34,375 nt of DNA from IMG/VR virus record IMGVR_UViG_3300047552_000244, positions 1 through 34,375 of that record. The stretch is one strand, 5' to 3'. Position 1 is the stretch's first letter, and each line of letters begins with the position of its first letter. The notes under the pieces were generated by a model, which ran no database searches, was not told the DNA's origin, and was given only the letters and a program-made list of their open reading frames with translations. Positions 1 through 34,375 of this stretch are shown piece after piece. The position numbers were made by a program, and so were the translations under genes. Origin of the DNA: a virus.

Positions 1-1273
1 ATTTAGACGTTGAGTGGTTATACAGACCCCAGTTCCCTGTCGTTGACTGAACGAAATAAGACCATTGACGGACATTATTCTGCATCGAGTAGCCAGAAGA
101 ACCGTCGTTATAGATGTGGATGTATCTATCAGCAACCGATGAAGGGGCTGAAGTCCCGATACCCACATTGAAGTTGGCATCAATAACAAACTTTGGAGCG
201 TTCTTTGCCGAGCCGATGTAGAAAGTATCCGACCCGAAATCGTCTGAGTCAGAACTCCCAACAAACCAGTTCTTTGATGTCCCAGAGTTCTTGAAGGCGA
301 TATACGACCATCTGTTTGCGGCGGCTTTTGTCAGTTCGATATACGGATTGGCTCCAGACCCATCGTTGAAGTCCATCAAGGTAACTGTTCCAGACTTTAG
401 GAGTATCCTATTCAGGTCTAAGGTCTGACCAGCCATTGATACTCCACCGCCAGAATTAATTCTCATCCTCTCCGTATTGCTGGTCGAGAAGATGATGTCG
501 TATGCGTTCTGGTGGTTAAAGATGCAGTGATGGCTTGAATCTAACCCTATCTTGACACCGCTCGCCGCTGTGCTTGTGGTTGTCGCATCCGTAATGTGGA
601 AATATGGATAAGGCGTGCTTGCAGAGGCATGGATCTGAAGAGAACCACCACCTGAGTCTCCAAGTGGAACGCCAATCATAAGTCCTGCGGCGGTCCACTT
701 CCCAATAAAGGTAGCGGATGGCGTGGCTTCAGCACCTACATAGTAATAGTGCGTGTTTGATGCTGTGTTGAAGAATATTCCAGCCCCTGCAGTCCCGACA
801 CCGCCAGCGTATGTTCCGTTTCGATAGAACCGATACACCATCCCGCCATTATCATTGCTATCGAAGTCAACGGTCGCAGTTGTCGTCGCCATGGAAAGCC
901 TTGAACAATCAGCACCAGGAGTCAGTCCAATCCCAACCTTTGCGTTTGTCGTGTCAAAGGTCATCACGGCTGTCGTTCCATCTGCCTTCAGAACCTTGAC
1001 CGCTGTTGTGGAGTCTGCGGATGGGTAGATGAGAGGAGTTATGATCCCTGCCGTTGATATCTTGTAGATGCCTAAAGTTACAGCACTGATCGCTCCAGTA
1101 TAAGGAACATAAGCGGCGGCTACACCAGATGGGGTCATGTAGTCCGTCCCTGCGGATGCCGTCTGTATCTTCCCAGAGGCATCGGATTTCAGCATCTCGG
1201 CAGAGAGGTTCTGACCGACAATCGAGTTGCCTGTGATCTGCCCGTTGATATAGAAGTCGTCAACTTGAGCCAT
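1..1273 (-). CDS. Tail fibre/spike protein, C-terminus beyond window
   Basis: The frame is open from an ATG at 1273 to the window edge (424 codons), so the C-terminus is missing. It starts MAQVDDFYINGQITGNSIVG and contains motifs typical of long phage fibres: VGIGLTPGAD, TERMRINSGGGVSMAG and FNVGIGTSAPS, separated by Ser/Thr/Gly-rich beta-prone sequence. The last visible part, QWSYFVQSTTGNWGLYNHS, resembles the fibre segment that often precedes an S74-type intramolecular chaperone; that chaperone would lie outside the window and is only inferred. The ATG overlaps the stop of the 71-residue gene upstream (TAATG), so translation is probably coupled. The likely role is receptor binding. The fibre class is fairly sure; trimer architecture and receptor are unknown. 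Confidence 0.72.
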   Translation of the reverse strand, partial: MAQVDDFYINGQITGNSIVGQNLSAEMLKSDASGKIQTASAGTDYMTPSGVAAAYVPYTGAISAVTLGIYKISTAGIITPLIYPSADSTTAVKVLKADGTTAVMTFDTTNAKVGIGLTPGADCSRLSMATTTATVDFDSNDNGGMVYRFYRNGTYAGGVGTAGAGIFFNTASNTHYYYVGAEATPSATFIGKWTAAGLMIGVPLGDSGGGSLQIHASASTPYPYFHITDATTTSTAASGVKIGLDSSHHCIFNHQNAYDIIFSTSNTERMRINSGGGVSMAGQTLDLNRILLKSGTVTLMDFNDGSGANPYIELTKAAANRWSYIAFKNSGTSKNWFVGSSDSDDFGSDTFYIGSAKNAPKFVIDANFNVGIGTSAPSSVADRYIHIYNDGSSGYSMQNNVRQWSYFVQSTTGNWGLYNHSTSK

Positions 1274-1488
1274 TATTTCTTGGAACGAATAGCCGCCGCT
1301 TCCGCTTCAAGCGTTTCGACCTTGTTGTTAAACCCCTTCTGCCCAAGAGCGATGAGAGCCTCTCTGACAGCCCGTGGCCCACATTCCTTGTCAATCTCAA
1401 GCAGGCGAATCTGATCGTCCGTGCAAGAGTGGTTGACATCCGAGTGGGCGATACCGCATCTGCAACAAATTCCTCTGAAGTTCTCCAT
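1273..1488 (-). CDS. Small Cys/His-rich protein, unknown function
   Basis: This 71-residue protein starts MENFRGICCRCGIAHSDVNH at an ATG 10 bases after AAGGAG. The N-terminal third has C-C-x-C, H and C residues spaced like a small zinc site (C8, C9, C11, H15, H20, C22). The C-terminal half is a charged helix (ETLEAEAAAIRSKK). Its stop overlaps the start of the fibre gene. I do not recognise the family. Its position among tail genes suggests a minor virion or assembly protein, but this is inference from context only. Confidence 0.55.
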   Translation of the reverse strand: MENFRGICCRCGIAHSDVNHSCTDDQIRLLEIDKECGPRAVREALIALGQKGFNNKVETLEAEAAAIRSKK

Positions 1489-1497
1489 GTTATCTCC

Positions 1498-2553
1498 TTA
1501 TCCGTTTGGTCTGAGTGCGTAAATTGATATCTGGCTTCCGTCTGTAAAGTTTCCGCTTGAGCAAGCGACAACAAGAGAGGTTATGTTCGTCGATGTCTCG
1601 TTGTATACCTGTCCAATCGTGGTAACTGCCTCGACCGTCGTGGTCGCTATCCCGTATGTAGATGTCAATATTGATGGCCTTACGAAACCTGTCTTTGCAA
1701 ACAGAATCATCTCGGCACAACTGTTCCCTGTGGAGATTGTAAGGAACTTTAGTGAGTTTGTAGCCCTTGAAGCGTCGACTGTCGTGTTTGATCCACGCAA
1801 TAACTGGTATCCAATATTGGAAGATGTGTCCGAATTGAACCTGAGGAACGCATACCCTGCGGCATTCTTGGTGTGGGTTATAATCCTATAAATAACATCC
1901 CTGTCCCCATCCAATCCTGAAAAGGTAACAGAGGACTGCGAACTTGTTATCGCAGACCCAACCCTAACCCAACTGCCCTGAATATACGGAGTGTTGATGA
2001 TACCAGTAGGAGTGCCGTTGGTGAAGTTGTTGGATTTGAGGACAATAAGGCGAGTTCCAACATCAAGATATGTTCCACCGCCATCTACAACTTGAATCGA
2101 AACGATATTATCTGCCGTGTTGTTCCATACTCCGCCAAGGCAAACAACCCCGTTTACCGTCGTTCCGTTGATTAGTCTTACATAGTTCACATTTACAAGA
2201 CGAACAGCACCGGACTTTGCATATACCCTTGATACGGAGAACCCTTGTAGCCCATTCGTTGATTCCCCAATCAATATCCCTGCATTTGAGGCGGCGTTAT
2301 AATCCGCAACGGTCGTATTTGACCCTGTAATTCCACGCACCCCATAATTATTTCCAGTATCCGCATTGAAGTTTAACTTTGGATACGATGTCCCGGATGC
2401 GTCGTGTAATAGAATAACGGTATACCACCCATCCTCATTCCCGTTAAGGATGTTTCCGGTTGAGATTGATGCGGCGGCAGAACCAGTAACCGTGTAGTCA
2501 AAGACCACGCTCTCCGTTCCATTGACCAAACCTTGTATGTTGCCAAAGTTCAT
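1498..2553 (-). CDS. Tail-associated protein with two copies of a beta-rich repeat domain
   Basis: This 351-residue protein starts at MNFGNIQGLVNG, not at the upstream in-frame start. The chosen ATG has AGAAGGAG just upstream and overlaps the previous stop (ATGA). The sequence is Ser/Thr/Asn/Gly-rich and has two related halves of about 165 residues. The first has FNADTGNNYG and GGVWNNTADNIVSIQVVDGG; the second has FNSDTSSNIG and IGQVYNETSTNITSLVVA, each followed by a hydrophobic strand such as SQISIYALR. The neighbouring 181-residue gene carries a third copy. The pattern fits a beta-sandwich domain used in phage tail fibres or decoration proteins. The fold and the receptor-binding role are inferred. 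Confidence 0.62.
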   Translation of the reverse strand: MNFGNIQGLVNGTESVVFDYTVTGSAAASISTGNILNGNEDGWYTVILLHDASGTSYPKLNFNADTGNNYGVRGITGSNTTVADYNAASNAGILIGESTNGLQGFSVSRVYAKSGAVRLVNVNYVRLINGTTVNGVVCLGGVWNNTADNIVSIQVVDGGGTYLDVGTRLIVLKSNNFTNGTPTGIINTPYIQGSWVRVGSAITSSQSSVTFSGLDGDRDVIYRIITHTKNAAGYAFLRFNSDTSSNIGYQLLRGSNTTVDASRATNSLKFLTISTGNSCAEMILFAKTGFVRPSILTSTYGIATTTVEAVTTIGQVYNETSTNITSLVVACSSGNFTDGSQISIYALRPNG

Positions 2554-3095
2554 GATTGACTCCTTCTGGCGTAAATAACAATCCGACTTCCTGCGGAGAA
2601 GGTTCCTGTTCCGGGTAGGATTGTGATAGCGGTTATCTGTGCTGTGTTGTTCCAAGAACCACCAACAATATAGAAAGAACCCATCGTCGTTCCAGACGTA
2701 TATCCGCAATCCATCGAGAACGCTGTCTTTATCAATCCAGTCGGGGCGATAATATGAATAAACCCTCCAGCCTTACCAGATGCGAGCCTTCCATATATCT
2801 TTGATGTCGCTCCACGAGCCGCAGAAATTGTCCCAGAATTATTCTCGATATCCTGAAATCCGTAGTTGTTGCCCGTATCAGCATTGAACCTTACTTGAAG
2901 ATTCGTTGCCTCTACTCCATACTGATAAATGATGTATTCTTTATCTGTATCACTTGCAACCGTAGCCGTGACGCTTGCTTCTCCTCCGGCTGAAGTGAAG
3001 TCGAAAATCTCTTGGAATCCGGGGAACTGAACCGCCGCAACAGGGGTCGTCACGCCACCCGTCGTCGTTGTGACTGGATTGAATTTACCTCTCAT
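2550..3095 (-). CDS. Tail-associated protein, single copy of the repeat domain
   Basis: This 181-residue protein starts MRGKFNPVTTTTGGV. After a short Thr/Val-rich lead it carries one domain with FNADTGNNYG, GGSWNNTAQITAITILPGTG and RIVIYARR, clearly related to both halves of the downstream protein. The ATG lies one base after the stop of the upstream gene and its own stop overlaps the next start (ATGA). It is probably a fibre-tip or accessory tail protein working with its paralogue. No enzyme motif is visible. Confidence 0.6.
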   Translation of the reverse strand: MRGKFNPVTTTTGGVTTPVAAVQFPGFQEIFDFTSAGGEASVTATVASDTDKEYIIYQYGVEATNLQVRFNADTGNNYGFQDIENNSGTISAARGATSKIYGRLASGKAGGFIHIIAPTGLIKTAFSMDCGYTSGTTMGSFYIVGGSWNNTAQITAITILPGTGTFSAGSRIVIYARRSQS

Positions 3096-3096
3096 A

Positions 3097-3459
3097 TCAT
3101 GCCTTCCAGTAAACGTAACCCCATGTCCCCGTGATCGTGCCGTAGGAGGTCAGGGTTATCGTGAATGAGTTTGCAAAGCCTGTCAGGGTATCCGGGATAA
3201 TCTCCACGTTGCTGTTGTTGAACACCTTGACCAAGACCATGTATGGTGCAGACAACGCAAGGTTATGCGTCACCGTCAACACGCCTGTCGATAGGTCAGC
3301 GTTGACAAATGTCCCCTTCCCAAGGATGGACGTTGCAACATTCAACTGCGTAATCTTCTTCGTCGTTGCCGATCCACCGGGGGCATCAACACAAACAAGA
3401 AGGTCGTCAGCCGTCAACGTCGTCGCTTCTGCTAATTCTGTGATTTTCTTAGTAGCCAA
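3097..3459 (-). CDS. Small tail-fibre-like protein, TTG start
   Basis: I place the start at a TTG at 3459, giving a 120-residue protein beginning MATKKITELAEATTLTADDL. That N-terminus is typical of phage tail-fibre proteins, and GGAGG sits six bases upstream. An earlier in-frame TTG would add six residues but has no good ribosome site. Residues from about 50 on (GKGTFVNADLSTGVLTVTHN to GTITGTWGYVYWKA) match the C-terminal domain of the 260-residue fibre protein at 4432-5214. It therefore looks like a stand-alone copy of that domain with a short adaptor. An HNH gene sits directly upstream and separates it from the other fibre genes. Confidence 0.6.
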   Translation of the reverse strand: MATKKITELAEATTLTADDLLVCVDAPGGSATTKKITQLNVATSILGKGTFVNADLSTGVLTVTHNLALSAPYMVLVKVFNNSNVEIIPDTLTGFANSFTITLTSYGTITGTWGYVYWKA

Positions 3460-3460
3460 T

Positions 3461-3892
3461 TCACACCTCCAAGCCAAGAGCCTTCTCTATAGACCATCCA
3501 TAAGAATAAAATCTCTGTGCGACTGTGCTTCTCTTAGCACCGACACGTCTTACCCAATTTGAAAACGTATCTGTTATATTATTTATTGTGAACATTCTGT
3601 TATAACTCGTATTGTTCATTTGCTGAATTCTGCTAACCCATCGACAATTATCTTTATCATAATCTCCGTCGTTATTTATCCTGTCGAGTTGTAGCCCGTC
3701 AGCGTATCCAGAAATCATGTCCTCATGAAAGTTCTTGAATTGCTCCCACCTATCACAATACCTAATTCCACGTCCACCATAAGATGAGAACTCGTTATAT
3801 TTCTTATTATTGCAACGAGTTTTCATGTTATACCAAGCCCTATAAAACCTCGTTCCGTAGAACTCCTTTGTTAGTGGCGTTTGTATAGCCAT
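3461..3892 (-). CDS. HNH-type homing endonuclease
   Basis: This 143-residue protein has the arrangement of free-standing phage HNH endonucleases: FYRAWYNMKTRCNNKKYNEF, YGGRGIRYCDRWEQFKNFHE, then LQLDRINNDGDYDKDNCRWV and a Q-x-x-N-x-T segment. The C-terminus (TDTFSNWVRRVGAKRSTVAQ to GWSIEKALGLEV) looks like a small helix-turn-helix DNA-recognition module of the type found in intron-encoded nucleases. It sits between two tail genes without disrupting either, as expected for a mobile endonuclease gene. Two relatives are in the window (15321-15758 and 33409-33960). Its cleavage site is unknown; intergenic homing is inferred. Confidence 0.8.
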   Translation of the reverse strand: MAIQTPLTKEFYGTRFYRAWYNMKTRCNNKKYNEFSSYGGRGIRYCDRWEQFKNFHEDMISGYADGLQLDRINNDGDYDKDNCRWVSRIQQMNNTSYNRMFTINNITDTFSNWVRRVGAKRSTVAQRFYSYGWSIEKALGLEV

Positions 3893-3894
3893 AA

Positions 3895-4158
3895 TTAACC
3901 CTCTTGTAAGATATATTCCCCTGCCTCGGTCAGCAGATAATCATCAGCCTCTGTCTTTACTCCCATAGTCGGCTCTGCTACAGCCAACGTCCCGATGTTC
4001 CACCAATAGCCTGAGTAGTAGACATAAAGATTATTGTTCGTTGAGTCAATATATGTCCATCCGTCAACTGGACTTGATGGTTCTGACGCGAGGACACCCT
4101 GGAACTTCGTGTCATTTTGCCTGTATTCTCCCAATATAGGATCATACTTATTAGACAT
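3895..4158 (-). CDS. Small tail protein
   Basis: This 87-residue protein starts MSNKYDPILGEYRQND, an N-terminus common among small phage tail-fibre-region proteins. It is followed by a W/Y-rich stretch (SPVDGWTYIDSTNNNLYVYY) suggesting a small carbohydrate-binding-like or structural beta domain. Its start overlaps the end of the 92-residue gene by eight bases, so the two are probably translated together. There are no catalytic motifs. A structural role in the tail tip is inferred from neighbours. Confidence 0.55.
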   Translation of the reverse strand: MSNKYDPILGEYRQNDTKFQGVLASEPSSPVDGWTYIDSTNNNLYVYYSGYWWNIGTLAVAEPTMGVKTEADDYLLTEAGEYILQEG

Positions 4159-4429
4159 AAGTCATTTCTATTGTTGTCGTTGTTCCAGACACTGTTATCG
4201 TCTTTACCCCGCGCTCAACATCAGATAGATAATATGTAATCAATGTCGTTGCCGGAGCCAATGACTCATCGACAACGATCTTATCATGACGCGGAATTAG
4301 CATCCCATACTTGTCTACCGTATACAGGTTGCCATCTACGTCTGCACCTATCTTTACAGGCTTTGATCCGTCCCAACCATACTGCTGTGACGGGAGCGTA
4401 TCTATCTGTGCGCCTTCTTTATTTGCCAT
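4151..4429 (-). CDS. Small tail-region protein, unknown
   Basis: This 92-residue protein starts MANKEGAQIDTLPSQQYGWD and lies two bases after the stop of the T7-like fibre gene. It contains PVKIGADVDGNLYTVDKYG and ends in a Thr-rich beta-prone segment. I do not recognise a family. Its tight packing between fibre genes makes a tail structural role likely. It could be a small adaptor or baseplate-like subunit. Confidence 0.5.
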   Translation of the reverse strand: MANKEGAQIDTLPSQQYGWDGSKPVKIGADVDGNLYTVDKYGMLIPRHDKIVVDESLAPATTLITYYLSDVERGVKTITVSGTTTTIEMTYV

Positions 4430-4431
4430 AA

Positions 4432-5214
4432 TTACGCCGCGTATGTATACCCATACGTTCCTGTAATTGTTCCGAATGATGTAAGATCGATCTCAAAACT
4501 ATTTGTCGCAAAAGTTATCTGGTCAGGGATAACCTTCTGCGCTGATCCGTTAATAACTTCAACCCAACAAGAATACGGAGCAGCAAGCCCTTTAGTATGC
4601 GTGACTGTCAACTTGCCGGTTGATAAGTCGCCGTCAACGAAAGTACCTCTGACAAAACTTGGAACGAGAGCAGCCGCAGCCTCAGCCGCTGCCTGTGCCG
4701 CTTCCGCATTCGTCTCTGCTAACTCCGCATTCGTCTCTGCAGTCTCTGCCGCTGTCTTAGCAGCAACCGCCCCTGCAACCGCTGTCTCAAGGCTATCGAT
4801 CAACTCATCTGGCGTAGTTGACGACCCTGCTGTAACCTTAACACACCGATCCAACTGCTCCTGCAACTGCTGATCCCTCATCGCCGCCCTGTCCAGAGCC
4901 TCTTCATGGGTCGTAGCAGGGAACTTATCCCCTTCAACATACGCGACTTCCTGGGTCAAAGGCAGTTCTCTTGTGATAATGAGTTTATACGCAGACGACA
5001 ACACGGCAACCAACGTCACCGCACCCGTCCCATCGCCGTCAAGAGCAACAGAATAATCCGTCGTCTCTGTCAACGTGACGGATGTCTCTGTGGCGATCGT
5101 GAACTTCTCAATCTTCAACTCCGATGTCTCAAACACCTTGAAGTCGAAGTCGAATGGGCCGGTCGTCCCCGATCCTGTATATATGACTTGATTATCCGTA
5201 GACGTGACTGACAT
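4432..5214 (-). CDS. Tail fibre protein with T7 gp17-like N-terminal domain
   Basis: Residues 1-135 of this 260-residue protein match the T7 tail-fibre N-terminal (virion attachment) domain: GPFDFDFKVFETSELKI, a TDYSVALDGDGTGAVTL strand pattern, LIITRELPLTQEVAYVEGD and the EEALDRAAMRDQQLQEQLDR helix. Residues about 135-185 are an Ala/Glu/Thr-rich coiled coil. The remainder is a small domain (RGTFVDGDLSTGKLTVTHTK to GTITGTYGYTYAA) shared with the gene at 3097-3459. The start has GAGGAGG upstream. At 260 residues it is much shorter than T7 gp17 (553), so it is probably an adaptor to which the separately encoded fibre proteins attach. Confidence 0.82.
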   Translation of the reverse strand: MSVTSTDNQVIYTGSGTTGPFDFDFKVFETSELKIEKFTIATETSVTLTETTDYSVALDGDGTGAVTLVAVLSSAYKLIITRELPLTQEVAYVEGDKFPATTHEEALDRAAMRDQQLQEQLDRCVKVTAGSSTTPDELIDSLETAVAGAVAAKTAAETAETNAELAETNAEAAQAAAEAAAALVPSFVRGTFVDGDLSTGKLTVTHTKGLAAPYSCWVEVINGSAQKVIPDQITFATNSFEIDLTSFGTITGTYGYTYAA

Positions 5215-5273
5215 GGCGTGTCCTCCTCATTGACATTATAATACTTGTATTGGTTTATGGTAGAGCATTTCTG

Positions 5274-7184
5274 TTATTTTATCTCTGGCAACCTCTTCTT
5301 CGATGGTTTATATCTGAACCCATATTTCTTGAATATGCTGCTCTTGATCTCCTCGCGCTTCTTTCTCAACATATCAGACTTGTCACTATCTGAAAGAGAA
5401 TTATACCGACCATCGTTCTTTGCCCTATCAAACCATTCTTTATAATCAGAATTGAAGTCTTTATTCGCCTTTGCGAACCTCTCATCACCGATCTTATCTC
5501 TGAACTGCAATATTTCCTTGCCTGTCTTTGTTAGCCAATCGACATCTGACGAATATGTATTTGTTCCAATACCAAGAGCGTCGGCCATCATAGCCAACAG
5601 TAATGGTGCTGAGTCGGGGTCGTCACGGAGTTCCATGAAATTCAACACAGGCAACGGAGTAAACAGGTTATTCATCTCGCCAAATAATGTCGGTTTCTTT
5701 CCTTGAAAGTCCTTGCCTTTTAAGATATCCCTTGCGATACCAGCCGCAGGAGATAACTTTCCTTCAAAGAAACTCAATAAGACATCGTATCCTGTCTTTG
5801 CTCCGAACCGATCCTCATTTAACTTTGTGACAATCTCCGTGGTAGCGTTCTTCGACGAGAATGTAAGCAACCTTGATGCCAAGACGACAATACTTGACAT
5901 CCCACCGCTTACGTCAAAACGGGTATTCCCAATCTTAATCTTTCCAAAGTCTGCGCTCCTGGGATCCTCTTCAATATCAGCACCAAGAGCCTTTGCGATA
6001 GCCAATATGATAGCGACTGCACCGACAACTTTGACAAGGTTCTTGACGGCCTCCTTACGCACAGCCGGAGAAATGTTCTTATCCATTGCGTGAGCCGTGA
6101 GAAGATCAATATTGCTCTTTAAGAATCGCGGTGAGAAGAAGATATTATTTAATGGCTTTGCCGCAGGTTCAAGCGCACCAATATCGCCACGCCCTGTCAG
6201 AGAGTTGACCAACTTGCCAAGTCCTTCAATATCACCACCAGATTTAGTAATCGTATCGGCCAACCTATCAAATACATCAGCGCGTGTGCGATACTGCCAA
6301 GCCGTAAAAGCGTCCTGTGATCCTTTGAACACTCTGCCCAACAGCGGAATCTTTTCAGGGAGGTTCGTCGGGTATGCTTCTTCCATAACACCGACAGCAA
6401 GACGTTCTTTCTTATACAATCCGTTGACAGCATTAGGACGAGACATAACGTCTGCCCTGACCTCGATCATCGCGTCCTTGCCTGTCATGCTATTCCAGAA
6501 ATCTCCAAAAGACCTTGCTGAGTTGACAGCCCAGATATCAGGCTGAGTAATAAGCGTCTTTAGACCCTGCCGACCAATAACGCTGTTATCAAATGAAGCC
6601 TTTAAAGACTTTGCAAATCCAGCGACATTCGTTACTGCCTGTCCCCAATTAGACGGCTTGATATACTCTGTCAGTTTCTTGCGTTCAGATTCGGTTTTAA
6701 GACCATTATAATAGTCATCAAAAGCAACCTTCGCCCGACCATACTCTAACCGATCGCCACCAGTCTTAATGGCTTCACGCTTCTCAAGAACATCCTTCGC
6801 CAATGCAGAGATATTCCCGGCCTCTTGCATGGTGACTGTCATGCCTAATTTATGAGCAACAAGGTCAGCCAAGAAAACATCATATTCCTTTGGATTTAAG
6901 AACTTGTCCATCTTCTCAACACGAGCCAATATGTCGCGTTTAACCTCTGGCTTTAACCCTGCAACCTCTTGCGCCCAGGATACAATGCCTTGCTGTTGAG
7001 CCTTTAGAAGCATCTTGGACTCAAAGAGAGCGTTCACACCTTCGGCATTGGTCTTGCCAAGTATCTTAGCAAACTCAGCACGGCGTTGTTCGGATGTCAT
7101 ATCAAGCAACTTCTCAGGCGTGATCTCGCCAGACTTGATCTTCTCCATGAACGCTTTTGTAAGGTGTTTAGGAATACAGAGCAT
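5274..7184 (-). CDS. Internal virion/DNA-ejection protein, C-terminal part of a polyvalent-type protein
   Basis: This 636-residue protein starts MLCIPKHLTKAFMEKIKSGE. Such a segment (CIPKH, then MTSEQRRAEFAKILGKTNAE and FESKMLLKAQQQG) is usually found in the middle of very large phage ejection/polyvalent proteins, not at their N-terminus. Residues about 345-430 hold the conserved end region: NNIFFSPRFLKSNIDLL, one hydrophobic helix (AVKNLVKVVGAVAIILAIAK) and EEDPRSADFGKIKIGNTRFD. The ATG overlaps the stop of the 33-residue membrane gene (TAATG). It probably acts with the 1010-residue protein upstream as the equivalent of T7 gp16, entering the cell envelope with the DNA. I see no lytic transglycosylase motif. 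Confidence 0.68.
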   Translation of the reverse strand: MLCIPKHLTKAFMEKIKSGEITPEKLLDMTSEQRRAEFAKILGKTNAEGVNALFESKMLLKAQQQGIVSWAQEVAGLKPEVKRDILARVEKMDKFLNPKEYDVFLADLVAHKLGMTVTMQEAGNISALAKDVLEKREAIKTGGDRLEYGRAKVAFDDYYNGLKTESERKKLTEYIKPSNWGQAVTNVAGFAKSLKASFDNSVIGRQGLKTLITQPDIWAVNSARSFGDFWNSMTGKDAMIEVRADVMSRPNAVNGLYKKERLAVGVMEEAYPTNLPEKIPLLGRVFKGSQDAFTAWQYRTRADVFDRLADTITKSGGDIEGLGKLVNSLTGRGDIGALEPAAKPLNNIFFSPRFLKSNIDLLTAHAMDKNISPAVRKEAVKNLVKVVGAVAIILAIAKALGADIEEDPRSADFGKIKIGNTRFDVSGGMSSIVVLASRLLTFSSKNATTEIVTKLNEDRFGAKTGYDVLLSFFEGKLSPAAGIARDILKGKDFQGKKPTLFGEMNNLFTPLPVLNFMELRDDPDSAPLLLAMMADALGIGTNTYSSDVDWLTKTGKEILQFRDKIGDERFAKANKDFNSDYKEWFDRAKNDGRYNSLSDSDKSDMLRKKREEIKSSIFKKYGFRYKPSKKRLPEIK

Positions 7185-7285
7185 TATTCACCCTTCTCGT
7201 ATTTATTATAAAGCCGACGCATCTCGCAGAAGAATACGATACACAGAAACGATAAAGCCAGAATGATAAAGTTTGCAGATTCCAT
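7184..7285 (-). CDS. 33-residue single-pass membrane protein
   Basis: This short frame starts at an ATG overlapping the stop of the 1010-residue gene (TAATG) and ends with a TAA overlapping the ATG of the 636-residue gene (TAATG). GGAG lies upstream. The protein begins MESANFIILALSFLCIVFFC (one hydrophobic helix of about 16 residues) and ends with a positively charged tail (EMRRLYNKYEKGE). The two coupled junctions and the helix-plus-charged-tail design support a real gene. Possible roles are an ejection-complex membrane subunit or a small lysis/holin-like protein. Function is unknown. Confidence 0.6.
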   Translation of the reverse strand: MESANFIILALSFLCIVFFCEMRRLYNKYEKGE

Positions 7286-10200
7286 TAGCACTCCAATGAA
7301 GCCACGAAGCCAGCCCAGTCCATCTTCTTCGCGGCTTTCTTCGTGGATTCTTTGACTTGGTTTACTGTGTTCTTAATGTCTGCCTTGACCTTTGCCTTGC
7401 CGACCTTTTTCTCAACGGCATCTGTTCTTGACTTCTTGAGGTTACGGATTGCGGTCACAGGATCCTCTGGAACGCCGGAATCAAGAGCCTTGATTCTCTG
7501 CCCTAGCTCAGTAGCCATCGCGGTTGCCTGTTCAGACATAGCAAGGTCGCGTAGGGTATCAACATCGCCTTCCATTGTGGCTTTAATACGGATGCCAGTA
7601 TAGAGTTCCTGAGCGCGTAGGCCGTCTTGCTCTGGTGCTTCACCAAGAGCGATACGTTTGGCAAGTTCATAATCGTCATTGATAAACGCAGACACGCGGT
7701 TAGCAATCTCTTCCATATTCCTTGTCTGGTATGTCGGAAGATCGCCCAAGTCTTTTACAAGACCTTCTTTTATTGTGTCGGCTTCAATAGAAACGGAAAG
7801 ACCGCGAGGCTTGTCGCCTTCGGGTTGTGGTTGGTCTGATGGTGGATCAGGGATCTGCGGAACAATCGGGACTTCAACAGTTGGATCGTTTGTCGCGTCA
7901 ATCAACTCTTGGTCTGTGAACCCAATTTCTTCAGCTGATTGAGCCTCACCAATGATGCCGACAAGCTCATCAACTTCTTCCTGTGTTCCACCGGCTTGCT
8001 CATAATCCATTCTTTTGCGTTCATACTCTCTATTCTCCTTTAATGTCTTAACAACATAAGGATCGTTCTGCTCTATATTCTTTACAAGTATATCATAATC
8101 TCTTTGCTGAGTTGCAGTTAATTCTTCTCCATTGGCAACTTTATCAAATATCATCTTAGTCCTTGGCATAGTTATTCCGAGATTCTGCCACCATGTTGGA
8201 CGCTCAGATGCCAGCCTCCCTGTGACTCTCGTTGGCCCATCCGCATAATCTGAATATATTAATCTACCACCTCGCTCAAGACCGCCAAGATATTCTCCAT
8301 ATTTTCTTGCAAGATACCTTTTTTCATTATTCACAATATTCTCATCAGGGATAGGTGCGACATCATACTCAACGTCCTCGGCTGGCTTCTGTGCCACCTT
8401 CCCCTTCGCCGCATTGAACTCGGCGGTGAGTTGGGATTTGGTCTGCAATCTCTCTGGGTATAATATGGCAATAGACTTTTCTGTCTTTGTGCTTTTTCCC
8501 GGATTAACAAACTCACTCAATAAAACATTATCGAAACCTTCATTCTTTATTAAATCAACAATTTCTTTATCGTCGAGAAGTTCCCACAATTCTTCTGACT
8601 TGTTAGGATTCAAACCTTTTTTCTCTGCAAGCGTCGCAAGTTTATCCCCAAATAATTCTGCTTTACTTGGTGTTCTTCCGAAGTATTCGGCAGACTTACT
8701 TGACGGTATGCCGTTACTTAAATCAAGTTGGCTTTTAAGACCACCATAGACTTCCATAACATTCTTGCCAAATTGTCCTGCAAACTCGCCATTCTCCGAA
8801 ACAAAAGCGACTGGACTTTTGACTTTAGTTTCTGACATAAGACCAAATCGCTTTGATTCTTGAGGAGAGAACCTTTCAAACTTTGCGTTTGTTCCATGAT
8901 ATAACGGTGTACCCTTACTCGCCACATACTCCTCTGCCGTGGCTGTGGGATTGTCGGCGATAAACTTCTCTACACCAGTCTGCTCAACCATCGGCGCGAC
9001 CTCGGCTGGTGTAGCAACCTCCGTCTGCTGTGCAATAATCTCATCAGCGACCTTCGTTATGATCTCATCGCTGACCTCTGGCTCTGCTTCAACCCTTTTC
9101 TTTAAGTTCTCAGCATACGACAACGCCATCTGTCCTCCGGCAGGGACAGAGAACGCAGCCAGTTCAACCAATGATTCCTCGATAGATGGAACAGACGCGA
9201 TAACCCTGTCCATAATAAACGACGGATCAACAGTAGACCGACCATCAGAGGTTGCACCAAAATCCTCAACCCCAGACACAGCCCGTAAGAAGTTCCCCCA
9301 ACGCTCCTCACCATACTCCTCAAGGATTCCATCAAACTTTGTCTTATCAGCCAATTCTTTTGCAAGTCCACCTGCTTTTAACTTATCTGTGAGCCTCGTG
9401 ATCGCCATAACCATCTTATTATTCGCTAACTTGGCAACACCAGGGGCAATAGCCTTATTTAGAGGGCTTAACATCGCTCCTGCAACCTTGCGGATAGTTC
9501 CCCCGGCCTGTTCTGACGCAACCTCAAACGCGAGATCACCAGTTGCTTTTATAAGAGAAGTGAATGGCTTTGACTTGCCTTGATCTAAAATCTTAACGCC
9601 TTTATCAGTAAGGCTTATTCTATCGTCCAACATTCTCTTGGCTGTTCCAGAAGGGATCTTTACCGCGCCAAGCATGGCTGTTCTTGTCGCAATGCTCCCG
9701 ACCGTCCCTGCGGCTTTCCTTGCAACGATCCTTGTGACAGACTTCTCCATCACTTTGCTCAATAACTTCTCCGCGCCTTTACGGGCAACCATCCGACCAC
9801 CAACAGCCTGTGGCCCAGTTGCCAGAAATTCCAACATAACAGCAGGGAGTTCCTTAGTAACATTCACAACCTGACCACCGAGAGAATACCCTCGCTCCTG
9901 TTCCTCAACCTTATCTCTGAGATACTCATTGACGGCCAGAACGTCTTTATTCCTCTGAACCATCCCGTCGCCTTCTTTATAATCATTGGCTTGCAGACGG
10001 TTCAAAGACGACATTATTGCAATACTCTCCACACCTTCTTCTGCCGATGTTCCAAAAGGAAGGAACGTCCAGGGCTTTGCGTTCCTTGCAAACGCCTCAA
10101 ACGCACCGATCTTGCCTCTATCCTTGTAAGACTTCCTGAGTTCTTCTGGGACACCAATGAGGCTCTCGGCAGACTCGCTCGGAGCAGAGAATAATACATT

Positions 10201-10317
10201 CGCTTCTTCGTCATCATACTGAACAGGCTGCATAGCCGCGATATCGCCAAGCCTAAAGACCTTGCGATCCTCGACAACTGGACGCTCTGCAACCATATCC
10301 GAAAGACGCTGTGCCAT
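7285..10317 (-). CDS. Large internal virion/ejection protein with ADP-ribosyltransferase-like domain
   Basis: This 1010-residue protein begins MAQRLSDMVAERPVVEDRKV and is placed like T7 gp15/gp16. Residues about 150-320 are Ala/Gly/Lys-rich with amphipathic or hydrophobic stretches (ELPAVMLEFLATGPQAVGG), as in ejected proteins. Residues about 470-630 resemble the ADP-ribosyltransferase domain of phage polyvalent proteins: TPLYHGTNAKFERFSP, then SPVAFVSENGEFAGQFG, FDNVLLSEFVNPG and KSIAILYPERLQT. Residues 815-835 form a Pro-rich linker. The following part (ATAMATELGQRIKALDSGVP) looks like a polyvalent-associated helical segment. It is translationally coupled to genes on both sides. The virion role is likely; ART activity is inferred from motifs only. 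Confidence 0.7.
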   Translation of the reverse strand: MAQRLSDMVAERPVVEDRKVFRLGDIAAMQPVQYDDEEANVLFSAPSESAESLIGVPEELRKSYKDRGKIGAFEAFARNAKPWTFLPFGTSAEEGVESIAIMSSLNRLQANDYKEGDGMVQRNKDVLAVNEYLRDKVEEQERGYSLGGQVVNVTKELPAVMLEFLATGPQAVGGRMVARKGAEKLLSKVMEKSVTRIVARKAAGTVGSIATRTAMLGAVKIPSGTAKRMLDDRISLTDKGVKILDQGKSKPFTSLIKATGDLAFEVASEQAGGTIRKVAGAMLSPLNKAIAPGVAKLANNKMVMAITRLTDKLKAGGLAKELADKTKFDGILEEYGEERWGNFLRAVSGVEDFGATSDGRSTVDPSFIMDRVIASVPSIEESLVELAAFSVPAGGQMALSYAENLKKRVEAEPEVSDEIITKVADEIIAQQTEVATPAEVAPMVEQTGVEKFIADNPTATAEEYVASKGTPLYHGTNAKFERFSPQESKRFGLMSETKVKSPVAFVSENGEFAGQFGKNVMEVYGGLKSQLDLSNGIPSSKSAEYFGRTPSKAELFGDKLATLAEKKGLNPNKSEELWELLDDKEIVDLIKNEGFDNVLLSEFVNPGKSTKTEKSIAILYPERLQTKSQLTAEFNAAKGKVAQKPAEDVEYDVAPIPDENIVNNEKRYLARKYGEYLGGLERGGRLIYSDYADGPTRVTGRLASERPTWWQNLGITMPRTKMIFDKVANGEELTATQQRDYDILVKNIEQNDPYVVKTLKENREYERKRMDYEQAGGTQEEVDELVGIIGEAQSAEEIGFTDQELIDATNDPTVEVPIVPQIPDPPSDQPQPEGDKPRGLSVSIEADTIKEGLVKDLGDLPTYQTRNMEEIANRVSAFINDDYELAKRIALGEAPEQDGLRAQELYTGIRIKATMEGDVDTLRDLAMSEQATAMATELGQRIKALDSGVPEDPVTAIRNLKKSRTDAVEKKVGKAKVKADIKNTVNQVKESTKKAAKKMDWAGFVASLEC

Positions 10318-11744
10318 TATTTCACCAATTCAACTAAAGGTTCACCATCTTCATCGAAACCGACAACCATAACAACTCTTCCATCAGGCAGAGAGATTGT
10401 CTGATCCTTCTGATACGCAGACTTATTCGGGTTGATATCAACCTTTGCCTTTTCAACAACTTTATTATAGACTTCATCAATATTAACATCGCCCTTAGAG
10501 TTATTGATCTCGGAAACAAAGTCGCTCATTATCTTCTGCTCTTGCTTCCTGTCTGCTCCGACCTTGCCAACCCACGCTTTGACAGCCTCAAACTTCTTTG
10601 ACACTCCATCCCACATCGAGCCTTGCTTTGCACCGTCTTTAACAGGACTCAGAAGGTCATTATTCTTAGCGTTCGCCAATGCGATAAGGTTCTGAAGGTC
10701 ATCTCTATTTATCTTGCCATCTGCACCGCCACGGAGAGTGTTCTTAATAAGCGTCGTGATATGTTCTTTATTACCGGCATCGAATATCAGGCTCGCCATC
10801 TTCACATACTCGTCGCTGTCTGTCTCGGAATCGACAGAGAACGGGGAAGAAATAAAACGAATATACTCTTGACCAACATCTTGCCTGATCTCGCCTGACC
10901 CAACCATCTGGCTGACAGTTGAGATATCAACATACTTCCCATTCGCAGCATCTGTCATTAGACCGATCTCATTACTTATCTGAGACTCTTTGACAGCAAG
11001 TTCGTCCTGTTTCTTATTGCGTTCAGCCATGTTCTTAGCAACCCGAGATGCTTCCTCGACCTCAGCAGATGATAATGACTTGTATGCTCCAGACTTTTTC
11101 CTGTTCTCAACCTGGTCAGGGATGTTCTGGATATCAAAAGCCAAGTCTGCCTTATCGAACTCTCGGTCTTGTGCAATTCTCATCTTGGCAACGTCGTCGG
11201 CATCAAATATGCCAGATCGCTGTGAAGAAGTGAGCATATCGTTATATGAGTTGCGTATCACCCTCCTACTCGTATCATCGCTCGCCTCAGCATACGACCT
11301 TGCGTATTTATCAGCAATCGTCAGGAACTTTGCCTGTCCGTTCTGGATTTCTTTCTTCCGGAAGTCATTGTTGATAGCAGAGAAGGTGTTATACCCGGAT
11401 AACTGGAACTTAGCGGTCATTTCCTTCTGCAACAACTTATCTGAAATCTTCGATGAGTGCTTGGAGATAGCCTCGTCAATCTTCGCCCTGTATTCAGAAG
11501 CCTTTGACGGATCTTGTTCATTCGCGGCCTGTGACTTGATAGCATCAATATCAGCCTCAAGACCCAACGTGGCATCGGTCTGTTCGTTGAAATCACGAAC
11601 CTTCTTTAACTGCTTGACGCTATCGTCTAACGTCGCAAACGCCTCCGTCGCGTTCTTCCATCCGCCAGTAAAGTTCTCCATCTGGACTTGCGGAGTAGCC
11701 GTCTGTTGGATATCGACTTGCTGTTGGTATTCAGGTATCTTCAT
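10317..11744 (-). CDS. Internal virion protein, gp15-like position
   Basis: This 475-residue protein starts at MKIPEYQQQVDIQQTATPQV. The in-frame extension upstream of this ATG overlaps the preceding gene and is not protein-like. The sequence is strongly helical, charged and Gln/Lys/Asp-rich throughout, with FTGGWKNATEAFATLDDSV near the N-terminus, a pattern common in phage internal core proteins. It ends with a small domain around ISLPDGRVVMVVGFDEDGEP. It lies between the gp14-like and ART-containing ejection genes. It is probably part of the core or ejection complex. There are no enzymatic motifs. Confidence 0.65.
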   Translation of the reverse strand: MKIPEYQQQVDIQQTATPQVQMENFTGGWKNATEAFATLDDSVKQLKKVRDFNEQTDATLGLEADIDAIKSQAANEQDPSKASEYRAKIDEAISKHSSKISDKLLQKEMTAKFQLSGYNTFSAINNDFRKKEIQNGQAKFLTIADKYARSYAEASDDTSRRVIRNSYNDMLTSSQRSGIFDADDVAKMRIAQDREFDKADLAFDIQNIPDQVENRKKSGAYKSLSSAEVEEASRVAKNMAERNKKQDELAVKESQISNEIGLMTDAANGKYVDISTVSQMVGSGEIRQDVGQEYIRFISSPFSVDSETDSDEYVKMASLIFDAGNKEHITTLIKNTLRGGADGKINRDDLQNLIALANAKNNDLLSPVKDGAKQGSMWDGVSKKFEAVKAWVGKVGADRKQEQKIMSDFVSEINNSKGDVNIDEVYNKVVEKAKVDINPNKSAYQKDQTISLPDGRVVMVVGFDEDGEPLVELVK

Positions 11745-11745
11745 G

Positions 11746-12282
11746 TTATGCCACCGTCGTGCTGTTATAAACCGTGTTCCCTCTGGTTGTGACAGTCTGC
11801 ATCTCGCCACCACCTCTAATGCTCATTCCTTGACCAGATCCACCCTGCATCGCCATCGCAGTTCCTATCTTGAGCAATCCCTGAGATGCCTTACTCCATG
11901 CTGCTGTGCGAGCGTTCCCTGCCGCCATCCGCATCTGTAACGCCTCAAACCCGATCTCATTAGCCCGAGCCGCTGCATTGAGTTTGGTATTCACAACATC
12001 CAACTGAATCTTCTTCTCTGTCTCTGCCCATACAGATGCCGGGGATCCTGTGAACTTGACCCCTGCCTTTGCGTACATCGCTCTCTGCCTGGCAATAAAC
12101 TTATCCCCTGCTTGCCGGACTTGGCTTGCTTGTAAATCCCCACCAGCCAACGCGCCTTTAGCAGACACATCAAGAAGCCCTGCCTGTGCCTTATATCCAG
12201 AAGCAGCCGCCATGAGTTGTCCGGCTTCACCGAAGGATTCAATGCCGCCTGTAATCGTGCTTAACGCAGTTAATGTATCCAT
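11746..12282 (-). CDS. Internal virion protein, gp14-like
   Basis: This protein is 178 residues if it starts at the ATG at 12282 (MDTLTALSTITGGIESFGEA); a GTG at 12291 would add three residues. It is Ala/Gln-rich and helical, with SGYKAQAGLLDVSAKGAL, RQRAMYAKAGVKFTGSP and ARANEIGFEALQMRM. This is the usual pattern of the small internal virion protein downstream of the nozzle in T7-like phages. The C-terminus is Gly/Thr-rich. It likely forms the first part of the ejection channel (gp14 role), by analogy of pattern and gene order. Confidence 0.7.
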   Translation of the reverse strand: MDTLTALSTITGGIESFGEAGQLMAAASGYKAQAGLLDVSAKGALAGGDLQASQVRQAGDKFIARQRAMYAKAGVKFTGSPASVWAETEKKIQLDVVNTKLNAAARANEIGFEALQMRMAAGNARTAAWSKASQGLLKIGTAMAMQGGSGQGMSIRGGGEMQTVTTRGNTVYNSTTVA

Positions 12283-12283
12283 A

Positions 12284-14491
12284 TCAATCACTCACAGTCA
12301 GTTTTGGATAAATAGCCAATAAATGAAATGGCAACGGCAACTCCTGCGTTGCCTTGATTGTCTTCTCCTTTGTCCACCCCTGAGGAAACACAACCTCACG
12401 ATCACCGCTGAACATAGGCAACGCTTCGTCCATATCATCATCAGACGACCTGAATGGAATAACGTCCTGTGTGTCTGCTGTCCCAACCTTGCACCCAACG
12501 CTGTCCTTCAACCGAACCGTGCATTTCCCAAGCAGCTTCGGCTTACCCTGTGCTGTCCCTGTGGCAGACCCTTGCTCTAAATCAAGTGTCTCAATGGTCG
12601 CCGTATACCCAAGACCAACATGAACCTTACTCGCAGGGCTGACCAATGTGATCGATCCATCAGATACCGTCCGTTCCGGGTGCGCCGCGCCATCAACCAA
12701 TACCTGTACAACCTCGCCTTCCAAATGCTCAAGCCCTGTGATCGTTGACGTTGCCGTTCCGCTATACGTCAAGCCCGACTGAACAAAGAACGCATCAGCA
12801 ATAACACCGAAATCCTGTTCAGACACATACTCAACATACCGCCTTACAACGCTGTCAATCGTGCGCTTAATAACGACCCATACCTGATCCTCTGTCCCGT
12901 TAGGAATGACCGCGACACGCTCAACCTCGCCATCCCAATCCTGGCGTGTCCATCCCTTTACCTCGTTCTTCTGCTCGCGTGTGAGTGTCGCCATCGTTCC
13001 ATCGGTCAATACGCACCAGAGAATGTTATAAGGATATCGCTGTAACGCCATCTCAACAACGCCATCACCTAAAATATGGTCTGACAAATAGGTTGTATTA
13101 TCCGTGATGTATGAATCAGCATCAAGGGAGTAGGCAAATTGCCCAAGAACCTTGCCAGACCTTTCGACGTAATACACATACGACCCGATACGCACAGGCC
13201 GGACATTGGCCGACCCGTTCTCATTCTGCTGTTTGGCAGATATGTTCGTAGGCGTGATCGGCTCTGCACTCGACCCAGACGACGCGGTGAACGGCCCACC
13301 AGCCGACCCAATATTGATAACCGACGTTGGGTATATCCAATTCAACTTATCGACCTGATTTGACCCCAAGACGTAATGCACAGCGTCCTCGTCAGTCACA
13401 GTCCCGTCATCGCCGGTATTCGTCTGATAATTCTCATACTCCTCAATGACAGATCCCCATAGACCAAGAGGCTTCCTCGTTGTGGCAATGTGGTAAAGCC
13501 TGTTCTCATAGAACGTGCAATCCTCTGGATACCCCTGTTCAGCAGACCAAGCACCCTCTGACCACTCATCCGTTGCCGATGCGACAACTGTCACAATGAC
13601 GGTTGCCGTCGCACTTGTCGCACTCGCCCTCGCCGTGATCTTCACATACCCGTCGCCAATTTTGAAATACGCTCCGACATGAGTGGCTAAAAATAAGGAC
13701 GCTGAGGCGGTCAGGGTGACACTCCCTGTCGTTCCAGAGGGGGTAATGGTGGTTGCTGTGGCGTTCTCGTCCAGGAATGGCGGCCATGTGTAGGTGTCGT
13801 AGGTGTATTCTGCCAGCGTCCAAGTCGTATGCCCGAAACGGGATAACTTTCGAGGAGTATATCCCTTGCAATCAATGTACATTATGTCGCCTTGCTGAGT
13901 GACCCTAAGGTATCCAAGATCGGCGGTCGCATACGGAGTGACCAATTCGTACACCTTCTCGATTGTGCCGCCGCTACTATACGTCGTATAACCCGTGCTG
14001 TTGACATTATTCCCATCCTCATCGGTAAGTTCAAACGTCGTTGACGTGCGATTCTTCGTCATAAATCGTCTGTTATTAACCTGCGTCATCCCAACAACAG
14101 ACTCAATATCAATCGTTGATCCGTTCGCTGGGGCAGTTCCAGACAAAGTGACAACGGCAGGATTAGCCTTTGATATACCACTAATATTTATTGCTGATTC
14201 AACAACAGACCCTGAGGCTCGGAATACCCTCATGTAAAGATTCCCGAACTCAAGCATATAAGAGTCACCGGCAGAGAAGATGAACGGGATCATCTTGACA
14301 GCACCGCCAGCCTTTGTCTTTGCGACATAGTGCGTGCCAGGGGTCTTGAACGCGGAACCGTAATGAGTGACCAAGACGTTCTCAAGTGTCTTGCCACAAG
14401 CAAAGTAAGGAACAACGTCGGTGCGGCCATAGAGTGATGGCGAAGCCTCACCTCCGGCAAAGTTGGAAATTGGTTTGGATGATTGAGCCAT
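12284..14491 (-). CDS. Tail tubular protein B / nozzle protein
   Basis: The ATG at 14491 overlaps the previous stop (TAATG) and gives a 735-residue protein starting MAQSSKPISNFAGGEASPSL. Typical podovirus nozzle features follow: ENVLVTHYGSAFKTPGTHYV, IPFIFSAGDSYMLEFGNLYM, and an E1-FCCH-like insert (residues about 115-180, with VGMTQVNNRRFMTKNRTSTT and TGYTTYSSGGT). Then come YLRVTQQGDIMYIDCKGYTP and PEDCTFYENRLYHIATTRKP. T7 gp12 is 794 residues, so the length fits. It forms the distal tail tube to which fibres attach. It follows tail tubular A after one small gene. Confidence 0.85.
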   Translation of the reverse strand: MAQSSKPISNFAGGEASPSLYGRTDVVPYFACGKTLENVLVTHYGSAFKTPGTHYVAKTKAGGAVKMIPFIFSAGDSYMLEFGNLYMRVFRASGSVVESAINISGISKANPAVVTLSGTAPANGSTIDIESVVGMTQVNNRRFMTKNRTSTTFELTDEDGNNVNSTGYTTYSSGGTIEKVYELVTPYATADLGYLRVTQQGDIMYIDCKGYTPRKLSRFGHTTWTLAEYTYDTYTWPPFLDENATATTITPSGTTGSVTLTASASLFLATHVGAYFKIGDGYVKITARASATSATATVIVTVVASATDEWSEGAWSAEQGYPEDCTFYENRLYHIATTRKPLGLWGSVIEEYENYQTNTGDDGTVTDEDAVHYVLGSNQVDKLNWIYPTSVINIGSAGGPFTASSGSSAEPITPTNISAKQQNENGSANVRPVRIGSYVYYVERSGKVLGQFAYSLDADSYITDNTTYLSDHILGDGVVEMALQRYPYNILWCVLTDGTMATLTREQKNEVKGWTRQDWDGEVERVAVIPNGTEDQVWVVIKRTIDSVVRRYVEYVSEQDFGVIADAFFVQSGLTYSGTATSTITGLEHLEGEVVQVLVDGAAHPERTVSDGSITLVSPASKVHVGLGYTATIETLDLEQGSATGTAQGKPKLLGKCTVRLKDSVGCKVGTADTQDVIPFRSSDDDMDEALPMFSGDREVVFPQGWTKEKTIKATQELPLPFHLLAIYPKLTVSD

Positions 14492-14754
14492 TAGACACCC
14501 ATCTTCCACGCTTGCTTATTATTAACACTTCCCTCACCAGAGCCGAGATTAAGGATAGTGCTTGTGCGTTTCTTTTTCTTGCCGTTGACACTACTCGCTG
14601 CGGATGATACAAGCGGCCCTGTATTTACAGAGATAGGCCCAAATGTTCCACCATATTTATAATTAGGAGAGTTCTCGCGGAATGTCTTTCCGTTACTGCC
14701 AACGGTGTTCTGTTTGTATAAAGCGTCTGTTATTGGTCTGAAGTTAAATGCCAT
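14491..14754 (-). CDS. Small protein between tail tubular A and B
   Basis: This 87-residue basic protein starts MAFNFRPITDALYKQNTVGS, with a Gly/Ser/Asn-rich middle and a KKKKR patch. I do not recognise it. Its position between tail tubular A and nozzle, with a TAATG junction to the nozzle gene, suggests a minor tail or assembly protein. The low-complexity composition argues against an enzyme. Confidence 0.5.
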   Translation of the reverse strand: MAFNFRPITDALYKQNTVGSNGKTFRENSPNYKYGGTFGPISVNTGPLVSSAASSVNGKKKKRTSTILNLGSGEGSVNNKQAWKMGV

Positions 14755-14763
14755 ATAATATCC

Positions 14764-15321
14764 TCAAATTCCATCCACCATACTTCCGCGAATTATCTCC
14801 GTCCCTTGCCCTTCCTGCCCATCCGACCACTTTGCTTCCTTCAGATCACGGATAGCAACAGCATCCATATTAGCCGCAAAGGTCGCGTTCTGCGTTATCC
14901 CAAACGCCAGGTCTGCCGCCAGTCTGGATGCAAATGCCTTCACAAACCCCTTGCTGAACTTCGTAGGATCCGTCTCACGCGACACATACTTGATACGGGC
15001 ATCGTCAGAATTGGTGTATAACTTGTTCCCATAAATAGCGAATGGATAGTCACCTTCAAACGTCACCACCCTTATACAATCCGACGGCAACTGATACACC
15101 AATGTCCATGCGTCCATCACGGGTGTCTCAGACAACAGCGACAACTGACGCTCTTTAATGGCAAAGTTCCAGTTATGCTCTTCAAGCATGGCATCCCGCG
15201 TGTCGTCATAGATCGCGTTTATCTTCCTGCCCTGCTCGGTCGTCCCAGGCATATCCTGTATCCGATCCGCAGAAAGCATCGTCAACGCCCTGTTTGCGAT
15301 ACTTATATTTGATATTGCCAT
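14764..15321 (-). CDS. Tail tubular protein A / head-tail adaptor
   Basis: This 185-residue protein resembles podovirus gp11-type adaptors: NRALTMLSADRIQDMPG, KINAIYDDTRDAMLEEHNWN, FAIKERQLSLL, YQLPSDCIRVV and AFASRLAADLAFGITQN. T7 gp11 is 196 residues, so the length fits. The ATG overlaps the stop of the HNH gene upstream (TGATG). It forms the ring between portal and nozzle. Function assignment is strong from motifs, size and gene order. Confidence 0.85.
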   Translation of the reverse strand: MAISNISIANRALTMLSADRIQDMPGTTEQGRKINAIYDDTRDAMLEEHNWNFAIKERQLSLLSETPVMDAWTLVYQLPSDCIRVVTFEGDYPFAIYGNKLYTNSDDARIKYVSRETDPTKFSKGFVKAFASRLAADLAFGITQNATFAANMDAVAIRDLKEAKWSDGQEGQGTEIIRGSMVDGI

Positions 15322-15758
15322 CAGTTCACCTTTTTATTTAATGTTATTGCGCTTTCATTAGACCATCCACTATATATTCTGCCTAACAATGTTGCATATT
15401 TAACATTACATCTGCTATCTTCGCTCCAACTCTTAGCGCACTTCTTCTCTCCAAACGCTTCAATTATTCTATTATCGCTACGATTCCTCTGATTATCAAC
15501 TCTTGTAACAAATCGGCAATTCAATGGACAATAATTACCATCATTATCTATTCTATCTATTTCTAAATTATCTTTGTACCCATTAGACATAGCCCAAATA
15601 AAGAAATTCTCGAACAACATCCATTCTTCACATATTGATATTCCTCTCGCTCCATAGTCATTATATGAATTACAATATGGCTTCATGCATCTTTTTTTCA
15701 TATCTTGCCACATATAATATATTCTTGTTCCATATTGTCCATGCCTATACATTGTCAT
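15321..15758 (-). CDS. HNH-type homing endonuclease
   Basis: This 145-residue protein has AAGGA five bases before its ATG. Its order of motifs matches the gene at 3461-3892: YGTRIYYMWQDMKKRCMKPY, NDYGARGISICEEWMLFENF, LEIDRIDNDGNYCPLNCRFV and an asparagine-rich end of the nuclease region. The C-terminal module (EKKCAKSWSEDSRCNVKYAT to YSGWSNESAITL) is a possible DNA-recognition element. The base composition is visibly more AT-rich than in the flanking structural genes, consistent with separate acquisition. It overlaps the DUF115-like gene by 14 bases and leaves tail tubular A intact. Confidence 0.8.
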   Translation of the reverse strand: MTMYRHGQYGTRIYYMWQDMKKRCMKPYCNSYNDYGARGISICEEWMLFENFFIWAMSNGYKDNLEIDRIDNDGNYCPLNCRFVTRVDNQRNRSDNRIIEAFGEKKCAKSWSEDSRCNVKYATLLGRIYSGWSNESAITLNKKVN

Positions 15759-16347
15759 AAAATTCCTTGGGATGCCCGAACACTTCCATCGTGTGTCCAG
15801 AGAAACTCTTTACCTTATCGCCATACAACTCTCTTAACTTCCCGACTTCTTTCCACCTGAACCTGTCGTGCATATCTGGGTTGTCATTTGGTTTATAGAA
15901 GTATCCGTCCCCGTCCATTGGGATACCAACGAGAGCGATCTTTCGGTAGCCGAGTAGATATGCGAGGTCGATGCAAGATAAACCGCTGACGGATGTTCCA
16001 CCGTTAAACCTCCATGTCCAGTCAATCCTACCTTCTTCGCTCACGGAATGAACAACTGCCTTGCAATCAGGCCACTCTGCCATACGCCACGCCTTGATCG
16101 CACTCAACTGCTTCTTATGCCAAGAAAAAAGGTGCTTCGCTTGAGGTATGACCATTCCTGCGAAATTAACGCAGATGATGTCAGTACCCGGCAAAAGCAC
16201 CTCACTTTCTTTGTAGTCCGTCCACATTGACGAACCACCACCGATGATGCGAACCGTCCCACTATACGTCCCGGCAATAATGGGTATCTCAACCTCATTA
16301 TAAATCCGCTTCTCGTCCTCTGTGGTGAAACGGTATCTTTCATTCAT
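15745..16347 (-). CDS. DUF115/MptE-like Rossmann-type protein
   Basis: This 200-residue protein starts MNERYRFTTEDEKRIYNEVE, with GGAG six bases upstream. VRIIGGGSSM, then VLLPGTDIICVNFAG and SVSGLSCIDLAYLLGYRKIA followed by LVGIPMDGDGYF resemble DUF115-type proteins, which include glycan-related transferases and archaeal MptE pyrophosphokinases. It is a non-structural-looking gene inside the head-tail module, directly downstream of a GC-rich hairpin. A role in glycan modification alongside the sugar cassette at 18757-21073 is possible but inferred. Confidence 0.55.
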   Translation of the reverse strand: MNERYRFTTEDEKRIYNEVEIPIIAGTYSGTVRIIGGGSSMWTDYKESEVLLPGTDIICVNFAGMVIPQAKHLFSWHKKQLSAIKAWRMAEWPDCKAVVHSVSEEGRIDWTWRFNGGTSVSGLSCIDLAYLLGYRKIALVGIPMDGDGYFYKPNDNPDMHDRFRWKEVGKLRELYGDKVKSFSGHTMEVFGHPKEFYDNV

Positions 16348-16357
16348 CAAAATCTCC

Positions 16358-16388
16358 GGGGAGTGGGTTTGGTTTGACCCCACCCCCC
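16358..16388 (-). terminator. GC-rich hairpin after decoration gene
   Basis: On the minus strand the arms GGGGGGTGGGG and CCCACTCCCC can pair over about ten bases (one G-U) around a short AC-rich loop. It lies between the stop of the 142-residue gene and the ribosome site of the DUF115-like gene. There is only a weak U run (ATTTTG), so it may be a partial terminator, attenuator or RNA-processing signal. Confidence 0.45.
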
Positions 16389-16396
16389 GACCTTGA

Positions 16397-16825
16397 TTAC
16401 AGCGAATACAGAACAGTCATGTTGAACGTCCCCGTCCAGATACCGGCGGTCGTAACAATGATCTGCTGATCGTTCGTCCCCGTGATGACATAGTTCCGAC
16501 CAGCAATATTGCTGATAGAAGCCTTGCCATTCGCGGTCGTCACGTCCGTAGACGCAACAACGTAGCGGTCATCGTCAGCGGCATCGCCCGCCTTGAACGT
16601 AACCGTTGACCCCATGTCGTCCCATTGGAAGATGACATCAAGGATCGTCGCACCGACAGGGAGCAGAGTCCCCATCTTGATAGTTGACGCATTAGCGAGA
16701 CCAGAAGCCTCGTATGTATCAACAATCGCTTTCACGAACCCGCCCGTCATACCCTGGTCGAGAATGTTCGACCCGATAAAACCAGCGGCCTGTTTTGTGG
16801 CATTAACACCAAGAACTGCGGCCAT
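16397..16825 (-). CDS. Probable head decoration or minor capsid protein
   Basis: This 142-residue protein starts MAAVLGVNATKQAAGFIGSN, preceded by AGGAGG. The pattern of beta strands around TIKMGTLLPVGATILDVIFQ and TFKAGDAADDDRYVVAS resembles small phage head proteins next to the major capsid gene. It lies between two strong hairpins, which could give it and the capsid gene different transcript levels. Head decoration is inferred from position and size. A head-completion role is the main alternative. Confidence 0.55.
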   Translation of the reverse strand: MAAVLGVNATKQAAGFIGSNILDQGMTGGFVKAIVDTYEASGLANASTIKMGTLLPVGATILDVIFQWDDMGSTVTFKAGDAADDDRYVVASTDVTTANGKASISNIAGRNYVITGTNDQQIIVTTAGIWTGTFNMTVLYSL

Positions 16826-16854
16826 TTGATACCTCCTGTTTTATGAAACGGTTA

Positions 16855-16880
16855 GGGTGAGGGTCGTTAGACCCCCACCC
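16855..16880 (-). terminator. Hairpin after major capsid gene
   Basis: On the minus strand GGGTGGGGGTC-TAAC-GACCCTCACCC forms an 11-base stem (one G-U) with a four-base loop, 11 bases after the capsid stop. The following TAACCGTTTC is a poor U tract, so termination is probably partial. Terminators just after the capsid gene are known in T7-like phages, where they set high capsid expression. Confidence 0.6.
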
Positions 16881-16891
16881 AATTAACTCAA

Positions 16892-17752
16892 TTAATACGC
16901 GACCGCGATCTCAACGACCTTATCCTCTTCCAACCGGCTCGCGCCCATCGCCATGCTGAAATACAACTGCTTGGCATAATGGTTGGTGGGAAGTTCGTCA
17001 ATGCGGCTGGTCACATCACGCCCGACAGCAAGCCCGATACCACTCTTGGTATAAAGCATGCAATAGCGCGTGTTGCTTCCGTCATTCGCCAGACGCTCGG
17101 TGCGGATCACCTTGCATCCGAGGAACGTGTCGATCTGACCCTGAACGAGAGCCTTCACGCTGTTATAGTCAGCGTTCTTGATCTCGGTCGTGTTCAGAAG
17201 GTCAGCGAGTTCACCAGAACCGATAAGAAGGAACTTCTCCTCAGACGGGTCAACATCGTTGCCGTTGATGATCTCAAGAGCCGCGAGCCACTTGGCAAGC
17301 GTCATCCCAGTCGTGCCTTTGGAAACCTTCTGGGCAGAAGGAAGAACTGTCGAAGTCCCACCAACCTTGCCAGTATAGGCTGTGCCACGAGCCGCAGCGA
17401 TGATGAGATCGTCGATCTGACGGCCCATTCCGGCCTGTCCAGACTTCACAATCGCGGAAGTCGGGTCAGCCAGGGTGCGGAGGTCGTCCATTTTGTCAAT
17501 GCCCTTAGCAATATAGAAATCCTCAAGAGCAATGCGCCGACGGGCATACGAAGCCACGGTCGGGTTGGTCGCTTCAAGGCGTGCGGAACGAGCCGACACC
17601 GTGAACGCTTCCAACTGATCCATATAAGTCTCTTCACCGACAACGCCACTCTTGACTGTGACGGTGTTGCGGAGACGCGAGCCTTCCTGCTGTGCCAGCA
17701 TGGAGACTAACGTCCCGTAATTTTTTGCGTAGATAATATCTGGTGCGCTCAT
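16892..17752 (-). CDS. Major capsid protein
   Basis: This 286-residue protein starts MSAPDIIYAKNYGTLVSMLA, with AAGGGGG six bases upstream. It looks like an HK97-fold coat protein of podovirus type: GEETYMDQLEAFTVSARSAR, RRRIALEDFYIAKGIDKMDD, GRQIDDLIIAAARGTAY, KFLLIGSGELADLLNTTEIK and ASRLEEDKVVEIAVAY at the end. It follows the scaffold gene and precedes a hairpin and the decoration gene, the standard arrangement. Its 142-base leader carries several stem-loops, one masking the ribosome site. Identification rests on pattern and gene order. Confidence 0.82.
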   Translation of the reverse strand: MSAPDIIYAKNYGTLVSMLAQQEGSRLRNTVTVKSGVVGEETYMDQLEAFTVSARSARLEATNPTVASYARRRIALEDFYIAKGIDKMDDLRTLADPTSAIVKSGQAGMGRQIDDLIIAAARGTAYTGKVGGTSTVLPSAQKVSKGTTGMTLAKWLAALEIINGNDVDPSEEKFLLIGSGELADLLNTTEIKNADYNSVKALVQGQIDTFLGCKVIRTERLANDGSNTRYCMLYTKSGIGLAVGRDVTSRIDELPTNHYAKQLYFSMAMGASRLEEDKVVEIAVAY

Positions 17753-17758
17753 CGGAAT

Positions 17759-17822
17759 CCCCCTTGTAGGAATAGTTGAAAAAGTTTTTACTTAACTCTC
17801 TCACGTTATCCCTACAAAGGGG
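17759..17822 (-). promoter_or_regulatory. Hairpin covering the capsid ribosome binding site
   Basis: On the minus strand CCCCTTTGTAGG (17822-17811) can pair with CCTACAAGGGG (17770-17760), 11 base pairs with one bulged U and a 40-base loop. The second arm contains the AAGGGGG ribosome site of the capsid gene, so folding would hide it. A second stem-loop with a GTGA tetraloop (17848-17863) lies further upstream in the same leader. Translational control is inferred. Confidence 0.5.
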
Positions 17823-17894
17823 CGTGTAATGCGGGTGTGTCTTGGGGGTCACCTCACGGCGACTTGTCCCTATATCTGAAACGTCAGAGGCGGC

Positions 17895-18725
17895 TTACGC
17901 CGTTCCCCCTGCCATTATCATTCGCTGGAGGTCGTTAAACTTCTCGACCGCTGCTTCATGCTCAGGATGCAATTCATTATGGAATGCACCCTTCTTATCC
18001 ATCATCATCTCGTTCAACTGCGTCTGGGCTTCCTGCGGTGTCATGGTCGTCCTCGTTGACCCGGCGATCACATCCTCACCGATCTTCTCGGCAATATCAG
18101 CCATCGCCTTGATGAACCCCTTATCATTAGCAAGAACAGAGAACTCGGGACGAATACCCTTGTCCTTGAAAAATGTATCAATGACTTTCTGTGCGCCCGC
18201 GACCTTCGGCTCATACGCTGCACCCCACTCCTGGCGCAACTCAGCCTCTGTCCCACCACGCATACTCTTGAGGCTCTCTGCGTGCTGGTTGATCCTATTC
18301 AAAGTGCTTTCTTTATAGAACTTCCAAGCACCTTCAAACTGCTTCTTCGTCAACCCCTGCCCGTGCATCGCCTTGCGGAACGCTTCCTTTACCGCGCCAT
18401 CAGTCCTCGCTTGCTCAGGCAGCTCTTCATCGCTGACATCATACTCATCATCCTTGTCAGGCGCACCCAACTTCTTATAGAACGCCCTCCACTCCTCCGG
18501 CGTTGACTTGTCAGTCGGGAGAACAACCTTGTCCTTCCCCAACGCCTTCTGCAACTCGACATACGACTTGGCAATCTCTGCCGGACTCTTGAACTTGGTG
18601 ATACTCGGGTTAGACTTTAAATCGGGATCGAACTCATCGAACCATTGCTTATTGACAACGACCTCTGGCTTCTGCTCCGTCTCAACCACCTCTGGTGTCT
18701 CTACGACTTCTTTCTCTTCTGGCAT
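17895..18725 (-). CDS. Capsid scaffold protein
   Basis: This 276-residue protein starts MPEEKEVVETPEVVETEQKP, with AAGGAG upstream; an in-frame extension to 18770 lacks such a site. It has an acidic, low-complexity N-terminus and a helical, charged body (SPAEIAKSYVELQKALGKDK, RTDGAVKEAFRKAMHGQGL). The C-terminus has MTPQEAQTQLNEMMMDKKGA. This composition and the position immediately before the capsid gene are typical of podovirus scaffolding proteins. It would direct procapsid assembly and leave before packaging. Confidence 0.8.
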   Translation of the reverse strand: MPEEKEVVETPEVVETEQKPEVVVNKQWFDEFDPDLKSNPSITKFKSPAEIAKSYVELQKALGKDKVVLPTDKSTPEEWRAFYKKLGAPDKDDEYDVSDEELPEQARTDGAVKEAFRKAMHGQGLTKKQFEGAWKFYKESTLNRINQHAESLKSMRGGTEAELRQEWGAAYEPKVAGAQKVIDTFFKDKGIRPEFSVLANDKGFIKAMADIAEKIGEDVIAGSTRTTMTPQEAQTQLNEMMMDKKGAFHNELHPEHEAAVEKFNDLQRMIMAGGTA

Positions 18726-18756
18726 ACCATTCTCCTTTGCGGTTTGATTGTCGGCT

Positions 18757-19311
18757 CTATTGCCGGTCAAATTGTCGCATCTGTCTGCTCGCCTGTAAAT
18801 GACGGATGACGATATCTTTACCCTCTACCATCGGACTGTCAAATATCGCGCAATACTCAACTGGCAGATACCCGACATCGATCCCTTCAGGAAGAGACCC
18901 AACAACAAGTCTTTGATCCCATTCCCTATTGTTATTATTGCAAAGATTTGCCCAATTTGAAACAAAATTCTTAACTATTTCATTATTCCTCAAGAACATC
19001 GTCCCTGACAAAACTTCCTCGTCGGAGTGTCCCCAGACCCTGCCCTTATAGAACATCACATCGTTTGTAGTCCTGTCAAATAACTCAGGATATCGTTCAA
19101 CCCGTGCGTCAACATCACAATAAATAATATTAGTATTAAGCGTGTCCAGGCACTCTTTGATGAACGTCGGCTTATACGATGTGTTCAATATCCACGATCC
19201 ACGATCATCAACGTGTTTGCAATAACACTCGACACCAACACGAGCGCACGATGCCATGAACTCCCGTGCGTTGTCCGTGTATCTGTCTGTGTAATATCCG
19301 ACAAACTTCAT
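18757..19311 (-). CDS. Glycosyltransferase, GT-A fold type
   Basis: This 184-residue protein starts MKFVGYYTDRYTDNAREFMA. The NIIYCDVDARVERYPELF segment supplies the D-x-D metal/nucleotide-sugar motif. GTMFLRNNEIVKNFVSNWAN and REWDQRLVVGSLPE match the second half of nucleotide-diphospho-sugar transferases. It has no membrane segment. Its ATG overlaps the stop of the GT2 gene (ATGA), and it lies just upstream of the scaffold. It probably transfers a sugar to a virion protein or host glycan. Donor and acceptor are unknown. Confidence 0.72.
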   Translation of the reverse strand: MKFVGYYTDRYTDNAREFMASCARVGVECYCKHVDDRGSWILNTSYKPTFIKECLDTLNTNIIYCDVDARVERYPELFDRTTNDVMFYKGRVWGHSDEEVLSGTMFLRNNEIVKNFVSNWANLCNNNNREWDQRLVVGSLPEGIDVGYLPVEYCAIFDSPMVEGKDIVIRHLQASRQMRQFDRQ

Positions 19312-19934
19312 ATCATCTCTTGTGGCAGTAGTAATGCCATTCCTCGACGACGTTCATAGACAGCCTGATCGTGTGACAACTTCTCACTCCGACCTTCAGA
19401 GTGCGTAGCATCAGGGCGACACCCGGAGTTCGGATGGTAATTCTTCAGCCTCGCGTCAGGACAATAAATAAACTTGCCTTCACGCCGCGCAAGGTCTCCA
19501 ACCTCTGTGTCAATATAGAAGTGCCGGTATTCCTCGCAATATAACGGAGCGTGTCTTTCTTTGAACACTTTTCCGATACATTGAAACGCATCCTCGTTAC
19601 ATACCATGTTCGTTACTTTCATCCCGATCACAATGTCGTGTCCGTGTTCATCAAGCAATCGCTCCAACACCTCGAACGCCCCAGGTTCATACTCAATGTC
19701 GTCCGATGCCATCACAACATCACCGAATGATACGGAGACCATGTAATTGAACGCCTGTGGCACGGTCATCTTGCTATCTATCTTGATATCAACATAAGGT
19801 CTATTTAATGCCGCATCCTTTGGTATGTCCGACGGAGTTGTGGCAACGATGCACACCCCAACCCACTCTGGTATGCTCTTTAAGCACACAGCGAGTTTAT
19901 CAGGCCTACCTTTTGTCGGGATCATTACATTCAT
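19308..19934 (-). CDS. GT2-family glycosyltransferase
   Basis: This 208-residue protein opens MNVMIPTKGRPDKLAVCLKS, the usual start of a GT-A family 2 enzyme. VPQAFNYMVSVSFGDVVMAS followed by DDIEYEPGAFEVLERLL carries the acidic metal site. CPDARLKNYHPNSGC and the HDQAVYERRR end fit the acceptor half. It is coupled by ATGA overlaps to the methyltransferase before it and the second glycosyltransferase after it. It is a soluble enzyme. Donor and acceptor cannot be predicted. Confidence 0.78.
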   Translation of the reverse strand: MNVMIPTKGRPDKLAVCLKSIPEWVGVCIVATTPSDIPKDAALNRPYVDIKIDSKMTVPQAFNYMVSVSFGDVVMASDDIEYEPGAFEVLERLLDEHGHDIVIGMKVTNMVCNEDAFQCIGKVFKERHAPLYCEEYRHFYIDTEVGDLARREGKFIYCPDARLKNYHPNSGCRPDATHSEGRSEKLSHDQAVYERRRGMALLLPQEMI

Positions 19935-21073
19935 GTAATCTCAATCTCTGGCAACGGGAATATGAACTTCTTATCCTTCTCACGCGATAAGATGTTATCT
20001 CTAAAGTGCCACGGAAGAACCAAGTAATAATCAGCCTCACACTCAGCGACAATCGGGATATTCGTTCCAGGCGTGACACGACCAATCTTCTCTTCATTCA
20101 CCTCAACAATGCACGGCAATAACGTGGCATCTATCCCACACACCTGCAACAGCGTGTTCCCCTTTGTGCTTGCACCATACCCAACAACCTTCTTGCCAGC
20201 GGCTCTCAGCCTCTTTAACACGGCAACAAGAGCGTCCTTGTGCCCTTCAATAAAGTCAATGAACGCCGAGAAGTCTATCCCGTCCTCACGCGCAATATAC
20301 TCAGCAACCTCGGCACACTCAACGCCACCCTTTGATAACACCACAAGAAACGACCCGCCATTGACTCCATTTGTCTCAATATGATTTATCACCAACCCTG
20401 CCCTATCAGCCATCCACTTGATCTGCTTGACCCCGTAATACTCAACGTGTTCATGGCAAATAGTGTCATACGAATTGTTATCTATCATCCCAAGAACATA
20501 CCCTTGCTCAAATATAACAACGCCATCATGTGACAGCACAGAGGCAACGTCCTTTACGAACTTCATCGGATCCTCAAGGTCATACAGCATCGACAACGCC
20601 GTGATGACGTTGAACTTGCCGTTGACCTTATCCGGCGAGAAATAGTCTGCCGTCTGCTCGATGCCTGGCTTGTAGTATTTTGAGAACTTGCTTATGGTAG
20701 GATCGATGCCAACACGACGTAGCCAGTCAGGGTAATGCCCCAACAGCGTTCCATCGTTACTCCCTATATCCAACACGGCAGAACTCGTATCAAGAGCCAC
20801 ATACCGCTTGGCGATGTTCACCACGTCTCTAAGATGTGAGACCATCGACTTGTTCTGTCCTGAGCGATACCCGTAAATCTCATTCTTATAGAAATAATCC
20901 TTATCGTAGACCTGTTTCAACTGAACAAGCCCACAATCATTACACCGCACCAGGCTCATATCCGCATACTCGACCTGCTCGCCTGGCTTTAGGAATGTGC
21001 TTGTCATCGCCACGTCTACAAAAGATACGATGTCCTGTATCTCCCCAGAACACAGCCGACAGCATTGGATCAT
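19931..21073 (-). CDS. Sugar C-methyltransferase (NovU/TylC3/TcaB9 type)
   Basis: This 380-residue protein has the three-part layout of SAM-dependent deoxysugar C-methyltransferases. The N-terminal zinc domain has C5-x2-C8 and C44-x2-C47 (VRCNDCGLVQL). The SAM-binding core has LDIGSNDGTLLG (residues 101-112), and the catalytic HEHVEYYG motif lies near 208-214. The C-terminal domain has KKVVGYGASTKGNTLLQ (294-310). Family members methylate NDP-4-keto-6-deoxysugars using SAM. No sugar-nucleotide synthesis gene is in the window, so the substrate would come from the host or from elsewhere in the genome. It forms a coupled operon with two glycosyltransferases. Confidence 0.85.
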   Translation of the reverse strand: MIQCCRLCSGEIQDIVSFVDVAMTSTFLKPGEQVEYADMSLVRCNDCGLVQLKQVYDKDYFYKNEIYGYRSGQNKSMVSHLRDVVNIAKRYVALDTSSAVLDIGSNDGTLLGHYPDWLRRVGIDPTISKFSKYYKPGIEQTADYFSPDKVNGKFNVITALSMLYDLEDPMKFVKDVASVLSHDGVVIFEQGYVLGMIDNNSYDTICHEHVEYYGVKQIKWMADRAGLVINHIETNGVNGGSFLVVLSKGGVECAEVAEYIAREDGIDFSAFIDFIEGHKDALVAVLKRLRAAGKKVVGYGASTKGNTLLQVCGIDATLLPCIVEVNEEKIGRVTPGTNIPIVAECEADYYLVLPWHFRDNILSREKDKKFIFPLPEIEIT

Positions 21074-21333
21074 TTCTTCGCCTTCCTCGGTTTCTCAACC
21101 TTATCAGACGGCTTTGCCATCTCAGCAATATGCCGTGCAAAGTCCTGCTTGGCACAATTCGCAGCCATTGTGAGTGCATCCAGACTGAACGCTGACCTCT
21201 CCATGACACCAGACAGCATGATGTCCTTTAGAACCTTCTGACCCTTTACAGATGAGAATACATCCTCATAATCAGCCTTGAGTGCATTGGTCAACTCAAT
21301 ACGCTTCTTCTGGACGATCTCTGGTGTGTCCAT
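21070..21333 (-). CDS. Bbp19-like small phage protein
   Basis: This 87-residue protein starts MDTPEIVQKKRIELTNALKA. FSSVKGQKVLKDIMLSG and LTMAANCAKQDFARHIAEM match the small Bbp19-like proteins often found directly after podovirus portal genes. The C-terminus is Lys-rich. It is coupled to the portal (TAATG) and to the methyltransferase (ATGA). Its role in head assembly is not known. Confidence 0.65.
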   Translation of the reverse strand: MDTPEIVQKKRIELTNALKADYEDVFSSVKGQKVLKDIMLSGVMERSAFSLDALTMAANCAKQDFARHIAEMAKPSDKVEKPRKAKK

Positions 21334-22967
21334 TACTTAGCCTCCTGAGGTCTCGCCTTTGCAAATGACGCGGTAGCCGACCCGGCATCCTTCGCGATCA
21401 TCGCGCCTTGAGCCATTGCAGCAATCTGCATCTGGTTCTGCTGCATCTGTGCCTGTGCCTGACGCGTCGCATCAACGTCATCGTCTGACCTTATCAAGTC
21501 AGGGTCAATCGAATACACCTTCGCGAACTTATCAACAGCCTTATCCGCGTCAACCTTATCCAACACGCTCGGAGCCATCTGCGCCATCTGGCCAATGATC
21601 GCCAAGAACGTCTGCATATCCTTCGCCTGGACAGCCCTCTGTGCCTTCGCTAACGGGCTGACATACACAACGTCCCAATCCGCACCCATCAACGCCTCGG
21701 GAACCTGTGGCAACATCCCTCTGCGTAACATGATATTGAACGTCCGATAGATAATCGGGTTCAACAACTCGGCCTGTAACCGACCCAACACCGGCCCGAG
21801 AATAAGCATCTTCTCTTGCGTCCTCTCAATGACCTCAGTCGCGGTCATATTCGGAGCCTGTGACAACATCAAAAACAGGTCAACAAAGAACGCCCTCTGG
21901 ATCTTTTGTTCTTGCCTGACCATGTAATCAATACCGACTTGGATATTCCGATCATGCTTGAGTGACTGAACCGCAGCACCCTGTGACAATGGCTGACGCT
22001 GATAATTGATCGCGTCTTTCCGCAAGTCCAACGTCCCCATCAGCCCGTCATGCTCCATCAGCCACGGAGGATATGCGTCCTGATACGCTGCCGCCTCATA
22101 CAACGATGTCGCATTGTTCAATCGCTTAATGGAAGGGAAACAAGTATACGCAGGTGAATATCCATAGGCTTCACCGCTGTTCTTGTAGAACCTCGGGCAG
22201 AAGTACGGGAACTCTTCGTATCCACCTTCACGCACTGTCTTTCGATCTGCCAGACTGACCCAGTACGATGCAAAAGGCTTGTTCTTGTTATCGATCTTTC
22301 TCGGGTCTCTCTTATTTCGAGGACACACATAGTGGATGAAATCGAACTGCTTATTAAAGTCTTTCTCATCCTCCACCGCCTTTACAATCGCTTTGCCACA
22401 CTTATCCGCGCCAAAGAACTGATACGCCTGATACGCCGTCATCTGGAACTTGCGGAATACCATGTTGATCTCTTCACGCGCATCCTCAACAATGAATATC
22501 TCCCTCGGATGCCGTGTGTAGAACCGAACCGTCTCTTTCAAATCGTCATCTTCATAACACCCAGCCGTCCCAACAGACCCGAGGTCAATATAAACCTCGT
22601 GGATTTGTTGGTAGAAATTGCTGTTGTTGAATACGGAATACATCCTCTCCTGTGATTCATTGAAGAACGACCCAACTCCATCAGCCGTCATCAACGCCTC
22701 ATCCCTCGACCTTAACTCAAACCACCTCTGGCTGGCATTTGTCATATACCCAGACAGACCAGCGGCAAGGATCAAATTGCTCTGGATAGCTGTGTCGTCA
22801 AAGATATCCTCTGGCGGTTTCTCGCCAGGCGTATACTGCGATTGCATCCCACGCTTACGAGGCGCAGCGTAATACAATAAATCTTCACTCGTCGATTCCC
22901 ATACGGCTTTATCGGCTTTCGCCTTGTCGTATGCAAGTATGATCTGTGCCGCTGACATCTCTGCCAT
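21333..22967 (-). CDS. Portal (head-tail connector) protein
   Basis: The start is placed at MAEMSAAQIILAYDKAKADK (544 residues), since AAGGAG lies eight bases upstream of this ATG; the longer in-frame extension overlaps another small gene. Features of T7-like connectors include LLYYAAPRKRGM, DIFDDTAIQSNLILAAGLSG, RWFELRSRD, GTAGCYEDDD, GEAYGYSPAYTCFPSIKRLN and NMTATEVIERTQEKMLILGP. The C-terminus is a Gln/Ala-rich helical tail. T7 gp8 is 536 residues. It forms the dodecameric DNA entry ring, working with the terminase genes upstream. Confidence 0.9.
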   Translation of the reverse strand: MAEMSAAQIILAYDKAKADKAVWESTSEDLLYYAAPRKRGMQSQYTPGEKPPEDIFDDTAIQSNLILAAGLSGYMTNASQRWFELRSRDEALMTADGVGSFFNESQERMYSVFNNSNFYQQIHEVYIDLGSVGTAGCYEDDDLKETVRFYTRHPREIFIVEDAREEINMVFRKFQMTAYQAYQFFGADKCGKAIVKAVEDEKDFNKQFDFIHYVCPRNKRDPRKIDNKNKPFASYWVSLADRKTVREGGYEEFPYFCPRFYKNSGEAYGYSPAYTCFPSIKRLNNATSLYEAAAYQDAYPPWLMEHDGLMGTLDLRKDAINYQRQPLSQGAAVQSLKHDRNIQVGIDYMVRQEQKIQRAFFVDLFLMLSQAPNMTATEVIERTQEKMLILGPVLGRLQAELLNPIIYRTFNIMLRRGMLPQVPEALMGADWDVVYVSPLAKAQRAVQAKDMQTFLAIIGQMAQMAPSVLDKVDADKAVDKFAKVYSIDPDLIRSDDDVDATRQAQAQMQQNQMQIAAMAQGAMIAKDAGSATASFAKARPQEAK

Positions 22968-22968
22968 G

Positions 22969-23139
22969 TTACGTCTCCTTGATCCCCAGAACATCAAGCA
23001 CGGGGTTGTTATCGACAGGCATTGCCGGGAATTGCAGGACACCACCGGCTTTCATTGGCTTCTTTTTAAGAGGCTTCTTGACTTCAACCTTCGGCTGTTC
23101 ACCGCCGGTGTCTATATTGACGTTGACGACAATATCCAT
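22969..23139 (-). CDS. Small basic protein upstream of portal
   Basis: This 56-residue frame fills the gap between the 96-residue gene and the portal. It starts MDIVVNVNIDTGGEQPKVEV, followed by a basic patch (KKPLKKKPMK) and FPAMPVDNNPVLDVLGIKET. GGGGGT lies upstream of the ATG, which sits one base after the previous stop; its own stop is one base before the portal ATG. The tight packing supports a real gene. No family is recognised. Confidence 0.62.
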   Translation of the reverse strand: MDIVVNVNIDTGGEQPKVEVKKPLKKKPMKAGGVLQFPAMPVDNNPVLDVLGIKET

Positions 23140-23140
23140 A

Positions 23141-23431
23141 TCAGACCCCCAGGATTGACTTCTGATTTACATTCTCTTCCGTCGTCTGCATCCCACCAGG
23201 CGCGGTCAGAATCGTCTGCGTTGCCGACGCTTGCTTGGCCTTCAACTTGCTCTTGGCAGCATCAGCCGCCAACTGCGGTGCTTTAAGCGCAGCCTCGATA
23301 TTCGCCATACCAACCTTCTCCTGTGCTGCGGCGGCTTTCTTTGCTGCCGACGCTTGTCTGTCAGCCGAATACGCCGTAGCAGCAGCCATAGCCGTAGCAC
23401 CAATGATAATCGCCGTTGTCATCGCCGCCAT
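23141..23431 (-). CDS. Ala-rich small protein with N-terminal membrane helix
   Basis: This 96-residue protein starts MAAMTTAIIIGATAMAAATA, a hydrophobic segment that could be a membrane helix or signal. It is followed by an Ala/Lys-rich amphipathic helix (DRQASAAKKAAAAQEKVGMA). Similar small Ala-rich proteins are common next to podovirus portal genes. It is separated by one base from the genes on either side. It may be a minor virion protein. A lysis role is possible but not supported by any motif. Confidence 0.55.
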   Translation of the reverse strand: MAAMTTAIIIGATAMAAATAYSADRQASAAKKAAAAQEKVGMANIEAALKAPQLAADAAKSKLKAKQASATQTILTAPGGMQTTEENVNQKSILGV

Positions 23432-23432
23432 A

Positions 23433-23870
23433 TCACACCAATCCTTTCATATACGTCCTTTGAAATGGTCTATACCCAACGCGTTTGTAGAAATCACAAG
23501 ACGCGTCCCCTTCAAGACCTATCATCATTATACTCACACAGCCTCTTTTGACTAAAACTTCTTCAACTTTCTTCAACAGCCTCACGCCGTGACTTCTCTT
23601 GTCCTTCCGCACATACCACACAACCTCTTGTCCGACGACCTGTGCGCTAAATACCAGAGGCGATATGAATACAACGATCATCCCGACAACTTCACCGGCA
23701 TCCTCAACGACCATCTTTACGATATGATCCATCCCAATGAACATATCAAACTGCTTTGACGCTTCCTCAAAGTCAATCAACATCCCGTCCTGTTCAAGCC
23801 TCTCTGCGCCGAACTCCATCGCCAACTTGATAACAGCGTCCTTATCTGTGGCAACCATGTCTCGTATCAT
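23433..23870 (-). CDS. GNAT-family N-acetyltransferase
   Basis: The ATG at 23870 overlaps the terL stop (ATGA) and gives 145 residues starting MIRDMVATDKDAVIKLAMEF. The fold pattern is that of GNAT enzymes: VVGMIVVFISP, then EVVWYVRKDKRSHGVRLLKK as the acetyl-CoA binding helix region, and CDFYKRVGYRPFQRTYMK at the end. GNAT genes beside the terminase occur in several podoviruses. The acceptor (protein, small molecule or antibiotic-like) is unknown. Confidence 0.75.
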   Translation of the reverse strand: MIRDMVATDKDAVIKLAMEFGAERLEQDGMLIDFEEASKQFDMFIGMDHIVKMVVEDAGEVVGMIVVFISPLVFSAQVVGQEVVWYVRKDKRSHGVRLLKKVEEVLVKRGCVSIMMIGLEGDASCDFYKRVGYRPFQRTYMKGLV

Positions 23871-25168
23871 CTTACCGCCGTTTTCTGTTGCCACCTGCGC
23901 TCTGTCAGATCATTCTTCGCCCTGATCGGCATGGCGAATGTCAACGCCAACGCGTCTGCCGTGTCCGGCGAACGCCCCAAGCGTTTCTTTATCTCGTCCT
24001 TGCTCTCCAACTTCATCCTATTCTGCACGTCAAATGAATACGTCGGTGTCACAAGGTCAGACTTCAACGCCTGAATATTTGGCAACTGCCCTACGTTCAC
24101 TATCCACTCGCGCATCTTATCCCACATCTCCATGCGTTTATTCACATAGTGAGGGTTGATCGGAGACGCTCCAAAGTTCACCTCAACAGGCGAATACCCC
24201 AACTGCCTCATTCTGTCGATCACGCCCTCACCGCGCCCAGCGTCAATAAACACCGCGTCAGGCTTGATCCTGTCACATAACGTCGTTAAATGCCCGACAA
24301 GAGCCATGTTATCAACGCCTTTATAGATAATCGGGTCATCAGCCTTCTTCCCGATCCTGACCTGAATAACAGACGAATCATCGCCAAACCTCGCCACGTC
24401 AACGCCAATGATAATAGGATCATGCGTCAACTCAGCAAGGTTATAATTCCGCTTGCATGAGTCCGTCACCATGTCGATTGATATGAGGACATTATCAGAT
24501 GCAGCCGTGAAGTCGCACAGGATCTCTTGACGATATGTCGAGTCTGCCATGACAGAACGGATCTCTGCCATCTCGACCTCTGATATCACGCCGGTCTCAT
24601 CCCCACGATAACACCCAGCCCACCAGTTACTATCCGGCGACATATTCTTTAACGCGTGATTGTATATCTCAAAGAACTGGTTCTGCCCCTTTGGTGTTCC
24701 CATGAACAGACACCAACCATTGCGGTCAGACAACGCCGGACGAATGATCTCAGAGAATAACTCCGGCTTAATCTGTGCGTATTCATCCAGGACGCATCCA
24801 TCGAGATATGTTCCACGAAGCGCGTCAGGGTTGTCAGCACCGAATAGGTATATGCGAGATTTATTAGGCAACTCAACAATGAGATCGCCCTCGCGGTTGA
24901 TTGTTCCGGGGATCGGAGAAGTGTAACGCTTCAAATAATCCCACGCGATCAACTTTGCCTGGCGCAAGAACGGAGCGATATACGCATATCTTCCGTCGGA
25001 AGATGTGTTCATACTCGCCATGCGGATGATGTGATTGATCGCAAGCACCGTCTTGCCTAAGCGTCTGTGTGCGACCAGAACATTAAACCGATGCGATTCT
25101 AATTGTGGGTGAATGATATTTTGAGGAAAGCGGGGCTTATACGGGATAGTTACGATTACTTTTCCCAT
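23867..25168 (-). CDS. terL: Terminase large subunit
   Basis: This 433-residue packaging motor has a Walker A motif AHRRLGKT (residues 33-40), Walker B CVLDEYA (125-131), and a coupling-type motif FMGTPKGQN (155-163). The C-terminal RNase H-like nuclease has GVDVARFGDDSS (D256), AVFIDAGRG (D309) and SPDTADALALTF (D402). It cuts and pumps DNA into the procapsid through the portal. It overlaps the small subunit by 13 bases. It is shorter than T7 gp19 (586), closer to compact terminases, but all key residues are present. Confidence 0.92.
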   Translation of the reverse strand: MGKVIVTIPYKPRFPQNIIHPQLESHRFNVLVAHRRLGKTVLAINHIIRMASMNTSSDGRYAYIAPFLRQAKLIAWDYLKRYTSPIPGTINREGDLIVELPNKSRIYLFGADNPDALRGTYLDGCVLDEYAQIKPELFSEIIRPALSDRNGWCLFMGTPKGQNQFFEIYNHALKNMSPDSNWWAGCYRGDETGVISEVEMAEIRSVMADSTYRQEILCDFTAASDNVLISIDMVTDSCKRNYNLAELTHDPIIIGVDVARFGDDSSVIQVRIGKKADDPIIYKGVDNMALVGHLTTLCDRIKPDAVFIDAGRGEGVIDRMRQLGYSPVEVNFGASPINPHYVNKRMEMWDKMREWIVNVGQLPNIQALKSDLVTPTYSFDVQNRMKLESKDEIKKRLGRSPDTADALALTFAMPIRAKNDLTERRWQQKTAVR

Positions 25169-25419
25169 TGGAGTGATATCACATTGACAGGATTATCTGC
25201 TTGCCCGCCGAGGTTGATGTTCTGTGGGACTGATTTGCCAGCAAGATGCTCTGCGACCTTTATCTTGTCAGAACGCGCTTCACGCGGATCGTTTAAGAAG
25301 GATTCTATAATTTCCCAAGACTTTGAGATAACACGCGCACGCAAGCCCTCGTCGATCAGCGACGGACGACCTGCGCCAGGACGCGCACCACCATTTGTAA
25401 AGCCCTTCTTACCAACCAT
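25156..25419 (-). CDS. terS: Terminase small subunit
   Basis: This 87-residue protein starts MVGKKGFTNGGARPGAGRPS; the GGARPGAGRP basic motif is common at the start of phage small terminases. It is followed by a helical region (ARVISKSWEIIESFLNDPRE, KIKVAEHLAGKSVPQNI). It would recognise viral DNA and recruit the large subunit. It is the first gene of the long late operon, with a promoter-like sequence at 25465-25493. It is short for a small terminase. Confidence 0.75.
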   Translation of the reverse strand: MVGKKGFTNGGARPGAGRPSLIDEGLRARVISKSWEIIESFLNDPREARSDKIKVAEHLAGKSVPQNINLGGQADNPVNVISLQWEK

Positions 25420-25431
25420 ATATGACTGAAA

Positions 25432-25449
25432 TAACTGAATAGTCAGTTA
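25432..25449. repeat. Inverted repeat in terS leader
   Basis: TAACTGA and TCAGTTA are separated by four bases, a perfect 7-base dyad between the predicted start of transcription and the terS ATG. It could be an operator or a small RNA hairpin. Confidence 0.45.
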
Positions 25450-25464
25450 CCCCTCTTCATCAAG

Positions 25465-25493
25465 ATACTATGATAATTCCTCAATAATGTCAA
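25465..25493 (-). promoter_or_regulatory. Sigma70-like promoter for the late operon
   Basis: On the minus strand TTGACA (25493-25488) is followed after exactly 17 bases by TAGTAT (25470-25465). The -35 is perfect and the -10 matches at the critical A2 and T6. It lies 46 bases before the terS start and could drive the terminase-to-fibre operon with host polymerase. Confidence 0.55.
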
Positions 25494-25500
25494 CATAATC

Positions 25501-25647
25501 TTATCTATTTATCAAAGGCACTACAAAATTGATTAAAGCGGAGAGGAGCATGAATGCAGATAGGGCGTAATTGGCTTTAAACGCCTCCAGGAGGCACGAT
25601 AGAAGGAACAGGGATATGACGGCTATGGTGAAGGGGTTGTGTGGCAT
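25501..25647 (-). CDS. Two-helix membrane protein, holin candidate
   Basis: This 48-residue frame has AAGGA six bases before the ATG. It starts MPHNPFTIAVISLFLLSCLL (first helix), then EAFKANYA as a short charged turn, then ALSAFMLLSALINFVVPLI (second helix) and ends NR. Two short transmembrane helices with a tiny loop fit a class II holin. The position just before terS mirrors the T7 holin gene 17.5 before gene 18. Holin function is inferred from topology and location. The protein is shorter than T7 gp17.5 (67 residues). Confidence 0.6.
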   Translation of the reverse strand: MPHNPFTIAVISLFLLSCLLEAFKANYALSAFMLLSALINFVVPLINR

Positions 25648-25756
25648 TACTGATCCTTTCTGAGCATTGGTCGTTGTAGATACATTTCCGGCATTTCTCT
25701 TGTGATGGTTTGAGGCATTGATCGACTTTAAAGTTAGCGCGTGATTTAATGCCCAT
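25577..25756 (-). CDS. Small cysteine-rich protein
   Basis: This 59-residue frame has CGGAG upstream of its ATG. It starts MGIKSRANFKVDQCLKPSQE and has a four-cysteine cluster (C14, C22, C25, C31; KCRKCIYNDQC) that could bind zinc. Residues after about 38 are read from the same DNA as the membrane protein in another frame and look less natural (Pro/His-rich). It overlaps that gene by 71 bases. The N-terminal part is convincing; the end is doubtful. Confidence 0.4.
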   Translation of the reverse strand: MGIKSRANFKVDQCLKPSQEKCRKCIYNDQCSERISNATQPLHHSRHIPVPSIVPPGGV

Positions 25757-25871
25757 GAGGTATCTCCGATATGCGGATGATTTCGCCGTTAAAGATGCGG
25801 AGGATGTCAGAGATTAGGGCCATCTCCTGATCCGTGAAGCCGTGGTGTAATTGCCATTGTTTTTTGGTCAT
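25746..25871 (-). CDS. Short hypothetical protein
   Basis: This 41-residue frame starts MTKKQWQLHHGFTDQEMALI and continues as a helical, hydrophobic-polar sequence (SDILRIFNGEIIRISEIPHG). No ribosome site is seen before its ATG, which abuts the repeat array. It overlaps the cysteine-rich frame by 11 bases. It may be a real small gene or chance. Confidence 0.3.
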   Translation of the reverse strand: MTKKQWQLHHGFTDQEMALISDILRIFNGEIIRISEIPHGH

Positions 25872-25872
25872 A

Positions 25873-26121
25873 GGAAACGAGGAAACGAATTTTTTGCAAA
25901 CGTTCTATATTTCATACCACACATATGTGCTATATGCTATATATACATCATGTATATTTAAAAATAATTCATTTCGTCTATGTTTTTTAACAGAACACTA
26001 TACAAACAAGTAAGTTACAACGAAACCGATTCGTTTCCATTTCGTTTCCTTCGTTTCCATTTTTTTTGAGTTCGTTTCCATTTTATTCATCAAAACTAAC
26101 GTTCGTTTCGTGTTCATTTCC
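25873..26121. repeat. Iterated TTCGTTTCC repeats flanking an AT-rich segment, candidate origin
   Basis: TTCGTTTCC occurs at 26030, 26041, 26050 and 26071, with near copies TTCGTTTCG at 26102 and TTCATTTCC at 26113. Inverted copies GGAAACGA/GGAAACGAA lie at 25873 and 25881. Spacings of 11, 9, 21, 31 and 11 bases keep the copies roughly on one helix face. Between the two groups is about 140 bases of very AT-rich DNA. The array adjoins the SF3 helicase gene. An origin of replication is inferred; a repressor-binding array is the alternative. Confidence 0.55.
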
Positions 26122-27429
26122 TTCAAAACCCATCTGTCTTAGGCCATTATCATAGGTATTCTGTGACAAGTATGATATGTTTGGCCATGCGGCCTCGCGA
26201 TCCCCGGTTGTCATCTGGTAATCGAATTTAGTATATTTTTTATATGTGTTGAAGAACCTACGGTTAAATCGTCTGAAGGCTGGGGAATGGTGTCCGTGGT
26301 TCTTCGCCCACTCTTTAAATGATGAGTATAGTCCTGACTTTGTGATCGCTGTGGTTGGAGACTTCAAGTTGATATTGGTTGAGACGAACGCCATGATTGG
26401 GTTATTATCGATCCTGACCTCTGATATGTTGTTGAGCATGTCTTTGTTATCAGAGAACCCTTGTTTTATGAGCCTTCTGTACCCGAGAACAGCCCAACGG
26501 AATATGCCAGCGAGTTCAACCTTGAGTTTATTTTTAAGTTCCGTGTCCTGGCTTCCATTGGAGAACTCGACTTCAAAGGGTATCAGGATCATGCGCCGAT
26601 AGAAGGCGTTGGATGCGTCATCAATGGCAGGGAACTCATTAAGGCAGTAGATAAGTTTGCAGAATGGGCTTGTTGTATAGGCTGAAATGAATTTCTCATT
26701 GAACAGGATCGGCTCTCCAGAGGTTATCTTACGGAACGTTTCTTCAAACTTCTCTGCGTTTCTTGGGAGGTCAGAGTCTATATTTATAAACTTATTTAAT
26801 ATATTACAGCGCAGGACTGGATTTGCAAGGTGTTCAAGAGACACGGACGATATGTTTTGAGTGCCGAACACAGAGGCGATGGTCTCTGAGAACACAGACT
26901 TCCCGTTTGATCCTGAACCTATAAGGAAGAGGGCTTTTTCATGTTTACACGACCTTGTGAGACAATACCCGGCAAACTCTTGGAGGAGGTCTTTCTTGTT
27001 TTGGTCGCAACCCGTGACATCATTGAGGAACTTATCCCATAGAGGAGAGAATATACATTCTTTATATTTATATGGTATTTGTATTGTAATTTTATAGTCT
27101 GGTGAATGGTTGGCAAACGTGTCTGATCTTATGTCGTATAATCCATCTTGGAAGTTGAATATCCCCTCTGGGTTGATCTGACTCTCTGGGACAGCCACTA
27201 ATGCGCTTATATTGAGAATTACGTCTTGACGCTTAGACGGCGAGAGCGTCTTTCCTACCTCGTCGTCAATTATCATCTGGTGGAGTTCGTGGTTGCATTT
27301 ACCATAAGCGATACATGAATATACCCCATGACGATAAATGTAAATCCTGCCGAGTTCTTGGACAGATATGAATTGATTCTCCGCGCATAACTTCTTTGCG
27401 AGAGTCAACGTCTTTTCTTCTTTTGTCAT
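26083..27429 (-). CDS. P4/D5-type superfamily 3 DNA helicase
   Basis: This 448-residue protein has AAGGATCTT upstream of its ATG. The N-terminal D5-like region (EGIFNFQDGLYDIRSDTFAN, LLQEFAGYCLTRSCKHEKAL) leads into an SF3 AAA+ core: Walker A GSGSNGKSVF (171-180), Walker B-like NKFINIDSDL (212-221), motif C KLIYCLNEFPAI (258-269) and Arg finger FYRRMILIPF (277-286). It is a hexameric replicative helicase. The archaeo-eukaryotic primase half found in P4 alpha is absent, so priming must come from elsewhere. It lies beside the repeat array at 25873-26121 and downstream of a structured RNA and terminator. Confidence 0.85.
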   Translation of the reverse strand: MTKEEKTLTLAKKLCAENQFISVQELGRIYIYRHGVYSCIAYGKCNHELHQMIIDDEVGKTLSPSKRQDVILNISALVAVPESQINPEGIFNFQDGLYDIRSDTFANHSPDYKITIQIPYKYKECIFSPLWDKFLNDVTGCDQNKKDLLQEFAGYCLTRSCKHEKALFLIGSGSNGKSVFSETIASVFGTQNISSVSLEHLANPVLRCNILNKFINIDSDLPRNAEKFEETFRKITSGEPILFNEKFISAYTTSPFCKLIYCLNEFPAIDDASNAFYRRMILIPFEVEFSNGSQDTELKNKLKVELAGIFRWAVLGYRRLIKQGFSDNKDMLNNISEVRIDNNPIMAFVSTNINLKSPTTAITKSGLYSSFKEWAKNHGHHSPAFRRFNRRFFNTYKKYTKFDYQMTTGDREAAWPNISYLSQNTYDNGLRQMGFEGNEHETNVSFDE

Positions 27430-27464
27430 AAGATCCTTAATGGGTTCGGGAATTGCACCCGACC

Positions 27465-27493
27465 TTGCTAATTAGTGGAGCTGTGCCTATTAC
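27465..27493 (+). promoter_or_regulatory. Possible plus-strand promoter for a small RNA
   Basis: TTGCTA (27465-27470) and TATTAC (27488-27493) are 17 bases apart, each matching four of six consensus bases. Transcription would run into the structured element and terminator at 27512-27613. The matches are modest. Confidence 0.25.
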
Positions 27494-27511
27494 ACCAACC
27501 CAGAAATAAGA

Positions 27512-27572
27512 GTCTCCACGCTGCCGTGAGAAGGCACGGCATGAAAATAGTAGGAGCTATTAACGTGGAGAC
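27512..27572 (+). ncRNA. Three-way-junction RNA element
   Basis: A closing stem GTCTCCACG (27512-27520) / CGTGGAGAC (27564-27572) encloses two perfect hairpins, TGCCGTG-AGAAGG-CACGGCA (27522-27541) and AATAG-TAGGAG-CTATT (27546-27561). On the plus strand both loops carry GGA/AGG motifs. On the minus strand they carry CCU-rich loops and lie in the helicase leader. It could be a plus-strand small RNA ended by the adjacent terminator or a cis element for the helicase gene. Strand is uncertain. No known RNA family is recognised. Confidence 0.45.
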
Positions 27573-27613
27573 AAAAAAGCACATTCTCCGACGTGGAAAA
27601 TGTGCTTAATTTT
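27573..27613 (-). terminator. Strong intrinsic terminator, possibly bidirectional
   Basis: AAGCACATT (27577-27585) and AATGTGCTT (27599-27607) form a perfect 9-base stem with a 13-base loop. On the minus strand the stem runs into six consecutive U residues, a classic rho-independent terminator at the end of the recombination operon (29735-27679). On the plus strand it is followed by AATTTTAAT, weaker. Confidence 0.75.
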
Positions 27614-27678
27614 AATGACTAATTGCATGGCCTTCTCCATATTGTTGCCAGTTACTATGCTGGCACAGATATCTTACA

Positions 27679-27813
27679 TCAACTCTTCGCCTTGTCAACC
27701 CACATGACCGATATGGGCAAGACCTGTGACTTCAGCCTGTCGGATCGTTTCCGGCAACGATGGAGTTCCATAAATCGCAGGGTCTTACCGCAATACTTAC
27801 ATTTCGACATCAT
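27679..27813 (-). CDS. Small zinc-finger protein
   Basis: This 44-residue frame overlaps the end of the nuclease gene by 17 bases. It starts MMSKCKYCGKTLRFMELHRC, a compact C-x2-C...H-x-C zinc site (C5, C8, H18, C20), then a basic stretch (RKRSDRLKSQ). It is the last gene before the strong terminator. A nucleic-acid-binding role in the recombination operon is plausible but inferred. Confidence 0.55.
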   Translation of the reverse strand: MMSKCKYCGKTLRFMELHRCRKRSDRLKSQVLPISVMWVDKAKS

Positions 27814-28174
27814 TCAGCCTACTATAACAATGGTCAAGGATAAGCCTCTTGACCTCACGCCCGGACTGGACGAGCCAGAAAAAGACGTGTGGGTGCTTGC
27901 CGTCGTACTTCGCCTTGAACGCCTTCTGTGTGTCACTTAACACGGCCTTCCTGTCATCGCGTTTACATTCAATGAACGCTCCGCATAGGCCACGATCCTT
28001 GCCGGTGAATAGACAGAGAAAATCATACGTCCCAGGACGGCAGCCGTTTATATGAATCCCCTCGGAATGGATAGATCCGCTGTTAAGGCGTTCGTGCCAG
28101 ACCACATCCCCCGCCAGTTCGAGACTGGCGAGGGAGATGGCTACGTCTTTTTTAACGCGACCTTCTGGGGTCAT
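27797..28174 (-). CDS. VRR-NUC-like nuclease
   Basis: This 125-residue protein starts MTPEGRVKKDVAISLASLEL and has a PD-(D/E)XK arrangement: WHERLNSGS, RPGTYDFLCLF (D51), GAFIECKRDD (E69, K71) and LSDTQKAFKAKY (Q83). This matches the VRR-NUC family, whose members resolve or trim branched DNA. The start overlaps the upstream stop (TAATG). With the ATPase and DUF669-like genes it forms a recombination/repair operon. Confidence 0.72.
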   Translation of the reverse strand: MTPEGRVKKDVAISLASLELAGDVVWHERLNSGSIHSEGIHINGCRPGTYDFLCLFTGKDRGLCGAFIECKRDDRKAVLSDTQKAFKAKYDGKHPHVFFWLVQSGREVKRLILDHCYSRLNDVEM

Positions 28175-28629
28175 TATTCATCCCACTTGACATCAGCGGG
28201 GTTGGACACGCCGCCGGGGTTGACCTGGCTTAACTTGGCAGACTTCTCGAAGTTATAGTCAGCGACATTGGCATAGTGACCATTGTGAACCACATTTACA
28301 TACGCCTGGCGACCGATCCAGCGGTCGGTGTCGATCTCAATGTTGCCTTTATACTCCTCACCGATAGCCTTGAGAAACAGGCGTGTGGCAAAGAATCCCC
28401 TCCAAGTCGGATCAAGGCTCAATCTCTGGAGCATGGTGCGTCCGAGTTCATCGCCAATGGCGACTTCAAGTTTGACGCAAACGGTGTTCTCGTCCAGAAC
28501 CATCTTGCCTGGTGCGTTGGTGCTATCAAATACATCAACGACCTGCATGAGGTGTTCACCCTGTGACGGACTCTCGAACTTCTTCTGTTCGGGTTCATTG
28601 GAGTCGATGTTCATTCTGCGCTTGACCAT
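28174..28629 (-). CDS. DUF669-like / possible ssDNA-binding protein
   Basis: This 151-residue protein starts MVKRRMNIDSNEPEQKKFES. GEHLMQVVDVFDSTNAPGKM, GFFATRLFLKAIGEEYKG and WIGRQAYVNVVHNGHYANVA resemble DUF669-type phage proteins that accompany Sak4/RecA-like ATPases and behave as single-strand-binding partners. The acidic C-terminus (NPADVKWDE) also fits that role. Assignment is by pattern and neighbours; biochemical function is inferred. Confidence 0.6.
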   Translation of the reverse strand: MVKRRMNIDSNEPEQKKFESPSQGEHLMQVVDVFDSTNAPGKMVLDENTVCVKLEVAIGDELGRTMLQRLSLDPTWRGFFATRLFLKAIGEEYKGNIEIDTDRWIGRQAYVNVVHNGHYANVADYNFEKSAKLSQVNPGGVSNPADVKWDE

Positions 28630-28630
28630 G

Positions 28631-29533
28631 TTATTTCCCCTTCTTGGTTGCCACCGGCTGTGCCGTGACGGGTTTATTGATTGCGTTCAACTTGGCCTCG
28701 AAATAGGCGATGCCTTTGATAGCCTGTTCCTGGGTCAACTCAGACCATTCATCGATGTCAAACTTCTTCTGGAGTTTCTCGACCTCATCGACCGTTATGT
28801 TAAGAGCATTGACCAGAGTCTCGATCCTTGCGACCTGCTCTGCCGTTGCCAACGGGAGAGGAACGACCTCTGCCTCAATAACGCCCTGTCCGTAGAGTTC
28901 CGCGAACTTGGTGTATTCGAGTGGGAACACGGAGTTCCCAGGAAGGCTATCGATCCGCGACTTCTTGACAATGAAGTTCTTCCCGACAATCTCGATCCAT
29001 AAGTCCAAGAGGTACTCAAGTTTCTCATAACCATCGAAGGTTGTCCCGGCAGATGCGATCTCTTTGCCAGTTCTGACCCACTTCTCTTTGCTGTGGCATA
29101 TAAGAATGATGTTCATGTCGAGTTTCTCAAGCCACCGCATGAGTTGTTTTGTTGGCTTCTGGGCTTCCTTTTTGTCTCGACCAAAGTCAGACCCGACCTT
29201 CTCTTCAGCCTTTGCAGCCTCCAACATATAGAGGTAACTGAAAGAGTCGATGATAAGGGTCTTGTAATCGTGCTTCTCGGTGATAAGAGCCTTGACCTGT
29301 TCAATAACAACGTCAAACTCCTGTGCGCCGTCCTCCTTCCCGAGATAAGCCCCACCAACGGCCTTGAGCTTGGCCTGGTACTGGGGACGGGTTGCTCCCC
29401 CTTCCGCATCGATCAGATACGGCTTTGGGAACGAAAGGGCAAAGAACGTCTTTCCTACGCCTGATGCACCGCTAATCAGGAACTTTGGTTTTGAGGGCTT
29501 CACGTCCTCGGGTGCTTTTGCCTTTAACGACAT
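28631..29533 (-). CDS. RecA-like ATPase (Sak4/AAA_24 type)
   Basis: This 300-residue protein starts MSLKAKAPEDVKPSKPKFLI after AGGAGG. It has Walker A SGASGVGKTFF (residues 21-31), the strand LIDAEGGATRP, Walker B YKTLIIDSFSYLY and the ILICHSKEKWVR segment. These are the hallmarks of phage AAA_24/Sak4 ATPases, single-domain relatives of RecA used in annealing or recombination. The C-terminal third is a charged helical region (ITVDEVEKLQKKFDIDEW). It heads an operon with the DUF669-like and VRR-NUC-like genes. Confidence 0.78.
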   Translation of the reverse strand: MSLKAKAPEDVKPSKPKFLISGASGVGKTFFALSFPKPYLIDAEGGATRPQYQAKLKAVGGAYLGKEDGAQEFDVVIEQVKALITEKHDYKTLIIDSFSYLYMLEAAKAEEKVGSDFGRDKKEAQKPTKQLMRWLEKLDMNIILICHSKEKWVRTGKEIASAGTTFDGYEKLEYLLDLWIEIVGKNFIVKKSRIDSLPGNSVFPLEYTKFAELYGQGVIEAEVVPLPLATAEQVARIETLVNALNITVDEVEKLQKKFDIDEWSELTQEQAIKGIAYFEAKLNAINKPVTAQPVATKKGK

Positions 29534-29573
29534 ACATACCTCCTATTTTACCCGAATTACGGGCGTAGCCATT

Positions 29574-29735
29574 TTAAACGGACTTGGCAACCGTCTTGTT
29601 TTCGAGATACTCTTTGAGAGCCTCATTGACCTGGAACTTCTTAGACACGCCGGACTTTTTGTATCTGGCCTCAAGCGCGTCATCCAACCACTTCTCGATC
29701 TCGACTGTCATAACCTTTGTTTTCGGCAGAACCAT
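29574..29735 (-). CDS. Ribbon-helix-helix regulator
   Basis: This 53-residue frame has AAGGAGG four bases before its ATG. The sequence MVLPKTKVMTVEIEKWLDDA, then YKKSGVSKKFQVNEALKEYL, has the beta strand, helix, turn and helix of an Arc/CopG-type DNA-binding protein. It is the first substantial gene of the leftward early operon, 40 bases before the RecA-like ATPase. It may bind the nearby divergent promoter region (29840-29984). Autoregulation is inferred. Confidence 0.75.
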   Translation of the reverse strand: MVLPKTKVMTVEIEKWLDDALEARYKKSGVSKKFQVNEALKEYLENKTVAKSV

Positions 29736-29748
29736 ATATCCTCCTTGA

Positions 29749-29838
29749 TTAGCAAAAGACCCTTAATAGTTTCCATGATCCATTGACAAGCCCGTATTCC
29801 TTGACGACGCGGCCTTCCCTAACAATGCGTGTTTTCAT
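29749..29838 (-). CDS. Short leader protein of the leftward operon
   Basis: This 29-residue frame starts MKTRIVREGRVVKEYGLVNG after AGGAGG. A longer in-frame start at 29943 would lie upstream of the predicted promoter and has no ribosome site, so I reject it. The protein is small and basic, ending SWKLLRVFC. It sits about 15 bases after the predicted transcription start. It could be a small regulator or a leader peptide. Confidence 0.5.
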   Translation of the reverse strand: MKTRIVREGRVVKEYGLVNGSWKLLRVFC

Positions 29839-29859
29839 AACCACCTCCTGATAGTCAAC

Positions 29860-29888
29860 AATATAAAGGAAGCCATCGAAAAAGTCAA
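29860..29888 (-). promoter_or_regulatory. Strong sigma70-like promoter, leftward
   Basis: On the minus strand TTGACT (29888-29883), 17 bases, then TATATT (29865-29860). Both boxes match five of six consensus bases. It would start transcription near 29853, just before the AGGAGG of the 29-residue gene, driving the regulator-recombination operon. Confidence 0.7.
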
Positions 29889-29913
29889 GGAAATACTTTG
29901 CGAATATTTTTTC

Positions 29914-29954
29914 AAGATTATTTCTTGACATGCGCCACTCCATCTGATAATCTT
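29914..29954 (+). promoter_or_regulatory. Rightward promoter with overlapping dyad operator
   Basis: TTGACA (29925-29930) is followed by GATAAT after 15 bases or TAATCT after 17 bases, giving a plausible rightward promoter for the endolysin operon. A perfect 8-base inverted repeat, AAGATTAT (29914-29921) and ATAATCTT (29947-29954), brackets it with a 33-base centre-to-centre distance, about three helical turns. A regulator bound to both halves would block the promoter. Confidence 0.55.
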
Positions 29955-29983
29955 AAACCATCGGAATTAGGAGGCCGATACAA

Positions 29984-30529
29984 ATGGAACAAACACGTTG
30001 TGGAATGACAGGTCGAGTGATCCCGCCAGAGGACGCAGGGCGTTGCAACAACGCCGAGGGCTGTGACAACTGCGAGCATTACAACGAAGATGACGATATG
30101 CCGACGGGTATGACGGTGGTATGGGTGAAGTGGATCTTTTTATTTACAGCGGTGATGGTGTTGCTTCTCTTTATATGCGTTGCCGCGAGAGCAGAGGAGA
30201 TACCGTCATCCAGGGCGATAAACGCGATCATCGGCGAGGCTGAGTCCGAGGGCGCGATTGGAATGGAGTCCGTTGCCTGTGCTATCCGAAACAGGGGGCA
30301 TTTGCGCGGAGTATATGGAGAGAAGTCAAACCGCGTGGTTAATAAGTTATACTCAGAGAAAACATACAACATCGCTAAGGCTGCGTGGACAGTTAGTGAG
30401 AATAAAGCCAGATGCGATGCGCTCATCGGATCTGCTACGCACTGGGAAGGCACAGCCTTCAAAACCCCGTATTGGGCGAAAGACATTATCGTAACGGCAA
30501 CCATAGGGAGACAGAGGTTCTATAAATGA
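29984..30529 (+). CDS. SleB-like cell-wall hydrolase (endolysin) with membrane anchor
   Basis: This 181-residue protein has AGGAGG nine bases before its ATG. Residues 1-40 are a soluble, cysteine-rich segment (C6, C21, C27, C30; GRCNNAEGCDNCEHY). Residues about 45-70 are one hydrophobic helix (VKWIFLFTAVMVLLLFICVA). The rest is a Hydrolase_2/SleB domain: INAIIGEAESEGAIGMESVA, CAIRNRG, ALIGSATHWEG and ATIGRQRFYK. The helix suggests signal-anchor export of the enzyme, with the cysteine segment on the cytoplasmic side. It opens the rightward operon, far from the structural genes. It cleaves peptidoglycan at lysis; the leading segment is unusual. Confidence 0.8.
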   Translation: MEQTRCGMTGRVIPPEDAGRCNNAEGCDNCEHYNEDDDMPTGMTVVWVKWIFLFTAVMVLLLFICVAARAEEIPSSRAINAIIGEAESEGAIGMESVACAIRNRGHLRGVYGEKSNRVVNKLYSEKTYNIAKAAWTVSENKARCDALIGSATHWEGTAFKTPYWAKDIIVTATIGRQRFYK

Positions 30530-30705
30530 AAGACACAGCACAGACCATTATTAAGCGTCTTATCAAACAGGGCATGAATATTGAGACCATTGCCGGGAAG
30601 ATCGACTATTCGGTTGATGCCTTAAAGATGTGGAAGCGCGGTGTGAGTAACCCGAAGAGAATCGTTGTCGAAGCGTTAAAGAAACTGGAGGTGTCCAATG
30701 TTTAA
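30526..30705 (+). CDS. Small helix-turn-helix protein
   Basis: This 59-residue frame overlaps the endolysin stop (ATGA). It starts MKDTAQTIIKRLIKQGMNIE, then TIAGKIDYSVDALKMWKRGV, SNPKRIVVEALKKLE. This is the helical pattern of a minimal Cro/XRE-type DNA-binding domain. It overlaps the next gene's start by eight bases. It may regulate the divergent promoter region upstream; this is inferred. Confidence 0.68.
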   Translation: MKDTAQTIIKRLIKQGMNIETIAGKIDYSVDALKMWKRGVSNPKRIVVEALKKLEVSNV

Positions 30706-30964
30706 CTCTGGAAACCACGTTGTAGATTATCATGATCGTATGGAAACCAAGTTGTATGAGTGCCGGGCGTGTGAAGGGACAGGACACGTTGAGTGGACGG
30801 ATATGGAGAAGATGTTTGATGAGTTGGCGTTCATTGCGTATAAGAAGGGTAAAGAGGGCAATCCTCTGAAGAGTTTCAAGGAGTGTCTTGCGTTAGCTCG
30901 GAAGATAAGAGCGCGTGGTCAGGAATGTCGTCATTGCGACGGGACTGGCGAGGTGTATGTATGA
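30698..30964 (+). CDS. DnaJ-type zinc-finger protein
   Basis: This 88-residue protein has GGAGG upstream of its ATG. It has two CxxCxGxG motifs, CRACEGTGHV (residues 22-31) and CRHCDGTGEV (77-86), which together make one DnaJ-like zinc site. Between them is a helical region (MFDELAFIAYKKGKEGNPLK). There is no J domain. Such small proteins are common in phage accessory regions and their role is not known. Confidence 0.6.
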   Translation: MFNSGNHVVDYHDRMETKLYECRACEGTGHVEWTDMEKMFDELAFIAYKKGKEGNPLKSFKECLALARKIRARGQECRHCDGTGEVYV

Positions 30965-31125
30965 AACGGAAAAAGATATATAAAGAGGTGTATGACATCA
31001 TCTATGGTCTATCGTATGCCGCTGAGGGTGAGACCCTGGGTGACAAACATTACTGCATTGCTGCTGTTGCGGCTCAGAGGATTGTTAAGTTGATCCAGAA
31101 TGGGTACAGAAGGAGGGTCAGATGA
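30961..31125 (+). CDS. Short hypothetical protein
   Basis: This 54-residue frame starts MKRKKIYKEVYDIIYGLSYA at an ATG overlapping the previous stop (ATGA) and ends with an ATGA overlap to the next gene. The N-terminus is basic and the rest is one or two helices (CIAAVAAQRIVKLIQNGYRR). No family is recognised. The double coupling supports expression. Confidence 0.55.
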   Translation: MKRKKIYKEVYDIIYGLSYAAEGETLGDKHYCIAAVAAQRIVKLIQNGYRRRVR

Positions 31126-31379
31126 CAGGGATCCTTGCTATCAGGCACAAGATGATGGCTGAGTACGATGCTTTATTTGAGAAGATCAGAGCATGTGAGA
31201 AGAAAAGCCCAATGCACTTGCGTTTGTTGCGTATTGAGAATAGGCTGAATACCAGATCAAAGCGGTTCATTGCGAGCCACGCGCAATTCTTTAAAGACAA
31301 GCGTAGGGCATTCTGGTCAATGTTAGAAGAGAGTGCTGATCCAAACCATGAGTTACCAGAGACGGAGGCTGGGCTATGA
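31122..31379 (+). CDS. Small helical hypothetical protein
   Basis: This 85-residue protein has AAGGAGG five bases before its ATG, which overlaps the previous stop. It starts MTGILAIRHKMMAEYDALFE and is strongly basic and helical (LRLLRIENRLNTRSKRFIAS), with an acidic end (PNHELPETEAGL). I recognise no family. It belongs to the coupled rightward operon. Confidence 0.55.
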   Translation: MTGILAIRHKMMAEYDALFEKIRACEKKSPMHLRLLRIENRLNTRSKRFIASHAQFFKDKRRAFWSMLEESADPNHELPETEAGL

Positions 31380-31990
31380 ACATACAATCAGGTCTGGACA
31401 AGTTGGATGACATCTGGTTAGACGAACCTGACGCAGATGTGCAGCTTCATCATCTAGAGGCAATCCTCCTCGCCATGCGAGATGGGGGAGAGGACAAAAG
31501 AGTTAATAAATTCTGTGAAGACATGGATAAGGTTGTCCTAAAGGTTTGGAAGATTGAGGACAGGCTTGCGAGGCTTGAGAATCACCCTATGAAGTGTGGT
31601 CTTTGTGGTGAGGAAACAATTTTGAAACAGGCTATTGACCATAAATGCAAGCCAGAGCCTTCGTCTGTGTCGGAGTGTAATGACGTTGAATGTAAAGACC
31701 ATAGATGGGGAACAGAGATTACGACTGGAGTTGAGAAATGTACTAAATGTGGTGAGCCAAAGCCCACTCCTACGCCAGAGAGTTCTTACGAGCGAGTTAT
31801 TGATGAGTATGATTCGTGTAATGCAACTCCGAAGCCATCCGTTGAGAAGTGCGAGGAAACATTACACAGAAGGGTTGAGGATTTATGGAAGGATTATCTA
31901 GATGCACACCCCGACTTTAGGTCAACCCACCAGACGGCGATAGACTTGGTAAAGACGGTCAAGCTCGCCTTGTCAAAGGATACAAAATGA
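31376..31990 (+). CDS. Cysteine-rich hypothetical protein
   Basis: This 204-residue protein starts MNIQSGLDKLDDIWLDEPDA after GGAGG. The N-terminal third is an acidic helix. Two CxxC pairs, MKCGLCGEET (C74, C77) and EKCTKCGEPK, together with DHKCKPEP and NDVECKDHRW, suggest one or two zinc ribbons. The last third is helical (RRVEDLWKDYLDAHPDF). No family is recognised. A nucleic-acid or protein-binding role is possible but unproven. Confidence 0.55.
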   Translation: MNIQSGLDKLDDIWLDEPDADVQLHHLEAILLAMRDGGEDKRVNKFCEDMDKVVLKVWKIEDRLARLENHPMKCGLCGEETILKQAIDHKCKPEPSSVSECNDVECKDHRWGTEITTGVEKCTKCGEPKPTPTPESSYERVIDEYDSCNATPKPSVEKCEETLHRRVEDLWKDYLDAHPDFRSTHQTAIDLVKTVKLALSKDTK

Positions 31991-32205
31991 ACTGCATTTG
32001 CAGACGATTGAAATATTGTGGAAATCCTTGTGATGGGAAGCAGTCTGACTTTGTGTGTTATAAGCCTAAACTCGTTTCATTCCGCCAATATGATGAAAGG
32101 GATTATACGAGTAAATACAACCACGAATACTATTTGAGAGTTACAAAAATTAAACGGGCATTTAAGAAGATCGCCTTGTCAAACATTAATGGAAAAGGAG
32201 AGTAG
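31987..32205 (+). CDS. Small cysteine-rich basic protein
   Basis: This 72-residue protein starts MNCICRRLKYCGNPCDGKQS (C3, C5, C11, C15, then C24), followed by a Tyr/Lys/Arg-rich region (SKYNHEYYLRVTKIKRAFKK). Its ATG overlaps the previous stop, with AAGGA upstream. A zinc site is likely. Function is unknown. Confidence 0.52.
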   Translation: MNCICRRLKYCGNPCDGKQSDFVCYKPKLVSFRQYDERDYTSKYNHEYYLRVTKIKRAFKKIALSNINGKGE

Positions 32206-32206
32206 G

Positions 32207-32371
32207 ATGAAAATTAAAAAGTGTAGCTGTGGGAATCTGATTAGTTCTATTAAGGTAAAAGGGAAGTATTTTGTAGAAGTTATCAAGAATGGTTGCTCAT
32301 TATGCCGTAAGCGTATTTGCTCATGCGATGTTAAGCATGGATGCGCCTGTAATGTTTGTGGTGGAAAGTAA
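32207..32371 (+). CDS. Small multi-cysteine protein
   Basis: I start this 54-residue protein at the ATG at 32207, six bases after AAGGAG, one base after the previous stop. It begins MKIKKCSCGNLISSIKVKGK and ends in CSLCRKRICSCDVKHGCACN followed by VCGGK. With nine cysteines and several CxC and CxxC pairs it probably folds around zinc. No family is recognised. Confidence 0.52.
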   Translation: MKIKKCSCGNLISSIKVKGKYFVEVIKNGCSLCRKRICSCDVKHGCACNVCGGK

Positions 32372-32414
32372 CTCGGGAAAAATGCTGTAATGGCTAAATT
32401 AAAAGGAGGAAGAA

Positions 32415-32636
32415 ATGGACTTATCATTAGTAAGCGTTGACGAGTTGATTAAGGAGCTAGATAAGAGGTATGAGGCTATTGTTCTATGCACAAGCAAGCC
32501 AAGCGCAAATGGGGATGCGTTCGATTGGCACATGGAGGGAAACAGAATGACATGTCTTGGGCTTGTGACAAAAACTAAGGAACATATCTCAGCAAACCTA
32601 AACGCTGAAGAAACCGGGGAGATGAGTGCAGATTAA
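32415..32636 (+). CDS. Small hypothetical protein
   Basis: This 73-residue protein has AAAAGGAGG upstream. It starts MDLSLVSVDELIKELDKRYE and continues as a mixed alpha/beta sequence (DAFDWHMEGNRMTCLGLVTK) with an acidic end. I do not recognise it. It is in the rightward operon between the cysteine-rich genes and the methyltransferase-like gene. Confidence 0.5.
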   Translation: MDLSLVSVDELIKELDKRYEAIVLCTSKPSANGDAFDWHMEGNRMTCLGLVTKTKEHISANLNAEETGEMSAD

Positions 32637-32650
32637 CATAATGTGGCTAG

Positions 32651-33312
32651 GTGTCTAACGTAAGGGAGCGTGATATGAATAGTCATAAAATAATCCTTCA
32701 TCTTTGTGCCGACATTGGAAGCGATAGCAAGCCGTATAAGGACGCAGGATATGATGTCCGTCTTATCGGCAAGAACATTGGTGTCGAGAATTACGAACCG
32801 CCCCAAAATGTTTACGGCATTATCGCAAATCCTGTTTGCACGGAGTTCAGCATAGCTAGGGGATTCCACATTGAAACAGACACAAAGAAGGGAATGGTGT
32901 TGGTTGATGCTTGTTTCAAAATAATAAGAGAGTGTGAATCACATGGCAATCTTAAATTCTGGTGCGTAGAGAATCCCGCTACTGGAAAACTAAAAAGAAA
33001 TCTCGGTAATCCAAAACTTGTTTACGAGCCGTGGAATTTTGGAAGTCCGTGGACAAAGAAAACAGCATTATGGGGTAACTTTAACATACCGACGATGAAA
33101 TATTCAAAGTGGGAAGATGTTCCGAAGAATGAAAGTCTGTATGTTCGCCCCGGAAGACCGAAGCCTTCAATGGCGTTCCTGCACAAGTCGGCAAAGAAGC
33201 ATATCAGAGAGTTTGATTGTTTTGAAGTTGAAGATGATATGTCTTTTAGGTCTCTGTGCAGTCAGAATTTCGCTAAAGCGTTTTTTGAAGTCAACCAGTA
33301 GAGTGTCTAACG
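32651..33312. repeat. 10-base direct repeat flanking the methyltransferase-like gene
   Basis: GTGTCTAACG occurs at 32651-32660 and again at 33303-33312, just outside the two ends of the methyltransferase-like gene. It could mark a past insertion of this gene or be a recombination site. Chance similarity is possible for a 10-mer. Confidence 0.35.
32675..33301 (+). CDS. C5-cytosine-methyltransferase-like protein
   Basis: This 208-residue protein has GGGAG six bases before its ATG. It has a SAM-binding-like start (KIILHLCADIGSDSKPYKDA, AGYDV), a motif IV-like YGIIANPVCTEFSIARG, and a motif VI-like FWCVENPATGKL. GSPWTKKTALWGNF is also typical of small phage relatives of C5 methyltransferases. 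The usual Pro-Cys pair is replaced by Pro-Val-Cys, and the later motifs of full-length enzymes are not seen. It may methylate DNA or be a diverged relative. DNA methylation to evade restriction is inferred. Confidence 0.6.
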   Translation: MNSHKIILHLCADIGSDSKPYKDAGYDVRLIGKNIGVENYEPPQNVYGIIANPVCTEFSIARGFHIETDTKKGMVLVDACFKIIRECESHGNLKFWCVENPATGKLKRNLGNPKLVYEPWNFGSPWTKKTALWGNFNIPTMKYSKWEDVPKNESLYVRPGRPKPSMAFLHKSAKKHIREFDCFEVEDDMSFRSLCSQNFAKAFFEVNQ

Positions 33313-33335
33313 GATTAATGGAGAGGAAGAATGAT

Positions 33336-33575
33336 ATGATTGACAAACCCAACAAACGGGTTTATAGTAATGGTATGAAAAAGCCAACATCAAAAGAAAG
33401 GTCGGCATATGCCTCATACCTCGGAAGCATTAGATCAGCAAAGAAAGCAGAAGCAAGCAGAAACAACGGGAAGCTCGGCGGAAGACCAAAAGAGAAAAAG
33501 ACTGGAATATCAGAGGGAGTATGCAAAGAAAAATCCTTGGATGAAGTCTTACTACGGAGCAGAGCAGCGTTGTAA
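33336..33575 (+). CDS. Small basic protein with AT-hook-like motif
   Basis: This 79-residue protein has GAGGAAG upstream. It starts MIDKPNKRVYSNGMKKPTSK and includes RNNGKLGGRPKEKK, a GRP motif common in small phage and plasmid DNA-binding proteins. Relatives often end soon after this motif. Here the frame runs on for about 25 residues (TGISEGVCKEKSLDEVLLRS) in the region that also encodes the start of the HNH gene. The C-terminal tail may therefore be a by-product of HNH insertion. Confidence 0.5.
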   Translation: MIDKPNKRVYSNGMKKPTSKERSAYASYLGSIRSAKKAEASRNNGKLGGRPKEKKTGISEGVCKEKSLDEVLLRSRAAL

Positions 33576-33960
33576 TAACGTAAAAAATCATGCGTACTAT
33601 AAGTATGGTTCGAGGGGTATTAAATTTAAGATGACTTTAGAAGAATTTAAGTTCCTGTGGTTTCGTGATAAAGCGTATGAGATGAAAAAACCCACCATTG
33701 ATAGAATTGATTCAAAAGGTAACTATGAACTTTCTAATTGCCGTTACTTAGAGCATTATGAGAATAGCACAAGAAATTTAAACCCAGTTAAGATCGCTCA
33801 AATATCCAAGAAAGGTAAGGTTGTAAAGATTTGGGATAGTATATCCTCCACAATAAAGGCTCTTAATCTAAATGAAGGAAATCTGTATAGATGCCTGAAT
33901 AATGAAATACCTTCAACAAGTGGATTTGTTTGGAGAAGGATTGGTAGTTTAACGTCTTAA
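33409..33960 (+). CDS. HNH-type homing endonuclease, overlapping gene
   Basis: This 183-residue protein has AAAGG upstream of its ATG. The N-terminal part (EDQKRKRLEYQREYAKKNPW) is typical of HNH endonuclease leaders. The nuclease region has AEQRCNNVKNHAYYKYGSRG, TIDRIDSKGNYELSNCRYLE and ENSTRNL. The C-terminal module (KVVKIWDSISSTIKALNLNE to GFVWRRIG) is a NUMOD/IENR1-like DNA-recognition repeat. It overlaps the basic protein by 167 bases in another frame. It is the third member of this endonuclease family in the window and the only one on the plus strand. Confidence 0.75.
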   Translation: MPHTSEALDQQRKQKQAETTGSSAEDQKRKRLEYQREYAKKNPWMKSYYGAEQRCNNVKNHAYYKYGSRGIKFKMTLEEFKFLWFRDKAYEMKKPTIDRIDSKGNYELSNCRYLEHYENSTRNLNPVKIAQISKKGKVVKIWDSISSTIKALNLNEGNLYRCLNNEIPSTSGFVWRRIGSLTS

Positions 33961-33976
33961 CCGAGAGGAAGGGGAA

Positions 33977-34108
33977 ATGAAGATAGATATAGAGTGGTCG
34001 TTGTTTGGGGTATTAAACGGATGGAGGGTTAGGAATATAAAAACTAATGAGCAATGGTTTGTTATTTCTGTTTTATTTGTTCCAATAGTTTGCGGAAAAT
34101 GTTTCTAA
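33977..34108 (+). CDS. Short hypothetical protein with hydrophobic C-terminus
   Basis: This 43-residue frame has GAGGAAGGGG upstream of its ATG. It starts MKIDIEWSLFGVLNGWRVRN and ends in a hydrophobic stretch (QWFVISVLFVPIVCGKCF) that may be membrane-associated. No family is recognised. Confidence 0.45.
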   Translation: MKIDIEWSLFGVLNGWRVRNIKTNEQWFVISVLFVPIVCGKCF

Positions 34109-34129
34109 CAATCTCACGAAAGGCGAAGG

Positions 34130-34375
34130 ATGAAAGACGCAGACAAGAGGAAACAATTTAAGTCCGTAAATGAGATGGTTGTTGGTCTATCCCAGAAAGA
34201 AACTGTATTGGCTTGGATACACTCAAAGGACGTAAAGATAGACCGCCTTGAGCAGACCATCGCTGATATGGTGGGGATACTGAAGGCTTACCTTAAAACA
34301 ACCGATAGGGACGAATGTTTAGAGCATACGCAAGCGTGTGAAGCCATAGAAGAAGCCATCAGAAGGGGGAGGATC
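34130..34375 (+). CDS. Helical hypothetical protein, cut by window end
   Basis: The frame is open from the ATG at 34130 to the last base (82 codons). It starts MKDADKRKQFKSVNEMVVGL and is a charged helical sequence (SKDVKIDRLEQTIADMVGIL). AAGGCGAAGG lies before the start. The C-terminus lies outside the window. No family is recognised. Confidence 0.5.
   Translation, partial: MKDADKRKQFKSVNEMVVGLSQKETVLAWIHSKDVKIDRLEQTIADMVGILKAYLKTTDRDECLEHTQACEAIEEAIRRGRI

What the first reader, a model, noticed from the sequence alone, without database searches (positions are those of the whole stretch)
8428..8910. ADP-ribosyltransferase-like domain inside a virion ejection protein
Residues about 470-630 of the 1010-residue internal protein show the order YHGTN, VAFVSENGEFAGQFG, FDNVLL and KSIAILYPERL. 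This matches the ADP-ribosyltransferase domain known from phage polyvalent proteins. Seen directly: the motifs and their order. Known: phage ARTs such as T4 Alt travel in the virion and modify host polymerase. Inferred: this phage injects an ART with its DNA to modify host targets at once. The SxE triad is incomplete by eye, so activity is not assured.
Basis: partly seen in the sequence, partly recalled or inferred. Interest (0 to 1): 0.72.

Follow-up and report, generated by a model that had tools for sequence, protein, structure and literature searches.

The report
Degenerate ADP-ribosyltransferase module in phage ejection protein
A short-tailed phage carries, inside a protein predicted to be shot into the bacterium with its DNA, a real relative of the enzymes that attach ADP-ribose to other molecules, but two of its three usual active-site residues are changed, so whether it still works as an enzyme is open.

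Summary
The gene is on the minus strand (7285-10317). Residues ~460-640 are a genuine ART-PolyVal-family domain. The direct Pfam score is just under cut-off (27.1 vs 31.2 bits, E=8e-6). A profile of seven relatives that excludes the window matches it at 71.5 bits (E=1e-20); the best of 2,000 shuffles scored 9.6. AlphaFold (pLDDT 84, pTM 0.79) plus Foldseek gives almost only PARPs, tankyrases and the anti-CRISPR ART AcrIF11 among the top 50 PDB matches.

This family is H-Y-acid, and the window reads H474-F505-S615: histidine kept, tyrosine and acid replaced. Among 19 relatives the acid column is E in only 7. AcrIF11 (H-F-H-D) and mono-PARPs (H-Y-I/L) are active without the canonical triad, so activity is undecided.

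The ejection-protein context is well supported by synteny. The domain is a gained/lost module: L030 shares the N-terminal 400 residues but has no ART. Relatives L002, L011 and the cultured Vibrio phage 1.182.O carry ARTs in the same gene region. This is a new member of a known kind (polyvalent-protein ARTs, Iyer 2017).

The parts
7285..10317 (-). 1010-aa predicted gp16-like ejection (internal virion) protein that carries the ART
   Evidence: ORF; sits between internal virion genes and tail-fibre-position gene, same order as in HTVC035P, Podoviridae sp. ct8d5349 and Vibrio phage 1.182.O
9094..10284 (-). N-terminal chassis, residues ~12-408, shared with ART-less ejection protein of L030
   Evidence: BLASTP 29% identity over 409 columns, E=3e-41; weak LPD14 in both
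8398..8940 (-). ART-PolyVal-family domain, residues ~460-640
   Evidence: Pfam E=8e-6; relatives' profile E=1.1e-20; AF2 pLDDT 83.9, pTM 0.79; Foldseek to PARPs and AcrIF11 and viral PolyVal ARTs
8923..8940 (-). TAEEYV lead-in motif, residues 460-465, recurring before YHGT in relatives
8890..8901 (-). YHGT, residues 473-476; H474 = NAD-binding histidine position (strand 1)
8797..8811 (-). VAFVS, residues 503-507 (strand 2); F505 in place of the catalytic Tyr (GIYFT in canonical relatives)
8770..8790 (-). GEFAGQF, residues 510-516, helix after strand 2; F516 at the position equivalent to the second (nicotinamide-stacking) Tyr of PARP/diphtheria-type ARTs (equivalence by eye)
8455..8484 (-). TEKSIAILYP, residues 612-621, late strand; S615 in the column of the catalytic acid (E in TEYVVYDP of L124), E613 two residues earlier on the same strand
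5274..7184 (-). 636-aa next ejection-type protein, partly homologous to a 1582-aa protein of Siphoviridae sp. ctf1B273
10317..11813 (-). 498-aa protein in the gp15-like position
   Evidence: 27% and 23% identity to equivalents in L002 and L011
11746..12291 (-). 181-aa internal virion protein B-like
   Evidence: phrog_418 'internal virion protein' E=1.3e-14
12284..14509 (-). tail tubular protein B, used to find relatives
   Evidence: phrog_376 E=2e-187; 42% to HTVC010P

Best explanation
The 1010-aa protein is a gp16-like ejection protein of an HTVC010P-related podovirus. Between its N-terminal chassis (residues ~12-408) and its C-terminal segment it carries an exchangeable cargo domain of the ART-PolyVal family (residues ~460-640). 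Inferred working: the protein is packed in the virion, passes through the tail with the DNA, and exposes the ART fold in or near the host cytoplasm. There the pocket built on H474 binds NAD+ and the domain mono-ADP-ribosylates a host target (polymerase, defence or other protein) at the very start of infection. Because F505 and S615 replace the canonical Tyr and Glu, catalysis, if it occurs, would have to be of the reduced mono-transferase kind (AcrIF11-like H-F active site, or substrate-assisted as in PARP10), not polymer formation. Shown: family, fold, gene context, modularity, residue changes. Inferred: packaging, injection, NAD binding, activity, target.
For: Homology: Pfam E=8e-6; relatives' profile E=1.1e-20; shuffle control; hhalign 99%. 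Fold: AF2 pLDDT 83.9, pTM 0.79; PDB top hits PARP4 E=3.4e-3 and AcrIF11 (6kyf) prob 0.99, nearly all of the top 50 PARP or tankyrase; 38 viral hits at E<=1e-3, many named PolyVal ART. Delivery context: gene order and phrog_418 internal virion neighbour; the L011 equivalent has an N-terminal phage lysozyme domain plus two ARTs over cut-off, like the N-terminal peptidoglycan hydrolase of T7 gp16 (PMC8954989). Module: L030 shares the chassis without the ART; L126 has an ART between parts that in L103, L118 and L030 occur without one. Activity plausible: histidine kept; AcrIF11 is active with H-F-H-D (PMC12421852); H-Y-I/L mono-PARPs are active by substrate-assisted catalysis (PMC9189837).
Against: Two of three canonical active-site positions are changed. 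Direct Pfam score is below the curated cut-off. Foldseek TM-scores are modest (0.3-0.5) and no PDB hit reaches E<1e-3. No proteomic evidence for virion presence. Most tail-tubular-B relatives lack any ART, so it is not essential to this kind of virion.
Confidence: 0.5

Rival explanations
1. Pseudo-ART: the ART fold is kept but catalytically dead, and works as a binding module (for NAD+, ADP-ribose, or a host protein) after injection, as inactive PARP domains and the inactive PBECR domain of phage Mu MuF are thought to do.
For: Tyr and acid both replaced in the window. All four ARTs of the window/L002/L011 group lack the acid (S, T, T, Q) while cousins L124, L122, L126, L128 and F116 keep E. 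Inactive effector domains are known in polyvalent proteins (PMC5512222).
Against: The NAD-binding histidine and surrounding YHGT are intact, whereas inactive PARP9 and PARP13 lost the histidine (PMC9189837). The acid is also missing in 12 of 19 surveyed family members, so its loss may be normal for the family.
Confidence: 0.3
2. The domain is a structural spacer of the ejectosome, with no function in the host cytoplasm.
For: Ejection proteins are large, fast-evolving and mosaic (PMC8954989); the active site is degenerate.
Against: The chassis exists without it (L030) and most relatives lack it, so it is an optional addition, not a needed spacer. The same ART family recurs in unrelated ejection or polyvalent proteins.
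Confidence: 0.13
3. The motif resemblance is chance and this is not an ART.
For: Direct Pfam score is below cut-off; PDB E-values are only 3e-3 to 1e-1.
Against: Relatives' profile E=1e-20, shuffle control, hhalign, viral Foldseek hits at prob 1.0, and genes at the same place with over-cut-off ARTs.
Confidence: 0.02
4. A T4 Alt-type injected ART that modifies host RNA polymerase.
For: Same delivery logic: a virion protein with an ART domain.
Against: Alt is of the R-S-E clade (PMC5512222); the window has an H-first active site, and all ART fold matches are to the PARP/diphtheria side. Nothing points to RNA polymerase.
Confidence: 0.05

Closest known systems
ART-PolyVal (Pfam PF18760), Tox-ART-HYD2 clade of polyvalent proteins (Iyer et al. 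2017, PMC5512222), prototype CBX87992.1 of Roseovarius Plymouth podovirus 1
   Same: YHGT..FxxF start, aromatic strand 2, G[YF]D strand, late strand ending in P-x-x-[IL]; same placement in large virion-locus proteins
   Different: Window reads H-F-S instead of H-Y-acid; Pfam score 4 bits under cut-off; host protein is a gp16-like ejection protein without an RNA polymerase module
Vibrio phage 1.182.O NVP1182O_16 (566 aa, cultured, host V. breoganii)
   Same: ART-PolyVal (E=3e-17) in the syntenic ejection-protein gene region of a podovirus
   Different: Active-site reading H-F-Q; shorter protein
IMG/VR contigs L011 and L002 (nearest relatives by tail tubular protein, 53% and 77%)
   Same: ART(s) in the gene at the same place
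   Different: L011 has two ARTs and a Phage_lysozyme2 domain; the rest of the protein is not recognisably similar
AcrIF11 (PDB 6kyf), anti-CRISPR ADP-ribosyltransferase
   Same: Fold match prob 0.99, TM 0.53 by target length; also H-F at the first two sites (PMC12421852)
   Different: No sequence match; small stand-alone protein expressed in the cell; uses an aspartate that has no clear counterpart here
T4 Alt
   Same: Virion-delivered ART (analogy of use)
   Different: R-S-E clade, a different branch of the superfamily; proven activity on RNA polymerase

Membership tests
ART-PolyVal (PF18760) | Homology to the family by profile | tested here: met
   Pfam E=8.1e-6; profile of over-cut-off and related members without the window E=1.1e-20; hhalign prob 99
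ART-PolyVal (PF18760) | Pfam's own curated score cut-off (31.2 bits) | tested here: not met
   27.1 bits; relatives L011, L124, L126, L128, L143 and L142 pass
ART-PolyVal (PF18760) | ART fold | tested here: met
   AF2 pTM 0.79 and Foldseek hits to PARPs, tankyrases and AcrIF11, viral PolyVal ARTs
ART-PolyVal / H-Y-[acid] active site | Histidine in strand 1 | tested here: met
   H474 in YHGT
ART-PolyVal / H-Y-[acid] active site | Tyrosine in strand 2 | tested here: not met
   F505; column is Y10 F5 W3 H1 in 19 members, so this is common in the family; filed as a homologous member, not as a canonical H-Y-acid enzyme
ART-PolyVal / H-Y-[acid] active site | Acidic residue on the late strand | tested here: not met
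   S615 in the column (E613 two residues away); column is E7 Q5 T3 S2 V1 C1. Iyer et al. write 'D in strand 5'; the only D near is D596 in GFDN, so the assignment is not fully certain
Polyvalent protein | Two or more recognisable domains of different activity in one virion-locus polypeptide | tested here: inconclusive
   ART plus only a sub-threshold LPD14; the L011 equivalent clearly qualifies (lysozyme + 2 ARTs)
Podovirus ejection (internal virion) protein | Gene order with tail tubular B, internal virion protein B, gp15-like and tail fibre | tested here: met
Podovirus ejection (internal virion) protein | Present in virions and ejected | not testable with these tools
   needs proteomics / infection assay
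T4 Alt (R-S-E ART) | R-S-E active site and Alt/VIP2 homology | tested here: not met
   no Alt/VIP2 family match, H-type motif, PARP-side fold matches

The most novel reading that the evidence does not exclude
Podovirus ejection proteins have an exchangeable cargo slot behind a conserved chassis. A recurrent cargo in it is an ART fold that has lost its catalytic acid (S/T/Q), forming a class of virion-delivered ARTs that work either by substrate-assisted mono-ADP-ribosylation or as NAD/ADP-ribose binders against host defence.
Probability: 0.3. Interest if true: 0.6.

Novelty: new member of a known kind. Interest (0 to 1): 0.4.

Why it matters
ARTs were reported in only about 3% of podoviruses (PMC9503650), and injected ARTs are known in detail mainly from T4. 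This shows the same family riding in gp16-like ejection proteins of small (~34 kb) HTVC010P-related podoviruses, as a module that can be present or absent on the same chassis. A cultured relative (Vibrio phage 1.182.O) makes packaging, injection and activity directly testable, and the missing acid raises a clear question: enzyme or decoy.

Tried and rejected
Whole-protein tblastn in phage records: no match; close-relative scan of IMG/VR with the whole protein: none. phmmer of the domain against PDB sequences: only a chance hit; with the alignment, PARP12 at E=0.14, not significant. Pfam FapA_N (E=0.0024, 562-652) and LPD14 (E=0.12) on the protein: below cut-off, FapA_N judged chance. LPD38, common in HTVC010P-type and other ejection proteins, was tested on the window's 636-aa protein and not found. 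A first, looser AF2 model (pLDDT 70) gave weaker PDB hits and was replaced by a trimmed, deeper alignment. An ML tree of 19 ARTs resolved nothing (all forks weak), so no claim is made about whether the podovirus ARTs are one lineage. The kinship-based genome search is not possible for a virus record.

Full report
WHAT WAS CLAIMED AND WHETHER IT IS THERE. The 1010-aa ORF lies at 7285-10317 on the minus strand; the finding gave no strand, and the plus strand of 8428-8910 is full of stops. Residues 470-630 are exactly those coordinates read on the minus strand, and all quoted motifs are present in the stated order. The record is a 34,375-base virus record.

IT IS AN ART-FAMILY DOMAIN. Pfam ART-PolyVal matches residues 470-610 at E=8.1e-6, 27.1 bits, four bits under the curated cut-off. 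The family is rare: 2 of 398 genomes drawn from one bacterial phylum and 5 of 395 from another carry it, and none of 14 control genomes does, so the match is not background. Relatives fetched from IMG/VR include several that pass the cut-off: L011, L124, L122, L126, L128. A profile built from seven ART copies, without the window, scores the window at 71.5 bits, E=1.1e-20. On the isolated domain the score is 73.6 bits against 9.6 for the best of 2,000 shuffles. Profile alignment gives probability 99. The lead-in TATAEEYVASKGTPLYHGTNAKFERF is close to MTEEQYVKEHGTPLYHGTNAKFDKF of L124.

FOLD. An AlphaFold2 model from ten aligned ARTs has mean pLDDT 83.9 and pTM 0.79. Its best PDB matches are PARP4 with NADH (E=3.4e-3, prob 0.96) and AcrIF11 (6kyf, prob 0.99, TM 0.53 by target length). 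Nearly all of the top 50 are PARPs or tankyrases, with Pseudomonas exotoxin A also present. TM-scores are modest, so this is a divergent ART. Against viral models an earlier, weaker model already gave 38 matches at E<=1e-3, many named PolyVal ART.

ACTIVE SITE. That belongs to the R-S-E clade of T4 Alt; Iyer et al. (PMC5512222) place polyvalent-protein ARTs in the Tox-ART-HYD2 clade with H (strand 1), Y (strand 2) and an acid (they write D, strand 5). In the window these read H474, F505 and, in the column where L124, L122, L126, L128 and phage F116 have E, S615. E613 lies two residues earlier on the same predicted strand, so a shifted acid cannot be excluded. In 19 aligned ARTs the Tyr column is Y10 F5 W3 H1 and the acid column E7 Q5 T3 S2 V1 C1 (my reading of the alignment; the histidine column is not a fair count because most segments were located by the HG motif). 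All four ARTs of the window, L002 and L011 lack the acid, and the Vibrio and L120 ejection ARTs read Q and S. Literature gives both ways out: AcrIF11 is active with H-F-H-D (PMC12421852), mono-PARPs with H-Y-I/L work by substrate-assisted catalysis, and PARPs that lost the histidine are inactive (PMC9189837). I therefore hold activity at roughly even odds.

CONTEXT AND DELIVERY. Transcription order is terminase, portal, capsid, tail tubular A and B, a 181-aa internal virion protein (phrog_418, E=1.3e-14), a 498-aa protein, the 1010-aa protein, a 636-aa protein, then tail-fibre position genes. Tail tubular B is 42% identical to HTVC010P-type pelagiphages, and the same order is annotated with internal virion proteins in HTVC035P and ct8d5349. 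L011's protein at this place starts with a Phage_lysozyme2 domain and then has two ARTs, matching the T7 gp16 plan of an N-terminal peptidoglycan hydrolase with the rest going to the membrane and cytoplasm (PMC8954989). 'gp16-like' here means position and plan; homology to T7 gp16 itself was not tested. Packaging and injection remain inferred.

THE DOMAIN IS A MODULE. Window residues 12-408 align with L030 residues 45-431 at 29% identity, E=3e-41, yet the L030 protein has no ART. In L126 an ART sits between an N-terminal part shared with L103 and L118 and a C-terminal part shared with L103, L118 and L030, all three of which lack it. Of 49 tail-tubular-B loci with at least 4.5 kb downstream that were not found through an ART or the neighbouring virion gene, two (L011, L100) carry an ART-profile match. 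The cultured Vibrio phage 1.182.O has an ART-PolyVal (E=3e-17) in the syntenic gene region.

VERDICT. This is a new member of a known kind with a degenerate active site, carried as an optional cargo of a podovirus ejection protein.

Noticed in passing
window 18757-21073 (-): Glycan-modification cassette between portal and capsid genes: a C-methyltransferase (Methyltransf_13/23/14), a 208-aa protein without a Pfam match and a nucleotide-diphospho-sugar transferase; unusual inside a head-gene block.
   Followed up: partly
window 3461-3892 (-), 15321-15758 (-), 33409-33960 (+): Three short ORFs share an R-I-D/N-x-D/K-G-x-Y-x-x-x-N-C-R-[WFY] motif, HNH-endonuclease-like by eye, but no Pfam match at E<=1e-3; possible family of small mobile endonuclease genes.
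   Followed up: no
window 8923-8940 (-); L118 aa 608; L011 aa 844: A short TAEEYV-type motif stands ~8-12 residues before YHGT in six ejection/polyvalent proteins, and also alone in L118 and L011 without an ART after it; 9 hits against 3.1 expected in shuffled proteins. Possible linker or recombination seam.
   Followed up: partly
L128 5562-6599: A reverse-transcriptase-like ORF (YVDD motif, DGR-like by eye) lies a few genes downstream of a polyvalent protein with ART plus LPD38.
   Followed up: no
L009 9148-13896: The window's 636-aa protein (residues 278-546) is 30% identical to part of a 1582-aa protein of Siphoviridae sp. ctf1B273, E=5e-17; the window's gene may be a split form of a larger ejection protein.
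   Followed up: partly
window 23433-23894 (-): GNAT acetyltransferase next to the terminase gene; HTVC-type relatives have one next to tail tubular B instead.
   Followed up: no
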